A DNA stretch of 64,000 nt from Candidatus Kapaibacterium thiocyanatum (GTDB lineage: Bacteria > Bacteroidota > Ignavibacteria > Kapaibacteriales > Kapaibacteriaceae), in the NCBI GenBank assembly GCA_001899175.1, contig MKVH01000003.1, positions 20,690-84,689 of the forward strand, written 5' to 3'. Of this stretch, positions 1 through 64,000 are shown one piece after another. The position numbers and the translations under genes were made by a program. The first letter of the stretch is position 1. Every line of letters starts with the position of its first letter. The notes below the pieces were generated by a model. The model was not told the origin of the DNA, ran no database searches, and saw only the letters and a program-made list of their open reading frames with translations.

Positions 1-135
1 GATACGACGAATCACGGCCCGCGTGATCCCTGGGATACGACGAATCATGGTCCTCGTGATCCCTGGGATACGACAGGTCATGGTCCCCACGGACCACGCG
101 ATACGACGGATCATCATGGTCCTCGCGGACCTCGC
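1..135. repeat. Degenerate 33-bp tandem repeat, about four units
   Basis: Units start at 1, 34, 67 and 100, each with GATACGAC; the first three are 33 bp and the fourth is 36 bp. Each unit can fold into a small hairpin. Units 1 and 2 pair ATCACG or ATCATG with CGTGAT, and units 3 and 4 pair GGTCC with GGACC around a 4-nt loop. The array may continue left of the window. An open frame runs through it as an 11-residue repeat but is probably not coding. Confidence 0.7.
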
Positions 136-229
136 GACACGACCAACACCATCTGACGATGGTCCGAAGGATGCGTCGGTGTATCCTCGCGGCTATGTCC
201 GACGTAGTACCGAATCCCGAGCCACCTTC

Positions 230-249
230 GTCCGGAACTCGTTCCGGAC
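230..249. promoter_or_regulatory. Perfect 9-bp palindrome, candidate operator
   Basis: GTCCGGAAC is followed by TC and then GTTCCGGAC. It lies about 110 bp upstream of the lipoprotein at 363 and directly before an AGGAGG at 250-255. The short spacer suits a dimeric repressor site better than a terminator, and no U-run follows. The bound factor is unknown. Confidence 0.35.
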
Positions 250-265
250 AGGAGGTCAGCTCGAA

Positions 266-343
266 ATGCCTCCGATCATGAAGCCGACATCCGCGCGCGT
301 TGTCGGAAGCATGTACGACACACATAACCAGGTAATTCAATGA
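266..343 (+). CDS. Possible 25-aa upstream peptide
   Basis: An AGGAGG at 250-255 precedes an ATG at 266 that opens a 25-codon frame ending in TGA at 341-343, just before the lipoprotein at 363. The peptide has no recognisable motif and no hydrophobic stretch. It is listed only because its ribosome binding site is stronger than that of the next gene. It could be a leader peptide or chance. Confidence 0.2.
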   Translation: MPPIMKPTSARVVGSMYDTHNQVIQ

Positions 344-362
344 ACTCACAGGAAATCCTGCG

Positions 363-1058
363 ATGAAACGTACACTGATGCTCTGGATGAGCATTGCCGT
401 GGTCAGCACCATGCTCATGGCCTGCGACCATATCATTCTGCCCGGCGATCCCGTCGACCCGGTCGACACGACGGATACGCGTCCCCCGGTCGACACGTCG
501 GACAAGGATCCGGTCGATACCAACGATCCTGGAACTCCCGGCGGTGCTCCCGAGATCACCGTCAGCGGTCCGATCTACAATGGCGACCCCCGCGTCCTGG
601 GTCCCGTACCTCCGAGCGCCCAACTCGTCATGATCTGGGAACGCGCCGACGGCAAGTACTTCGTATGGGGTATCGCCGACATCAACTACGGGGCGAGCCG
701 CTACGCCATCCGCTATACGTCGGTTCCGCCGATGGAAGCCTATGCCGAAATCGTCAATGGAACGATACCGATCTACGCCGCAGGCCATTTGACCCTCCTC
801 GAAAAGGAAACGGTACGCGACGGCCAGATTCTCGACGAGCAGGAAATGTCGGAGCTGCCTGTCATCGGCGATGCGGGTAACTATGCCCTCATCTACGACA
901 CCGACAACACACCGGAGCAGATCGGTGCCGGACAGCGTTTCCTCTATCGCTTCGGTCTGGGATACACGACGGCTGCCTACGATATGGTACCGCGCGTCGG
1001 CCCCGACTACTTCCCTCTCCACAATGTCGAGATCGGCGTGATGTTCATGGCCCGATGA
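363..1058 (+). CDS. Putative lipoprotein, unknown function
   Basis: This 231-residue protein begins with a lipoprotein signal peptide: Lys and Arg near the start, a hydrophobic core, and a lipobox Leu-Met-Ala-Cys with Cys at about residue 21. Residues 25-65 form a low-complexity linker rich in Pro, Val, Asp and Thr, with repeated PVD units. Residues 65-231 look like one globular beta-rich domain that I do not recognise. A weak AGGA lies 11 bp before the ATG. A strong hairpin terminator follows. It is probably anchored to a membrane and exposed to the periplasm or cell surface. No function can be assigned. Confidence 0.75.
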   Translation: MKRTLMLWMSIAVVSTMLMACDHIILPGDPVDPVDTTDTRPPVDTSDKDPVDTNDPGTPGGAPEITVSGPIYNGDPRVLGPVPPSAQLVMIWERADGKYFVWGIADINYGASRYAIRYTSVPPMEAYAEIVNGTIPIYAAGHLTLLEKETVRDGQILDEQEMSELPVIGDAGNYALIYDTDNTPEQIGAGQRFLYRFGLGYTTAAYDMVPRVGPDYFPLHNVEIGVMFMAR

Positions 1059-1110
1059 TCGGGTGAGAAGATGAAAGAGGACATCTCAGGATGGTGTCTC
1101 CGTTAAGTAG

Positions 1111-1143
1111 AAAAGGGATGATGGCACTGCCATCATCCCTTTT
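1111..1143. terminator. Bidirectional intrinsic terminator
   Basis: AAAAGGGATGATGGC pairs perfectly with its complement across the loop ACT, giving a 15-bp stem flanked by A-run and T-run sides. It sits between two convergent genes (the + strand lipoprotein and the - strand L,D-transpeptidase) and can terminate both. Confidence 0.85.
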
Positions 1144-1176
1144 GTTATGTGGTCATGGAGGTATGGGGGCGGACTC

Positions 1177-2313
1177 TCACTCGGACGATGGATTCGTCTT
1201 CTCCGTTTCGGCCTTCCTGCGTGCGGCCTCGTGCGCTGCACGCCTGCGCTTCTCCTGCCGCAGCTTGTTGTAGTTGATCGACTCGCGCAGGGCGATCGCT
1301 TCGCGGATCACACCGCGGTCGCGCAGTATCTGTTCGGCTTCGACGTATCGCTTGCGGTCGGGCAGGGCGCCACGTACGTCCTTCGGAATCTGCGAGATCG
1401 GAATCAACGCTTCCTCGACATGCATGGCATCCTTCGGGAGGGCGATCACGACGTCCTTGTTGGACGAAACATCCCACCACGCTCCACCACGGCGGCGTGT
1501 GAAATCGAACAGGTCGAGGATGATGACCGTCGTGCCTGTGAACGGAATGGGGCGTCGGTTGGTATCGAGCTTGCCCTGTTTCACCCACTTGAACAGCCAC
1601 TCGGCATCGGTCAGGAACTGGCGTACGCAGGAATGCGACACGGGCCTGCCGGGCATGTCGAACTGATGGAAGGCGCTGCCCGCATACTGGTGGAAGTTCA
1701 CCGTGAACGGAAGGCGCCAGTTCGAATCGAGCGACGACAGACGGAGCCGTGACTTCCAGTTCACCGCATAGCGTCCCGGGAATGTGGGCTTGCGCTCCTC
1801 TCCCGTATTGGCGGCTGCGAACCGTACCAGCTCTCCACGCTCGTAGCATGCATAGGCCTGCCACTTGTTGCTGATGAAGACGATCTTGCCGATCGTATCG
1901 CCATCGCGATAGTATTGCGGAAAGACGGAATAGGCGCGGAGGTCGTCGACGATGGAATCCGGCAGCATCAGCGTATCGCCGACGCGGAAGTAGTGCAGGT
2001 CCTTGCGGTTCACCGTCGTGAGCGCCCGGTAATTGCGCATGGTCTCGGGTGCCTTGGCGAAGGTTCGCCGGATGCTGTCCAGCATCGACGTCGTCTCGAT
2101 GACCATACGGCGGTAGCCGATCCGTGGGAAGCGGTGTTCGATGGAGTCGATGCGGTGCGCGCGGGCCTTCGTGGCGACGCGGATGGAGTCCGCCGTCCTC
2201 GTCGCCTGAACTTCCTCGGGCGTAGGCTCATGCGAACAGCCAACGACCCATATCGCGAGGATAACGGCAGTGGCGACCGGAACGAATGGACGGAGAGGCA
2301 GAAAAGGAGGCAT
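1177..2313 (-). CDS. L,D-transpeptidase (YkuD family) lipoprotein
   Basis: This 378-residue protein has a signal peptide ending in the lipobox Val-Val-Gly-Cys. The C-terminal half carries the YkuD catalytic pattern, a His followed later by Ser-His-Ser-Cys-Val-Arg, with catalytic Cys229 and His227; most family members have His-Gly-Cys. Such enzymes form 3-3 peptidoglycan cross-links or attach proteins to the wall. A short segment around residues 100-135 resembles a LysM-type wall-binding unit. The start at 2313 is preferred to an ATG at 2376 because it gives a proper signal peptide and a TAGTTTTG promoter element at 2335-2342 lies between the two. It is divergent from the cyclotransferase gene. 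Confidence 0.85.
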   Translation of the reverse strand: MPPFLPLRPFVPVATAVILAIWVVGCSHEPTPEEVQATRTADSIRVATKARAHRIDSIEHRFPRIGYRRMVIETTSMLDSIRRTFAKAPETMRNYRALTTVNRKDLHYFRVGDTLMLPDSIVDDLRAYSVFPQYYRDGDTIGKIVFISNKWQAYACYERGELVRFAAANTGEERKPTFPGRYAVNWKSRLRLSSLDSNWRLPFTVNFHQYAGSAFHQFDMPGRPVSHSCVRQFLTDAEWLFKWVKQGKLDTNRRPIPFTGTTVIILDLFDFTRRRGGAWWDVSSNKDVVIALPKDAMHVEEALIPISQIPKDVRGALPDRKRYVEAEQILRDRGVIREAIALRESINYNKLRQEKRRRAAHEAARRKAETEKTNPSSE

Positions 2314-2334
2314 GATATCGCTGATCGTTGACCC

Positions 2335-2342
2335 CAAAACTA
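2335..2342 (-). promoter_or_regulatory. Bacteroidetes-type -7 promoter element
   Basis: On the minus strand this reads TAGTTTTG, a perfect match to TAnnTTTG. It lies 21 nt upstream of the chosen start of the L,D-transpeptidase and downstream of the alternative ATG at 2376, so it supports the shorter protein. Confidence 0.6.
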
Positions 2343-2390
2343 CGCATGAACATTCGTAGGTTGCATGCCCATTCATTCGAATAGCGTCCC

Positions 2391-3200
2391 ATGGTTCGAT
2401 ACGTCTTCCTTTTCGTCTGTCTAACAGCGATGGCAGCCTGTACTACCGATCACCCGCGTCCGTCGGAAGAGCAGCCGAAACCGGCGGCGACACCTCCCCC
2501 ACCTTCCGTCCGCGAGTACTCGTACCGGATCGTGAGGACGCTTCCGCACGACAGGAAGGCATTCACGCAGGGGCTCGTGGTGTACAAGGGAGGCATGTTC
2601 CTGGAATCGACGGGACAGAACGGCCAGTCGTCCATCCGTCATGTACGGATGACGGACGGAGCGGTACAGCGCATCGAGCGTCTGGAATCCATCTACTTCG
2701 GCGAAGGCGCGACGGTCCTCGGCGGCAAGGCCTACATGCTGACGTGGCTGAACCAGATGGGGTTCATCTACGATGCGGCGACCCTGAAGAAGGAAGGGAC
2801 GTTCAGGTATTCCGGTGAAGGATGGGGAATCACCAACGACGGAACGAACCTCATCATGAGCAACGGTACCAACATGCTCACCGTTCTCGACCCTTCCTCG
2901 TTCCAGGTCGTGCGTACGGTTTCCGTGACCCTCAACGGTTCGCCCATCTCCAATCTCAACGAACTGGAATGGATCGACGGAGAGGTATGGGCCAACGTGT
3001 GGCAGACGGATCGCATCGTGCGCATCGATCCGGCCTCCGGCGAAGTACGTGGCGTCGTCGATCTTGCCGGGCTGTTGCCCGCGGCGGAGCGTACGGCGGA
3101 CGTCGACGTTCTCAATGGCATTGCCTATGACGGCGCATCGAAGGCTCTCTACGTCACCGGCAAGAACTGGCCTCATGTATACGAGATCATGGTTCAGTGA
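2391..3200 (+). CDS. Glutaminyl-peptide cyclotransferase, bacterial type, lipoprotein
   Basis: This 269-residue protein matches the plant/bacterial glutamine cyclotransferase family, a five-bladed beta-propeller that converts N-terminal Gln of peptides to pyroglutamate. Diagnostic blocks in order are AFTQGLVV, LESTGQNGQSSI, MLTW, GEGWGIT, NELEW, ANVW and RIDP. The N terminus is a lipoprotein signal with lipobox Met-Ala-Ala-Cys, followed by a Pro-rich linker, so it is exported and anchored. N-terminal Gln exposed by signal-peptide cleavage of secreted proteins would be a plausible substrate in a T9SS organism; this is inference. It overlaps the next gene by GTGA. Confidence 0.9.
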   Translation: MVRYVFLFVCLTAMAACTTDHPRPSEEQPKPAATPPPPSVREYSYRIVRTLPHDRKAFTQGLVVYKGGMFLESTGQNGQSSIRHVRMTDGAVQRIERLESIYFGEGATVLGGKAYMLTWLNQMGFIYDAATLKKEGTFRYSGEGWGITNDGTNLIMSNGTNMLTVLDPSSFQVVRTVSVTLNGSPISNLNELEWIDGEVWANVWQTDRIVRIDPASGEVRGVVDLAGLLPAAERTADVDVLNGIAYDGASKALYVTGKNWPHVYEIMVQ

Positions 3201-3871
3201 GCCATCGCTACGCTATCGGTGATGTGCACGGCTGCCTGCTCACCCTTCGTGAGATGGTGGAAGTACGTCTTGGATTGGGTAAGCATGATCTCCTGGTCAT
3301 GATGGGCGATTACGTGGACAGAGGACCCGACAGCAAGGGCGTGCTGGACTACCTCGCATCGTTGCAGCAGGACGGATACAACGTCGTGATCCTTCGCGGC
3401 AACCACGACGACATGATCGTGCGGGCGCGGTTCTCCGGACTGTGGGAGGCTTCGTGTCTGCGCAACGGCGGTGATGCCACGTTGAGGAGCTTCGGCGTCG
3501 AACGACATCGCGACATTCCGGTCGAATACTGTGACATGATCGATCGTATGCCGCTGATCCATCTCGAACCGGACTTCGTCCTCGTCCATGCCTCGCTGAA
3601 TACCATCGCCCTCGATCCTTTCACCGACTATCACAGCATGCTCTTCGCACGGGAAGAGATCATCAAGTACTATCCCTTGCACGGACGCCGCCTGGTCTGC
3701 GGCCATACGCCGCAGACGCAGCAGGAAATACGCTGGCGTATCGACGAAGACAGGAAGATCATCGTCGACGCAGGCTGCGTCTACAATGATCGTGAGGGAC
3801 GAGGATGGCTCTGTACCCTGAATCTGGACACGATGGAGACGATCTTCCAGCGCAACATCGACGCGCGCTGA
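3197..3871 (+). CDS. PPP-family metallophosphatase (serine/threonine or dinucleotide phosphatase)
   Basis: This 224-residue cytoplasmic protein carries all core motifs of the PPP calcineurin-like family: GDVHG at residues 8-12, GDYVDRG, GNHD, a Leu-Val-His-Ala block and CGHTP near the C terminus. These coordinate two metal ions for phosphoester hydrolysis. Length and motifs fit bacterial serine/threonine phosphatases of the PrpA type. ApaH-like diadenosine tetraphosphatase activity cannot be excluded. The start is a GTG overlapping the stop of the cyclotransferase gene (GTGA at 3197-3200), so the two are probably translationally coupled. Confidence 0.85.
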   Translation: MSHRYAIGDVHGCLLTLREMVEVRLGLGKHDLLVMMGDYVDRGPDSKGVLDYLASLQQDGYNVVILRGNHDDMIVRARFSGLWEASCLRNGGDATLRSFGVERHRDIPVEYCDMIDRMPLIHLEPDFVLVHASLNTIALDPFTDYHSMLFAREEIIKYYPLHGRRLVCGHTPQTQQEIRWRIDEDRKIIVDAGCVYNDREGRGWLCTLNLDTMETIFQRNIDAR

Positions 3872-3887
3872 ATGGCCGTTCGGATGT

Positions 3888-3956
3888 AACGTGCCAGTCG
3901 TCACATTCCTCGCCGTCGAGAGCACGAACGGAACGACGCCACGGACGTGGCACGTT
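3888..3956 (+). promoter_or_regulatory. Paired 9-bp inverted arms in an untranslated region
   Basis: AACGTGCCA at 3888-3896 is perfectly complementary to TGGCACGTT at 3948-3956, with 51 nt between. The second arm ends 15 nt before the AGGAGG of the 1072-aa gene. The arms could close a structured 5' leader or be two inverted binding half-sites. Confidence 0.3.
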
Positions 3957-3982
3957 GTTCCACCATCGTTCAGGAGGCCGCC

Positions 3983-6900
3983 ATGCGGATCTCATCCCTT
4001 CGCATGGACTTCACCGTCCTACTACTGTTCCTGTTCGTTACAGGCCATAGCCGTGCACAACCGCAGTCGCTACTCGTGGAATATCCGGCCGATGGCGCAG
4101 GGAACATCTCGCTGAATACATCGATCGTCATCAGGTCTCCACTGCCGATCGATTCGGGGAGTATCTCTTTCCGCTATCCCGATGCCGAGGCCTCCGGATA
4201 CCGGTTCGATCAACCGGTTATCTCACTGTATCCGCTCCATGCCATGGACGATACCGCACGACGGCAGAACGATATCGTGAAGGGCGTCTATCATCTCGAC
4301 GACCACTACACGCTGAGATTCACGCCACGCCATCCCTTGCATGCCGGCACGAAGTATCGATGTATCGTTCGTGGACTGCGGCAACATGTCGACGCAGGAG
4401 CGATCTTCATGGATTCTCTCTCCACCGTCTTCACGACGCGGTTCGATGCTCCGCGTCTTCGACGGTGCAGCATGGATACCATGCGGGCGCTTCGATGTAC
4501 GGACTCGATACGCCTGGCGTTCGACGGCGACATGATGCCGTATCGTGATCTGCTGCCTGGCCTGATATCGGTGGAACGCATGACGGGAGGAGATACGACG
4601 GAACGGCTTCCGGCGGGAATCCGTGTATCGGAAGATGGGATGGATGTCCTCATCGTTCCGCAACCTCGATGGCCATCGGGTTGTGCCGTGAAAGTTGCGT
4701 GCCGTCTGTCGGAGATCACAGGAAGCACGGTGGTGGACAGGGCCGTCGTTCTCCCCGTTCGGCAGGCAGGGCGCGTCGTGATGAACGTCCGGTCCGTCGA
4801 TGGTTCCGAACTACCGGCCCATGTCCACGACGTCGTACTGTCGCAGGAACGTCTCGCGATCGAAGGAGAGCCGCTACATCTTGCGATGCCTGTTGTGATG
4901 GGAGAACGGTGGAGATTCGTCCGATGGGAAAGCGGCCTGCTCGTCGACATCGATGGACGTCGTGATGCGATGGTCGACATACCGGTGACGTGTGATATGC
5001 TTGCCGCTACGATACCGGTAACCGTCGTCGTGGAGCGTATCCCATCGAAGGTCGTCGTCATGAAGGGCAGCATGGGAGGCAGAGTCGTCGTTCGCGATGG
5101 GAAAGGAACCGTGCTCCGCACCGTTGGTCCGGGTATGCGAACCGTCATCGATTGTGCGACGGTGGCGATGCCGCTGATCGTTCATGCCGTTCCCGACAGG
5201 AAATACGTATTCTCCCATTGGGAGACACCGGTCGCGTCGATGACGTCGACCAGTCCGGTCATGATGATACCGGCCAATGGTACGACGCAACAGCCGGTGT
5301 TGCCGCGGTTCACACCGCAACCACAGCCGTATGCACGGATCTTTCGTCTGAAGGCCGAGGTTCAGGACATGGACGCGAATCCTCTGTTCGATGTGCGTGA
5401 CGGAGTGAAGTTCACGACGGTACGGGAACACACGGAAGGTATCAAGGTACAGCGTACGGTATGTATTCAGGCCGGCGCCTGCTGGGAAATCACGGGGCAT
5501 ACGGATGCCGCCGCAGGGGCGACGGTATGGTACGACGTACCGAAACAGCAGTCCTGCGTCACGGGATGGCTGCTCGATCCCGAGAATCGCATCGTCTTCC
5601 ATTGTCGGCGGAGTGCCATACGCCTGCGTATCGACAAGGTGATGCTCGCATCGGATGCCGCAACGGACATCGTCGTTGGAAGGTCACCGCATCCGGAGAC
5701 CGTCGTCGACCTCGAGCGGCGTGCGCAGACGGCCAGTGGTCCGCAATGGCAATACATCGCCTCATCGGCATGTACGAATGGTGGAACGGTGTTCTCCACG
5801 TACGGCCTGCAGTGTGGTGATAACGTACGGATCACCATTCGCGCATCATGGCGCAGAGGCGAATACTGGCAGTTCTGGTCCGACGTTCCAGGTTACGTAC
5901 GGCCGGGCAATGAAGAACGTTCGAACGGATCGGTGCGCTATACGATGGCGATCGGCAGGGACATGGCGCGATTCACCACGACTCCATGCGGAAACACGGC
6001 CGGTGGAGATCCGGAGATAAGGATCCGCGCATGTTTCGGACAGCAGTTCGGGATCGACGGCATCGGCGTCCGCATGCTCGTCACGAACGGGACGAACCGG
6101 GGCGATGCCCGCTTCGTGGAACGCTGGCTCGATCCGTTGATCTATCATGATCTCCTTCCCGATGAACCGATCGGTGGACGTCAGCTCGAATACATCCCGC
6201 GTCTCGGTACGCCGGTGAAGGTGCGCTATACGACGGCCGTCGACATCCGTGCGATCCATGCCGGTGCGATGATCGCCGAATCGTATGGCAACGTTCTCGT
6301 GAACGATCCGATGATGAAGGGACTGGACTTCACCGTCGTCTCATCGTCCGGACAGCATATTCAGTTTCATCCGGCTGATGGACGTCCTGCCGACATCGTC
6401 GAATTCCGTATCTGCGATCCATCGACGATACCACGGAAGCAGGCACTTCATCTCGGCAGTGTTCTTCTCACGTGCGGTACGAACGTCCGGTCGCTACGCG
6501 GATTACCTCTGGCCACCGACAACAGCTTCGTTCTTTCGACCGTGGAAGCGCCCGGCTACGGATTGTTCCTGCAACGGGTCGGATTGAAGTACGACGGTGA
6601 CTGGGATCTGTGGCCCTTCGAAATGTACGGTGAACCATATCATGCCGTTTACGGTGGCGTACTCGGAGTGGACAAGGCATACGAAACCGGGCCATCCTTC
6701 AAACGGCTTCCCGAGTGTGATGCACGACAGGGTGAGTCCGCATGTACGTACTCGCAGAGCGACAAGGACTCGCCGATGGACATGGGGGGCAAGACCCTGT
6801 TGTTCCAGCCGTTCTGGATGGATCTGCGCGACCATGCCTTCATGCATATCCAGACATACGACGAGGACTGCAAGAGCAACGACAAATGTCTGGTCAACAG

Positions 6901-7201
6901 GGTTCGGGATTTGCTCGATGTCGTCAAGAAACGCGCGGAGTCCTACAAGGGCAATCCCGCCAAAGGCATCAGTTGGGAGAACAACATCGGCGATCTGATC
7001 ACGATCGGTGCGGAGTTCATACGGACGTTGTTGCCGCAGGACGACCAGGACGATCATCTGGGCAGTGCCACGTTTCTGGAGAACATCGGAACGGTGTGGG
7101 GAGTGCGTTCGGACCGCGGTGCCGCATTCACGCTCCATGGCGGCGATGCTTCATATGAAGTCCTGGCCCGGCTCTACCCGCGTCGGGCCGTCATACGCTG
7201 A
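3983..7201 (+). CDS. Large secreted protein of unknown function
   Basis: This 1072-residue protein has a cleavable signal peptide ending near His-Ser-Arg-Ala-Gln. The ATG at 3983 is chosen over an earlier in-frame ATG because a perfect AGGAGG at 3972-3977 precedes it by 5 nt. The N-terminal 120 residues resemble a bacterial Ig-like domain, with the phrase PADGAGNISLNTSIV typical of such folds. Two internal blocks, around residues 310 and 420, have the Phe-x-x-Trp-Glu pattern seen in InlB-type B-repeats. The C-terminal third has several Cys and no T9SS sorting domain, so the export route past the periplasm is unclear. No enzyme motif was recognised. Confidence 0.7.
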   Translation: MRISSLRMDFTVLLLFLFVTGHSRAQPQSLLVEYPADGAGNISLNTSIVIRSPLPIDSGSISFRYPDAEASGYRFDQPVISLYPLHAMDDTARRQNDIVKGVYHLDDHYTLRFTPRHPLHAGTKYRCIVRGLRQHVDAGAIFMDSLSTVFTTRFDAPRLRRCSMDTMRALRCTDSIRLAFDGDMMPYRDLLPGLISVERMTGGDTTERLPAGIRVSEDGMDVLIVPQPRWPSGCAVKVACRLSEITGSTVVDRAVVLPVRQAGRVVMNVRSVDGSELPAHVHDVVLSQERLAIEGEPLHLAMPVVMGERWRFVRWESGLLVDIDGRRDAMVDIPVTCDMLAATIPVTVVVERIPSKVVVMKGSMGGRVVVRDGKGTVLRTVGPGMRTVIDCATVAMPLIVHAVPDRKYVFSHWETPVASMTSTSPVMMIPANGTTQQPVLPRFTPQPQPYARIFRLKAEVQDMDANPLFDVRDGVKFTTVREHTEGIKVQRTVCIQAGACWEITGHTDAAAGATVWYDVPKQQSCVTGWLLDPENRIVFHCRRSAIRLRIDKVMLASDAATDIVVGRSPHPETVVDLERRAQTASGPQWQYIASSACTNGGTVFSTYGLQCGDNVRITIRASWRRGEYWQFWSDVPGYVRPGNEERSNGSVRYTMAIGRDMARFTTTPCGNTAGGDPEIRIRACFGQQFGIDGIGVRMLVTNGTNRGDARFVERWLDPLIYHDLLPDEPIGGRQLEYIPRLGTPVKVRYTTAVDIRAIHAGAMIAESYGNVLVNDPMMKGLDFTVVSSSGQHIQFHPADGRPADIVEFRICDPSTIPRKQALHLGSVLLTCGTNVRSLRGLPLATDNSFVLSTVEAPGYGLFLQRVGLKYDGDWDLWPFEMYGEPYHAVYGGVLGVDKAYETGPSFKRLPECDARQGESACTYSQSDKDSPMDMGGKTLLFQPFWMDLRDHAFMHIQTYDEDCKSNDKCLVNRVRDLLDVVKKRAESYKGNPAKGISWENNIGDLITIGAEFIRTLLPQDDQDDHLGSATFLENIGTVWGVRSDRGAAFTLHGGDASYEVLARLYPRRAVIR

Positions 7202-7318
7202 TATCCCGGGGCATGGTTATCACATGACGAAGTCGGAGACCGTAGGCGATACGGTCATCGATGTACACATGTTCTTCACATAAGGAAGACAATCCCTTTC
7301 ACGGAACAGGAGAACATC

Positions 7319-7990
7319 ATGTCGAACACGATGGGATGCAGAACGGCATTGCACATCATGAGTATTCTCGTGATATCGGGAATGCTGTCGTTGTGGAACG
7401 TCGCCGCAGTGGCGCAGATCGAACCCTCAGGTGGATGGACGGATCGGCCATGGCGGCCAGGTCAGGTTGTGGATATACGGTGGAATACGACACTCTTCGA
7501 TGGTGTCGTCGACGTCCTGCTCTGGGATGGTGGGACGAGCTCGACATCGACCATCGCGAGAGCCGTACCGTCGAAGAAAGGTACTACGGTATGGAAGATT
7601 CCGGACCATCAGAGAGTCGATGACAGATACAGACTGATCGTACGGGATTCCGAACGTCCGTGGCGAAGGGTCATGAGTGCAGGCTTCATTCCTGTCGCTC
7701 CTCACACAAAGGCCAACGACGGCCTCGTGTATGGAAACGGGCCGGTGATGTCGGCGACGCTCTATCCGAATCCGGCGCGCGATCAGGTTCACGTAGGATG
7801 GACGGTGGATGATGCCGTCGATCTACGTATGGAAACACTGACGGGGCTGGCCGTGGCCGCGATGTCGCTTGACGGTATGGCGACTGTGGCGACGTTGCCC
7901 CTCAACGGTATACCTGCCGGGATCTATGTCGTTACCGTCACATCACGAACGGGTCTCAGGCAGAGGGCAAGGTTGCAGGTCGTGAAGTAG
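7319..7990 (+). CDS. T9SS-secreted small protein with Kre9/Knh-like domain
   Basis: This 223-residue protein has a signal peptide ending near Val-Ala-Ala-Val-Ala-Gln. Residues 35-120 form one beta-rich domain (Trp, then GQVVDIRWN, LFDGVVDVLLWDG, and a YRLIVRDSE strand) that resembles the Ser/Thr-rich GPI-anchored Kre9/Knh-type extracellular domain. Residues from about 145 to the end are a type A T9SS sorting domain, starting at LYPNPARDQV and ending in a basic strand RARLQVVK. AGGAG lies 6 nt before the ATG. It is probably exported with, or independently of, the preceding large protein 117 bp upstream. Confidence 0.75.
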   Translation: MSNTMGCRTALHIMSILVISGMLSLWNVAAVAQIEPSGGWTDRPWRPGQVVDIRWNTTLFDGVVDVLLWDGGTSSTSTIARAVPSKKGTTVWKIPDHQRVDDRYRLIVRDSERPWRRVMSAGFIPVAPHTKANDGLVYGNGPVMSATLYPNPARDQVHVGWTVDDAVDLRMETLTGLAVAAMSLDGMATVATLPLNGIPAGIYVVTVTSRTGLRQRARLQVVK

Positions 7991-8066
7991 ATACACGAGG
8001 CAGGGTCCCCCACCGGACGCGATGTCGTTCGAATGCCGTCGGACGGACGGTCGGCGATGTGGACGA

Positions 8067-9491
8067 TCATGACCAGAGGGCATCGGGATCCATACCGCCG
8101 AATGGCGGCGTAGATATCGGTCCTGTTTCACCGAGCATGTATGGACGGGCCTGACGCGGAATGACGACGCGTGTTCCGGGCAGGCGTTCGCGTGTGCAGA
8201 GCGCAAGCATGTCACATGCGTCAGGCTCGCCATGCATGATGACGAGGGTCGAGGGCCTGACGTCGGTGATCAATCCGAGCAGACCGTCGAGAGAGGCGTG
8301 TGCGGAGAAGCGCAGACGTTCGATCTGGCAACTGCGTCGGGTTTCCTTGCCGGCGAACGTGAATGCCTTGTCCGGTTGGGAGTGAAGGAGTTCGTATCCG
8401 GGCGACTCGGGATCCTGATATCCGATGAAGGCGATTCCGAAATTCGGCTTCCGCATGAAGGCCGTTGCCAGGGCGAAGGAAACGGTTCCCTTGTTCATCA
8501 TTCCGCTCGGTGCCACGACGATGGAAGGGTGCTTCATGTAGGGTCCGTTGAACAGCGTATCGAAGTGGATACGCTCCTGCGGAATGTCCGACACCTCGAA
8601 GCCGGGAACACGCATGGGATCGCTATAGCAGTACTGGTCGTAGATCTTGTTGATTCGTACACCCATGCCGACGGTGAAGATCGGAATGCGCGGAATCGAT
8701 CCTTTCTGCATCAACGAATGAAGGATTCCGAGAGTCTCCTGCGTCTTGCCGAGTGCGAATGAAGGAATGAGGACGGAGCCGTTGGCGTTGGTGATGCGGT
8801 TGATGAAGGCGGCCAGACGCTTGGCTTCGCCCTTGTAGTCGTTCGGACGATCGACGGCGGCATTCGTCGCCTCCGTGATCAGTACGTCTACATGCTTCCG
8901 CGGTACCCGTGCTTTCGGGATGATGGTCTGGTCGTCGAACTGGATGTCGCCCGTATGCATGATGCGCAGGCCACCGCATTCGAGGGTGATGCTCGCCGAT
9001 CCGAGAATATGTCCGGACCAATGATAGGTGATGGCTACATCCGAGCGTCCATCGTATCCACGCAGCAGGAAGGGTTCATCGTAGGGCACGGCTTCGAAGG
9101 CATGGCGCAGAAGCTCGATGGTATCGCGTTTGTAGAATTCCAGGGCCTGGTCGGAAAACCATGTGCGGATGTCCGTCTTGAGCAGCTTCGCTCCGTTGTG
9201 CAGCATGATATGGCTGAGATCGCGGGTCGCATGCGTCATCACGGTACGGAGATGCGGAAGACGTCGCATGACGTATGGCAGGGCTCCAAGATGATCCGTG
9301 TGGGCATGCGTGATCAGCAGGGCGTCGGTCGGCCGTGATGCGAGTGCATCGATATCCGGGAACGCTGCCGCCGTCCGGTCCTTCGGATGAAGGCCGGCAT
9401 CGATGATGATTCCCGTACCGTCGAGATTGAGGTAGCAGGAATTGGCACCGATTTCCTCGGCGCCACCGAGGAGAAGGAGTTCGGCGGTCAT
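8067..9491 (-). CDS. Beta-CASP metallo-beta-lactamase nuclease (CPSF/RNase J-like)
   Basis: This 474-residue cytoplasmic protein has the metallo-beta-lactamase signature THAHTDHLG (His62, His64, Asp66, His67) followed by later His/Asp metal ligands in HTGDIQFDD and the beta-CASP insertion, ending with the VIMHGEPDA block. The family contains RNA 3'-end processing endonucleases and 5' exonucleases, so a role in mRNA decay or processing is likely. Length fits CPSF73-like bacterial proteins better than full RNase J (about 550 aa). The start at 9491 was chosen because the metal-binding fold begins there and a promoter-like CATTTTTG lies 5 nt upstream. It is transcribed away from the CRISPR-like array. 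Confidence 0.85.
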   Translation of the reverse strand: MTAELLLLGGAEEIGANSCYLNLDGTGIIIDAGLHPKDRTAAAFPDIDALASRPTDALLITHAHTDHLGALPYVMRRLPHLRTVMTHATRDLSHIMLHNGAKLLKTDIRTWFSDQALEFYKRDTIELLRHAFEAVPYDEPFLLRGYDGRSDVAITYHWSGHILGSASITLECGGLRIMHTGDIQFDDQTIIPKARVPRKHVDVLITEATNAAVDRPNDYKGEAKRLAAFINRITNANGSVLIPSFALGKTQETLGILHSLMQKGSIPRIPIFTVGMGVRINKIYDQYCYSDPMRVPGFEVSDIPQERIHFDTLFNGPYMKHPSIVVAPSGMMNKGTVSFALATAFMRKPNFGIAFIGYQDPESPGYELLHSQPDKAFTFAGKETRRSCQIERLRFSAHASLDGLLGLITDVRPSTLVIMHGEPDACDMLALCTRERLPGTRVVIPRQARPYMLGETGPISTPPFGGMDPDALWS

Positions 9492-9496
9492 GGGTG

Positions 9497-9504
9497 CAAA
9501 AATG
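9497..9504 (-). promoter_or_regulatory. Near-match -7 promoter element
   Basis: On the minus strand CATTTTTG (one mismatch to TAnnTTTG) stands 5 nt upstream of the nuclease start codon. The position would give a leaderless or nearly leaderless mRNA. Confidence 0.4.
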
Positions 9505-9611
9505 CACACGGACCGGTATCCGGGGTAGAAATGTCGTAATGATCCCGTCCGTACCATCCGCGCCACGATGGGGCATGCCGCTCCGTCCGGAGGGTTACGG
9601 GCATGCACCTG

Positions 9612-10320
9612 TGGCCCATTCCTGCGTGTGCGGATGATACAAGACGATCGCACTGAACCTCCAGTTGTACGGCTCGCTCACGCCTACGGGGGTGATACGT
9701 ATGGCCTGCTTCCGGTGTTCCTCCAGTGCAGGTTCATCCTCGCGTGCATGAGACCATGATACGGTACGACCGGCGAAGGCCGGTTTCCTCGGTCCATCCC
9801 CCCCCCCCCCCATGGGCGGGTGGTACGAGCGTGGTGGGCAGCTCACGATCAATGACGTCGGTTCATCCCCGCGTGCGCAGGTGACAGATTCAGTTGCGCG
9901 GTGACGTCGATGAGCCGTTCGGTTCATCCCCGCGTGCGCGGGTGACGGAGTTTCGCCTCCTCCTCTTTCGTGCGCGTCGCCGGTTCATCCCCGCGTGCGC
10001 GGGTGACGGACACCGTATTTGTCATCGGTTGCCGAGAGGACCGGTTCATTTCCACGTGTGCAGGCGACAGGATGATCCACTGGTGCATATCCGTAGGCAG
10101 TGGCGGCATCCTCGGGTTCATTTCCGCATGCGCCCGTAATACGGCTGCTTCATGCTCTTGTGTCGGAAGGTAGGCGGATTATCCCTGCGTGCACGGTAGC
10201 ATCCGCCCGTATAGTCGCCGACGTGGCGCGGTTCATTCCCACATGCGCGGGCTGGGTCCTCGTCAACGGTATGCGACCTCGGGACGGAGATCCATTCCCG
10301 CATGCGCGGGCTGGGTACAT
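9612..10320. CRISPR. Degenerate orphan CRISPR-like array, type I-E-like repeats
   Basis: The best copies begin at 9859, 9920 and 9981 and contain GGTTCATCCCCGCGTGCG followed by CGGGTGAC, a GC-rich hairpin repeat like those of type I-E arrays. Starts 9859, 9920, 9981 and 10042 are exactly 61 nt apart, the type I-E repeat-plus-spacer period. Weaker copies begin near 9612, 9670, 9730, 9790, 10114, 10175, 10229 and 10288, with spacings of 54-72 nt. The outer copies have many substitutions; the one at 9790 has lost its centre to a run of 14 C. No cas gene is in the window. There are about 11-12 copies in all. It looks like a decaying, cas-less array, though a degenerate dispersed repeat cannot be ruled out. 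Confidence 0.6.
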
Positions 10321-10394
10321 CCTACAGTAGTGTTTCCTGCTCCGGTATCACGTAATCAGGCTTATGATCGTGCGGGTCCTTGTCGCCTTCGTCG

Positions 10395-10409
10395 GTTCCA
10401 TAATGGAAC
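10395..10409. promoter_or_regulatory. 15-bp perfect palindrome upstream of the mutase/copper genes
   Basis: GTTCCAT, A, ATGGAAC. It lies 130-140 bp upstream of the -7 element at 10538, in a 250-bp stretch (10321-10571) where I see no gene. It could be a regulator-binding site. It does not match copper-regulator operators I know. Confidence 0.25.
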
Positions 10410-10537
10410 GGAACCTGTATGCAGCAGTATTCAAATCGCCGGCGATCCTGTTTGTCCTGCATCGTCCTGTCATCCAGCGTCCAAATCCACTATCGCCCGT
10501 CAAACCTGTAGACGACCGCTGTTCTACCCCCCATCCG

Positions 10538-10545
10538 TAGCTTTG
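10538..10545 (+). promoter_or_regulatory. Bacteroidetes-type -7 promoter element
   Basis: TAGCTTTG is a perfect TAnnTTTG match, 26 nt before the ATG at 10572 and followed by GGAG as ribosome binding site. It probably drives the mutase activator-copZ-copA run. Confidence 0.6.
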
Positions 10546-10571
10546 CAGACTTGATCATCTGGAGAACAACC

Positions 10572-11972
10572 ATGCAGGCTCCGCAACCGTACAAACTCAA
10601 GCACAAGATCCGGATCGTGACGGCGGCGTCATTGTTCGATGGCCACGACGCAGCCATCAACGTGATGAGACGGATCATCCAGGCCACCGGTGCTGAAGTC
10701 ATCCATCTCGGACATAACAGATCCGTCGCCGAAGTGGTCGACTGTGCCATCCAGGAAGATGCTCAGGCGATAGCCATGACGTCGTATCAGGGTGGCCACG
10801 TCGAGTACTTCCAGTACATGTACGATCTGCTGAAGGAACGGGGCGCAGGACATATCCGCATCTTCGGTGGCGGAGGAGGTACGATTCTGCCGACGGAAAT
10901 CGAACACCTGCATGGCTATGGCATCACGAGGTTGTACTCTCCGGACGACGGTCGTTCCCTCGGCCTGCAGGGGATGATCAATGATCTGGTGGAGCGGTCG
11001 GACTACATTCCGCCCGATGTCTTCGGTGACGATCTCGAGGATGCTGTCTCGGCACGGAATCCTCTGGCGCTGGCCCAGGCCATCTCCTTCGCCGAGCGCG
11101 GTGCCTACGACAAGGTCGCCTTCGTCAAGGGTACGAAGCGCGCGCCGGTTCTCGGCATCACGGGTACGGGTGGCGCGGGCAAGTCGTCGCTCACCGATGA
11201 AATCGTACGACGCTTCCTCGAGGATTTCACCGACAAGACGATCGCCGTCGTCTCGGTCGATCCGTCGAAACGGAAGACGGGTGGGGCTCTGCTCGGCGAC
11301 CGTATCCGGATGAACGCCGTGAGCAATGGCCGCGTCTACATGCGTTCGTTCGCTACCCGCGAGGCCAACGTCGCGATGAACAAGAACGTCACCGATGCCA
11401 TCGACGTCCTGTCCTATGCAGGCTTCGATCTCATCATCGTGGAAACGGCCGGTATCGGCCAGAGCGATTCGCAGATCACGGACGTCGCCGATGTGTCGAT
11501 GTACGTGATGACGCCGGAATACGGTGCCGCGAGCCAGCTCGAGAAGATCGACATGATCGACTATGCAGACATCATCGCACTGAACAAGTTCGACAAGCGC
11601 GGTGCACTGGATGCCCTGCGTGACGTGAAGAAGCAATATCAGCGGAGCAGACAGTTGTTCAACCGCAAGCCGGACGAAATGCCGGTCTACGGTACGATCG
11701 CTTCGCAATTCAACGATCCCGGTGCGAATACGCTCTATCGCTCCCTCATCGACGCACTGGTGCACAAGTGCGGTCTCGACTGGGCGTCGACGTATACCGT
11801 CACCGACGAAATGAGCGAAAAGATCTACATCATCCCACCCGATCGCACGCGCTATCTGGCCGAAATCGTTGAAGAGAACCAGCGATACGACCGATATGCC
11901 GGGCAACAGGCCGATCTCGCTCGTCGGCTCTGGCGACTGCGTGGTGCGATTGACGAAATGAAAGGAACTTGA
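10572..11972 (+). CDS. B12-binding plus MeaB-type G-domain protein (N-terminal half of split IcmF)
   Basis: This 466-residue protein joins two parts. Residues 10-145 are a cobalamin-binding Rossmann domain with SLFDGHDAA (Asp23, His25; the lower-ligand motif) and a GGGGGT loop. Residues 190-460 are a MeaB/ArgK-type GTPase with P-loop GTGGAGKSS (about 198-206), ETAGIGQSD as switch II and NKFD for guanine. This order and these motifs match the N-terminal part of fused isobutyryl-CoA mutase IcmF, where the G domain loads and protects adenosylcobalamin. Full IcmF is about 1100 residues; here the mutase domain is a separate gene at 15835. GGAG precedes the ATG. The stop is 1 nt from copZ. Confidence 0.85.
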
Positions 11973-11973
11973 G

Positions 11974-12201
11974 ATGACGACCACACTGATCATCGAAGGA
12001 ATGACCTGCCAGCATTGCATCAGGTCCATAGAACGAGCCCTGGCGAAGATCGACGGAGTGACCGTCGATGCCGTCGACATCGGCAAGGCCACCGTCACGT
12101 ACGATGAAGCCATCGTGAATACCGATCGCTTCGCTGAAGCGATCGGGAATGCCGGATACGCACTTGTCTCAACAACGATCACACATGCTGTGGCACTGTA
12201 A
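11974..12201 (+). CDS. copZ: Heavy-metal-associated (HMA) copper chaperone
   Basis: This 75-residue protein is a single HMA domain with the metal site GMTCQHC (Cys12, Cys15). It would bind Cu(I) in the cytoplasm and hand it to the P-type ATPase encoded next. Its ATG is 1 nt after the stop of the B12/G-domain gene and its TAA overlaps the ATG of copA (TAATG), so all three are likely translated from one mRNA. A mercury or other soft-metal role is possible but less likely given the neighbouring ATPase. Confidence 0.85.
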
Positions 12202-14399
12202 TGTCTACCACAGTGACGCTTCCCGTACAGGGCATGACCTGTGCGTCGTGCGTCGCCCGCATCGAGCGATCGCTGCAGCATACACCCGGCGTGGAAAGCG
12301 CCAGAGCCAACCTGGCCACCGATAACGTTACCATCACCTACGACCCGACGACCGTCACCACCGACACGATGGCTTCGGTCCTGCACGAACAGGGCTATGA
12401 AGTCATCCTTCCGAAGACGGACTCCACGACGTCGGCGCCCACCGATCATCAAACAGAAGAATATCGCCGCCTGGTGCAGGATTTGCGCCGGGCACTGGCC
12501 CTTGCCGTACCCGTATTCCTTCTGACGATGGGCGCCATGTGGCCTCCCTTCCTGGACGCGTTCGGCGGGAACATGGACATCATCAATACCGTAGCGCTGA
12601 TCCTGGTAACGATCCTGGTCGCCGGCCCGGGCCGCAGATTCTTCTCGATCGCATGGCGACTCGTCAAACACGGTACCGCCGACATGAATACGCTCGTGGC
12701 CGTCGGTACCGGTGCGGCATACCTCTATAGCGCTGCCGCCGTCCTGTTTCCCCATGCCCTGGGGCATGCCCACGAATCACATCTGTACTTCGATACGGCC
12801 TCCACGATCGTCGCCCTCATCCTCCTCGGCCGTGTGCTCGAAGCACGTGCGAAGCGGCGGACGACGGAAGCGATCCGCGAGCTGATGACGCTCCAACCGT
12901 CCACGGCACTGCTGGTGCGCGACGGCCAGGACGTCACGGTGCCGATCGCCGATGTGGGCACCGGCGACATCCTGCGCGTACGGCCCGGCGAACGGATTCC
13001 CGTCGATGGCGAAGTCGTCGAAGGCACGACGTCGATCGACGAATCGATGATCACCGGCGAGAGCCTGCCGGTCGACAAGACAGCGGGATCGTCGGTAGCG
13101 GGTGGAACGCTCAACACGTCGGGTAGTGTCCTCATCAAGGCCACGGCCGTCGGCGCCGACATGTTCGTCGCCGCTATCGCACGGTCGGTGGAGGAAGCAC
13201 AGGCCAGCAAGCCGGCCATACAGGCTCTTGCCGACCGTATCGCAGGTGTCTTCGTCCCGATCGTCGTGGCGATCGCCGTCGTCACCTTCGTCGTGTGGCT
13301 GATCCTCGGTCAGGAAGTATCTGTGGCCATGATCAACGGCATCGCAGTGCTCATCATCGCCTGCCCCTGTGCGCTCGGTCTGGCCACACCTACGGCCGTG
13401 ATCGCCGCTACCGGGTCGGCGGCACGACGCGGAATCCTCGTACGGGATGCATCCGCTCTCGAGCTGGCCGCGCGGGTGGATACGGTCGTCTTCGACAAGA
13501 CCGGTACCCTGACGGAAGGACGTCCCGTGGTTTCCGAATGGCAGTGGGCCGATGGCGTCGACGTCGGACGTGTGAAAGGACTGGTAGCGGCACTGGAACG
13601 CTCCTCCGAACACCCTCTGGCCCAGGCAGTCGTGGTCTCCGTACCCGACGTGGTCCGGTTGGCCGTCGAGACCTTCGATGCCCGCGCCGGCTTCGGCGCC
13701 GTGGGAATCGTGGACGGTTCTATGGTCGTGGCCGGTAACGAAGCGCTGATGCGCGAATATTCCATCTGGAATGACTGGTTCGCCGGAATGCGCGACCGCA
13801 TGGCCGCACAGGGCAGTACGACGATCTGCGTCGGTATCGACGGACTGCCGGTAGCGGTGATCGCCGTGACGGACAGCGTCAAGGAACATGCCGTGGAAAC
13901 CGTCAGGACGCTCAGGGACCGGAACGTCCACGTCGTGATGCTCAGCGGCGATCATGAACGGGCCGCCCGTGCGGTGGCCACGAAGCTGGGTATCGACGAC
14001 GTCATCGCCGGTGTGCGACCCGAGGGTAAGGCCGATGCCATCGCCCGTCTCCAGGAACAGGGACGCATCGTGGCGATGGTCGGCGACGGCATCAACGACG
14101 CGCCGGCTCTCGCCCGGGCGGATGTCGGTATCGCCATGGGAACGGGAACGGATGCGGCCATGGCCTCGGCATCGGTCACGCTGCTACGAGGCGACGTGAG
14201 GCTCGTACCCTCCATGATCGGCGTCTCGCACCGTACGGTCGGCATCATCCGCCAGAACCTCTTCTGGGCCTTCGCCTACAATGTCGTGGGCATACCGATG
14301 GCTGCCCTGGGCCTGCTCAGTCCGATGATCGCCGCCGCCGCCATGGCGTTCTCGTCGGTGAGCGTGGTGACCAATTCGTTGCGCGCCAGAAAGGTCTGA
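12201..14399 (+). CDS. copA: Cu(I)-exporting P1B-type ATPase
   Basis: This 732-residue membrane protein has one N-terminal HMA domain (GMTCASC, Cys14 and Cys17), about eight transmembrane segments, the TGES actuator motif, the intramembrane CPC site at 388-390, the phosphorylation motif DKTGT with Asp432, an SEHPLA block in the nucleotide-binding domain, and [15 protein letters not shown] with this layout marks P1B-1 copper export from cytoplasm to periplasm. It overlaps copZ by one base. No copper regulator is visible in the window. Confidence 0.9.
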
Positions 14400-14400
14400 T

Positions 14401-14430
14401 TTGGCAGAAACGTGGTGCGGTGCGAGTTTG
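14401..14430 (+). promoter_or_regulatory. Possible promoter for the DUF4397 lipoprotein
   Basis: TTG at 14401-14403 and CGAGTTTG at 14423-14430 are 19 nt apart, the usual -33 to -7 spacing. The -7 half lacks the leading TA, so the match is weak. Confidence 0.25.
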
Positions 14431-14470
14431 CACGTCTACCAATACGTCACTACAACGAAACGGGGCTTCC

Positions 14471-15814
14471 ATGAAGGCATTACGGACGTCGCTTCTGCGC
14501 ACGGCACTCATTCTTGGATCGGTATTGCTGGTCGTCGCCTGCGGTGGTGACAACGGGAACAATCCGGCACCGAACATGACGAAGGTGCGTCTTCTGCATC
14601 TCGCCTACGATGCGGCACCCGTGGACTTCCGCGTGGACGGTCAGGTCGTTGCCTCGAACATCACGTTCAAGGAAAGCTCCGGCTATCAGAACGTCGCGGC
14701 TGGAATCAGGAAGCTCGGCATCTACGTCCAGGGGACGACGCGTCCTCTGATCGAATCGCAGGTGACGATCAGTGCGGACGTCGAATACACGCTGTTCGAC
14801 TTCCCGCCAGCCGCGGCATTCTCCGCTACGTTGCAGGAAGATCTGCGTCGCGGAGTGGGAAGCGTCAACAGCCGCATCCGCTTCGTCAACGCCACGACGG
14901 ACCAGGACCAGATGGCCATGTATATCGCAGGCCGTCCCGACATCCTGCTCGGTCCCAGCCTTCCCGCCCAGGTCACGCAACCGAAGGATCTGAAGGCAGG
15001 CAAGTATCGTTTCGAGATCATGAAGCCGGGTGATACGACGACGCTGATCACGTTCGACACGCTCGATCTTCAGCCCGGCGTCACCTATACGATCGTCGCC
15101 CACGGTACACGCGTCACGACCGATGCCTATCCCTTCGGACTGAGTGCCTTCGTCGACAGCGATGCCGGTACGCAGCGTATCGATCTGGTCGAACGCGTTC
15201 TCGAGGCGCGTGTCATGGCCATGCATGCCGTCGTTGGCGGTCCTGCCGTCAGCCTCGCGATCGATGGCAACGTCAAGGCCAGCAACGTCGCCTACTCCGG
15301 TTCGACGTCGTACTTCGATCTTGCCGGAGGTTCGCATCTGGTGACGGTGACGGCAGGTAGCGTACCGGTCCTCAACCAGAACGTCGTCGTCAACAACCGC
15401 CACACGTATACGATCATCGCGGCAGGAACGGCGATACCGGCCGACGTGAGGCCGATGCTCCTCGAAGACGAGACGATTCCCGACGATCAGCAGGCCCTCG
15501 TACGGTACATCAATCTCGGTCCCGATGCTCCGGCCCTCGACGTCCTCACGCCCCTCGGTCCGGGTAATGACTATCCCCTGCCGGGCATGGATAACATCGC
15601 CTTCCGTGGAGTCAGCCGCAGCGAGACGACGGGCAAGGCCTTCCTCAAGGTACCTCCTGGTACCATCGAACTCAAGTTCCGTGAACACGGAACGGACAGC
15701 GTCCGGTTCTCCGTCAGCGGCGTGAAGTTCGAAGCAGGAAAGATCTACACGCTGTGGTCCGGCGGGCGTCTTGCAGACAGCACGGCCACGGCCTACGTCG
15801 TCAGTCATAACTGA
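14471..15814 (+). CDS. DUF4397-domain lipoprotein
   Basis: This 447-residue protein has a lipoprotein signal with lipobox Val-Val-Ala-Cys and then Gly-Gly-Asp spacer residues. It contains at least three DUF4397-type beta modules, recognisable by openings such as [38 protein letters not shown] and [16 protein letters not shown]. These domains are common in cell-envelope proteins of this phylum; their function is unknown. The ATG at 14471 gives a proper signal peptide; earlier in-frame starts do not. Only 20 bp separate it from the mutase gene, so the two may be co-transcribed. Confidence 0.8.
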
Positions 15815-15834
15815 TATCCCGAAAGACAAAGGAC

Positions 15835-17838
15835 ATGAGCACAAAGGAACAGCGCGTGGCCCAGGCTCGCGCATTCACCGTGGAGGACATGGAGCAGCGC
15901 TATCGGGAAATCGAGGCGCAGTTGAACCATGAGGTGCGCACGATGATCGAACGGTGGGAGGACACGAAGGCTTCCTATCAGGGCGACTACTACACCTATT
16001 CGGTGCGTGGCAAGGAGATCAAGGTGAACAACTACACCGAGTCCCTTTCCCACACCCGTGTGCCCAAGATCGCCGTACCCCGGTTCTCCGATTGGGGTGA
16101 GATCGTTCGCTGGTGCATGCAGGAGAACTTTCCCGGAGAGTTCCCCTATACGGCCGGTGTCTATCCCTTCAAGCGTACGAACGAAGATCCCACGCGCATG
16201 TTCGCCGGGGAAGGCGGACCGGAGCGCACGAACCGCCGGTTCCATTATCTCTCGTTCGGCATGCCGGCAGCTCGGCTGTCCACTGCCTTCGACAGCGTGA
16301 CGCTCTATGGGGAGGACCCCGATCATCGTCCCGACATCTACGGAAAGATCGGCAACTCGGGCGTGAGCATCGCCACGCTCGACGATGCCAAGAAGCTCTA
16401 TTCCGGATTCGACCTGTGCGCCCCCACGACGTCGGTGTCCATGACCATCAACGGTCCTGCACCGATGCTCCTGGCCTTCTTCATGAATGCGGCGATCGAC
16501 CAGGAATGCGAGAAGTACATCGTCGCGAACGGACTCGTCGATGACGTGAATGCGCGTATCGATGCCATCTATCGCGAGAAGGGCCAGGCACGTCCGGTCT
16601 ACCGTCATGGCGATGGCAGCATGGAGCTGCCCGAGGGCAATACCGGTCTGGGCCTCATGCTGCTCGGTGTGACGGGTGACCAGGTGCTTCCCGCCGACGT
16701 CTACGAAGACTGCAAGGCCCGGGCCCTGCAGAGCGTCCGTGGCACGGTCCAGGCGGACATCCTGAAGGAAGACCAGGCGCAGAACACGTGCATTTTCTCC
16801 ACGGAGTTCGCACTGCGGATGATGGGCGACGTGCAGCAGTATTTCATCGATCGCAAGGTCCGCAACTTCTATTCGGTATCCATTTCCGGATACCATATCG
16901 CCGAGGCGGGAGCCAATCCCATCACGCAGCTTGCCTTCACGATGGCGAACGGCTTCACGTTCGTCGAATACTATCTCTCTCGCGGAATGCACATCGACGA
17001 TTTCGCGCCGAATCTCTCCTTCTTCTTCTCGAATGGCGTCGATCCGGAATACAGCGTCATCGGTCGCGTCGCCCGTCGTATCTGGGCCAAGGCCATGAAG
17101 CACAAGTACGGTGGCAACGAACGGTCGCAGATGCTGAAGTATCATATCCAGACGTCGGGCCGATCGCTCCACGCACAGGAGATCGACTTCAATGACATCC
17201 GCACCACGCTGCAGGCATTGTACGCCATCTACGACAACTGCAACTCCCTCCACACCAATGCCTACGACGAGGCAATCACGACGCCGACGGAAGAAAGCGT
17301 GCGCAGGGCCGTCGCCATCCAGCTCATCATCAACCGTGAGCTCGGTCTGGCGAAGAACGAGAATCCGATACAGGGATCGTTCATCATCGAGGAGCTGACG
17401 GATCTCGTGGAGGAAGCCGTGCTGACGGAATTCAGGCGCATCAGCGATCGCGGTGGTGTGCTCGGAGCGATGGAGAACATGTATCAGCGCAACAAGATCC
17501 AGGAAGAATCCCTCTACTACGAAACGCTCAAGCATACCGGTGAGTATCCCATCATCGGCGTCAATACGTTCCTCAGCTCGAAGGGATCTCCGACTGTCAT
17601 TCCGCAGGAAGTGATCAGGTCGACGAAGGACGAGAAGGAGCAGCAGATCGACAACGTCCATGCCTTCCAGCGCCGCAACGAAGGCGACGGTCCCGAAGCG
17701 CTCCGCGCCCTCAAGAACACGGCCGTCCACAACGAGAATATCTTCGCCGCATTGATGGAAGCTGCCAAGACCTGTTCGCTCGGACAGCTCACGCACGCAC
17801 TCTATCAGGTCGGTGGACAGTATCGCCGCAGCATGTGA
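15835..17838 (+). CDS. Adenosylcobalamin-dependent acyl-CoA mutase (C-terminal half of split IcmF)
   Basis: This 667-residue protein matches the substrate-binding TIM-barrel and linker of IcmF, with the blocks [47 protein letters not shown] and [13 protein letters not shown]. It lacks a B12-binding domain, which is supplied by the protein at 10572. In the substrate pocket Gln316 replaces the Arg that binds the methylmalonyl carboxylate in methylmalonyl-CoA mutase, pointing to isobutyryl/n-butyryl-CoA or a related uncharged acyl-CoA. The partner position is Tyr110, as in methylmalonyl-CoA mutase and unlike the Phe of known isobutyryl-CoA mutases. The start follows AAAGGA. The exact substrate is uncertain. 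Confidence 0.85.
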
Positions 17839-17995
17839 TGTGTCGCGGCGGAGGCCGGATCCGGTCGGCGCTTCGTACCCGGGCATGGGCACGAAAAGCA
17901 TGGTTCTCCGGATTCGACTTGTGCGTAAGTTAGAGGAGGGTGAGAGGCAGTAGCTGAGTGAGGGGTGTACAGCATCATCCATACGGGCAATTGCC

Positions 17996-18757
17996 ATGAG
18001 AATTCCGTCGGAATACAGCGTCGTTCTTCCCGTACAGCGCAAGGCATCGGGCAAGGAAGTAAAACTCATGCAGGAATGGCTGTGCCTGCATAACTGTTCG
18101 GTGAAGGTCGATGGCGAATTCGGTCCTGCCACGGAGGCTGCGGTGCGCCGTTTCCAGACGAAGGCCAGGATCCATCCTACGGGCGTGATCGACGAGCAGA
18201 CCTATACGGCGTTGATCGCACCGGTGATGCGGGCATGCAAGCCGCTTGCGACCACGGCCGAAACCTATAGCCAACGTGTGGTGTCGGCGGCCCGGCAACA
18301 CCTCAAGGAACATCCGCGCGAAGTCGGCGGCCAGAACTGCGGGCCGTGGGTACGACTGTATACCGTTGGAAAACAGGGCAAGGACTGGCCATGGTGTGCA
18401 GCCTTCGTGACCTACCTCATGGAACAGGCCTCGGAAGGCATCAAGCCCAATCCCATGCCCCTGCGCGGTTCGGTTTCGTGCGACAAACTCGTCGAACAGG
18501 CCAGGGAAGCCGAACTCTTCGTCGGTGAGAAGGAACGCGACGACACGCTCGGTCCCGGTACCCTCTTCGTCGTCCGTAACACGAAGAATGCCAACGACTG
18601 GGTCCATACGGGCGTGGTGACGATGTTCCATCCCGAATACATGGAAACGATCGAAGGCAATACGAACGACGACGGCAGCCGCGAGGGATACGAAGTATGC
18701 AAACGCATCCGCGGCTATGCCCACATGGATTTCATCAAGCTCAAGCCCAAGACATGA
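17996..18757 (+). CDS. Peptidoglycan-binding CHAP-type amidase/peptidase
   Basis: This 253-residue protein has a PG_binding_1 domain (about 8-75, with VDGEFGPATEAAVRRFQ) followed by a cysteine hydrolase domain: NCGPWV, the WPWCAAFV nucleophile block with Cys134, and a downstream VHTGVV His, as in CHAP or NlpC/P60 enzymes. It should cut peptidoglycan peptides. There is no clear signal peptide, so it may be exported by another route, act on incoming wall, or be phage-derived as an endolysin-like gene. Its stop overlaps the next start by ATGA. Confidence 0.75.
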   Translation: MRIPSEYSVVLPVQRKASGKEVKLMQEWLCLHNCSVKVDGEFGPATEAAVRRFQTKARIHPTGVIDEQTYTALIAPVMRACKPLATTAETYSQRVVSAARQHLKEHPREVGGQNCGPWVRLYTVGKQGKDWPWCAAFVTYLMEQASEGIKPNPMPLRGSVSCDKLVEQAREAELFVGEKERDDTLGPGTLFVVRNTKNANDWVHTGVVTMFHPEYMETIEGNTNDDGSREGYEVCKRIRGYAHMDFIKLKPKT

Positions 18758-19695
18758 TCACGTTCCAGGATGTCCTGGCCGCCCACGACCGCATCAGGCC
18801 GTTCATCCATCGGACGCCGGTCGCCACGTCGCGATACTTCGACGACCGCTTCGGCGGAGCACTCTTCATCAAGTGCGAACACTTCCAGAAAGTAGGAGCC
18901 TTCAAGGCCCGTGGTGCATGCAATGCCGTCCGTATACTGGACGATGCCATGGCCGCGCGGGGCGTCGCCACGCATTCGTCGGGTAATCACGCCCAGGCCG
19001 TTGCATGGTCGGCACGGCATCGCGGCATCCCGTCGTGGATCGTCATGCCCACCAACGCCCCCGACGTCAAGAAGGCCGCCGTGCGCGGGTACGGTGCCAC
19101 GATCGTGGAGTGCGAGCCCACGCTGGCCGCACGCGAAGCCGCCCTGGCCGACGTCGTGGAACGCACCGGAGCGCATGCCATCCATCCGTACAACGATGAC
19201 CGCGTCATCGCCGGTCAGGGCACAGCGGCACTGGAACTCCTCGAAGACGTTCCCGATCTCGACATCATCATGGCGCCGGTCGGTGGCGGCGGACTCATGA
19301 GCGGAACGGCCATCACGGCCCGTGCCATGCGTGCGGACATCGAGCTCATCGGTGCCGAGCCCGCGTCGGCGGACGACGCACGACGCTCCCTCGCGACGGG
19401 GATCCTCCAACCTCCGCCCGCCACCGCAACAATTGCCGATGGACTACGTACGGCGCTCGGTGAACGGACGTTCGACGTGCTCCGCAGTACGGATGTGAGG
19501 ATCCTGACGGCGACGGAAGAATCGATACGTGAGGCGCAATATCTCGTGATGGAACGCATGAAGATGGTCGTGGAACCCAGTGCTACCGTCACGTTGGGAA
19601 TACTCCTCGAGAACCCGGCTCTCGCACGGGGGAAACGGATCGGAATCGTCACGACGGGCGGCAACGTCGACATCCGCAAGGCGATGCATTTCTGA
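18754..19695 (+). CDS. PLP-dependent threonine dehydratase / serine racemase
   Basis: This 313-residue fold-type II PLP enzyme has the Schiff-base Lys51 in FQKVGAFKARGA, the substrate loop SSGNHAQA, the phosphate-binding loop VGGGGLMSG and a C-terminal TTGGNVD. It is short and lacks the regulatory ACT-like domain of biosynthetic IlvA, so it is of the catabolic threonine dehydratase or serine racemase type. Products would be 2-oxobutyrate from threonine or pyruvate from serine. It starts inside the stop of the amidase gene (ATGA). Confidence 0.85.
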   Translation: MITFQDVLAAHDRIRPFIHRTPVATSRYFDDRFGGALFIKCEHFQKVGAFKARGACNAVRILDDAMAARGVATHSSGNHAQAVAWSARHRGIPSWIVMPTNAPDVKKAAVRGYGATIVECEPTLAAREAALADVVERTGAHAIHPYNDDRVIAGQGTAALELLEDVPDLDIIMAPVGGGGLMSGTAITARAMRADIELIGAEPASADDARRSLATGILQPPPATATIADGLRTALGERTFDVLRSTDVRILTATEESIREAQYLVMERMKMVVEPSATVTLGILLENPALARGKRIGIVTTGGNVDIRKAMHF

Positions 19696-19712
19696 TCTGG
19701 AACGGGTGGACC

Positions 19713-21125
19713 ATGAAGGTTCTCGTGATCATGATGGCGATGCTCATGACGGTGAGCACCGGCGCGGCTGCTGCAGCGATCGACTGGAAGCTCGTGCACG
19801 AACGCACGGATGCTGCACTGCGTCACCTCTACGACCTGGATTTCCGCAAAGCGGAGACCGTCAGCAACGAAGTGATCGTCATGGCGCCGAACGATCCGCG
19901 CGGCCACTTCGTGAAGGCGATGGTCTACTACTACAGAATGTCCTTCAAGGGCACGAAGAATGACACCGCGTTCGGCGGCTTCCTCTATCACGCCGCGAAG
20001 GTCGAGAAAGTCTGCGACCAGTTGCTCGAACAGAACGAGAACGATACCAAGGCCATGTTCTACATGGGCGGTATCATCGGGTTCAAGGGCCTCACCTACT
20101 TCTCCCGCGGCGAGAACATGAAGGCCGTATGGGACGGCAAGAAGGGCTATACCCTGCTGGTGGACGCTCTGGAACTCGATCCCGACAACCACGATGCGAA
20201 GATGGGTCTGGGCCTGTTCCGGTACCTCATTTCCCAGGCTCCCGAGTCCATACGCCCTCTGCTGAAGGCAGCCGGCGCCGAAGGCGATCGTGCCGGTGGC
20301 CTGCGCATGCTCGAGGAGGCCGCCGCCAAGGGAACCTATGCCAGATGGGAGGCGCGCCGGTGGCTGGCGGATTTCTACCAGGCCGAGGACATGCCGGTGC
20401 GTGCGGCCTCGCATCTCGACATACTGGCACGCGAATTCCCGGACAACTGGTACCTCCAGCGCGAACTGGCGGACGTACGGCTGTATCAGCTCAAACAGCC
20501 CGACAAGGCCGAAGCGATCTATCGTCGGCTTCTGGAAATGCCTATCCTCGAATACGACGCGGAGCAGGTCCGGTATTCCGTCCGGATGCGCCTCGCCTAT
20601 GCCGATATGATCCGGGAGCGTTATGCGCAGGCCCGGGTATGGGCGGCACAGGTCAGGGACAAGGCCCCTTCGCCCAGGTTGAAGGACGATGCCGTGAAGC
20701 AGATCGAGGCCATCGACAATCTTCAGAACGATCCGATCCAGAGGGTATCGAATGCCATCGCAGCTGGCGCATGGATGCGTACGAACGTTCTGGCGGATTC
20801 CCTGCGTGCTCTTCCCGGGGGCTTCCTTTCGCAGAAGAACGATGCCTATGCCTGGTATCTCCAGGGAGCGGCCTATACGGAACTCCAGAACTACGGCCAG
20901 GCCGAGGAATGTCTCCGCATGGCCATCGGAAAACCCGAAAAGGAGCAATGGCTCGAAGCGTACTGCTGCTATCGCCTCGGAATGGTGCAGGCACGCCGCG
21001 GAAAGGCGTCCGAAGCCACTGCATGGTTCCAGAAAGCTGCCGGGTTCAGCGATTATCCCGGTGAACGGACCCTCCGCATACGGCTCGCACGCGAGCGTGC
21101 TGCACTGAAGAAGGTCACCGACTGA
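19713..21125 (+). CDS. Exported tetratricopeptide-repeat protein
   Basis: This 470-residue protein starts with a signal peptide ending in an Ala run near residue 21. The rest is alpha-helical with TPR-like pairs, for example around residues 25-60 (DFRKAETVSNEVIVMAPND), 150-170 (ALELDPDNHDAKMGLGLF), 245-285 and 385-450 with YTELQNYGQAEECLRMAI. TPR proteins scaffold complexes; here probably periplasmic. It follows the dehydratase by 17 bp. No partner can be named. Confidence 0.75.
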   Translation: MKVLVIMMAMLMTVSTGAAAAAIDWKLVHERTDAALRHLYDLDFRKAETVSNEVIVMAPNDPRGHFVKAMVYYYRMSFKGTKNDTAFGGFLYHAAKVEKVCDQLLEQNENDTKAMFYMGGIIGFKGLTYFSRGENMKAVWDGKKGYTLLVDALELDPDNHDAKMGLGLFRYLISQAPESIRPLLKAAGAEGDRAGGLRMLEEAAAKGTYARWEARRWLADFYQAEDMPVRAASHLDILAREFPDNWYLQRELADVRLYQLKQPDKAEAIYRRLLEMPILEYDAEQVRYSVRMRLAYADMIRERYAQARVWAAQVRDKAPSPRLKDDAVKQIEAIDNLQNDPIQRVSNAIAAGAWMRTNVLADSLRALPGGFLSQKNDAYAWYLQGAAYTELQNYGQAEECLRMAIGKPEKEQWLEAYCCYRLGMVQARRGKASEATAWFQKAAGFSDYPGERTLRIRLARERAALKKVTD

Positions 21126-21171
21126 TCGGTCACGAACGCATCCGCGTAGCCACCCTTCACGCCGTTCTTCG

Positions 21172-21179
21172 TACTTTTG
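21172..21179 (+). promoter_or_regulatory. Bacteroidetes-type -7 promoter element
   Basis: TACTTTTG is a perfect TAnnTTTG match, 39 nt upstream of the gatB start. It is expected to drive gatB and perhaps the downstream ilvE and E1 genes. Confidence 0.55.
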
Positions 21180-21218
21180 CCGTCCTTGGTAATCCCTGCA
21201 AAAGGCACGATCAACGGT

Positions 21219-22676
21219 ATGGCGACAACGTACGAGGCAGTCATCGGGCTGGAAATCCATGCCCAGCTCAAAACGGCAACGAAGGCATTCTGCTCGTGTC
21301 CCACGACGTTCGGGGCACAGCCGAACGTCAACGTATGCCCCATCTGTCTTGGCCACCCCGGCGCCCTGCCGGTCCTGAACAGGAATCTGGTGGAATTCGC
21401 CGTCGTCATGGGCCTGGCCACGAACTGTTCCATCCGGGAACGGTCGTCGTTCTCGCGCAAGAACTACTTCTACGCCGATCTGCCGAAGGGATATCAGATC
21501 TCCCAGTACGAGGATCCGATCTGCCATGGCGGGCACGTGGAAATCGAGACCGACGACGGTATCCGGAACATCGGGATCACACGCATCCACATGGAGGAAG
21601 ATTCCGGTAAGTCCATACATGACCTTGACATAGATACGCTGGTCGACCTCAACCGCAGCGGTGTGCCCCTCATCGAAATCGTGAGCGAGCCGGACATCCG
21701 CACGGCCCACGAAGCCTATCAGTACCTCAACCAGCTCCGTCAGATCCTGATCTATCTGGATATCTGCGACGGCAACATGGAAGAAGGTTCGCTGCGTTGC
21801 GATGCCAACGTCTCCGTACGGCCAGTGGGCCAGGAGAAGTTCGGAACGAAGACCGAGGTGAAGAACCTCAACAGCTTCCGCAACGTCGAGAAGGCCATAG
21901 AATTCGAGGTTGCACGTCAGATCGCCCTGATCGAGGACGGCGGTAAGGTCGTCCAGGAGACCCGCATGTGGGATGCCGGACGCCAGGAAACCAAGGTCAT
22001 GCGTACCAAGGAAATGGCCCACGATTACCGCTATTTCCCGGAGCCGGACCTCGTTCACGTCGTCGTGGACGATGCCTGGCGCGAAGCGCTGCGTGCAGGG
22101 CTTCCCGAGCTGGGGCTGGCGAAGAAGCGTCGTTTCATAGCGGACTACGGTCTGCCCGCCTATGATGCAGGCATCCTGGTCGATGACGTCGACGTCGCCC
22201 GTTTCTACGAGGAAACGTGTTCCTTGCTGAAGAAGCGGGACGCGGAGACGTACAAGGCCGTCAGCAACTGGACGATGACGGAGCTCATGCGCATCATGGG
22301 CGAACGCAAGGTGGGCATCCTCGGCATAGGCTGCAGCACGTCGCAACTGGCGTCGCTGGTCGACGTCGTGGCCGACGGCACCATCAGCAACAAGATCGCG
22401 AAGGACATCTTCCCCGACATGCTGGACAGCGGCCGTACGGCCGATGCCATCATCGAGGAGAAGGGTCTTCGCCAGGTATCGGATACGAACGTCCTGCAGG
22501 GACTGGTACGCCAGGTATTGCAGGACAACCCGGACAACGTGACGAAATACAGGGAGGGCAGGACGAACCTTCTCGGATTCTTTGTGGGCCAGGTTCTCAA
22601 GGCATCCGGAGGTACGGCTAATCCCGCGCTCGTGAACACCATGATGAAAGAGGCACTCGACGCTACAGGAGGATAG
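21219..22676 (+). CDS. gatB: Aspartyl/glutamyl-tRNA(Asn/Gln) amidotransferase subunit B
   Basis: This 485-residue protein is a full-length GatB: EAVIGLEIHAQLKT near the N terminus, FSRKNYFYADLPKGYQISQ, the RIHMEEDSGK kinase-site block, and a C-terminal YqeY-like helical tail. With GatA and GatC it converts Glu-tRNA(Gln) or Asp-tRNA(Asn) to the amide forms. gatA and gatC are not in the window, so the subunits are dispersed. The ATG at 21219 is chosen because the conserved domain begins immediately after it. ilvE follows after 1 nt, with AGGAGG inside the end of gatB. Confidence 0.95.
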   Translation: MATTYEAVIGLEIHAQLKTATKAFCSCPTTFGAQPNVNVCPICLGHPGALPVLNRNLVEFAVVMGLATNCSIRERSSFSRKNYFYADLPKGYQISQYEDPICHGGHVEIETDDGIRNIGITRIHMEEDSGKSIHDLDIDTLVDLNRSGVPLIEIVSEPDIRTAHEAYQYLNQLRQILIYLDICDGNMEEGSLRCDANVSVRPVGQEKFGTKTEVKNLNSFRNVEKAIEFEVARQIALIEDGGKVVQETRMWDAGRQETKVMRTKEMAHDYRYFPEPDLVHVVVDDAWREALRAGLPELGLAKKRRFIADYGLPAYDAGILVDDVDVARFYEETCSLLKKRDAETYKAVSNWTMTELMRIMGERKVGILGIGCSTSQLASLVDVVADGTISNKIAKDIFPDMLDSGRTADAIIEEKGLRQVSDTNVLQGLVRQVLQDNPDNVTKYREGRTNLLGFFVGQVLKASGGTANPALVNTMMKEALDATGG

Positions 22677-22677
22677 A

Positions 22678-23637
22678 ATGGCGATCAAGAAAACACGGTA
22701 CATCTGGAAGGACGGAGAACTCATTCCGTTTGAGAAAGCATCCATTCACGTTCTGTCGCATGTCGTTCATTACGGTACGTCATGGTTCGAAGGCATCCGT
22801 GCCTACGATACCCGCAAGGGCACGGCCATCTTCCGTCTGCCCGAGCACATGCAGCGGCTGCATCATTCATTGAAAATCTACAGGACCGTACTGCCGCATT
22901 CGGTGGACGAACTGAATCAGGCTGCGATCGATATCGTCAGCAAGAACGAGCTGGCATCGTGCTACATACGGCCCGTGGCGTTGCGCGGCTTCGGCGACAT
23001 GGGCGTCTACAGCCTGCGCTGTCCGCTCGAAGTCTACGTCACCGCCTGGGAATGGGGCGCCTACCTCGGAGACGAGGCCGCCGACCAGGGTGTGGATGTC
23101 TGCATTTCGTCATGGGACAGGCTCACGCCGAACTCGATGCCGTCCATGTCGAAGGCGGGCGGCAACTACATGAATTCGCAACTGGTGAAGATGGAAGCCG
23201 TGGAGAACGGCTATGCGGAAGGCATCTGCCTCGACACCTACGGCAACATCGCCGAGGGAAGCGGCGAGAACGTCTTCGTCGTGGTGAACGGCGAGCTGAT
23301 CACACCTCCGTCGGCCTCGTCGCTGCTTCCGGGCATCACGCGCGATACCGTCTTCACACTGGCCCGTACACTGGGCATACCGGTGCGGGAGCAGAACATC
23401 CCCCGGGCAATGCTCTACACCTGCGAAGAGATGTTCCTTACGGGAACGGCCGTGGAGATAACGCCCGTACGGTCGGTGGACCGCATCGCGGTCGGACGCG
23501 GGAGGGTAGGGCCGGTGACGCGGGCCATCCAGAAGCAGTTTGCGAGGATCACGGTCGACGGAGAAGACCCGCACGGATGGCTGACCTTCGTGCCGGGAAC
23601 GGAACCCAAACGAATGCGAACGACAAAAAAGAAATAA
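22678..23637 (+). CDS. ilvE: Branched-chain amino acid aminotransferase
   Basis: This 319-residue class IV aminotransferase carries HYGTSWFEGIRAY, the catalytic Lys159 in SKAGGNYMNS (same number as in Escherichia coli IlvE), GNIAEGSGENVF and GTAVEITPV. It interconverts valine, leucine and isoleucine with their 2-oxoacids. A strong AGGAGG precedes the ATG. It lies 22 bp before the fused 2-oxoacid dehydrogenase E1, which suggests these two act in sequence in branched-chain amino acid breakdown or branched fatty acid primer supply. Confidence 0.95.
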   Translation: MAIKKTRYIWKDGELIPFEKASIHVLSHVVHYGTSWFEGIRAYDTRKGTAIFRLPEHMQRLHHSLKIYRTVLPHSVDELNQAAIDIVSKNELASCYIRPVALRGFGDMGVYSLRCPLEVYVTAWEWGAYLGDEAADQGVDVCISSWDRLTPNSMPSMSKAGGNYMNSQLVKMEAVENGYAEGICLDTYGNIAEGSGENVFVVVNGELITPPSASSLLPGITRDTVFTLARTLGIPVREQNIPRAMLYTCEEMFLTGTAVEITPVRSVDRIAVGRGRVGPVTRAIQKQFARITVDGEDPHGWLTFVPGTEPKRMRTTKKK

Positions 23638-23659
23638 ACGAAGACAACAGGAGAACATC

Positions 23660-25807
23660 ATGGCGAAGTCATCGGCAAAAAAGGTGGCGGGCAAGGCGCC
23701 TGCCAGTACGAAACCGACGTCCAACGGCAACGGCAATGCGAAGGCCGCCGAAGCCAAACCTCTCGCACCGCTGTTCAACGTGAAGGGCTTCGACAAGGCC
23801 ACGTTGATCGACTGGTACCGTACGATGCACCTCGGACGCCGTCTGGACGAAAAGGCGGCGCTGTATCTCAAGATGGCCAAGGGCTGGTCCTATCACGCTC
23901 CCTTCGCCGGTCACGACGGTATCCAGCTCGCCCTGGGCAAGGTGTTCCGTCCGGCCAAGGACTTCCTCTTCCCCTATTACCGTGACATGCTGACGAGCCT
24001 GGCTGCCGGCGTCACCGTGGAAGAGATCATCGCCAACGGCTTGAGCAAGGATGCCGACGTCGCCGGTGGTGGCCGCCACATGAGCAACCACTTCGCCAAG
24101 ATTTCCATCGGTCTGCAGAACTCGTCGTCCTGCACCGGCAATCACTCGCAGCAGGCCGTCGGTACGGCGCGTTCGATCAGGAAGTACAAGGGCGACGAAG
24201 TCGTCTACGTGTCCACGGGAGATTCGACGACGTCGGAAGGCTACTACTACGAAGCCGTGAATGGCGCCGACCGCGAGAAGCTGCCCGTGATCTTCGTCAT
24301 CCAGAACAACAAGTACGGCATCTCCGTTCCCCTGCGCGAGCAGACGACCAATCCCATCGTGTCCCAGAACTTCTCGGGCTTCCTGAACCTCAAGATCTTC
24401 GAATGCGACGGCCGTGATCCCATCGAATCCTACAACACGCTGCTCAAGGCCCGCGAATATGTCCTGAGCGGCAAGGGGCCGGCAATGGTCCACGCGGACT
24501 GCGACCGCATCGGTTCGCACTCCAACTCCGACAATCACGAGCTCTACCGTACGAAGGAAGACATCGACAGCATGAAGCAGCGCGACCCGCTGCCGCGTTT
24601 CCGTGCGACGCTGATTGCAGGCGGTATCGCAACGGAAGCCCAGCTGGCCGGGATCGAGGAAGCGAACAAGACGGCGATCTTCGCCGCTGCCGACGTCGTG
24701 GAAGCCCTTCCCGATCCGGCACCGGAATCGTACAAGGACTTCGTCCTTCCTCCGGCCGTCGTCGGCTACGACGACGATTCCGAGCGATCCTTCGTCTCCG
24801 ATCCCAACGCCACGCAGATCACCTTCCGCGAAGGCATCAACCAGGCCATGATCGAGGAGTTCCGCCGGAACCCCAACACCTTCCTGTTCGGTCAGGATGT
24901 GGCCTCGAACAAGAAGCAGGGCATCTTCAATGTCTGCAAGGGCCTGCTGGACGAGTTCGGCAACGACCGCGTCTTCAATGCACCCATCGCCGAGGACTTC
25001 ATCGTGGGTACGGCCAACGGCATGACGCGCTACCGCGACGACATCCGCGTGGTGGTGGAAGGCGCCGAGTTCGCGGACTACTTCTGGCCGGCCATGGAGC
25101 AGTTGATCGAATGCACGCACGACTACTGGCGTACGCGCGGGCAGTTCGCTCCGGCCGTCGTCATCCGTCTGGCCTCGGGGGGATACATCCAGGGCGGATT
25201 GTATCACTCGCAGAACCTCGAGGGAACATTTACCACGTTGCCCGGTCTGCGCGTAGTATGTCCCGCTTTTGCAGACGATGCCGTGGGACTCATGCGTAAC
25301 GCCATCCGTTCGCGCGGAACCACCATGTATCTGGAACCCAAGTTCCTCTACAACTACCGCCCTACGTCGTCCAGCATGCCTCCCGAAGACTTCATCATTC
25401 CGTTCGGCAAGGCCAGGGTCCGCAGGGCTGGTACGGACGTCACCATCGTCTCCTATGGCACGGCCGTACACTGGAGCCTGCAGGCTGCCCAGCGTATGGA
25501 GGCCGAAGGTGTTTCCGTGGAAGTCATCGATCTTCGCTCGCTCGCACCGTGGGATCGTGAAATGGTCTTCGAATCGGTCCGACGCACCGGTCGGTGTGTC
25601 GTGGCACACGAGGACAAGAAGACGGGTGGCTTCGGCGGCGAGATCGCTTCGGCGGTGGGCGAAGAGCTCTTCCGCTACCTCGACGCCCCCGTGGCGCGGG
25701 TCGGATCGAAGGATACGCCGGTAGGGTTCGCCAAGAGTCTGGAACAGGCCATTCTGCTCTCCGTGGATGATGTCGTGGACGCCGTTCGCCGGACGATGGC
25801 CTTCTGA
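23660..25807 (+). CDS. Fused alpha-beta E1 of branched-chain 2-oxoacid dehydrogenase
   Basis: This 715-residue protein joins E1 alpha and E1 beta in one chain. The alpha part (about 45-350) has FPYYRDML, GGRHMSNHF and the thiamine diphosphate motif GDSTTSEG with QNNKYGIS. The beta part (about 385-715) has FREGINQAM, APIAEDFIVGTANG, EGAEFADYFWPA and EVIDLRSLAPWD. The first 40 residues are Lys/Ala-rich and probably flexible. The enzyme decarboxylates 2-oxoacids and loads the acyl group on E2 lipoate; E2 and E3 are not in the window. Proximity to ilvE favours 2-oxoisovalerate-type substrates over pyruvate. Confidence 0.88.
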   Translation: MAKSSAKKVAGKAPASTKPTSNGNGNAKAAEAKPLAPLFNVKGFDKATLIDWYRTMHLGRRLDEKAALYLKMAKGWSYHAPFAGHDGIQLALGKVFRPAKDFLFPYYRDMLTSLAAGVTVEEIIANGLSKDADVAGGGRHMSNHFAKISIGLQNSSSCTGNHSQQAVGTARSIRKYKGDEVVYVSTGDSTTSEGYYYEAVNGADREKLPVIFVIQNNKYGISVPLREQTTNPIVSQNFSGFLNLKIFECDGRDPIESYNTLLKAREYVLSGKGPAMVHADCDRIGSHSNSDNHELYRTKEDIDSMKQRDPLPRFRATLIAGGIATEAQLAGIEEANKTAIFAAADVVEALPDPAPESYKDFVLPPAVVGYDDDSERSFVSDPNATQITFREGINQAMIEEFRRNPNTFLFGQDVASNKKQGIFNVCKGLLDEFGNDRVFNAPIAEDFIVGTANGMTRYRDDIRVVVEGAEFADYFWPAMEQLIECTHDYWRTRGQFAPAVVIRLASGGYIQGGLYHSQNLEGTFTTLPGLRVVCPAFADDAVGLMRNAIRSRGTTMYLEPKFLYNYRPTSSSMPPEDFIIPFGKARVRRAGTDVTIVSYGTAVHWSLQAAQRMEAEGVSVEVIDLRSLAPWDREMVFESVRRTGRCVVAHEDKKTGGFGGEIASAVGEELFRYLDAPVARVGSKDTPVGFAKSLEQAILLSVDDVVDAVRRTMAF

Positions 25808-25892
25808 AAAATTGTCAGCCTAACTTGACACTGTCAGGTGGAAAACGTTGATAACCCATTAAAAATAATGAGTTAGCAGCGGCAGGCCGTAG

Positions 25893-25922
25893 TTGTTTTT
25901 CCTGCGGCACGTGATATATTTG
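25893..25922 (+). promoter_or_regulatory. Bacteroidetes-type promoter with both elements
   Basis: TTG at 25893-25895 and TATATTTG at 25915-25922 are 19 nt apart, matching the -33/-7 consensus. A second, sigma70-like pair (TTGACA near 25831 and TTGATA 17 nt later) lies upstream. Transcription would start about 70 nt before the TPR gene. Confidence 0.6.
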
Positions 25923-25942
25923 CGTGCTTGGAACCGACTGGA

Positions 25943-25975
25943 GCGCACATGCACCGGAATGGGTGGCGTGTGTGC
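25943..25975 (+). promoter_or_regulatory. Stable 5'-leader hairpin
   Basis: GCGCACATGCACC at 25943-25955 pairs with 25962-25975 through 13 base pairs (two G-U, one bulged G at 25965) around a GGAATG loop. It is followed by a T-rich stretch and then the GAGGAG ribosome binding site of the TPR gene. It could be an mRNA stabiliser, attenuator or protein-binding element. Confidence 0.35.
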
Positions 25976-26000
25976 TTATGTGTTTGATATAGAGGAGTGC

Positions 26001-26714
26001 ATGAGCACAGACATCGTAGAACAGGTAAACGACAAGGCACAGAGCGGCCCGGTACAGGGTTCCGTCGGTGCAGTCGATCGCATGCAGGGTAACTGGAAAA
26101 TGCTTGCGGTCATCGCCGGCCTCGTGGTCGTGGTGATCGGAGGCATTTACTTTTATCGGCAGCAGAAGCAGACCCAGAACGTCGAAGCGAACGCTGCGCT
26201 TTCCAGGGTCCGCACATTCTTCGAACAGGGTGAGTTCCAGAAGGCGCTGACTGCCGACAAGGTGCCGCCCATGGGTGGCGAGCCGGTCAAGGGCCTGCTG
26301 GCGATCAGCGACGAATATTCGGGAACCGAGGCAGGGGCGACGGCGGCATTGATGGCCGGCAACAGCCTCTCGAATCTCGGAAAGTACTCCGAGGCCGCCG
26401 AGCAGTTCGAGCGCGCGAAGGGCGGCGACGCCATCGTGACGCAAGTCGGTGCTCTGACAGGACTTGGCGCGTGCAAGGAAGCCGAGAAGGACTATGCCGG
26501 TGCCGCAGCTCTCTACGAGCAGGCCGCCGAGCGCGGTTCGAAGTCGGGTCTGGAAGACCGTTGCTGGCTCTATGCGGGGCTCAGTTACGAAAAGGCCGGG
26601 AACAAAGAAAAGGCTGGGCAAATCTTCCGGACGATCGTCAAGCGCTATGAAATGTCCGAGCTTGCGCCGGCTGCCAAAAGCGGTCTGGCACGGCTTGGCA
26701 TGGCAATTGATTAG
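26001..26714 (+). CDS. Membrane-anchored TPR protein (YfgM-like)
   Basis: This 237-residue protein has a short cytoplasmic N terminus, one transmembrane helix at about residues 33-52 (MLAVIAGLVVVVIGGIYFY) and a periplasmic region with TPR-like helices: NSLSNLGKYSEAAEQFERA, ACKEAEKDYAGAAALYEQA and SYEKAGNKEKAGQIFRTIV. The layout resembles YfgM, which works with the periplasmic chaperone network at the translocon; this is inference. The start at 26001 is supported by GAGGAG 6 nt upstream and by the promoter at 25893-25922. The gene sits directly before the large T9SS cargo block. Confidence 0.75.
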   Translation: MSTDIVEQVNDKAQSGPVQGSVGAVDRMQGNWKMLAVIAGLVVVVIGGIYFYRQQKQTQNVEANAALSRVRTFFEQGEFQKALTADKVPPMGGEPVKGLLAISDEYSGTEAGATAALMAGNSLSNLGKYSEAAEQFERAKGGDAIVTQVGALTGLGACKEAEKDYAGAAALYEQAAERGSKSGLEDRCWLYAGLSYEKAGNKEKAGQIFRTIVKRYEMSELAPAAKSGLARLGMAID

Positions 26715-26798
26715 AGAATCCCGGCGCATAGCGTCCAACAACCGAACAACGATGAAACAGAATAGAGTAAAGCATAATTTTTTACAACTGGAGGTAGT

Positions 26799-29700
26799 AT
26801 GCAACGTTGGTTTCGTTTAAGCAGCCTACTGCTTGTGCTTACCGCCGCCTTTTCCGTGGTCCGAGCTCAGGACTACGTGGAGGTGCGCGGTAGTCTCCCT
26901 CCGGGCGCGGTGCGCGTATTCGTACGCGACACCGTCTACCGCATCAGCGGCACGTACACAATTGGTGGTACGCTGGTGATCGAGCCCGGAACCCGCGTGG
27001 AGTTCCTGCCGAACGGTCGACTCATTGACTCGACTGGCGGCCGGATCCTTGCTGACGGACGAGCGTCAGCCACGTACAATGCGAATGCGGTCAATCCGCT
27101 GCTCCCGCCCTATACGGGCTATGACGATCCTTCTTACTTCGGTGCTCCCGGCGTCGTGACAAGCACGATCGCCACGGAGCCGACGATCCATGCGTCGAAG
27201 CATGGCGTCGTATTCCACGTGGATCTCGGATCGGATCCGAATCTGCAGAACCTTACTCCTGCCGAAGCCGTCATGTATAAGGCTGCTCGTCTGGAGTACG
27301 GTGGTTCGCAGGCAGCGATCCGCCTGAATCCGTGGTTCCGTCAGAAGGCCGGCAATCCCATCGACGTTCGCCCGGCACGTATCACGTTCATCGCTGGTGA
27401 CGTGAACAACTTCTCGCGCGAATGGGGTCACATCGTCGTTCTTCCGGGTGCGCGCGCCGCATTCTTCCGCGATGTCGACTTCCTGAATTTCCGCAAGGAC
27501 ACGACGGTCGACAACGAGCCGATCTACCTCGCGAACTCCGCTGGTCAGGCGATGACGCGTGCACAGCAGACGACGGCAAACGACAACCTGCTCCGTGCCA
27601 CGAACGGTGGTGGCGGTGCCATCACGACGTTCTCGGTTCGTACCTGGATCGTCGGCTGTAACTTCCGCAACAACATGGCCCGCTTCCGTGGCGGTGCTCT
27701 CCAGGTACTCCAGGCTCCGGTCGACCAGTATGTCGGTACGCCCCTTCAGGTCTATCCGACGGTCAGCCAGGCTACGATCAACGCACTTTCGATCTATCCC
27801 GCACAAGTCAATCCGTATCTCACGGATCGCAAGACGGCACAGCCGATTCAACAGAATCTCCGTGCCATCGACCTTCTCTATACGAATGGTCCGGAACCGG
27901 CTCTGACGGATGCCGAGCGTCAATCGCTCGACGATGCCCGTCTTGCCATGTACCTCGGCCGTATTCGTCAAACGCGCTTCATCAACAACCGCGTTCTTCT
28001 TTCGGATGTCGATACGGTTCGTATCGGTGGTATCCGTGTCGTAACGGACGTCAACCGCCCGGCTACGGTTCATGGAACGATCGACCGTTCGCACAAGAAC
28101 GAAGCCTTCGGTGGTGCCGTCTATATCGCCGGTCGTAACAAGATCCTCGTCGGCCTCGGTGTCAACGACTTCCAGGGCAAGGACACGATCGAATTCGTCG
28201 GTAACTACACCGAAAACCGCCAGCAGACGGAACTCGTCAACAACCAGCGTACGCACGGTGCCATGGGTGGCGCCCTCTACCTCGGTGGTGACAGCACGAG
28301 CATCTATCTCGCAGGTCGCTACGCTTCCAACAAGACGATCGTTCCGTTCATCACGGACGTCAACACGACCAACCCCATCACGTCCATGGCTACCTACTCG
28401 CAAGGTGGTGCCGTGTACGCTGCAAGCACGGTCGGTGAAGTACACGTCCGCGGTGGTCTCGACAACAACCCTGCCACGCACTTCCTCTCCAACGAGGCGG
28501 GTCGTGGTGGTGCCATCTACGTTGCAACCACGACGAACGCTCCCCTGTCCCCGTACATCGGTGGTTCGGACGGCGTCATCGTTGCCCGCAACTATGGCTT
28601 CAACATCAAGTTCCGCGACAACAAGGCCGTTGCGGACGGTGGTGCCATCTATACGGAACGTAACATGATGGTTCACGGCGCCGGCGGCGTCAGCGGACCT
28701 CTCTGGGTATACGGTTCCACGTACGGTGTCGAATTCTCGAACAACACGGCTGGTTATTCCGGTGGTGCCGTCAGCGTTCAACTGCCGACGGGTCTGCCGA
28801 TCGAACAACGCGTTCTTCGGTATGTCCGCGCCAACTTCGTCAACAACCGCGTCGGTGAAGTCAACGACTCGGTCGCTTCCATCGTTCGCGGTGGTGGTGG
28901 TCTCTACAGCATCAACGCCGACCTCAACGTCATCAAGGGTGTTGAATTCCGCGCCAACAAGGTATGGCACGGTAACGGTGGTGCTGTTGCCGTCGTGACG
29001 CCCGATACGCTCACGCGCAAGCGCTTCGTCGTAACGGATCTCGACAACATCATCGACAACGCCCAAGGTGTTGCCGTCGGTTATACGCCCCGCAACGACG
29101 TGTTCACGTTCCAGACCGCTTCGCCGCGTCCGGACGAACGCATGCTCACGCGCTTCTACGATAACATCGCCATCGCCAACCCGAACCGTCAAGGTAGCGG
29201 CGTGACGCAACGTGGCAATGCCAACAACCTCATGCACCCGGGTGCCGGTATCCGTGAAAACGGTACGGGTCTCGGTGGTGCCGTCTACATCCTGGACAGC
29301 ATCCGTGTCCGTGTCGACACGTTCGCCTTCGATCGCGTCCGCATCCAGAACAACACCGCATGGTCCGGTGCCGCTATCTACTCCGACAACTACGATCTCA
29401 AGCTCGCTCTCCAGCGTTCGCTCATCACGGGTAACACGGCTACGAGCGACATCGGTCGTACGACGGACACGATCACGGGTCCCTTCCTCGGTGACGAGAA
29501 CCTCGCATCCAGCGACATCGCCGGTGCAGTACTCTATGGTGAAGTCGTAGGCCCGCTTCCGTGGACCTCCTACAGCTACGCCGCAAACTCGATCTACGAT
29601 AACAACGCCCGTTTCATCATCCGCCTTCCGGACGCTCAGGACACCAAGGGTGTTCTCGCCGGCACGACGGGTATCGGTTTCGGTGGCGTCGACACGCTCC

Positions 29701-32700
29701 GCGGCAACTACTGGGGCCGTACGGAAGCCAACGTCAACACCATCCTTCCGCTGTCGGGCAACCAGACGTTCCAGCGTACGCAGGAAACGTTCTTCATCGC
29801 AGGCAATGGCAAGACGCACCTGCGCTTCATGCGCATTCCGTCGAACAACGTGACGGAACAAGGTCCGTTCGAATCCACGTGGCGCTTCACGTACAAGCCG
29901 ATTCCGATCTATCAGATCCCGGATACGCTTCTCATGGAAGGCCGCGTCTATGACATCTTCGACAAGGGTACGGACATCAAGACGGCCGACTACTCGCGCC
30001 GCCGCATGTCGCCTATCGAAGACTTCTCTGTCGGTATTCCTCCGGCCATCCGTCTGTTCGCAGATGCTACGCAGCCTTCGAACAACAAGTACGTAAAGCG
30101 TACGACGCGTGATCCGTTCGATGCCGAAACGTTCGATTACATCGGCAAGGTCCAGACGGAATTCATCGGCGATCATCCGATCGGCTATCCGCTCTTCCTC
30201 GAAGCTCGTGCCGATTACGATCAGACGGCCGAAATCAGCAACAACGATCCCCGCGCGATCAACGAATCGGTATTCTTCGTCATCAACGAACGTACCGGTG
30301 ACTACATCCGCGTCAACATGAAGCAGAAGGGTCTCACGGACACGACGTTCCGCGCTCGCGTAGAACTCGTTCCGGACTCCAGCTTCGGTGGCGATCCGAA
30401 CATCCGTCGTTCGTACGAAGGTCTCTCTTCCTACGGTACGGGTGCAACGCTTCTCTCCGTACTCGCAGCCAACGCCGTTGCAGAAGATTCTTCCGCACTG
30501 GCTGGCCGTCGTTGGGAAGGTTCCACCGTTCTCGGTGAACTCGGTGGCAATGGCTTCCGCCTCGGCAACCGCCCGGGCCTGCCGTTCTCCAATACGGGTA
30601 ACGACGGTGGCAAGGAAACGTACTTCGGTGGCGAACGCTACCGTGCTCTTCCGGTCCGTGAAGGTGACGAAGTAACGGTCGTCTCCCGTACGGTACTGTG
30701 GAAGGAAGGCGTGATTCCTGCCATCAACGGCGCTCTGTCGTTCCGCATCGGTTCGACGTCGAATCCTCCGGTTCTCACCGGTGCTGGCGATACGCTTGCC
30801 AACTCGCCCCTTCTCCACCCCGAAATGCGCAACCGCGTCTTCGTGACGGAGAACCGTCTCTACACGCCGATCACGGCAGCACAATCGCCCCGCGGCGGTG
30901 GTCGTGGCAGCTGGTTCAACGAACCCGCTTCCTATCCGGCCGACTCGACCGGTCAACCGATCGTATCTCTCGATTACACGGAACGTGACTCGATCTTCTC
31001 GATCACGGCCGTCGACATCAACCGCTTCTACGATCCGCGCGTGATCATGGACTCCACGAAGGGTGCCTACCTTTCGTACTTCTGGAAGATCAGCGACGAC
31101 AACTCGGCTCTCAAGTACTGGCTGCGCGACACGCTCGTCGACGCCGGTGACGACAACAGCACGAGCTGGGGCGCTGTCGGATACCGCATCCTTCGCGGCC
31201 GCCCGATCAACCCGTACATCGTTCCTGGTGGCGAAGAGATCGAAGTGACGGCCAAGAACTTCCCGCCGTCGCTCGAAATCGTCGACACGCTCCGCAAGGC
31301 TGGCTATAGCGAAGACGTCATCAGCCGCTGGCTGTATCTCTATCCGAGCTACTTCCACGCCGAAGAGTACGACAACAACTCGCTTCCGCTCGACCAACGC
31401 GATCAAGCCAACACGAATGCCCGCTTCCTGCAACAGGATACGGTCAACTACGGCTGGCTGGACACGACGTCGTATCGCTTCCGCATCTACGTGGTCGATT
31501 CGATGCCGCGCTTCCTCTGGGCTCACAAGCCGCCGCGTACGGGTGGTCCGCAGTACACGAACTTCCTTGCCGGTGACACGACGATCGTTCTCGATCCCAC
31601 GACCGTCGACACGAACACCTACAAGAACGGTGAGTACCTGGATACGCTCCGCATGCTGGTCTCGAACTCGCGTGTCGGTCGTCGCCTCGTCGCTCCCAAC
31701 GCCATCACGGATGAAATCTATAACAATCCGCTTGGCAACAACAGCCGTCAGGCTGACACGGTCAACATCCAGTATGTCGCGAACCTGACGGACTCGCTCC
31801 GCTTCATGCTCGACGTCAACACGGATGATGAATTCGAAGACAGGGCTGCCGTGGACAACAACCGCGCGATCGTACAGCGTTACGGTGCATGGGACTTCCG
31901 CTACGGTAAGACCGCCTATGGCTTCCTCTCGACGGCCGTCCGTGAAACACCGGGCGACACGACGCTCGATGAAGTCCAGATCACGCGTCCTGTCTGGATG
32001 TCCACGCAATACATGCGCAAGTACAACAACGGCGCACAAGCTGACCAGTTCGGTGAAGACTTCATGACGAACGGTCAGATCAACATCCGTATCGCTCGCC
32101 AGGAAGCCATCAACCTGCTCACGCCGGTTGGCCAGGTCAACGACGATCTCAATACGGACACGCTGCTCACGATCGTCGCCAACGACGGTCACGGTGGCAT
32201 CAACTACTACACGCGTCGCGTCTTCGTGAACCTGCAACCGCAGATCATCACGGCTGACCTGCCCGAAGCTCTCGAGGATGAAGACTACAACGTCCATCTC
32301 CTCGATTCCGCTCGCCGCATCAAGGTCTACGATCCGAACTGGGGTCAAGCTCAGAACTTCGAACTCATCTACACGGATGAAACGCGCGATAGCGTCGCTA
32401 TCGACCCGTACTTCGAAGAATCCGGCAAGATCGCTCTGAACAAGACGACGCCGAAGTGGCTCAAGATCAATCGCGAATCCGGTCTGCTCTACGGCACGCC
32501 GCGCGTGACGGATACGCCCTACCCGGATACGGTCGTTCAGGTAACGGTTCTCGTGACGGACAAGGGTGGCCTCAAGGATCAGCGCACGATCAATCTCACG
32601 ATCCGCGCTCGCAACCACGAGCCGCACCTCTTCTCGTCGCCGATCATCAAGTGCGTCGACTTCGGCAAGCCCTACGAAGACACGATCCGTGTAACGGACA

Positions 32701-33794
32701 TCGATCTCAAGCGTACGCAGGCCGCCAACGAGCAACTCTCGTTCTCGGTTCTGGATACGCCTGGTGACTGGGTCTTCACGCCTGCTACGCTCTCGAGCCC
32801 GATCGCAGATACGCAAGTCGTTCGCATCAGCACGACGAACCTGCAAGGTGTACCGGTCAACGGCCGCATCCGCATCCAGGTTGTCGTGACGGACAAGCAA
32901 GGCCTTGCAGACACGCTCGTCTACCAGGTTGCCGTTTCCGCTGAAACGCGCTTCTCCGCTGACGTCCGTGTCGAAAACAACCTCGGTGCCTTCCAGGTCC
33001 TGACCTTCGGTCTGAACAAGACGGAAATCGCAACGCGCGGTGACGAAGACGGCAGCTATGGCCGCCTCGACTCCAACTATTGCGAATACGAACTGCCTCC
33101 GGTTCCGTACATCGACGTCTTCGACGCTCGCTGGACGATTCCGAACCGCAACGGTACGCTGCGCAACATCTTCCCGCACTCGGCTACACCTGGTGAAGCC
33201 ATCTATCGCGCCCGCTTCCAGGCTGGTGGCGAAACGGGTCAAAGCTCGGCTTACTATCCGGTCAAGATCTCGTGGTGTCGCAATCAGATCCCTGATCGCA
33301 CGACCGACGAACCGGGTTCGTACTACATCCGTGACGACGTATCGAACGGTGCTCAGTTCAGCTTCAACATGAAGACCGGTGAAGGTCGTTCGGTTGCTGA
33401 CATCCAGCACAAGGTGGCCAACGGCTGCGATACGATCATCATCATCCGCGACGCTCTGAAGGGCTTCATCATCGTGTACGATTACACGACGGCTGTCGAC
33501 AACGAAGGCACGATCACGACCGATCTCGCCATCACGCAGACGGCACCGAATCCGTTCAGCAGCTCCACGGCTATCTCGTTCAGCACGCCTGGCACGAAGA
33601 TGATCTCGGTCGAGATCTATGACGCCATCGGCACGAAGGTTGCCACGCTGGCCAACGACATGTTCTCGGCAGGCAGCCACACGATTGAATGGAATGGCAC
33701 CTCGAATGGTGTTGCTCTGTCGAGCGGCCTCTACACCGTCCGCATCGCTGACGGTACGAAGTCGGTCACGCAGCAGATCGTTCTCGTCCGCTAA
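26799..33794 (+). CDS. Giant T9SS-secreted surface protein with Pmp-like beta-helix
   Basis: This 2331-residue protein has a signal peptide ending near Val-Val-Arg-Ala-Gln. Residues about 270-880 carry many GGA(V/I/L)Y motifs with paired F-x-x-N strands (FRNN, FRDN, FVNN), the pattern of chlamydial polymorphic membrane proteins and a right-handed beta-helix. Residues about 1830-2060 look like tandem Ig/cadherin-like domains with Asp-Glu-Asp calcium-type loops. Residues 2247-2331 form a type A T9SS sorting domain starting TAPNPFSSSTAI. GGAGG precedes the ATG. Codon use (many CAA, GCT, GGT) differs from most neighbours and suggests high expression. It is probably an adhesin or surface-layer component. 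Confidence 0.8.
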   Translation: MQRWFRLSSLLLVLTAAFSVVRAQDYVEVRGSLPPGAVRVFVRDTVYRISGTYTIGGTLVIEPGTRVEFLPNGRLIDSTGGRILADGRASATYNANAVNPLLPPYTGYDDPSYFGAPGVVTSTIATEPTIHASKHGVVFHVDLGSDPNLQNLTPAEAVMYKAARLEYGGSQAAIRLNPWFRQKAGNPIDVRPARITFIAGDVNNFSREWGHIVVLPGARAAFFRDVDFLNFRKDTTVDNEPIYLANSAGQAMTRAQQTTANDNLLRATNGGGGAITTFSVRTWIVGCNFRNNMARFRGGALQVLQAPVDQYVGTPLQVYPTVSQATINALSIYPAQVNPYLTDRKTAQPIQQNLRAIDLLYTNGPEPALTDAERQSLDDARLAMYLGRIRQTRFINNRVLLSDVDTVRIGGIRVVTDVNRPATVHGTIDRSHKNEAFGGAVYIAGRNKILVGLGVNDFQGKDTIEFVGNYTENRQQTELVNNQRTHGAMGGALYLGGDSTSIYLAGRYASNKTIVPFITDVNTTNPITSMATYSQGGAVYAASTVGEVHVRGGLDNNPATHFLSNEAGRGGAIYVATTTNAPLSPYIGGSDGVIVARNYGFNIKFRDNKAVADGGAIYTERNMMVHGAGGVSGPLWVYGSTYGVEFSNNTAGYSGGAVSVQLPTGLPIEQRVLRYVRANFVNNRVGEVNDSVASIVRGGGGLYSINADLNVIKGVEFRANKVWHGNGGAVAVVTPDTLTRKRFVVTDLDNIIDNAQGVAVGYTPRNDVFTFQTASPRPDERMLTRFYDNIAIANPNRQGSGVTQRGNANNLMHPGAGIRENGTGLGGAVYILDSIRVRVDTFAFDRVRIQNNTAWSGAAIYSDNYDLKLALQRSLITGNTATSDIGRTTDTITGPFLGDENLASSDIAGAVLYGEVVGPLPWTSYSYAANSIYDNNARFIIRLPDAQDTKGVLAGTTGIGFGGVDTLRGNYWGRTEANVNTILPLSGNQTFQRTQETFFIAGNGKTHLRFMRIPSNNVTEQGPFESTWRFTYKPIPIYQIPDTLLMEGRVYDIFDKGTDIKTADYSRRRMSPIEDFSVGIPPAIRLFADATQPSNNKYVKRTTRDPFDAETFDYIGKVQTEFIGDHPIGYPLFLEARADYDQTAEISNNDPRAINESVFFVINERTGDYIRVNMKQKGLTDTTFRARVELVPDSSFGGDPNIRRSYEGLSSYGTGATLLSVLAANAVAEDSSALAGRRWEGSTVLGELGGNGFRLGNRPGLPFSNTGNDGGKETYFGGERYRALPVREGDEVTVVSRTVLWKEGVIPAINGALSFRIGSTSNPPVLTGAGDTLANSPLLHPEMRNRVFVTENRLYTPITAAQSPRGGGRGSWFNEPASYPADSTGQPIVSLDYTERDSIFSITAVDINRFYDPRVIMDSTKGAYLSYFWKISDDNSALKYWLRDTLVDAGDDNSTSWGAVGYRILRGRPINPYIVPGGEEIEVTAKNFPPSLEIVDTLRKAGYSEDVISRWLYLYPSYFHAEEYDNNSLPLDQRDQANTNARFLQQDTVNYGWLDTTSYRFRIYVVDSMPRFLWAHKPPRTGGPQYTNFLAGDTTIVLDPTTVDTNTYKNGEYLDTLRMLVSNSRVGRRLVAPNAITDEIYNNPLGNNSRQADTVNIQYVANLTDSLRFMLDVNTDDEFEDRAAVDNNRAIVQRYGAWDFRYGKTAYGFLSTAVRETPGDTTLDEVQITRPVWMSTQYMRKYNNGAQADQFGEDFMTNGQINIRIARQEAINLLTPVGQVNDDLNTDTLLTIVANDGHGGINYYTRRVFVNLQPQIITADLPEALEDEDYNVHLLDSARRIKVYDPNWGQAQNFELIYTDETRDSVAIDPYFEESGKIALNKTTPKWLKINRESGLLYGTPRVTDTPYPDTVVQVTVLVTDKGGLKDQRTINLTIRARNHEPHLFSSPIIKCVDFGKPYEDTIRVTDIDLKRTQAANEQLSFSVLDTPGDWVFTPATLSSPIADTQVVRISTTNLQGVPVNGRIRIQVVVTDKQGLADTLVYQVAVSAETRFSADVRVENNLGAFQVLTFGLNKTEIATRGDEDGSYGRLDSNYCEYELPPVPYIDVFDARWTIPNRNGTLRNIFPHSATPGEAIYRARFQAGGETGQSSAYYPVKISWCRNQIPDRTTDEPGSYYIRDDVSNGAQFSFNMKTGEGRSVADIQHKVANGCDTIIIIRDALKGFIIVYDYTTAVDNEGTITTDLAITQTAPNPFSSSTAISFSTPGTKMISVEIYDAIGTKVATLANDMFSAGSHTIEWNGTSNGVALSSGLYTVRIADGTKSVTQQIVLVR

Positions 33795-33808
33795 TCTCGA
33801 ACACGAAG

Positions 33809-33834
33809 AGGCCGGCATCGCGAGATGCCGGCCT
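33809..33834 (+). terminator. Strong hairpin after the giant surface gene
   Basis: AGGCCGGCATC pairs perfectly with GATGCCGGCCT around a GCGA (GNRA) tetraloop. There is no T-run after it, so it may protect the mRNA 3' end or cause partial termination before the next gene at 33888. Confidence 0.55.
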
Positions 33835-33887
33835 GCTTCCCGGCTCTCGAAGAAAAAGCAACATAATTGTAACCCATGGAGTCCAGT

Positions 33888-35942
33888 ATGAAAAGACAGG
33901 TATTCATTGCTTCGGCAGTAGTACTCTGTTCGATTGCGATGGGTGCGGTGGACGGGATGGCGCAACAGATCTTCAATCAGTTTCGCCAGCCCACGCTCGA
34001 GGTAGGTCGTCCCTATCGTGACCTCGATGTCTGCCCCGTATCGCGCTTGAACAAGAACGTACTCCCGCCGACGGCATTTGTGCTACCGCCGACCAACATC
34101 AACGACGTTGATGACGGTTATGCGTTCGTTGCTTTCCCGGCGACGTTCCGCTTCAACTACAACGGTCAGGAGCAAACAGGTATTTGGGTTAGTGTCAACG
34201 GTTTCGCGACCTTCGACAACACGAAGCTTGTTCCCGCCAAGCAATCGGTGGGTCTCTTCACGAATTCCGCATCGTATCCCGACAATGTCGTCGCTCCCTT
34301 CTGGGGCGATCACCGCTACCGCATGCCCATCGATGTGGCCGGTGGTTACATGCCTTCCGAGATCTCGTGGGCATTCGACGTCGATCGTGACGAAAACTGC
34401 GATACGATCAAGCCGGTTCGCCGCTGCCTGATCATCCAGTGGAAGAATCTGAACATCAACGACCAGTCCATCAACTCCTCGGTCGGTAACTTCCAGGCTC
34501 GCCTGTACGAAGCTCCGTCCGACGACAACTACCAGGGCGATATCGAATTCGCCTACGGTCAGGTCGGTGGCAATCCGTATACGTCCAACACGACGGTCGT
34601 AACGCGCAACGCCACGGTCGGTATCAAGGGTAACGGTGGTTTCCCCGGCTTCCTTTCCGACTTCTGGAACGGTCTCGTCTATGTTCCGGCTCTCGGTGCG
34701 AACGTCCGTACGGACAGCACGTCGATCTGGCAGCCTTCGGGCGGTCGTAGCGACGCTGTCATCCGCTTCACGGCTATCGTTCGCTTCACGTTCGACATGT
34801 GGGGTTACGGTGACGCCGATACGTCGGCTGCCCGCAACCAGCGCCACGAGAACCTTCCCCAGAATCGCCGCGTAACGGCCAACGATGCACGTGTCATCAT
34901 GCGTTCCATCGCCACCGGCCGCCTGCTCGATTCCGTCTGGAAGCGTCAAGCGTATCAGGGCGATGTGAACCACTCCGGTCGCTTCTACTTTACGAAGCTC
35001 AACCGTGCGTTCACGGCCGACTCGATCGATCCGATCCTGAATCCCACGCCGCCGCACATCGTCATCTGGCGCCGCACGATCGACGTCGAGCAGTACTTCC
35101 CTGGTCAAGTCGTTCTGCCCACCACGGGCAAGCAGGTCCTTCGCGTGATGTTCGAAGGTGATGGTCTCTACGGCGTGAACGGACGTGCTCCGGACGTCAG
35201 TAACCTGTCCCAGATCTATTACGAAGTGACCGAGTACGATGCCGCACTCATCATGCGCTATATCTCGGGCCGTCTGCCCTACCTGCCGTGGATCTATGAC
35301 AACGATACCGTTGGTCCCCACTTCGGCAAGGTCGGCGACATGAACACGGCAACCGACATCACCTTCGGTGCCGCTACGCCGGTCGGTAATGGTCTCGTCC
35401 GTATCCCCGTCTTCGTCAACGGTGCGGTTTCCGATGCCTTCGGTGTGAAGTTCAACACGAACAGCCCCATCGAAGCACTGACGCCCGTCAACAGCGAAAA
35501 CGGTAAGGTTTCCGTCGACAACGGCGACAACGTAGCCGTCGTCATCGGTAACGGTTCCTTCGAGCAAGGCAAGCCCGTCGCCTACGTGACGGTCAAGGAA
35601 CAAGCTTCCTATGCCTTCTCGGGCATCCGCTTCAATGAGCAACAACGTGCCGATCAGGCGCTGAACAACGGTTCGGCACAAACCGACAACATGCTGTCGG
35701 CCTATCCGAATCCGATGTCCACGTCCACGTCGTTCGCCATCAATCTGCCTGTCAACGGTACGTATACGGTTCGCGTATTCGATACCTTCGGCAAGCTGGT
35801 CAGCACGATCTTCGACGGCGCTGCTACGGCAGGTACGCTGTCGGTAACGTGGGATGGTTCGAACGTCGCTGCCGGTGCCTACATCGTCCGCGTGGATGGT
35901 GAAGGTGTGCAGGCATCGCACATGGTTACCGTCGTTCGTTAA
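33888..35942 (+). CDS. T9SS-secreted protein with dockerin-like segments
   Basis: This 684-residue protein has a signal peptide ending near Gly-Met-Ala-Gln-Gln. The N-terminal 150 residues resemble nidogen/lectin-like beta domains (FRFNYNGQ, VSVNGFATF, VAPFWGDH). Segments at about 329-368 (VTANDARVIMRSIATG, then GDVNHSGRF) and about 447-494 (VTEYDAALIMRYISG, then GKVGDMNTATD) resemble halves of type I dockerins, with Asp/Asn calcium loops followed by a helix. Residues about 604-684 are a T9SS sorting domain beginning AYPNPMSTSTSF. Codon use resembles the giant protein. The dockerin reading is from motif resemblance only. Confidence 0.75.
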   Translation: MKRQVFIASAVVLCSIAMGAVDGMAQQIFNQFRQPTLEVGRPYRDLDVCPVSRLNKNVLPPTAFVLPPTNINDVDDGYAFVAFPATFRFNYNGQEQTGIWVSVNGFATFDNTKLVPAKQSVGLFTNSASYPDNVVAPFWGDHRYRMPIDVAGGYMPSEISWAFDVDRDENCDTIKPVRRCLIIQWKNLNINDQSINSSVGNFQARLYEAPSDDNYQGDIEFAYGQVGGNPYTSNTTVVTRNATVGIKGNGGFPGFLSDFWNGLVYVPALGANVRTDSTSIWQPSGGRSDAVIRFTAIVRFTFDMWGYGDADTSAARNQRHENLPQNRRVTANDARVIMRSIATGRLLDSVWKRQAYQGDVNHSGRFYFTKLNRAFTADSIDPILNPTPPHIVIWRRTIDVEQYFPGQVVLPTTGKQVLRVMFEGDGLYGVNGRAPDVSNLSQIYYEVTEYDAALIMRYISGRLPYLPWIYDNDTVGPHFGKVGDMNTATDITFGAATPVGNGLVRIPVFVNGAVSDAFGVKFNTNSPIEALTPVNSENGKVSVDNGDNVAVVIGNGSFEQGKPVAYVTVKEQASYAFSGIRFNEQQRADQALNNGSAQTDNMLSAYPNPMSTSTSFAINLPVNGTYTVRVFDTFGKLVSTIFDGAATAGTLSVTWDGSNVAAGAYIVRVDGEGVQASHMVTVVR

Positions 35943-35963
35943 TCGAACGTCCGGAAGAGAAAC

Positions 35964-37133
35964 ATGACGAGGTTCACATTGCTGCTGGTCATCCTCGGGA
36001 TGACCAGCAGCATCGCCTCGGCACTCGCTGCCGATACGCTCAAGGTGACCAGCCAGCGTATCATCGACATGTGCGGCCAGGAACAGCGTTGGCTGATCGT
36101 GGCCGATATCGGCGAGGTATATGTTTCAGACAGTCTATTGTCCTTTGATATCATACTTGGATATGACGCATCCCGGATGAGGCCCACGACAGGGTTGAAG
36201 TCCGGAACGCTGTCCGAGCAACTGGATCTCTTCGATAGTCCATATTTCAACTTCGTGACGAAGGGTGAGATATGGGTTTCGGCTGCAGGGCTGACCAGGC
36301 CGGCGCGTGGCAAGCTGCCACTCTTCGCCGTAGCCGGGGACTACATCGGAACCTGCAATCAGTCGACGAACCTGACGGTGGCCTTCGCACCAGAGTTCAA
36401 CGAGGAGTTCAAGCGCAAGGTCGAGGTCTACAGGACCGATTCGGTCGTCTCCGTGGCGATACCGAAGAGTCGTCCGGATCTCGGTGCCTTCCCGACCGAC
36501 CTGGCATTGCTGATGGAGGGAAACGATTCCACGGCCGAGGGTGAGATCGTTCTTCGCTGCAAGGGCATGAAGGACAGCCTCCTGAGCCTCGAGCTGGCCT
36601 TGTCCAGACCCGACGTCTTCGAGATCGTCAGCGTATGGTCGGAAGATGCCAACGTCAAGGACCTCGAACTGAGCGGTAACCAACGGGATACTTCGGGCGT
36701 TATGCTGAAGGTCAACGTACTGGCCGATTCCGTGACGATCCGATACAGTGTACGTTCCCTGACAGACAGCAAGGACACGACGGAGACGCTCTCGGTACAC
36801 ATGACGTCGTCACTCGAATGTGGATGTATCAGGCCGACGGGTAGCGCGGACATCTCGCTGCACTCCAGGAAGCAGGACACCACGACGGTCGATACGGATG
36901 TTGATGAAGCCACTGACTACATCGCTCTTCGCGATGGAACGATCATCGTTCAGTGCCTTCATCGGCAGCCGGAATCAATCACGGTATACTCTTTGCTAGG
37001 AGAAGTCATCGCACAGGTGACGGACGTCAAGGAGAATCGGGTCCAGATTCCAGTGCAGTCAGCCCCGGCCGGCCCGCTCTTCGTGCAGATGGTCCGCAAG
37101 GGGCTTCCAAGTGTGAAAATGGTGTTGAAATAA
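35964..37133 (+). CDS. Secreted protein with cohesin-like domain
   Basis: This 389-residue protein has a signal peptide (about 1-23). Residues 40-140 have the order of a cohesin-like beta-sandwich: SLLSFDIILGYDASRMRP, a GTLSEQL turn, and LFAVAGDYIG. The last 60 residues (SITVYSLLGEVIAQV to the final KMVLK) resemble a short or divergent T9SS sorting domain, without the usual PNP start. Codon use is ordinary, unlike the flanking genes, so it is probably expressed at a lower level. A perfect 14-bp hairpin lies within codons 6-16. It follows the dockerin-like gene by 21 bp. Confidence 0.65.
   Translation: MTRFTLLLVILGMTSSIASALAADTLKVTSQRIIDMCGQEQRWLIVADIGEVYVSDSLLSFDIILGYDASRMRPTTGLKSGTLSEQLDLFDSPYFNFVTKGEIWVSAAGLTRPARGKLPLFAVAGDYIGTCNQSTNLTVAFAPEFNEEFKRKVEVYRTDSVVSVAIPKSRPDLGAFPTDLALLMEGNDSTAEGEIVLRCKGMKDSLLSLELALSRPDVFEIVSVWSEDANVKDLELSGNQRDTSGVMLKVNVLADSVTIRYSVRSLTDSKDTTETLSVHMTSSLECGCIRPTGSADISLHSRKQDTTTVDTDVDEATDYIALRDGTIIVQCLHRQPESITVYSLLGEVIAQVTDVKENRVQIPVQSAPAGPLFVQMVRKGLPSVKMVLK
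35981..36011 (+). promoter_or_regulatory. Intragenic 14-bp hairpin in a signal-peptide coding region
   Basis: GCTGCTGGTCATCC at 35981-35994, loop TCG, and GGATGACCAGCAGC at 35998-36011 are perfectly complementary. The hairpin begins 17 nt after the start codon of the cohesin-like gene, where it would hinder early elongation or polymerase read-through. Confidence 0.55.
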
Positions 37134-37163
37134 TCAGTTAATCTACTCATCAGAGGAGATCGT

Positions 37164-40100
37164 ATGAATCGTCGATATGCTCTCTGGGGGGGCAGCGCCA
37201 AGTTGGGTGTTGCTCTTCTAATTGCGGTGTTGACGGGGCTCGGGTCCCAGCAGGCTTCAGCACAGAGGCCTGAGTTTCCGACCTTGTCTCTCACCGGCGC
37301 TGCGGCCGGATGGAACCCGGACTACTATCCTGACGGGCGCATCTGGATTCCGCGCAGCGGCTCCAATGGCCAGCGTCAGATACTCGTTCCGGTGTTCATC
37401 AAGAACTGCTGGCGCAGCACGGCTACACATGAGACATTCCCCATCTTCAGCTTCAAGATGAAGCTGCAGTATGACCGCAGTGCTCTCGAATTCGTTGGTG
37501 TCGAAAAGAATGGTCCGAATCGTGGTCTTCAGGGCACGCCGCTGGCATGCCTGGCCAAGGATTTCGAGTTCACGACGAACATTGCCGATGACACGACCTA
37601 CCAGTCCGTCATCAATGCACCGGAAGCCAACCGTATCCGTGGCAAGCGCGTCCTGATCGATGCCATTTCGGCCAAGCCCCTGCCGCAAACCGGCAACGTC
37701 AATGATCCTTGCGATCAGCGTCCCTTCGTCGAGATGTTCTACGTCCGCTTCAACGTCATCGCCAACCCGGCCGGTGACCCCGTAAGCGCCCTGACGCCGA
37801 TCATCCTCACGAACGACACGCTGTATTACAACGACTTCCAGGTCGGTAAGGAACTGCCCTTCCCCGATGATCCGCAACCGGGTCTCTATGCCGGTCTCGG
37901 TGGCGTCGACAACTTCTACATCGATGGTAACAACATCGAGCAGAACCGTGACGTTCCCCGCTACTCGCGTCCTGGTATGATCTGGCTGCAGGTAACGGAC
38001 GAAATTCCGCGCCTGTCCTTCACGAACATTCCGGTATCGAACCGCCAGCAGCGTATCGTCGACTCCGTCGACAATACGAACAACGCTCAATGGTACGTCG
38101 TTCACCCGATCACGATCGACTACGGTTCCACGTACGAAGACACGGAAAACGGTCTCGGTACGCGTGACATCGACGTCATCAATGCCGTTCCCGGCTCGCG
38201 CCTCACGGAACTGCTCGTTCAGTCCGACCAACCCTGGCTGAAGTTCCGTTCCTTCCTCAAGGGCGGTCCTGGCGAAGTCAATCCGTTCGCTCAACCTGTC
38301 CGCGAAGGCGTCGTTCCGATGCTGGACAAGGGTATCCTCGGTACCATCAGCGGCGTTACGCCGATGGGCGACCAGACGGTTCTCCGTCGTGACCTGAACT
38401 TCCGCATCATCTGCGATCCGAACGAACTGCCCCTCAGCGATGGTGGTGAAGTTGCCGGTATCTATACGGGCTACATCACGTTCAAGTCGCCCACGATGGA
38501 CGTATCGCCGGTTCGCCTGAAGGTTACCTTCATCTACTTCCGCGCTCCGTTCGAACCGAACGTGTTCTCGGATGCGACGAACTACGATGGTGAACCCCAA
38601 CTGCCCGCACGCGGTATCCGCATCGAAGTCCGCAACTCGAACAATCCTATCGAGCGCACCTACCTCTACATGGGTGTCGGTCACCGCGCTACGGACTTCG
38701 TCGATACGCTCTTCGGTGAAACGATCTACTCGACGCCTCTCGACGCCTTCGGTGCCCGCTGGTATCCGATGGACAAGTCGGGCGTGGATATCTATCCCTA
38801 CGGTCTCGGCGATCTGTGGGCCGGTTCGCCTACGCGTCCACAGGCTTCTTCGCGTGACATCCGTGACATCTACTCCGATACGACCCTTATCTACAAGTGT
38901 CGTTTCAACGCCGGCAGCGCTCTGAACTATCCCGTCGTCGTTTCGTGGGATACGGATGACTTCTCGCCGTCGTCGGATCTCTTCATCCGTGACACGCTGG
39001 CAGGTTCGCGTTTCAACGTCAACATGCGCACGGCTACGAGCATCGGTGGCACGAAGTATTCGTACACGATCCGTGATGCGGACATCAATGCCTTCATCAT
39101 CGAGTACACGCTTCCCAAGGTGATCACCTATCCGGTCATCAACAAGGGCTGGAACCTTCTCTCGCTGCCTGTCAACCCGTCGTCCTCGTACTACAAGGAC
39201 ATCTACAAGAACGCCCTGAACATTCCGATCCGCTTCGCTCAGAACAGCTATCAGGCCAACGAAACGAGCCTCCAGCCTGGCGTCGGTTACTTCATCAAGT
39301 ATTCCGATCAGATCGATCGCACGATCGCCGGTACGCGCATCCGCCGTATCGACGATCAGATGTTCCCCACACGTCTCTATGATGGCTGGAACACGATCGG
39401 TGCTCTCTCCACGCCGGTAAGCACGGAAGTCGTCAACCTGATCCCGGTCGGTGCTTCGGCTCCCACGATCGAAGGCGATATCTACCAGTACGTGACGGAT
39501 CGCGGTTACCAAGCCGTTTCCGAACTCTCCCCTGGTATCGGCTACTGGATGAAGATCCGTGGTCAAGCCTTCCTCCAGATCCGCGCAACGAGCCAAGGCA
39601 AGAGCGGTGTGAACTTCTCGGCCGTTCGTGATGCCGTAACGTCGAACTCGACGCAAGTCACGGTTCGCGACAACAGCAACAAGAACACGAATCTCTACAT
39701 CGCAGAACAAGGTACGGTTGCCGCACGCAACGTCTTCGAACTGCCGCCGGTTCCGCCGTACGAACTCTTCGATGTTCGCTTCAGCAACCAGTCGTATGTC
39801 GAAGAAGCTGCCAGCCCGGTCATCAACCTGCAAGGTGTGACGTTCCCGATGACCGTCACGGTCAACAACTCCGCTCGCAACTATACGGTTGTGAACGCTG
39901 TCACGGGTACGGTTCTCGGCCGCATCAACGCCAACGTCAACAACTCCATCGAGATCACGGATGCTCGCACGCCGTCCATCCGCCTCATGAGCGAAGATGC
40001 CGTAGCCGGCGGTCTCAGCGTCAACGTCACGCCGAACCCCGTTACGTCCATGGGTCTCGTGAACTTCACGGTACCGGCCGCTGGCCACGTCACCGTCAAG

Positions 40101-40268
40101 CTCTACACCATGGTCGGTGAAGAAGTCGCTACGATCATCGACGAAGCCAAGCTCGCCGGTATGTTCAGCGTCGACCTCAACGGTACCGCTCTCGTACCCG
40201 GACGCTATATCGTCAAGCTCGTGAACGGTAACAACGTCGTGACCAACACGGTAACGATCGTTCGCTGA
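37164..40268 (+). CDS. Large T9SS-secreted surface protein with cohesin-like N-terminal domain
   Basis: This 1034-residue protein has a signal peptide ending near Gln-Ala-Ser-Ala-Gln. Residues about 70-215 look cohesin-like (LVPVFIKN, FSFKMKLQYDRSALEFVGV and a long FYVRFNVIA strand). Residues about 650-810 contain GWNLLSLPV and SLQPGVGYFIKY blocks typical of surface beta domains in this phylum. Residues from about 950 form a type A sorting domain (VTPNPVTSMGLVNF). GAGGAG precedes the ATG. Codon use is biased toward CAA, GGT and GCT as in the other main surface genes. A strong terminator follows. Confidence 0.75.
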   Translation: MNRRYALWGGSAKLGVALLIAVLTGLGSQQASAQRPEFPTLSLTGAAAGWNPDYYPDGRIWIPRSGSNGQRQILVPVFIKNCWRSTATHETFPIFSFKMKLQYDRSALEFVGVEKNGPNRGLQGTPLACLAKDFEFTTNIADDTTYQSVINAPEANRIRGKRVLIDAISAKPLPQTGNVNDPCDQRPFVEMFYVRFNVIANPAGDPVSALTPIILTNDTLYYNDFQVGKELPFPDDPQPGLYAGLGGVDNFYIDGNNIEQNRDVPRYSRPGMIWLQVTDEIPRLSFTNIPVSNRQQRIVDSVDNTNNAQWYVVHPITIDYGSTYEDTENGLGTRDIDVINAVPGSRLTELLVQSDQPWLKFRSFLKGGPGEVNPFAQPVREGVVPMLDKGILGTISGVTPMGDQTVLRRDLNFRIICDPNELPLSDGGEVAGIYTGYITFKSPTMDVSPVRLKVTFIYFRAPFEPNVFSDATNYDGEPQLPARGIRIEVRNSNNPIERTYLYMGVGHRATDFVDTLFGETIYSTPLDAFGARWYPMDKSGVDIYPYGLGDLWAGSPTRPQASSRDIRDIYSDTTLIYKCRFNAGSALNYPVVVSWDTDDFSPSSDLFIRDTLAGSRFNVNMRTATSIGGTKYSYTIRDADINAFIIEYTLPKVITYPVINKGWNLLSLPVNPSSSYYKDIYKNALNIPIRFAQNSYQANETSLQPGVGYFIKYSDQIDRTIAGTRIRRIDDQMFPTRLYDGWNTIGALSTPVSTEVVNLIPVGASAPTIEGDIYQYVTDRGYQAVSELSPGIGYWMKIRGQAFLQIRATSQGKSGVNFSAVRDAVTSNSTQVTVRDNSNKNTNLYIAEQGTVAARNVFELPPVPPYELFDVRFSNQSYVEEAASPVINLQGVTFPMTVTVNNSARNYTVVNAVTGTVLGRINANVNNSIEITDARTPSIRLMSEDAVAGGLSVNVTPNPVTSMGLVNFTVPAAGHVTVKLYTMVGEEVATIIDEAKLAGMFSVDLNGTALVPGRYIVKLVNGNNVVTNTVTIVR

Positions 40269-40285
40269 TCCGTGAATGCAGTAGT

Positions 40286-40317
40286 AAAAAGGCAGCAGGT
40301 TCCTGCTGCCTTTTTTT
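40286..40317 (+). terminator. Rho-independent terminator
   Basis: AAAAAGGCAGCAGG, loop TT, CCTGCTGCCTTTTT, with T continuing to 40317. It gives a perfect 14-bp stem including the A/T flanks and closes the main surface-protein block. Confidence 0.9.
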
Positions 40318-40340
40318 ATTCTCGTCAACGCAAGTGCACC

Positions 40341-41141
40341 ATGAATATCCTCGCAATCCTCTCGATGGTCGTGATCGGACTCGGCAGCGCCGCTGCCATG
40401 TCCGCCCAGATGGTGGAGTTCTCCCTGCGCGTCAAGAACATCACACCGCAGGGAAGCCGTGAATTCCCGTTCACGATCGCTGCACATCGCGACGCCACGA
40501 GCGGTCTCGACACCGCCCTGGGCGAACGCGAAATTCCCACGCTGCCCCTGCCTTCGGACGTGTTCTACGTGTGGACGGTGGCCCCGACGGCCGAGCCGCT
40601 GTGGCTCAGTCCCAAGGACGTCCGCCAGTTGAAGCCCCTGGAGCGCTTCCAGGAGACCTACGACGTCCGCGTGAACTGGACCGGCGGCTCCCTCGAGTTC
40701 TCGTGGAGCATGCCGATTCCTGCCGTCATCGACTCGGCGTACCTCATCGACGGATACACGGACTTCCCGGACAACATCATCAAGGCCCGGTTGAATTCCA
40801 CCCAGCCCGTCGTGGTCAACAATCCCTCGATCAACCGCTACAAGGTTCTCGTATGGTACAACACCACGACCGTCGGTGTCACCGGGGAGAGAATGAATGC
40901 GGGGAACGATCGTCTTCGCACCTGGCCCGTTCCGTGCGGCGACCAGCTCGATGTATCGACGACGTTGACGGGTGGTGTCCATGCGTCGATCCATGACCAG
41001 CAGGGCCGTATTCTTCTGGAAACGGACGTGGCCGATGGCCGTGGAACGATCGATACGCGTTACCTTGCACCCGGCGCCTACGTACTGCACGTAGCCGACC
41101 GCACGGGCAACGTCCAACGTACCGTCTTCATCCGTCAATAA
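40341..41141 (+). CDS. T9SS-secreted protein, unknown function
   Basis: This 266-residue protein starts at the ATG after the terminator; an upstream in-frame start would place the hairpin inside the gene and has no signal peptide. The signal peptide ends near Met-Ser-Ala-Gln. The central part is beta-rich with a conserved-looking SMPIPAVIDSAYLIDGY. Residues about 195-266 are a type A T9SS sorting domain (WPVPCGDQLDV to VFIRQ). No catalytic motif is visible. It is followed 26 bp later by a glycosyltransferase gene. Confidence 0.75.
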   Translation: MNILAILSMVVIGLGSAAAMSAQMVEFSLRVKNITPQGSREFPFTIAAHRDATSGLDTALGEREIPTLPLPSDVFYVWTVAPTAEPLWLSPKDVRQLKPLERFQETYDVRVNWTGGSLEFSWSMPIPAVIDSAYLIDGYTDFPDNIIKARLNSTQPVVVNNPSINRYKVLVWYNTTTVGVTGERMNAGNDRLRTWPVPCGDQLDVSTTLTGGVHASIHDQQGRILLETDVADGRGTIDTRYLAPGAYVLHVADRTGNVQRTVFIRQ

Positions 41142-41167
41142 CGAGACCGTGGCTTCGAAAGGAAACC

Positions 41168-42199
41168 ATGAGCGGAGAACAGAACGCCAGTGAACAATCC
41201 CAGCACAAGCGGCGCTATCGCCGACGGCCGGAAGGGCGTCAACATCGTCATAACGTCGATCAGCTTACCAATGCCAGCGTCAGCGTCGTCATCCCGCTGC
41301 TGAACGAAGAAGAATCGCTTGGGGAACTGGCTCAACGGCTCGAAACAGTGCTGGAGCGCGTGGCACGTGGACGATACGACGTGCTGTTCATCGACGATGG
41401 CTCGACGGACGGATCGTACGACGTCATCCGTTCCATCCACAGCAGGAACAACCGCTTCCGGGCCATCCGGTTCCGTCGCAACAACGGCAAGAGCGCCGCA
41501 CTCGGCGTGGGCTTCGCAGACGTCAAGGGCGATATCGTCATCACGATGGATGCGGACCTGCAGGACGATCCGAGCGAAATACCGGCATTGATCACGAAGC
41601 TGGAAGAAGGATTCGATCTCGTATCCGGATGGAAGCGCAAACGCCACGATCCATGGCACAAGACCTTCCCCTCCAAGCTGTTCAATGCCGTCACGTCCTT
41701 CATGAGCGGCATCAAGCTCCACGACTTCAACTGCGGGCTCAAGGCGTATCGACGTGAAGTGGTCGAGACCGTACAGGTCTATGGCGAAATGCATCGATAC
41801 ATTCCTGCCCTCGCACATTGGGAAGGATTCCGCGTCACGGAGATCCCCGTACAGCACCATGCACGGAAGTTCGGCTATTCGAAGTTCGGTGCGAGCAGAT
41901 TCCTCAAGGGGTTCCTCGACCTGCTGACCGTGATGTTCACCACGAGGTACGTCAAGCGTCCGCTGCACTTCTTCGGCACGGTAGGCTCGCTGTTCGCCCT
42001 GATCGGACTCGTGACGGATCTGTACCTCGTCATCGAATGGTTCCTCGGCCTGACGTCGCTCAGCCAGCGTCCGCTGGCCCTGTTCGGCATCGCCATGATC
42101 ATCGTCGGGGTCCAGCTCATCTCGATCGGTCTGATCGGAGAGCTGATCGTCAAGAACAATATGGAAAGCCAGCGATACAGCATCCGTGAACGACTCTAG
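41168..42199 (+). CDS. Family 2 glycosyltransferase, polyprenyl-phosphate type
   Basis: This 343-residue protein has a basic N-terminal extension of about 35 residues and then a GT-A domain: VSVVIPLLNEEESL, FIDDGSTDGS, and the metal-binding DADLQDDP. Two transmembrane segments near residues 255-315 and the HFNCGLKAYRR-type region (here HDFNCGLKAYRR) match DPM1/GtrB-like enzymes that transfer a sugar from a nucleotide donor to polyprenyl phosphate on the cytoplasmic face. The flipped product would feed envelope glycan or protein glycosylation. It begins a glycan gene cluster that continues to about 46505. Confidence 0.88.
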   Translation: MSGEQNASEQSQHKRRYRRRPEGRQHRHNVDQLTNASVSVVIPLLNEEESLGELAQRLETVLERVARGRYDVLFIDDGSTDGSYDVIRSIHSRNNRFRAIRFRRNNGKSAALGVGFADVKGDIVITMDADLQDDPSEIPALITKLEEGFDLVSGWKRKRHDPWHKTFPSKLFNAVTSFMSGIKLHDFNCGLKAYRREVVETVQVYGEMHRYIPALAHWEGFRVTEIPVQHHARKFGYSKFGASRFLKGFLDLLTVMFTTRYVKRPLHFFGTVGSLFALIGLVTDLYLVIEWFLGLTSLSQRPLALFGIAMIIVGVQLISIGLIGELIVKNNMESQRYSIRERL

Positions 42200-42271
42200 G
42201 TAACCTTCCTGGCTTCCTGCTGTCGTTGGGAGTATAGGCCAAGTACGTCAAACGAATCGAGACCCTGAACC

Positions 42272-43033
42272 GTGCAGCTACGACATCTTCTTCTCGGCAT
42301 CATCGTCCTTACCGGCCTCGTCGCATCCGCCGGCGCCCAGGTCCGCTGGCGCGTCTCGGCAGGGATGTCGACGGACTGGATCACCAACGACAATCCCGCA
42401 GTGTATCGTCTGACAGGCACCAGCGACTCCCTGGACGCTCCGCTCGGTGGCGCGCTGGACGGTATGCAGATGGGTTGGGGTATCCGCGCCTATGCGGATC
42501 TCGACAAGCAGAAGACCTTCCGGATTCCGTTCGGTCTCGACTATTTCTCCTACAGCGGTACCCAGTCCATGAATGCGCCGGCCTTCGCGGTACAGGTGCG
42601 CCACGATGTGGACCTGTTCACCGGCCATCTCGGATTCGAATGGTCGTTCGTGGAATTCCCGCTCGCCTTCGCCCGCGCCTACATCGCAGGTGAAGTGCGC
42701 GGTCTCTATGTAGCACCGAACACCATCACACGGTGGACCAGGATCACCCCGGATTCCGGGCAGTCCATTTCGAACACCGACGTGTTCAGCGGCAAGGACG
42801 GCGCCTTCCGTCTCGGCGGCATGGCACGTCTGGGCATCGAAGGTGAAATCTACTATCCCGTATTCCTCAATACGAGCGTAGCGTACGGCGTCATGAATCT
42901 GGTCGGACGCGATATGCGTTCCACGGCCGATGGCGGCCGCGGTGAGCTCCTTACGCCCAACAGACAGAACGAGGCGGGTGAAGGGCTTCTCTACCATCTG
43001 AACTTTACCTTCATGGTCCAGGTACGTCTGTGA
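42272..43033 (+). CDS. Putative outer-membrane beta-barrel protein
   Basis: This 253-residue protein begins at a GTG and has a signal peptide ending near Ala-Gly-Ala-Gln. The remainder alternates polar and hydrophobic residues in about eight strands with aromatic ends (MGWGIRAYADL, FGLDYFSYSG, FEWSFVEFPLAFARAYIAG) and finishes FTFMVQVRL, consistent with an outer-membrane barrel. It overlaps the next glycosyltransferase by GTGA, so it may be linked to glycan export or modification. No specific family was recognised. Confidence 0.65.
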   Translation: MQLRHLLLGIIVLTGLVASAGAQVRWRVSAGMSTDWITNDNPAVYRLTGTSDSLDAPLGGALDGMQMGWGIRAYADLDKQKTFRIPFGLDYFSYSGTQSMNAPAFAVQVRHDVDLFTGHLGFEWSFVEFPLAFARAYIAGEVRGLYVAPNTITRWTRITPDSGQSISNTDVFSGKDGAFRLGGMARLGIEGEIYYPVFLNTSVAYGVMNLVGRDMRSTADGGRGELLTPNRQNEAGEGLLYHLNFTFMVQVRL

Positions 43034-44109
43034 GTCATACGGCCGCTATGGCGTATCGTCCGGATTGTCTGCACTTCAGGGGTGACGTGCCCTGCATACC
43101 GCACAAGCTGCATGGCGTGCATTGTACGGGCTGCGCATACTACGAGGAAGTCAGGGGCCGCATCCTGATCATCAAGCTCGGCGCCACGGGTGACGTCATC
43201 CGTACGACGCCGCTGCTACATGCACTGGAAGAACGGTATCCCGGTCATGAAGTGTGGTGGGTGACGGAGTCGCCGGACGTCCTGCCTTCACGCGTCCATC
43301 GCAAGCTCACGCTGAAACCGGAACACCTCCTCGTCGCCGAGTCGACGACCTTCGACGTCGTCATCAACCTCGACAAGGATCCCCATGCCTGCGCCCTCGC
43401 TTCGCGCATATCCACTGCCGAGCGTATGGGATTCGTATGGCGTGACGGACGCCCGGCTCCGGCCGATGAGCGTGCCGTACACAAGTTCCTTACGGGATTG
43501 TTCGACGACGTGAACAAGAGCAATACGAAGTCCTATCCGCAGGAAATCCTCGAGATCTGTGGTATGGAGTGGAAGCACCAGGAATACGTCATGGACGTGC
43601 CGACGTCCTCGCCTTTCGTCATTCCCGACGGACCTGGTGGCGTCGTCGGACTCAATACGGGCTGCGGAGATCGCTGGAGAGCACGCGAGTGGCCGATCGA
43701 ATCGTGGATCGGTCTGATCGACATGCTGCATGAGGCAGGCCAGCGCATCGTGCTGCTCGGCGGCCCTGCGGAACACGAACGCAACGTCGAGATCGCTGAA
43801 CGCACGAAGGCCCTGTACCGAGGGACCTATCCGGTGAAGCAGTTCTTCGGCGTCGTGAATTCCTGCGACGTCGTCGTCACGACGGTGACCATGGCCCTGC
43901 ATGCGGCCATCGGTCTGCGCAAGCATGTGGTGCTGCTGAACAACATCTTCAATCCGAACGAATTCGAACTATACGGCCGCGGCGTCCTTCTCCAGCCGGA
44001 GCGGCCCTGTCACTGCTATTTCAAGCAGAGCTGCACGCACGACGAATACCAGTGCATGGACCTGTTGTCGCCCGTCACGGTGTTCGACGCGGTGATGTCC
44101 TATCTCTAG
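43030..44109 (+). CDS. Family 9 glycosyltransferase (heptosyltransferase-like)
   Basis: This 359-residue protein has the GT9 opening ILIIKLGATGDVIRTTPLL at about residue 45, VVGLNTGCGDRWRAREWP in the second Rossmann domain, and VLLGGPAEHE. It also has Cys-rich segments at both ends: four Cys at about 11, 20, 31 and 34 (ending CTGCAYY) and at the C terminus CHCYFKQSCTHDEYQC. These may bind a metal. GT9 enzymes add heptose or other sugars to lipid A-core glycans. The GTG start overlaps the previous stop. Confidence 0.85.
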   Translation: MSHTAAMAYRPDCLHFRGDVPCIPHKLHGVHCTGCAYYEEVRGRILIIKLGATGDVIRTTPLLHALEERYPGHEVWWVTESPDVLPSRVHRKLTLKPEHLLVAESTTFDVVINLDKDPHACALASRISTAERMGFVWRDGRPAPADERAVHKFLTGLFDDVNKSNTKSYPQEILEICGMEWKHQEYVMDVPTSSPFVIPDGPGGVVGLNTGCGDRWRAREWPIESWIGLIDMLHEAGQRIVLLGGPAEHERNVEIAERTKALYRGTYPVKQFFGVVNSCDVVVTTVTMALHAAIGLRKHVVLLNNIFNPNEFELYGRGVLLQPERPCHCYFKQSCTHDEYQCMDLLSPVTVFDAVMSYL

Positions 44110-44137
44110 GGACTTCTCCGGTTCCGTCCGGTGAACG

Positions 44138-45115
44138 TCAGACGGTGCGCTCGGGCTTGCCGAGCATGATGCGCCATAACAGGCCGCGGATGAAGCCGGT
44201 TCCATAGCCCAGCATCCGTACGAACGAAGCCACCACGCACAGGATACCCAGCCACGGCGATCGGAAGCGCAGCATCCCTTCGAGAAGGATGATGAGGGCA
44301 TAGGCGCCGATAGGATAGAGACCGATCCAGCCATACGGAACGAACAGGGTATAGAACGCCACGATGACGACATAGGCGGTGAAGGTCGCGGGAAAGAAAT
44401 GCACGAGCTTCAGCGAACCGGGATGTCGTACGGTCGTGTCGATACGGGCCATGCCCGCTTCGTGCATCTGTCCGAAGAACGTGACGAGATCGCCGTGCCT
44501 CTTGTGATGGACCCAGGCATCGGTGATCAGTTCGACCTTGAAGCCATGCCTGCGCATACGGATGTGAAGATCGACGTCGGCGCCGGACGGCATCCGCGAG
44601 AAGCCTTCGGTGACGTTGAAGACCGTGCGTGACATGCCCATGTTGAAGGCATGCGGGTAGAAGGTTCCACCGATGCGGACGTTGGTACCGTAGCCACCCG
44701 TCGTGAGCAACGCCGTCGTCGAATACCCGATCGCCTTCTGCATGGCCGTGAAGGAGTCGTGGATGCGATCAGGTCCACCCCACGCATCGGGATGACGCCT
44801 CGTGACGACATCGTCGATGGCGGCCAGGTAATGCCTCGGCACGGTGCAGTCCGAGTCGAGGAAGATAAAGTAATCTCCCGACGCCCTGCGGCACCCGTAG
44901 TTCCTGCTCGGTCCGGGCCCGGACCGGTCCTTGTCGTAGTGGGAGATCGTCAGGCGTTGTCCGTAGGCCTTGCACACATCGTGCGAACGTGTCGTCGATC
45001 CGTCTTCGACGACGATGACTTCGAAATCGCGGAACGTTTGTTCGGCAAGACAGGACAGCAGGTCGTCGAGTTCGTCAGGCCTGTCGTGGACAGGCACGAT
45101 GATGGAATACTTCAT
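44138..45115 (-). CDS. Family 2 glycosyltransferase, membrane associated
   Basis: This 325-residue protein has a GT-A domain with SIIVPVHDRPDEL, VVEDGSTTRS and the metal site FLDSDC, plus DVDLHIRMRRHG as the acceptor/base region, then about two or three C-terminal hydrophobic segments (roughly residues 235-300). It probably adds sugars to a lipid-linked or surface glycan. The start is the ATG at 45115, 6 nt after a perfect -7 element on the minus strand. It is divergent from the GT4 gene. Confidence 0.85.
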   Translation of the reverse strand: MKYSIIVPVHDRPDELDDLLSCLAEQTFRDFEVIVVEDGSTTRSHDVCKAYGQRLTISHYDKDRSGPGPSRNYGCRRASGDYFIFLDSDCTVPRHYLAAIDDVVTRRHPDAWGGPDRIHDSFTAMQKAIGYSTTALLTTGGYGTNVRIGGTFYPHAFNMGMSRTVFNVTEGFSRMPSGADVDLHIRMRRHGFKVELITDAWVHHKRHGDLVTFFGQMHEAGMARIDTTVRHPGSLKLVHFFPATFTAYVVIVAFYTLFVPYGWIGLYPIGAYALIILLEGMLRFRSPWLGILCVVASFVRMLGYGTGFIRGLLWRIMLGKPERTV

Positions 45116-45121
45116 GGGGTG

Positions 45122-45129
45122 CAAAGATA
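45122..45129 (-). promoter_or_regulatory. -7 element of the divergent GT2 gene
   Basis: On the minus strand this reads TATCTTTG, a perfect TAnnTTTG match, 6 nt upstream of the ATG at 45115. A leaderless or nearly leaderless mRNA is expected. Confidence 0.6.
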
Positions 45130-45135
45130 CGTGTG

Positions 45136-45143
45136 TAACTTTG
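45136..45143 (+). promoter_or_regulatory. -7 element of the divergent GT4 gene
   Basis: TAACTTTG is a perfect TAnnTTTG match on the plus strand, only 6 nt from the opposing -7 element. The transcript would have a leader of about 45 nt before the ATG at 45195. Confidence 0.6.
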
Positions 45144-45194
45144 CCCCTTCATGATACGATCCTTCCCAATCGCCGATAGTGTCGGCAAGCCCGC

Positions 45195-46505
45195 ATGAAG
45201 ACCGTACTGGTCGTAGCCTATCACTTCCCGCCGGGAGGCGGGCCGGGCGTACAGCGCGTCCTGAAGCACGTGACCTACCTTTCCGACATGGGATGGAAGC
45301 CCGTCGTGATGACGGTGGAGAACGGTGATTTTCCGGCGCGTGACGAATCGTTGCTGGCCAGAATTCCTGCGGACGTTCCCGTACATCGTATACCGATCCT
45401 CGAGCCCTACGATCTCTATCGCAAGCTGATCGGAACGAAGGGTGCTGCCATCGACGTCAACGTGAACAAGACGGAAGGACAGCGGAGCGGCTGGAAGAAC
45501 GAGGTCGCGGAATTCATCAGGGCGACGTTCTTCATTCCCGACGCACGTGCAGGATGGCTGCTCACGGCCGTCAAGGCCGGTGTGGGATTATGCCGTCAGT
45601 ACGGTGTCGATGCACTGTATACGTCGTCGCCACCGTATACCTGCGCCCTGATAGGGCGGGCGCTGAAACGTCGCACGGGTCTTCCCTGGGTGGCGGGGTT
45701 CCGGGATCCATGGACGGGGTTCCTGACGACACCGGACAGGTGGTTCCTGCCTGCTGCCATCGACCGCAGGCTGGAGCGATCGGTGTTCACGCGTGCCGAT
45801 GCGGTGGAATGCGCATGGCAGGGCATCATCGACGATGCCATCGGCAAGTATCCGTCGCTGGATCGCCGCAAGTTCCATCATGTGCCGAACGGCTTCGACT
45901 CCAACGACATGCCGGACGTCGCATATGAACGCAACGACAGGTTCACGATCACGTATACGGGTTCCATGTACGGACGTCGTAATCCAGGCGCCTTCCTGAA
46001 GGCTCTGGACATGCTCACGGCGCGGGGCATTCTCGGACCGCAGGACGTTCATCTGCGATTCGTGGGTCGCTTCGGTGACGATGTCCAGGCCATGCTCTCT
46101 GGCTCGGCGTTTGCTACGTCGGTGGAGAACATCGCCTACGTTCCGCATCGGGAGAGTATCGCCTATCTGATGAAGTCGGAGGCTCTCCTGCTGATCGTGG
46201 ACGAGGCGAAGGAAAGTGGTGAAATCGTGCCCGGCAAGGTCTACGAATATCTCGGTGTGGGACGGCCCATCATCGCATTGTCGCCACGCGACAGCGCCAT
46301 CGAACGTCTTGTGCTGGAAACCCGTGCCGGAATGTCGGCACCGCAGGACGACGTCGAAGGGATCGCCGCCATCATCGCCGGAATGTACGGGCGGTGGAAG
46401 GCCGGTACGGCCATCGGCAATCCCGACGTGGAAGCGATATCGAAGTACGAACGACGTGAATCCGCACGGGCATTGGCAACCATTCTCGACGAGGTGACAT
46501 CGTGA
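45195..46505 (+). CDS. Family 4-like glycosyltransferase
   Basis: This 436-residue GT-B protein begins VLVVAYHFPPGGGPGVQR, a pattern common in GT4 enzymes of exopolysaccharide clusters, and has GFRDPWTGF, HVPNGFDSND, TYTGSMYGRRNP and the donor-binding EIVPGKVYEYLGVGRPI. It should transfer a nucleotide-sugar residue to a lipid-linked glycan in the cytoplasm. Its TGA overlaps the GTG of a 58-aa membrane protein, and that gene overlaps an outer-membrane protein, giving a tightly coupled trio. Confidence 0.85.
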   Translation: MKTVLVVAYHFPPGGGPGVQRVLKHVTYLSDMGWKPVVMTVENGDFPARDESLLARIPADVPVHRIPILEPYDLYRKLIGTKGAAIDVNVNKTEGQRSGWKNEVAEFIRATFFIPDARAGWLLTAVKAGVGLCRQYGVDALYTSSPPYTCALIGRALKRRTGLPWVAGFRDPWTGFLTTPDRWFLPAAIDRRLERSVFTRADAVECAWQGIIDDAIGKYPSLDRRKFHHVPNGFDSNDMPDVAYERNDRFTITYTGSMYGRRNPGAFLKALDMLTARGILGPQDVHLRFVGRFGDDVQAMLSGSAFATSVENIAYVPHRESIAYLMKSEALLLIVDEAKESGEIVPGKVYEYLGVGRPIIALSPRDSAIERLVLETRAGMSAPQDDVEGIAAIIAGMYGRWKAGTAIGNPDVEAISKYERRESARALATILDEVTS

Positions 46506-46678
46506 AGAAGATCCTTGCAGCAATCATCGCCATCGTTATCGCCTATTTCGCCATCAGCCTGTTCTGGTGGATGTTCACCCATGTGTTCACGCTCATGTGG
46601 TCGCTGGCCAAGTTCGCCATCGTCGTCATCATCGCCCTGCCCATTTACATCATCGTACGACGGAAGCTGTTGTCATGA
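46502..46678 (+). CDS. 58-aa membrane protein
   Basis: A GTG at 46502 inside the stop of the GT4 gene (GTGA) opens a 58-codon frame ending TGA at 46676-46678, which in turn overlaps the ATG of the next gene (ATGA). The product starts with two Lys, has two hydrophobic segments (about 4-22 and 32-50) and a basic end IIVRRKLLS. Exact coupling on both sides argues that it is real. The function is unknown; a small accessory subunit for envelope transport or glycan assembly is possible. Confidence 0.65.
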   Translation: MKKILAAIIAIVIAYFAISLFWWMFTHVFTLMWSLAKFAIVVIIALPIYIIVRRKLLS

Positions 46679-47991
46679 AGCTACGCACTGCCGCGGCCAT
46701 GGCCGTTCTCGTTCTTTCCGCCCTTCCGTCATTGGCGCAGCCCACGGCCAATCAACGTCTGGCCGTCGGTATGACGCGTTCGCTCGTCAAGGACCTGTTC
46801 CAGAGCAACGCCGTACCGTACATACAGCCGATGGTAACGACGATCAATGCGACGTCGAATGCCAGGTTCTACAACTCGGCGCATGTACCGAAGAAGGTGG
46901 ACAAACCGTACTTCAAGGTCAGCGTCAACGGCATGGTCGGCTTCATCCGTGACGATCAGAAGTCGTACACGCCGTCGCTGGACCTCGGTACGCCGTCATC
47001 GAGCCTGTTGTCCGACGTCGGCAAGTACGGTACGATCGACCTCGTCAACAGAAAGTTCATCATCAATCCGACGTTCGAGGATACACTTGGCCTGGCCACG
47101 TTGCTCATGCGCGAGATGCTGATCGAAACGCAGAAGCAGGGCAAGTTCCCGCTACCACCGTCGGCGCCGACGATGTTCGGTTACCAACCGGACGTTCGCG
47201 TCTATCTTCCGCCTACAGACACGCTCATCGCCGCCTTGCGTGGTCGTCCGGACTACCAGGCCCTCGTTGCCGCCGCCGGCCCGGGAGTCGATTCGACGCT
47301 TGCAGGTCTGCTCAATGGTCTTGCCCTTCCGCCGTATCTGACGCTTCCTCCGGGCGTGAACATGAGTACGCTCATCGCCGCCGTACCCCAGCTCGAAATC
47401 GGATCGCTCTTCGGCACCGAACTGCTCATACGCTTCATACCGCCCGTCGAGTTCGATCCCAACGTCGGCAAGTTCTCGTTCTACGGCATCGGTCTGAAGC
47501 ACTCGATCTCGCAGTACTTCGAGGAACCTCCGATCGAAGCGGCGGCACAGATCGTCTATCAGGGCACGTCGCTCACGAATACCGTCGGCTTCACGGAATC
47601 GAGCCTCGAAGCCGATGCGCAGATATGGAATGCCAACATTCACGTCAGCAAGCAGCTCTTCGATTTCATGGACATCTATTCGGGTCTGAACTACGAGCGT
47701 ATCGACGTGACGTCGACGTACTCGTATCGTCTGCCGCAGGAAGTCCTCATCGCCCTTGGCCTCGTGCCACGTCCACCCGATGGCCAGCCCGTGGATCCGG
47801 AAGCGATCAAGGCCGCCGACCCGTATCCGCAGACGAGCGTGGTCAAGGCCGGCGACACGAACATCAAATGGACGATCGGTCTTGCAGGTCAGATCGGCAA
47901 GCAGGGATCCTTCGGTTCCGTCCGCTTTTCACTGGACTATTCCGTGAGCCGCTTCAACATCTTCTCGGGTGGCGTGCAGGTGACGCTGTAG
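46675..47991 (+). CDS. Putative outer-membrane protein (DUF6588-like)
   Basis: This 438-residue protein has a signal peptide ending near Ser-Leu-Ala-Gln. The middle has a Pro-rich ligand-like loop region (LPPYLTLPPGVN). The C-terminal half has amphipathic strands (FYGIGLKHSIS, VGFTESSLEAD, RFSLDYSVSRF) ending in GVQVTL, as in outer-membrane barrels found widely in this phylum. The ATG overlaps the stop of the 58-aa gene. Barrel topology is inferred from strand pattern, and the family name is tentative. Confidence 0.65.
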   Translation: MKLRTAAAMAVLVLSALPSLAQPTANQRLAVGMTRSLVKDLFQSNAVPYIQPMVTTINATSNARFYNSAHVPKKVDKPYFKVSVNGMVGFIRDDQKSYTPSLDLGTPSSSLLSDVGKYGTIDLVNRKFIINPTFEDTLGLATLLMREMLIETQKQGKFPLPPSAPTMFGYQPDVRVYLPPTDTLIAALRGRPDYQALVAAAGPGVDSTLAGLLNGLALPPYLTLPPGVNMSTLIAAVPQLEIGSLFGTELLIRFIPPVEFDPNVGKFSFYGIGLKHSISQYFEEPPIEAAAQIVYQGTSLTNTVGFTESSLEADAQIWNANIHVSKQLFDFMDIYSGLNYERIDVTSTYSYRLPQEVLIALGLVPRPPDGQPVDPEAIKAADPYPQTSVVKAGDTNIKWTIGLAGQIGKQGSFGSVRFSLDYSVSRFNIFSGGVQVTL

Positions 47992-48030
47992 GGATAAGGT
48001 GATATCATTGCGTCACTGATCTGGCGACAC

Positions 48031-48585
48031 TCATTGTGGCTTTTTGCCTGTATAGAAGTGGTCGGGCTGAGTACTCATTTCCTTCAGGAAGTTTTGGGCC
48101 TTTTGTGATTTGTATGATTTTAAAGAACTCTGTTTAATGAAGAACTCATGATCCTTGGGTGTATACCTGTTCAGCCACTTTGTATATGTGGATTCAGGAA
48201 GGACGAATAGTACACGAAGGAAGCGAACCGGTATGTGGTGTTTTTTCTTTTGAGAGGAATGAACGTCTTTGTCATCAATGGTTCCAGTAGCTTCATACCA
48301 CCGTTTCTGGCTACCATTCTGTAAGGTTGTTGTCGTGCAGAGCCATCGTTGATCGACGGTAAGTATGAGCGATGGATCAGCTGTATATCTTGCTCGTTTG
48401 TCATTGAGATTTTGTTCGGATCCACAAACCTCGACTGCAATTACATCTGCACCAGTCAAGCCATAGAAGTATGCCCACAATCCGTCCGGTTGAGTTATTA
48501 AGCTATTATTGCTGGATGTCGATAAGCAAGGTACCGTCGGACCAGTAAGTGTCCTCTTTTGGGGTGCATCGGATCCAGTAGCCAT
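48031..48585 (-). CDS. Hypothetical protein in an AT-rich island, possibly frame-disrupted
   Basis: This frame encodes up to 184 residues. From about residue 28 (PDGLWAYFYGLTGADVIAV, then RYTADPSLILTVDQRWL) it reads like a natural protein; the first 25 residues do not. Base composition is far more AT-rich than the flanking genes, as in the gene after guaA, suggesting horizontal transfer. An overlapping frame at 48506-48664 reads like the missing N terminus, so the two may be one gene broken by a frameshift. No family was recognised. Confidence 0.45.
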   Translation of the reverse strand: MATGSDAPQKRTLTGPTVPCLSTSSNNSLITQPDGLWAYFYGLTGADVIAVEVCGSEQNLNDKRARYTADPSLILTVDQRWLCTTTTLQNGSQKRWYEATGTIDDKDVHSSQKKKHHIPVRFLRVLFVLPESTYTKWLNRYTPKDHEFFIKQSSLKSYKSQKAQNFLKEMSTQPDHFYTGKKPQ

Positions 48586-48664
48586 TCTTTGGACGTGGGC
48601 CCCATCTATTTGTACGTTTAGGCCAAAACTCTATCATGATTCTCTTTGCTTCGCGATCTCTCAT
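48506..48664 (-). pseudogene. Overlapping 52-aa frame, likely N-terminal part of the preceding gene
   Basis: This minus-strand frame begins at an ATG at 48664 and stops with TAA at 48506-48508. It is rich in Trp, Arg and Lys (FWPKRTNRWGPRPKNGYW, then WSDGTLLIDIQQ) and looks protein-like. It overlaps the 184-residue frame by 80 nt in a different register. Either two genes overlap or one gene has suffered a frameshift near 48505-48520. It is too short for most gene finders. Confidence 0.35.
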
Positions 48665-48748
48665 ACTAATGCCCCTTGACTATTGGAATGTATAGAAACA
48701 AACAAGAGTATTCTTTAATGACCGCAATATTATAGTAAAAATCACTAT

Positions 48749-49636
48749 TTACAGCCGCAGATTATCTCCCTCCACCACGATCATCCCGTCCTTCCTGAGT
48801 GCATCGATGATCGTACCGAACCATTGCATGTCGTCGTCCGATGGCGGCGTAGTCGTGATGCGCGTGAACAGCGTGCGCATTCCCATGCCGTCGGCGTGAA
48901 CCGGGGACCGTAGGGTCTCCACGACGCGGCCGCGCCATATGCGGTTCGGCAAGCCCCGGAACGAGGGTTCCTTCTTCTTCGCACGGACACCTTCCGCCAT
49001 CGTATTCGACGAAGGACAGATGGACGTCAGCGGGCACGCGGTGCATTGCGGCGAACGCGCCGTGCAGATCGTGGCCCCGAGGTCCATGACGGCATGATGC
49101 CATTCGGCAGGATCGTCATGTGGAATGAAGGCTTCAGCGATGTCGCGGAGTCGGGCATCCGGCAGGACGTCGATCGTCGTGGTCTGACGTTCGGCCGTGC
49201 GCGAGTAGACGCGGCGGATGTTCACGTCGAGGACGACCGTACGGACGCCGTAGGCGAAGCATGCGATGGCCGAGGAAGCGTAGGGGCCGATACCCGGTAG
49301 CGTGCGGAGGGTGTCCACGTCGTGCGGCACCACGCCGTCGTGTCGTTCCACGATGGCACGTGCGGCATCGCGCAGGCGCAGGGCCCTGCTGTTATAGCCC
49401 ATGCCCTGCCATGCGCGGATGATGGCGGCATTGTCCGCAACCGCCAGCCCCCGGATGGAAGGGAAGCGATCGAGGAAGATCGGCATCTTCTCCGCCACGC
49501 GCGAGGCCTGGGTCTGTTGCAGCATGAATTCCGACACGAGGACCATGTACGGATCGACGTGATCGCCACGCCAGGGGAAGGCGCGTGCCGTACGACGGTA
49601 CCAGTGAATGATGGATGTGCGGATGGAAGCGGGCAT
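48749..49636 (-). CDS. mutY: A/G-specific adenine DNA glycosylase
   Basis: This 295-residue protein is a HhH-GPD glycosylase: SEFMLQQTQ with Glu36, the helix-hairpin-helix LPGIGPYASSAIA (113-125) and catalytic Asp137 in VVLDVNIRRV. Its [4Fe-4S] ligands are Cys191, Cys198, Cys201 and Cys207 (C-X6-C-X2-C-X5-C). It removes adenine opposite 8-oxoguanine. It is shorter than Escherichia coli MutY and lacks a clear NUDIX-like C-terminal domain. The ATG at 49636 is chosen because homology begins there and a TAGCTTCG near -7 match lies upstream. Confidence 0.85.
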   Translation of the reverse strand: MPASIRTSIIHWYRRTARAFPWRGDHVDPYMVLVSEFMLQQTQASRVAEKMPIFLDRFPSIRGLAVADNAAIIRAWQGMGYNSRALRLRDAARAIVERHDGVVPHDVDTLRTLPGIGPYASSAIACFAYGVRTVVLDVNIRRVYSRTAERQTTTIDVLPDARLRDIAEAFIPHDDPAEWHHAVMDLGATICTARSPQCTACPLTSICPSSNTMAEGVRAKKKEPSFRGLPNRIWRGRVVETLRSPVHADGMGMRTLFTRITTTPPSDDDMQWFGTIIDALRKDGMIVVEGDNLRL

Positions 49637-49685
49637 GGATGGATGCGAAGCTACGGGAAGAATGAATGTGTGGGTAAACCGTTCG

Positions 49686-49693
49686 TACCTTCG
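49686..49693 (+). promoter_or_regulatory. Near-match -7 element
   Basis: TACCTTCG (one mismatch to TAnnTTTG) ends 4 nt before the ATG of the MFS gene. Divergent mutY has a similar TAGCTTCG. Both would give very short leaders. Confidence 0.35.
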
Positions 49694-49697
49694 CGGC

Positions 49698-50945
49698 ATG
49701 GTACGACGTTCAGCTTCAGAATCCATTTCGCCGAACATCTGGCTTACCGTGGTGGTAGGGGGACTCGGTTACTTCGTCGACATCTACGACCTGCTGCTGT
49801 TCGGTATCGTGCGGCTGGACTCGCTCCGGGCCATCGGCGTCAGGCCCGAAGCCATGCAGGACGCCAGCGAGCTCATCCTGAACATGCAGATGGTGGGCAT
49901 GCTTCTCGGAGGGCTGCTGTTCGGTGTACTCGCCGACAAACGCGGGCGGCTGTCCGTGCTGCTCGGCTCCATCCTGCTCTATTCGCTGATGAACATCGCC
50001 AATGCCTTCGTAGGCAGCGTGCCTGTCTATGCCTTGCTGCGCTTCCTGGCCGGCATCGGTCTTGCCGGTGAGCTCGGTGTGGCCATCACCCTCGTCAGCG
50101 AGATCATGCCGCGGCATCTGCGGGGCTACGGCACGGCCGTTGTCGCGTCGATGGGCATCATGGGTGCCGTGGCAGCCTACTTCGTCCATCAGATCTTCAA
50201 CTGGCAGACGGCCTTCATCATCGGCGGTGCGATGGGGTTGGCCCTGCTCGTCCTGCGCGTACGCGTGAGCGAGTCCGGCATGTTCCGGGACGTCCAGAAG
50301 CAGGAGGTCCAGCGGGGGAACGTCCTGATGCTCTTCAGGAACGGGCGTCTGGGAACGTATCTGAGTTGCATCGCCATCGGCATTCCCATCTGGTACGTCG
50401 TAGGTATCCTGGTGACGTTCGCGCCGGAGTTCACGAAGGAATCGGGATCGACGGCGACGATCGTTCCCGGTCAGTGCATCATGTGGACCTATCTCGGCCT
50501 CGCCATCGGCGATCTCGGAGCGGGCCTCGTGAGCCAGTGGATCCGGAGCCGCCGTCGCACCATCCTCGCCTTCCTGCTCCTCACCACCGCCTGCATCGTC
50601 TGGTACCTGTTCACACCGGCCAAGTCGGCGGCGCTGACCTACCTGCAATGCGCCCTCCTCGGCTTCAGCGTCGGGTACTGGGCCGTCTTCGTGACCACGG
50701 CCGCCGAGCAGTTCGGCACCAATCTGCGGGCGACGGTGGCCACGACCGTGCCCAACGTGGTTCGTGGCGCCCTGGCGCCCACGCTGCTCGCCTTCGGCGC
50801 CCTGCGCCGGTTCTATGCGGCCGAGCACGACGTCATGCAGACGGCGGCCCTCGTCGTCGGAGCCGTCGTCCTCGTTCTCGCATATACGGGCTGGTTCTTC
50901 CTCAAGGAGTCCTACGGCAAGGACCTCGACTTCGTCGAGACCTGA
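49698..50945 (+). CDS. Major facilitator superfamily transporter
   Basis: This 415-residue protein has about 12 transmembrane helices. The loop after helix 2 has the MFS signature [10 protein letters not shown], and [20 protein letters not shown] with [11 protein letters not shown] follows, as in the metabolite:H+ symporter and sugar porter branches; a second RRRT loop lies mid-protein. The substrate cannot be predicted. The ATG at 49698 is preferred because the first helix starts soon after. guaA follows 34 bp later from its own promoter. Confidence 0.85.
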
Positions 50946-50966
50946 TGCTGAGGTCGGCCGCCTTCG

Positions 50967-50974
50967 TATTTTTG
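50967..50974 (+). promoter_or_regulatory. Bacteroidetes-type -7 element of guaA
   Basis: TATTTTTG is a perfect TAnnTTTG match with only 5 nt to the guaA ATG at 50980, so the mRNA would be leaderless or nearly so. Confidence 0.65.
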
Positions 50975-50979
50975 CAGTC

Positions 50980-52521
50980 ATGAACCACTCCGAACGCATC
51001 GTCATCCTCGATTTCGGCTCGCAGTACACGCAGATCATCGCCCGCAAGGTGCGCGAGGTCGGCGTCTATGCCGAAATCCACCCCTTCTCCATCACGCGTG
51101 AAGCGCTCGAAGAACTGTCTCCGAAGGGCATCATCCTTTCGGGGGGACCGTCGAGCGTCTATGACGACGGTGCACCCATTCCGTCCTTCGACGTCTTCGG
51201 CCTCGGCATTCCCGTTCTGGGGATCTGCTACGGTCTGCAACTCCTGGCCTATCAGCTCGGTGGTGCGGTGGACAAGGCGGCACGGCGTGAGTACGGACGT
51301 GCCACGTTGCAGGTGGACGACACATCGGACCTGTTCAAGGGCATGCCGTCCACGACGCAAGTATGGATGAGCCACGGCGATCACCTCACGCGCATTCCGG
51401 AGGGTTTCGAGCGGATCGGTCATACGGAGAATTCGGGTATCTGTGCCGTACGCGATCTGTCGCGGCGCATCTGGGGCGTGCAGTTCCATCCCGAAGTCCA
51501 TCATACCACCGAAGGCAAGACGCTTCTCGCCAACTTCGTCCTCGGTATCTGCGGTTGTGCCGCCACGTGGAACGCATCGTCGTTCATCGAGGCGACCATC
51601 GCCGATATCCGCGCCACGGTGGGTGACGGCAGTGTGATCTGTGCGTTGAGCGGTGGCGTGGACAGTACGGTCGTCGCCGTCCTGCTGCACAAGGCTCTCG
51701 GCGACAGGGTCCATTGCATCCATATCGATTCAGGCCTGATGCGCAAGGGCGAGAGCGCCCAGATCCACGAGCTGTTCAAGAAGCATTTCGACATGAGCAT
51801 CGACGTCGTCGACGGCTCCGAGATGTTCCTCTCCAGTCTTGGCGGTATCACGGATCCCGAGCAGAAGCGCAAGATCATCGGTGCGGCCTTCATCGATCTG
51901 TTCGACGTCGAAGCGAAGAAGTTCAGCGACGCGCAGTTCCTGGCACAGGGAACGCTGTATCCCGACGTCATCGAATCGCTCAGCGTCAAGGGACCGTCGA
52001 TGACGATCAAGACGCACCACAACGTAGGCGGCCTGCCCGACTACATGAAACTCAAGCTCATCGAACCGTTCCGCGAACTGTTCAAGGACGAGGTCCGTGC
52101 CGTCGGCCGCGAACTCGGTATTCCCGAATGGTTCATCGAGCGTCACCCCTTCCCCGGTCCGGGTCTTGCCATCCGCATTCCCGGTGCCATCACGAAGGAG
52201 AAGCTGGACATCCTGCGCGAGGCTGACGAAATCTATCTCGAGGAAATCCGCAGGGCAGGACTCTACAACGAAATCTGGCAGGCCTTCGCCGTTCTCCTGC
52301 CCGTCCAGACCGTCGGCGTCATGGGCGATATCCGCACCTACGAATTCGTCTGCGGGCTGCGTGCCGTGACCAGCACCGACGGCATGACGGCCGACTGGTA
52401 TCACATGCCGTACGACGTACTGGCCCGGATGAGCAGTCGTATCATCAACGAAGTGCGCGGCATCAACCGCGTGGTCTACGATATCTCGTCGAAGCCGCCG
52501 GCCACCATCGAGTGGGAGTGA
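50980..52521 (+). CDS. guaA: GMP synthase (glutamine-hydrolysing)
   Basis: This 513-residue protein converts XMP to GMP. The glutamine amidotransferase domain (about 1-195) has [19 protein letters not shown], the nucleophile block GICYGLQLL and a C-terminal FHPEVHHT His-Glu. The ATP pyrophosphatase domain has [12 protein letters not shown], and the dimerisation domain has [12 protein letters not shown] (here ERHPFPGPG) and ends PATIEWE. Homology starts at the ATG at 50980, just downstream of the -7 element. Confidence 0.97.
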
Positions 52522-52546
52522 TAGTACCTAATGATGTCTCCTTGGT

Positions 52547-54325
52547 ATGGAACATAAGCCATTCAATTACGTTGCTGCATTCCCCCTTCCTCTTGATGTA
52601 CTGCCATTAAGACTGCGGGATTTGCTGACACCGGTTGGCTTATCACCGAGCCAAAGAGTCGAGGTTGCATGTAGGTATGAGTCCAATTCCAAGGGATCGG
52701 CTACCGAATATCTTCATCTCCTTATGGCAGTGGTTCCAGGAGCAAAAGGTGGGCCGATCAAAGTTCTTGATGAGGCCAATGATGGTGTTGTCGAATTTTC
52801 GGTTCCAGGTAGCGACAATCGTGGTTGTGTTGCCAAGTTTGTCCCCTCTATGTCGAACTATGACTACATCGTAGCAGCTTGGGGTGATAATTCATTCTAC
52901 ACCTACAATCTCGCCGAAAAAGTCTGGATGATTCTAGGATTGACACCCCGTTGTATTGGTAATGATCAACAGCGCATCGTCTATGATGACCTGCGTCGTC
53001 CTGAATTTGATGTGGTGGACGGTGAGATTTCGAGCGACTATCACTTCCATTTGAAACGAGACGTTACTTGGCGAATGTCGAACGAGTACCTTAGGCGATA
53101 TCTGTGGTTGCGAGGTGCTCGAGGTATTAGGGTATTCTACTACGAGGCTATGCTGGAAGATACATCGTTGATACGCTCATTGATGGAAGGAAGGTCCCAT
53201 ATAGTCCTCAAACCCGAGGAAGGCGTACCTTGGTATGAATTGGATATCCGTGAGTACAACGGTGGGCTCTTGCTTCAACTACATGCCTCGGTTGAAGCCG
53301 TGACATCGGAACAGTGCCCTGAGCCGAGCGCAGATGGTATTCTTTGGCCAGGTTGTCAAACGCCCATGACAAGTCAGATCGCAGATTCAATATTCGAGCA
53401 ACATCCTCCAGTCTATCTTGATGACCGTTTTCTGGAGAAGTATGAGCAAAGCGCATATTATGATTCGATGCCTTATCAGGTATATGATTACTGGGAATGT
53501 GGACCTTCTTATGGAGGGCAATGGAGCTTCACTGGCTGCAAGAGAGTTGGACGGAATCTGATTCGAGTGCCAATGCGTGAATTATATAAGCCGAAGCCAG
53601 AACGCGAAATCCTTCACGCGCACAAGTATGCAATGGGTCCAGGAGATATAGCCCATATTAATATGGATGAAGAGCACGTGGTTGCAAAGGTCCAACGGCT
53701 ATTGGATATTCTTTTGCGATTAGGTGACGGTCTAGCGGTACTCGGTAAGGTAGCTGGTATTAAAAGATCTGCGTTCGAATGGACAGGATTCGATCGTAGG
53801 CAGGTAGAAGCAGAGCATTGGCGAGCATATCCAGAACTTAGTCGATTAGCTCAGGTTGCTCCACTAGATATGACGCAACAGTCGTTCTTGGCACGTTGCA
53901 AGAGCTTGCACGAAATATGGCAACGAATACCGAATGGTTCTCTCAAATTACTTCTTGAACGTGCTGGATGTCCAAAGGACAAAATCAAAGGACTTAAAAG
54001 CCTCAAACTTCTGCAGGTCCTGCTGAATATTAATGATTTGAACTTTCATAAGGAGGCACCTGATGCCTTGATCTCAGATGACGAACCCATTGATTGGCAC
54101 GAGAACAACCCTGCCTTGGCTCCGCTGTTTCTGAATTACAATCTGAGGATTGCCGATGCACATGATGCCATAGATGCCTGTCTGAAGACTCTAGAATCTC
54201 TTGGTTTTGATACAGCGGGTATTAATTCTGGGTACGGGAAGGCTCTTGACTTTGTCATGGACCGTGTCATTGATTCTTTTACGGCAATAACTACTGCAGT
54301 TGAAGCCTTAGCAAGGCGACAGTAG
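52547..54325 (+). CDS. Hypothetical 592-aa protein, AT-rich, possible defence gene
   Basis: This 592-residue protein has no signal peptide or clear transmembrane helix. Its base composition and codon use (AT-ending codons, TTG, ATA) differ sharply from its neighbours, suggesting recent transfer. The N-terminal two thirds are mixed alpha/beta with many Tyr and Trp. The C-terminal 200 residues are helical and contain NYNLRIADAHDA with Arg534-X4-His539, a pattern compatible with HEPN ribonucleases, though not proof. It lies 25 bp after guaA, a known insertion point for mobile elements, but no integrase or repeat is seen. I do not recognise the family. Confidence 0.7.
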   Translation: MEHKPFNYVAAFPLPLDVLPLRLRDLLTPVGLSPSQRVEVACRYESNSKGSATEYLHLLMAVVPGAKGGPIKVLDEANDGVVEFSVPGSDNRGCVAKFVPSMSNYDYIVAAWGDNSFYTYNLAEKVWMILGLTPRCIGNDQQRIVYDDLRRPEFDVVDGEISSDYHFHLKRDVTWRMSNEYLRRYLWLRGARGIRVFYYEAMLEDTSLIRSLMEGRSHIVLKPEEGVPWYELDIREYNGGLLLQLHASVEAVTSEQCPEPSADGILWPGCQTPMTSQIADSIFEQHPPVYLDDRFLEKYEQSAYYDSMPYQVYDYWECGPSYGGQWSFTGCKRVGRNLIRVPMRELYKPKPEREILHAHKYAMGPGDIAHINMDEEHVVAKVQRLLDILLRLGDGLAVLGKVAGIKRSAFEWTGFDRRQVEAEHWRAYPELSRLAQVAPLDMTQQSFLARCKSLHEIWQRIPNGSLKLLLERAGCPKDKIKGLKSLKLLQVLLNINDLNFHKEAPDALISDDEPIDWHENNPALAPLFLNYNLRIADAHDAIDACLKTLESLGFDTAGINSGYGKALDFVMDRVIDSFTAITTAVEALARRQ

Positions 54326-54382
54326 AGAACAAGCCTGTACGACTACGGTGTTTTCAGTAACTTTCGGCTCATGTAGAGTTCT

Positions 54383-54398
54383 GTAGTCATCTGACTAC
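54383..54398. repeat. 7-bp inverted repeat after the AT-rich gene
   Basis: GTAGTCA, TC, TGACTAC. It lies 58 bp after the stop of the 592-aa gene and could be a weak terminator or a binding site. The 257-bp gap 54326-54582 otherwise shows no gene. Confidence 0.3.
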
Positions 54399-54512
54399 CT
54401 CTGTTGTTAGTGATGGCGGATGTGTATTGTGCAGATCACGCCTCAGCAGCAACTCCCATCCATTACCCCTTCATATTCCATCCGTCAGGCAGCGCATGGA
54501 TATGTTGGCCCT

Positions 54513-54529
54513 GTTCCGGCATCCGGAAC
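54513..54529. promoter_or_regulatory. 7-bp inverted repeat upstream of the DJ-1 gene
   Basis: GTTCCGG, CAT, CCGGAAC. It stands 54 bp before the DJ-1 start. The GTTCCGG half-site also occurs in the palindrome at 230-249, in the opposite arrangement. Confidence 0.3.
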
Positions 54530-54582
54530 ATGAGGCCGCTCCGCTCCGTTCGACTATCATTACAGCATAGCAAGGGCATATC

Positions 54583-55131
54583 ATGAAGGTTCTCGTTCCC
54601 ATTTCCAACGGTACCGAAGACATGGAAGCCGTCATCATCATCGACATGCTGCGTCGTGCAGGATGTGTGGTGGTCGTGGCGGGCGACGGCAACGTCGTCA
54701 TCTGCGCGCGAGGCGTACGTCTCGTGCCCGACATCACGATCGAGGAGATCAACGACGACGAGACCTTCGATGCCATCGTCTTCCCCGGTGGCAGCCAGGG
54801 CGTGCAGAACTTCATCGATAATCCCACACTCGAAGCCATCACGCGGAAGCACAACAAGAAGAAGGGGCTCATCGGCGCCATCTGTGCCGCACCCCAGGTG
54901 CTGCACGAGTACGGTCTGCTCCCGAAGTCGCAGACCCTTACCAGCCACCCGTCCGTCGCCAGCACGCTGGCTCACTATTCCTATTCTCTCGATCGCGTCG
55001 TGGAAGACGGTACGATCATCACGAGCAGGGGAGCGGGCACGGCGTTCGAATTCTCCCTGGCCCTGATACGTCGCCTGATGGACGGTGCCGTCGCAGCCCG
55101 CGTATCGTCGGATATCGTCCTGTACGAATGA
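54583..55131 (+). CDS. DJ-1/PfpI family protein
   Basis: This 182-residue protein has the DJ-1 core: Glu12 near the N terminus (NGTEDMEAV), FPGGSQG in the middle and the nucleophile elbow AICAAPQVL with Cys101. It ends with RGAGTAFEFSLALI, as in DJ-1/ThiJ/YajL proteins. Members act as deglycases, glyoxalases or redox-sensing chaperones; which applies here is unknown. GTATCATG-like sequence with AAGG serves as its start region. It is followed 43 bp later by metG. Confidence 0.85.
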   Translation: MKVLVPISNGTEDMEAVIIIDMLRRAGCVVVVAGDGNVVICARGVRLVPDITIEEINDDETFDAIVFPGGSQGVQNFIDNPTLEAITRKHNKKKGLIGAICAAPQVLHEYGLLPKSQTLTSHPSVASTLAHYSYSLDRVVEDGTIITSRGAGTAFEFSLALIRRLMDGAVAARVSSDIVLYE

Positions 55132-55174
55132 CATACGGAAGCCGGACAGGAAACATTGGTAATTTGCCCTTCCT

Positions 55175-57304
55175 ATGAAACGATACCTCATCACCTCGGC
55201 CCTGCCCTATGCCAGCGGCATCACCCATCTGGGTAACGTCGTCGGTTCCACGCTGCCTGCCGATATCTATGCCCGGTACTGCCGCCTGCGCGGACGCGAT
55301 ACGCTCTGCATCTGCGGTTCCGACGAACATGGCGTAGCCATCACCATTGCAGCCGAGAAGGAAGGGTTGACGCCCCAGCAGCTCATCGACAAGTATCACG
55401 AAGCGAACAAGGCCGCGCTCGCGAATGCGGGCATCGCCTTCGACATCTACGACCGTACGTCGAACCCGATCCATCGGGAGACGGCGCGGGAGTTCTTCGC
55501 GCTGTGGCTCGACAAGGGTCTTCTGGTGGAGAAGGACGAGGACCAGTTCTACGACGAACAGGCCTCCATCTTCCTTCCGGACCGCTATGTGGAGGGGATC
55601 TGCCCGAACTGCGGTTACGACCATGCCCGTGGCGATCAATGCGACAATTGCGGTGCCTACTACAATCAGCTCGATCTCAAGAATCCCCGTTCCCTCGTGA
55701 GCGGCAATCCGCCCGTCGTCCGCAAGACGCGTCACTGGTACTTCAAGCTCAACGAATTCCAGCAGTGGTGCGAACAGTACATCGAGGCGCATGCCGGAGT
55801 GTGGAAGGACAACGTCCTGCAGCAGAGTCGCTCATGGCTCAAGCAGGGGCTGGCCGAGCGTGCCGCCACGCGCGACATGCAGTGGGGCATTCCCGTTCCC
55901 GTGAGCGGGGCGGTAGGCAAGGTCATCTACGTATGGTTCGAAGCCGTCCTCGGCTACATCTCCGCGACGAAGCAATGGGCGCTGGATCAGGGTCGTCCCG
56001 ACGACTGGAAACGCTGGTGGTGCGATGCCGACACGACGTATACGGCCTTCCTCGGCAAGGACAACATCGTCTTCCATACGATCATCTTCCCGATCCTGCT
56101 GTCGACCCGTGCGGACGAACGGTACATCCTGCCCGAACAGGTGCCGGCCAACGAGTTCCTGAACCTCGAAGGACAGAAGTTCTCCAAGAGCCGTAACTGG
56201 GCCATCGACCTCGTCCAGTACCAACGGGACTTCCCCGAGCCGCAGCATGTCGACATCCTGCGCTACGTGCTCACGATGAACATGCCGGAGACGAAGGACA
56301 GCGACTTCACCTGGAAGGACTATCAGGCGCGTGCCAACAACGAGCTGGCCTCCATCCTCGGCAACTACGTGAACCGCGTCGTGCAGTTCGCACACAAGAA
56401 TTTCGACGGAGCGGTACCACCGATCCCCGAAGGCGTCGTCTACGGCGAACACGAACATGCGTTGATGAAGGCCATCGACGAAGGGCTGAAGGCCGTGGCC
56501 GCCAACTACGACCAGTTCCGTTTCCGCGATGCGGCGACGGAATCCATGAACATCGCACGTGCCGCCAACAAGTACTTCAACGACAAGGCGCCGTGGAAGA
56601 GCGTCAAGAGCGATGCTGCCGATTGCGCTCTGGCCATGAACGTCTGCCTGCAGGTCGTCCATACCCTCGGCGTCGTCTTCGCCCCCATCCTGCCGGTGAC
56701 GGCTACGACGATACAGCATCTGCTTCGCGTGGGTGCCAACAGTGGCGCTCCCGGGCAGGGAACGGTGGGCACGGACATCTGGATGGCATCGGCGACGCCT
56801 GCGCTCGCGGCCGGACATCGTCTGGCCGAACCGTCCATTCTCTTCACACGTGTCGAGGATGATGTGGTGAAGGTCCAGATCGAACTGCTCGGAGGTACGT
56901 CCGCCGCACAGCCCGCCGAATCCGCTGCGACTTCGGCACTGACTGCATCGGCGACGCCTGCCGTGGCCGATCCATCGATGATCACCATCGACGACTTCAA
57001 GAAGGTGCACCTGCGTACCGGGCGTGTCCTTACCGCCGAACGCATTCCCAAATCCGACAAACTGCTCAAGCTGCAGGTGGACCTCGGAACGGAGCGGCGT
57101 CAGATCCTTGCAGGTATCGCCAAGCATTACGAACCGGAAGCGCTCGTCGGACGCATCATCGTCGTGGTGGCGAATCTCAAGCCAGCCAAACTGATGGGAA
57201 TGGAGTCGCAGGGCATGGTCCTCGCGGCCTCCAATGCCGACGGTACGCTGGCCCTGGTCACACCGTCGAGCGATGCCATCGAAGCCGGGGCCGAAGTCCG
57301 GTAA
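55175..57304 (+). CDS. metG: Methionyl-tRNA synthetase with C-terminal tRNA-binding domain
   Basis: This 709-residue enzyme has the class I HIGH-type motif as HLGN in YASGITHLGNVVGS, a zinc knuckle with Cys143, 146, 156 and 159, and the KMSKS-type loop KFSKS at 335-339. A linker rich in Ala and Ser (about 570-600) joins a C-terminal EMAP/Trbp111-like domain (about 605-709, with VHLRTGRVLTAERIPKSD and GMESQGMVLAA) that aids tRNA binding and dimerisation. A GTAATTTG element lies 8 nt before the ATG. ftsL follows after 13 bp. Confidence 0.95.
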   Translation: MKRYLITSALPYASGITHLGNVVGSTLPADIYARYCRLRGRDTLCICGSDEHGVAITIAAEKEGLTPQQLIDKYHEANKAALANAGIAFDIYDRTSNPIHRETAREFFALWLDKGLLVEKDEDQFYDEQASIFLPDRYVEGICPNCGYDHARGDQCDNCGAYYNQLDLKNPRSLVSGNPPVVRKTRHWYFKLNEFQQWCEQYIEAHAGVWKDNVLQQSRSWLKQGLAERAATRDMQWGIPVPVSGAVGKVIYVWFEAVLGYISATKQWALDQGRPDDWKRWWCDADTTYTAFLGKDNIVFHTIIFPILLSTRADERYILPEQVPANEFLNLEGQKFSKSRNWAIDLVQYQRDFPEPQHVDILRYVLTMNMPETKDSDFTWKDYQARANNELASILGNYVNRVVQFAHKNFDGAVPPIPEGVVYGEHEHALMKAIDEGLKAVAANYDQFRFRDAATESMNIARAANKYFNDKAPWKSVKSDAADCALAMNVCLQVVHTLGVVFAPILPVTATTIQHLLRVGANSGAPGQGTVGTDIWMASATPALAAGHRLAEPSILFTRVEDDVVKVQIELLGGTSAAQPAESAATSALTASATPAVADPSMITIDDFKKVHLRTGRVLTAERIPKSDKLLKLQVDLGTERRQILAGIAKHYEPEALVGRIIVVVANLKPAKLMGMESQGMVLAASNADGTLALVTPSSDAIEAGAEVR

Positions 57305-57317
57305 TACGGGAGAGACG

Positions 57318-57662
57318 ATGGAATCGGAAGAACAACCGGTACAGCCTGCACCGCCGCCGGCTAAGGAATCACCGACCCTCGTCAAACGACGTCGGCTGCT
57401 GAACCGCTGGAGCATCTTCGCGCTCATCTTCGTGAGTGCCGTGGCCACCGTGCTCTACGTGAGCAATGTGATCGCCATCAACAGGCTCCTGAAGGAGACG
57501 GACACGTTGCGCAAGTCGGTGGACTCGATACGTATCGTCAACCATAGTCTGCGGACGGAAGTCTACCGTCTGCAATCCTCCGAACGCATTACCCGCATCG
57601 CCACGGAACGGCTGGGTATGATTCCGCCGCCCAAGGCCCCCACCGTGCTGTCTCCCAGGTGA
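57318..57662 (+). CDS. ftsL: FtsL-like divisome protein
   Basis: This 114-residue protein has a cytoplasmic Pro-rich N terminus with a basic KRRRLLNR anchor, one transmembrane helix at about 31-53, and a periplasmic coiled-coil-like region (LLKETDTLRKSVDSIRIVN) ending in RITRIATERLGMIPP, which is typical of FtsL. It bridges FtsB, FtsW and FtsI at the septum. Identity rests on topology, length and position directly before ftsI, since FtsL sequences diverge quickly. The stop overlaps the ftsI start by GTGA. Confidence 0.75.
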   Translation: MESEEQPVQPAPPPAKESPTLVKRRRLLNRWSIFALIFVSAVATVLYVSNVIAINRLLKETDTLRKSVDSIRIVNHSLRTEVYRLQSSERITRIATERLGMIPPPKAPTVLSPR

Positions 57663-59737
57663 TCATGGACGACAACGCGCAACAACCGCCATACGATCCG
57701 ATACGCTGGAAGGTGGGGCTGCTCATCCTGGGCTTCGCCATCGCCTTCACGGTCGTGGCCGGCCGCCTGTTCTGGGTGCAGGTCATCGACGGCGCCCGCT
57801 ATCGCGAGCTGGCGAAGAAGCAGTACGAGTCGAAGGTCTCGCTGCGTGCCGAACGTGGGCGTATCCTCGACCGGCAGCGGCGGGACGTCGCGACGATGAT
57901 CAAGACGACGTCGTTTGCCGCCGATCCCACCCTGCTCGAACATCCCCAGTTGACGGCCCAGCTCCTTGCCGCCGCAGACGGCAAGCAGGCCGACTGGTAC
58001 ATGGACCGCATACGGTCGACGGAAGGACGTTTCGTCTGGCTGGCACGGGCCGTCAATACGGTTCTCTTTCCCGTACTCGACACGCTTCGCGACAAGGGGC
58101 TCATCCGTGTCCGCGAGCCGAAGCGCCACTTCGTCTATGGGCCGGTGGCGGCTCAGGTGATCGGAACGACGGACGTCGACAACAATGGTCTGACGGGTCT
58201 CGAACTCCAGTACGATTCGTTGTTGCGTGGACAGAGCGGCTTCGTCGTCATGCTTCGGGACGGCCGTGGCCGCCTCAGGCCCGGCATCAATCCCCAGCGC
58301 GAAGCGCCACGTGACGGGTCGGCCCTGCAGCTCACGATCGACATCGACATGCAGCGCGTAGCCGAACAGGAACTCGAGCGCGGTGTGCGCGAAGCCGGAG
58401 CCGCCAGCGGAACCGTCATAGCCATCGAACCGTCGACAGGCGACATCCTGGCCATGGCGTCCTATCCGACCTTCGACCCCAATCATCTGGACAGGGCGTC
58501 GGACGATGCGATCCGCATACGCGCCATCACCGACGTCTACGAACCGGGTTCGACGATGAAGGCCATCACGGCGGCGGCCCTGCTCGAGGAGCGCAAGCTC
58601 GCGCCATCGGACAAGGTCGACGGTCACGGCGGAACGTATCAGATGGCGGACTACGTCATTCGCGACGACCATCCCGTGGGGCAGGTCACCTTCGCCGAAG
58701 CCATGGAGCAGTCGAGCAACATCGTCTTCGCGACGTCGACCCGGCTGCTGAACGATCGCGTCTACTACAAGTACGTGCGTGACTTCGGCTTCGGTATCCC
58801 GACGGGAATCGACCTTCCGGGCGAGGTGCGTGGTCGCCTCAAGCGTCCGAACGAATTCGACGCCTCGACGAAGATGTTCATGGCCTACGGTTACGAGCTC
58901 AACGCCACGGCCCTGCAGATGGTCAATGCCTACGCCACCATCGCCAACAAGGGTGTGATGATGCAGCCCCATATCGTGAAGGCCTTCTGTGCACCCGATG
59001 GTACTCCCGAGCGTGAAATACGCCCGCAGATGGTTCGTCGGGTCGTCGGTGAACAGACGGCCCGGTTGCTGACCGAGATGCTCGTCGGCGTCGTCGAACG
59101 CGGTACGGGCAAGGAGGCCCACATTCCCGGCGTACGTATCGCAGGGAAGACGGGGACGGCCCAGCAGCTCGAGAACGGCACCTATTCGAAGAAGGCCTAT
59201 ACGGCGTCCTTCGTGGGGTTCTTCCCTGCCGACAATCCGCGGGTGGCGATGATCGTGATGCTCGACAGGCCTACGGTGAGCATCTACGGTGGTTCGACGG
59301 CAGCGCCGATCTACCGTCGTATCGTGCAGAAGACCATGACGATGCTGGCCCTCGATCCGCAGACGCGTGATCGTATCGCCGCATCGGCATCCGCCGATAC
59401 CGTCGTCGTACCTGACGTCAGAGGTCTGGACATGCGCACTGCCGATACCGTATTGCAGCGGCTCGGACTGAAGATCGGTACCGCCGATACGAGCACCGGC
59501 ATCGTCCTTCGCCAGATTCCCGAGCGAGGCAAACGCGTCGAACGCGGGAGTGCCGTCACTGTCGAACAGCAGGCTTCCGCACCTGCGGCGATGGTACGTC
59601 CCGACGTCAGGGGCTTCCCTCTGCGTCGTGCGGTCACGGCTCTCCACAGTGCGGGATTCGACGTCCGTATCCGGGGCAGCGGGAAGGTCGTCGAACAGCA
59701 GTGGAACGGCAATACATGTGTCCTTATCGCCCGCTGA
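57659..59737 (+). CDS. ftsI: Septal penicillin-binding transpeptidase with two PASTA domains
   Basis: This 692-residue class B PBP has an N-terminal transmembrane helix (about 20-40), a dimerisation domain opening with RAERGRILDRQ, and a transpeptidase domain with Ser298-Thr-Met-Lys301, Ser352-Ser-Asn354 and Lys497-Thr-Gly-Thr. Two PASTA domains end the protein (VVPDVRGLDMRTADTVLQRL at about 580 and VRPDVRGFPLRRAVTALHS near 645), and may bind peptidoglycan. It makes septal 4-3 cross-links. The GTG at 57659 is favoured by the GTGA overlap with ftsL; an ATG 6 nt later is the alternative. Confidence 0.92.
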   Translation: MIMDDNAQQPPYDPIRWKVGLLILGFAIAFTVVAGRLFWVQVIDGARYRELAKKQYESKVSLRAERGRILDRQRRDVATMIKTTSFAADPTLLEHPQLTAQLLAAADGKQADWYMDRIRSTEGRFVWLARAVNTVLFPVLDTLRDKGLIRVREPKRHFVYGPVAAQVIGTTDVDNNGLTGLELQYDSLLRGQSGFVVMLRDGRGRLRPGINPQREAPRDGSALQLTIDIDMQRVAEQELERGVREAGAASGTVIAIEPSTGDILAMASYPTFDPNHLDRASDDAIRIRAITDVYEPGSTMKAITAAALLEERKLAPSDKVDGHGGTYQMADYVIRDDHPVGQVTFAEAMEQSSNIVFATSTRLLNDRVYYKYVRDFGFGIPTGIDLPGEVRGRLKRPNEFDASTKMFMAYGYELNATALQMVNAYATIANKGVMMQPHIVKAFCAPDGTPEREIRPQMVRRVVGEQTARLLTEMLVGVVERGTGKEAHIPGVRIAGKTGTAQQLENGTYSKKAYTASFVGFFPADNPRVAMIVMLDRPTVSIYGGSTAAPIYRRIVQKTMTMLALDPQTRDRIAASASADTVVVPDVRGLDMRTADTVLQRLGLKIGTADTSTGIVLRQIPERGKRVERGSAVTVEQQASAPAAMVRPDVRGFPLRRAVTALHSAGFDVRIRGSGKVVEQQWNGNTCVLIAR

Positions 59738-59799
59738 ACCGTTCATCAACCGTTGTAACAATCCTCGATTCGATGGATTCTTGACCATCGGAGAGCTCT

Positions 59800-61596
59800 A
59801 TGTTGTCTGTCCTTCTGCGCTTTGTCCTGCCGATCGTCATGATCGTGTTCTTCTCCGTCGCCGCTTCGGCGACGGAAGGGAAGGACCGTGACAGGATACA
59901 GCGGGATACGTCGCTCGACTACGGTGTGGTCACGATCGGGCTGGCCAAACGGGACAGCATTCGTCTCAATGGGTACAGTGGCGGCGGGGAGTTCCGTGTG
60001 ATCCCGGGCGGTCAGCCGGGAATGCCGTTCTTCGTCCAGCAGCCGTATCGCTTTCGTATCGTCAATGGTTCCGTTAACGTGGTCGTCGACTATTGGCCAC
60101 TGTCGGTCGGACGATCGACACGTGTGCTGACGCTTGCACGCGTTCCGGCAATCCTGCCTGTGAACGATACGATATGGATCACGTTGCGGGGTGAAGGTCG
60201 CAGCCTTACGCGCAGCGTGGACATCGATTTCGGTACGTGGATCACGGGAGATACGACATCCAGCTGGCGCTGGATGGAGCCCAGGGAAGGTTGGGGGCCG
60301 GACATCAAATGGAGAATCGAGGAACAGGATCTGGGGCGTGGATTCAGGGTGATGTCGGGCAGCAGCCCTGTCAGGGAGAACGATGCCCTCGGACTGCGTG
60401 TAGGATATTCCCCTCTCGTCGAAGGCGACTACAGCGGACGTGCGCTCATGATACGATCATGGAACACGGCCGTCCTCGATACCTTCATCGTCAACGTGAA
60501 GGGCAGCGCCTTCCGGCAGAAGATCCAGGACGCGACCATGCGGTTCGATTCGGATTCGGTGATGATCGGCAAGGTCATCCTCGACAGCGCCTTCATCAAA
60601 CTGAAGCCGGCACCGACGAGACGTTACGGCTATGCCGTCAACAGTACGGTATCGCCGCCGACGGGTCCCGTCGTCGCGACTCTCGTCGCACCCATCGGCC
60701 TGAGCCTGGATACGACCGTCATCGTCAAGTTCGTCTGCATGCCGACGACGATGGCGAACTTCAACCAGTCCTTCATCCTGCGCAGGAGCAACGAGGAAGG
60801 AATCGTCGTCGATTCCACGATCATCAACGCCACCACCCAGGTCGTTCCGCGTCCGGTCAGCCTTTCACTGCGTCTCGGTCCGGAAACGACGAGCGTACGG
60901 ACGGGGGATACGGTGACGCTGGTCCTGAAGGCGCGGACGAACGATCCTATCGACGAACCCGTGCGCTATTCGTCGATCGCCGCGACGCTCAAGTACAATG
61001 CGACGGTGCTCGTTCCACTGGACGAGACAGGTGAGGGTGGCCGTGTGGCCATCGGCGATACGGCAGGTTATACGTTCAGGAAGAATAACGCAGGCATCAT
61101 CATCGACGGTCCGGAAACCGACGTGATGAAGATCCGGTTCGTCGCCGTTCTTGGTGACGACGATAATACGGCCATCACTCCTGATGATATCGTCATGCAT
61201 CTGGCCGGTACGAACGACGACAGGCGTTTCAGGACCAATCCGGTACATGTCAAGCTTACCGACGTCTGGGACTATCTCTCGGGACGCCGTCTGGTGAATA
61301 CGTTACGGGGAGGACTGCAGATTTCGGTAGAACCGAATCCGGTCGCGGCATCGTCCACGATCACGATTCCGGTTCTGCCCGCCGCTGCCGGATCCCTGCA
61401 GATCGTCACGCCCGTCGGGCAGGTCGTCGCCGATCTGACGGACGACGTACGGGCAGGAATCAGGACGTTTACGGTCATGTCGGGAACCGGTTCACGGCTG
61501 GCCCTCTCTCCGGGAACATACTACGCGCGTCTTCTGGTGCGGGACGACCGCGGAGCTACGGTGTCGAGTGTGGTACGCATGTTCGTGGTGCAGTAA
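59800..61596 (+). CDS. T9SS-secreted protein with Ig-like and cohesin-like segments
   Basis: This 598-residue protein has a signal peptide ending near Ala-Ala-Ser-Ala-Thr. The N-terminal region opens with TSLDYGVVTIG, as in ASPM/choice-of-anchor-type Ig domains, and several similar beta modules follow. Residues about 350-480 (VSLSLRLGPETTSVRTGDTV, AATLKYNATVLVP and IRFVAVLGDD) have a cohesin-like order. Residues about 511-598 are a type A sorting domain beginning VEPNPVAASSTI and ending RMFVVQ. GGAGAG precedes the ATG. It is probably a surface structural protein. Confidence 0.75.
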   Translation: MLSVLLRFVLPIVMIVFFSVAASATEGKDRDRIQRDTSLDYGVVTIGLAKRDSIRLNGYSGGGEFRVIPGGQPGMPFFVQQPYRFRIVNGSVNVVVDYWPLSVGRSTRVLTLARVPAILPVNDTIWITLRGEGRSLTRSVDIDFGTWITGDTTSSWRWMEPREGWGPDIKWRIEEQDLGRGFRVMSGSSPVRENDALGLRVGYSPLVEGDYSGRALMIRSWNTAVLDTFIVNVKGSAFRQKIQDATMRFDSDSVMIGKVILDSAFIKLKPAPTRRYGYAVNSTVSPPTGPVVATLVAPIGLSLDTTVIVKFVCMPTTMANFNQSFILRRSNEEGIVVDSTIINATTQVVPRPVSLSLRLGPETTSVRTGDTVTLVLKARTNDPIDEPVRYSSIAATLKYNATVLVPLDETGEGGRVAIGDTAGYTFRKNNAGIIIDGPETDVMKIRFVAVLGDDDNTAITPDDIVMHLAGTNDDRRFRTNPVHVKLTDVWDYLSGRRLVNTLRGGLQISVEPNPVAASSTITIPVLPAAAGSLQIVTPVGQVVADLTDDVRAGIRTFTVMSGTGSRLALSPGTYYARLLVRDDRGATVSSVVRMFVVQ

Positions 61597-61605
61597 GCTT
61601 CCCCC

Positions 61606-61613
61606 TATTTTTG
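61606..61613 (+). promoter_or_regulatory. Bacteroidetes-type -7 promoter element
   Basis: TATTTTTG is a perfect TAnnTTTG match with 6 nt to the ATG at 61620, as for guaA. It begins only 9 nt after the preceding stop codon. Confidence 0.65.
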
Positions 61614-61619
61614 TAGTGC

Positions 61620-63617
61620 ATGCCCCACAGAACCGTATTGGGAATCGTCGTTTCATATCTGTCGCTCTGTGCGATAGTCCTCATTCTCTGTTCCAGGCAT
61701 GCCCAGGCACAGTCCCCGTGGTCCGTGACAGCATCCGGCGGTATCACACTCATGGGGAGCAGTTCGTCCTTCACGACCATTCCCGGTATTCCCGTCCCTC
61801 CGTCCCGTGAGCCCCTCAGATATTCCGGACAAGGTACGTGGTCCGCACGACCGTCCTTCGCCATCGCAGGAGATATGCGGTTGTTCGGCGACCTGCACGG
61901 AGGACTGCGATTGGGATATGCGGGAAGTACGGCCACGACGGCCGCACCCGAACGTATTCCCATCGCGACGGAGCAAGGCGTCTATCTGGCGACCCTGCAG
62001 CATAAGCTCGTGACGTCCTTCACATGGTTCTCCGCCGAACCCTACGTCAGATACGAACCACTACGATGGCTGGGACTCGAGTTCGCCGTGCCGGTGACGT
62101 TCTTGACGGGCAGCACCTATACGCAGACGCAGCGCTTCAGCGATCCGGACGGCTTGCAGTTCACGGACGGCAGCGTGGAACAGCGTACAGGCGAGGGCGG
62201 CGTTCCCAATGCCCGCACGACCATTCCCATGATTTCATTGGGTGCGGAGGGGATGTTCCCGCTGGTCGCCGACAGCACGCTGCTCATCGTACCGTCCATG
62301 TCCTATGCCTTCGCCCTGTCCGACGTCGTCGACAATACCTCCCTGCGTTTTTCGGGATTGCGTCTCGGCGTGGGTATCCGTTACAGGGCACCTGGGCCGG
62401 TGCCACGGCGTGACACCGTACGGATCACCGACATCGTACGCGATACCACCGTCGTGCTGAGCCGTGACGTCAAGACCATCACCACGCAGTTCGCCGACAG
62501 GACGGTGGAACAGTTCGTCATCGGTGATACGATCCGCACCCTCGTGAAGGAGCAATACCGACGACTCGTACCCAAGCCACCGACGGTTTTGAGGGCTTCC
62601 GTCCAGGTTGCCTTCGTGAGTGCCAAGGGGGTCGTGAGCGATGACGCCCAGGTGCGGACGCATCGCGTGCGACGTACCCGCATCATACCGGTGATTCCGG
62701 CCGTGGCTTTCGACGAGGATTCGGTCACGGTACTTCCGGACAGGTACGTGCGCCTTAACAAACGGTCCGCAGCGAGATGGAAGGAAGAAACCGCCATCCG
62801 TATCGGCAGCGGATCTCACTGGCAGTACCAGGTCCTCAACGTCGTGGGAAGCAGGCTCCTGGCCTCGGGCGGAAGCATGCAGCTGGATGCGTATGACGAC
62901 GGTACGGCGGAAGGACGACGGAACGCCATGCGGCGTTGCGAAACGGTGCGGGACTATCTCACGACGACGTTCGGCATCCCTGCCCGCCGTATCCCCATCT
63001 CCGTGCGCCGCGGCCAGTCCTCCCAGCAACCCTGGGTATTGATGTCGGATACGAGCGAGACATTGTTCAGACCGCTCACGGTCGTCGATACGACGTCGGA
63101 AACGCAGTTGCCGAAGGTCAGGGTCTCGCCCGACGTCGTCAGTGAAGCCGGTGTGGCATCATGGTCCATACGCATGATGCAGCAGCAGGGACGCCAGGTA
63201 CGGGTCTTCGACGGCAAGGGAGACCTGCCCGACAGTATCGACTGGGATATGAATCAGGACCTCGACGCCCGCGTGGCGATGAGGGACATGACGCTGGTGG
63301 AACTGTTCGTGACCGACAAGGAAGGATCGTCCGTACGCAGTGCACCGGGCCGTATCGGTCTCAGGAATGCGTCGGTGACGGACATCTCGCTCGATATCGT
63401 CGAGGAACAGCTCGAAGTCCTCAAGCTCGTCGTGCCACCCTATCTCATGGTACCTGAGACGTCGACGCCGTCCACGACGGCATGGACACGTGTGGAAGAG
63501 TATCCGCCCGGCAGTTCCGAGCAGGCCGACGTGTGGTTCAGGAGCGGTCTTGCCGCAGCCGAGCGCGACTTCTATCGTCATGCGGAAGTGTACGTAAAAG
63601 AAGAACGGCGGCCGTGA
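61620..63617 (+). CDS. Outer-membrane barrel with OmpA-like region
   Basis: This 665-residue protein has a signal peptide ending near His-Ala-Gln-Ala-Gln. Residues 35-260 look like an eight-stranded barrel (GGITLMGSSSSF, GGLRLGYAGST, FTWFSAEPYVRYEPL, LRLGVGIRYRA). A linker around 265-330 is rich in Asp, Thr and Val. Residues about 400-470 resemble an OmpA/MotB peptidoglycan-binding fold (MQLDAYDDGTAEGRRNAMRR, then VRDYLTTTFGIPARRI), but the match is partial. The C-terminal 190 residues are unassigned. It probably links outer membrane and wall. Confidence 0.7.
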   Translation: MPHRTVLGIVVSYLSLCAIVLILCSRHAQAQSPWSVTASGGITLMGSSSSFTTIPGIPVPPSREPLRYSGQGTWSARPSFAIAGDMRLFGDLHGGLRLGYAGSTATTAAPERIPIATEQGVYLATLQHKLVTSFTWFSAEPYVRYEPLRWLGLEFAVPVTFLTGSTYTQTQRFSDPDGLQFTDGSVEQRTGEGGVPNARTTIPMISLGAEGMFPLVADSTLLIVPSMSYAFALSDVVDNTSLRFSGLRLGVGIRYRAPGPVPRRDTVRITDIVRDTTVVLSRDVKTITTQFADRTVEQFVIGDTIRTLVKEQYRRLVPKPPTVLRASVQVAFVSAKGVVSDDAQVRTHRVRRTRIIPVIPAVAFDEDSVTVLPDRYVRLNKRSAARWKEETAIRIGSGSHWQYQVLNVVGSRLLASGGSMQLDAYDDGTAEGRRNAMRRCETVRDYLTTTFGIPARRIPISVRRGQSSQQPWVLMSDTSETLFRPLTVVDTTSETQLPKVRVSPDVVSEAGVASWSIRMMQQQGRQVRVFDGKGDLPDSIDWDMNQDLDARVAMRDMTLVELFVTDKEGSSVRSAPGRIGLRNASVTDISLDIVEEQLEVLKLVVPPYLMVPETSTPSTTAWTRVEEYPPGSSEQADVWFRSGLAAAERDFYRHAEVYVKEERRP

Positions 63618-63637
63618 TACACGGGCCGCCGCTCTTT
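63601..63637 (+). terminator. Hairpin terminator overlapping a stop codon
   Basis: CGGCGGCCGTG at 63606-63616 pairs with CACGGGCCGCCG at 63620-63631 (one bulge), with an AAGA/TCTT outer helix and CTCTTTC after. The stem includes the TGA of the OmpA-like gene. Confidence 0.65.
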
Positions 63638-63690
63638 CACTCTACATACACACACACACGTAGGTAGGGCACTCTTTCCGATTCGCTGTT

Positions 63691-64000
63691 CTATCTGCCG
63701 TCCAGACTTTCCAGAGCGGTGGCGTACTTCTTCGTGCCGATGCCGGAAGCGTTCCCTGTACTGACTGCCTGCTTGAGCAGTCCGGCGGCTTCGGTCATGT
63801 TGCCGCGTTCCTTCGCCAGCAGTCCGAGCTCACCCAGGGCATCCACCTCGTACTGGGGCACCCGGACGCCACGGGCGTGGGTCAGGGCCAGGCGCAGGTA
63901 GCGCTCGCTCTCGTCGTAGTTCTTCATCCTGCTGCTGAGATGGCGTCCGATCTCGAGGGCGATCTGTGCGCCCTGTACGTCGTTGTCCGCGGAGATGGCG
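63691..64000 (-). CDS. TPR-repeat protein, C-terminal part (cut by window edge)
   Basis: The minus-strand frame is open from 63691 to the window end, giving the last 102 residues of a longer protein. They contain TPR-type helices: VQGAQIALEIGRHLSSRMKN, YDESERYLRLALTHARG and ERGNMTEAAGLLKQAVSTG. An internal Met at 63927 is not taken as the start because the protein-like sequence continues upstream of it. Function and full domain content lie outside the window. Confidence 0.7.
   Translation of the reverse strand, partial: AISADNDVQGAQIALEIGRHLSSRMKNYDESERYLRLALTHARGVRVPQYEVDALGELGLLAKERGNMTEAAGLLKQAVSTGNASGIGTKKYATALESLDGR

Follow-up and report, generated by a model that had tools for sequence, protein, structure and literature searches.

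A decayed type I-E CRISPR array with a well-kept centre, probably secondary to a complete system in the same genome, in Candidatus Kapaibacterium thiocyanatum

Why does a CRISPR array stand here with no cas gene beside it, and why are its middle repeats so much better kept than those at either end? The locus lies in a 64,000-nt stretch of the genome of the uncultured Candidatus Kapaibacterium thiocyanatum (bases 20690–84689 of contig C3; hereafter the window, whose positions we use unless a contig is named), with the array at C3:30301–31005. A sequence-only reading of the window had proposed a type I-E-like array eroding after the loss of its cas genes, or else one kept for another role. We find the type and the decay to be right and the loss to be contradicted by the rest of the genome; the other role is neither borne out nor contradicted. 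In all likelihood, the array is a secondary, decayed one belonging to a type I-E system that retains its full set of genes in this genome.

Repeats, spacers and hairpins

The repeats that had been placed at 9612–10320 are real and their ends right: a 29-nt type I-E repeat is present 12 times at 9612–10316, with 11 spacers. The features considered are as follows.

8067–9491, minus strand: flanking gene for a metallo-beta-lactamase/Beta-Casp/RMMBL protein, 474 aa from ATG
9612–10316, minus strand: the decayed type I-E CRISPR array itself (12 repeats, 11 spacers), with its putative leader end at the higher coordinate
9790–9818, minus strand: repeat copy ruined by a poly-C run
9859–10070, minus strand: kept central block, repeats 9859, 9920, 9981 and 10042, with an exact 61-nt period
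9888–10041, minus strand: three 32-nt spacers, each between a good handle (upstream) and a good hairpin (downstream), putatively yielding crRNAs
10229–10316, minus strand: the two outermost repeats (10229 and 10288), with a common altered 5′ end, ACCCAG
10551–11972, plus strand: flanking gene for a protein with a B12-binding part and a MeaB-type GTPase

Copies start at 9612, 9670, 9730, 9790, 9859, 9920, 9981, 10042, 10114, 10175, 10229 and 10288. Starts 9859, 9920, 9981 and 10042 are spaced by exactly 61 nt, as the earlier reading had it, and repeats 9920 and 9981 have the same sequence; the remaining start-to-start gaps are 58, 60, 60, 69, 72, 61, 54 and 59 nt. The 27-nt core occurs three times at ≤3 mismatches, compared to zero occurrences in 100 shuffles. 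In an ungapped scan, the outer copies have 17–22 matching bases of 29, and the background in the rest of the window (125,768 positions, both strands) reaches a maximum of 20/29, with 57 positions at ≥17. Because the background attains their scores, the weakest copies (9670 and 9790, the latter with its internal poly-C run) are recognised mainly by how they fit the 61-nt rhythm. Regular, near-identical repeats and unrelated spacers, as expected of a CRISPR array, are seen here, with strict regularity in the four central copies only. Spacers shared between copies, which the sequence-only reading had named as a sign against it, are absent: no spacer is repeated within the array.

The GC hairpin ascribed to the central repeats is present in central copies (–14.5, –14.5 and –9.7 kcal/mol). 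It is weak in most outer copies, with the exception of copy 10288, which keeps –13.3 kcal/mol. On the minus strand, the repeat ends in ATGAACCG, which we take to be the type I-E 5′ handle pattern, and for this reason the minus strand was taken as crRNA-sense. The window had no match in Rfam, and the frames overlapping the array (9595–9927, minus; 10189–10554, plus) had no Pfam hit. A promoter scan, covering the sigma-70 type, found no match at the array. Likewise, the 300 bases on the leader side show no similarity to those of the large array on contig C8 or of the repeat beside cas2 (both described below). The missing leader is weak evidence, however, because these two upstream stretches also fail to match each other.

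A complete cas operon on the same contig

Neither of the two divergent genes that flank the array is a cas gene, a point that favours the idea of an array eroding after its own cas genes were lost. We ran the search for cas3 and cas8e that the sequence-only reading had suggested and found cas3 and cse1 within a complete type I-E operon (cas2, cas1, cas6e, cas5, cas7, cse2, cse1 and cas3) on the minus strand at C3:1199–10695. All eight Cas proteins are encoded in open frames and have Pfam hits over the cut-off. The array shares this contig and lies 19.6 kb beyond cas3. In addition, 68 copies of an almost identical repeat form an array with a regular 61-nt period on contig C8 (5660–9775); 45 of them have no mismatch over positions 3–29 and 21 have one (66/68 at 0–1). 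The central repeat of the window differs from the C8 repeat at one loop base and at the first two bases; the repeat beside cas2 (C3:1048), together with the 68-copy array, matches it except at the loop base and the repeat ends. The genome has all eight type I-E cas genes, and the array shares its repeat with the system that they encode. These data argue against erosion after cas loss, which we now consider very improbable; it would escape contradiction only if the operon seen today had taken the place of an older one that was lost. More generally, a window free of cas genes says nothing about the genome as a whole.

To what extent is the array shared with relatives? Among 22 other genomes of the family, 20 have the two flanking genes adjacent; of the other two, a contig end truncates one and the second lacks a neighbour match. 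No series of repeats was found in the 20 intergenic stretches (27–531 bases), and the array is specific to this lineage because these relatives keep the gene pair without it. A DNA search of 60 genomes, including this one, gave matches in four, and the other three match only the stretch of central repeats. The same array is thus not present in the relatives compared. Cas7e was found in two of 23 family genomes (this one included) and was not found in the one genus mate. By flanking protein, the nearest named relatives are mostly Candidatus Kapaibacterium and Ignavibacteria bins. As a separate observation, six relatives' intergenic stretches were checked for small genes, and all six carry a minus-strand frame of 67–107 aa, membrane-like by eye, in the place where this genome has the array (9492–10550); tblastn searches of the window with four of the six gave no meaningful hit.

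Uneven decay and what may account for it

Outer copies had been described as worn, and the counts bear this out. From 9612 upward, mismatches to the active repeat over positions 3–29 number 7, 10, 10, 12, 2, 1, 1, 5, 9, 9, 8 and 10, such that three or four contiguous middle repeats are much better kept than both flanks (outer copies, 7–12 mismatches; gaps of 54–72 nt). For 11 copies (poly-C copy excluded), these counts are over-dispersed relative to a binomial (P = 0.002); the corresponding value with the array's own central repeat as reference is 0.0002, although that reference favours the centre. Changes in the same 11 copies comprise 49 transitions and 29 transversions. Of the 76 changes counted in the eight decayed copies, 32 lie within the first six bases, a share that none of 2000 neutral simulation runs with indels reached. 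This crowding may reflect 5′ ends that were variable during the life of the array, or constraint on the stem and handle. The stem pairs of the decayed copies are paired in 30 of 40 cases, compared to a mean of 30.8 with arms shuffled, and we therefore reject the idea that the hairpin was maintained through compensatory change.

The farther apart two copies lie in the array, the less similar they are (Mantel r = 0.37, P = 0.009 when the poly-C copy is left out; r = 0.28, P = 0.028 for all 12). Taken by themselves, the eight leader-side copies show no significant effect of order (P = 0.17). The ACCCAG end common to 10229 and 10288 suggests, from its sequence, that an already altered repeat may have been copied at a late acquisition. 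Copy 10175 is out of line with a simple nested order.

Only the spacers at 9888–9919, 9949–9980 and 10010–10041, each of 32 nt, lie between a good upstream handle and a good downstream hairpin, while 8 of the 11 have a heavily altered repeat on one side or both. If the array is transcribed, Cas6e, acting in trans, could still produce crRNAs from the three central spacers at most. No target for these three spacers was found at ≤3 mismatches in 23 family genomes, this one included. The longest seed match in ∼84 kb of the genome's own contig has 11 specified bases, near chance by our own estimate, and hence neither set yields a target above chance. A seed-pattern search of viral contigs was also without match, but it tells nothing because two of two control spacers from the large array were equally matchless. 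The other eight spacers were covered within queries of the whole array, namely the DNA search of 60 genomes above and one against phages and plasmids. The latter gave no convincing match, with E values no better than 0.02 for phages and with the top plasmid hits lying mainly over the central repeats, and it is just as uninformative.

Work from 2020 by Shmakov and colleagues reportedly treats isolated CRISPR arrays as a class. Arrays that stand apart from cas genes have been described before (PMC5294841; PMC12174588, citing Shmakov et al. 2020), with isolation defined as a distance of >10 kb (PMC5294841). The window array resembles this class in its distance of >10 kb from the cas genes and in having a matching cas locus in the genome; it departs from it in its strong, uneven decay, which spared the middle copies most. 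Its 29-nt repeat, 32-nt central spacers, ATGAACCG handle and matching operon are those of type I-E, whereas no matching leader was found and most of its spacers lie beside a badly changed repeat. CreTA, where degenerate repeats have a host role (PMC9458426), offers another comparison. There, as here, degenerate repeats might still serve Cascade, but CreTA involves one or two ectopic repeats with a nearby partial target, and here there are 12 copies, ∼20 kb from the cas operon, and the three best spacers have no target that we could see.

We favour an ordinary remnant, an array that seems to have stopped growing and to be decaying now. It would once have stored spacers normally, 32 nt each between 29-nt repeats and with crRNAs on the minus strand; a working leader was then probably lost, ending spacer uptake; and the repeats would since have been altered by substitutions (mostly transitions), small length changes and the poly-C expansion. 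Behind this account stand direct observations, namely the array anatomy, the near-identity of its repeat to that of the large array, the complete cas operon found on its contig and the unevenness of the decay. One caveat here is that uniform decay fits poorly, given that the kept copies are contiguous in the middle and that changes crowd at the 5′ end. The kept centre is the one unexplained feature, and it could reflect later insertions inside the array, an exchange of repeats or continued use.

A tentative proposal, which would add to our reading of a decaying secondary array rather than oppose it, is that the central block formed later than the copies on either side. It could have arisen by Cas1–Cas2 insertion at a remaining good repeat after the leader end had decayed, or by recombination with another array. 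Mismatch counts of 1–2 in copies 9859–9981 and 5 in 10042, versus 7–12 on both sides, are consistent with this, as is the drop in similarity with distance, although the latter is not significant on the leader side alone. Internal (ectopic) insertion is documented for type II-A arrays (PMC7999890; PMC8047081). However, none of the papers cited here gave us a type I-E example, and the central loop base, being unlike that of the large array, argues against simple replacement from there. Quite improbable, in our judgement, is selection on the central crRNAs, whether for immunity or for regulation of host genes as by CreA-like RNAs. It would suit the presence of exactly three normal-length spacers between good handles and good hairpins, of Cas6e and Cascade genes in the genome, and of a stem, loop and handle less changed than the 5′ end. 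Against it are the lack of targets at ≤3 mismatches in 23 family genomes and the near-chance seed match, the uncompensated stems of the decayed copies, and the absence of the array from all 20 relatives compared at this place. The broader proposition that the centre of a leaderless type I-E array was kept usable as its ends decayed, whether through continued internal insertion or because three crRNAs with a role in the host were under selection, strikes us as unlikely. A preserved middle with decay on both sides poses a modest puzzle as to the ageing of arrays; were internal insertion demonstrated for type I-E, this would bear on models that read array order as time.

Other copies of the repeat

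Dispersal of the repeat over many loci was another sign named beforehand as one that would speak against an array. Outside the window, nearly all copies belong to the regular C8 array, with about nine stray copies beyond the two arrays, and we therefore reject the repeat as a dispersed element. Stray copies or short, decayed groups occur at C8:34–121, C8:19905, C19:32841 and C25:232971–233729, the last near the right end of C25. The ends of C8 and C25 have a short sequence in common, which suggests a contig break caused by repeats. Beside cas2, a single good repeat (C3:1048–1074) is followed by unrelated sequence to the contig end, and the 5.6 kb ahead of the 68-copy array (C8:1–5661) hold a BRO-N gene and, for the most part, frames of no known kind. 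It may be that an element interrupted the main array just behind its first repeat, although the contig ends preclude proof. Within the C8 array, one spacer is present twice, after repeats 7130 and 7619, and the spacers after 6032 and 7497 are alike, which suggests either that the same target or related ones were sampled more than once or that spacers were duplicated.
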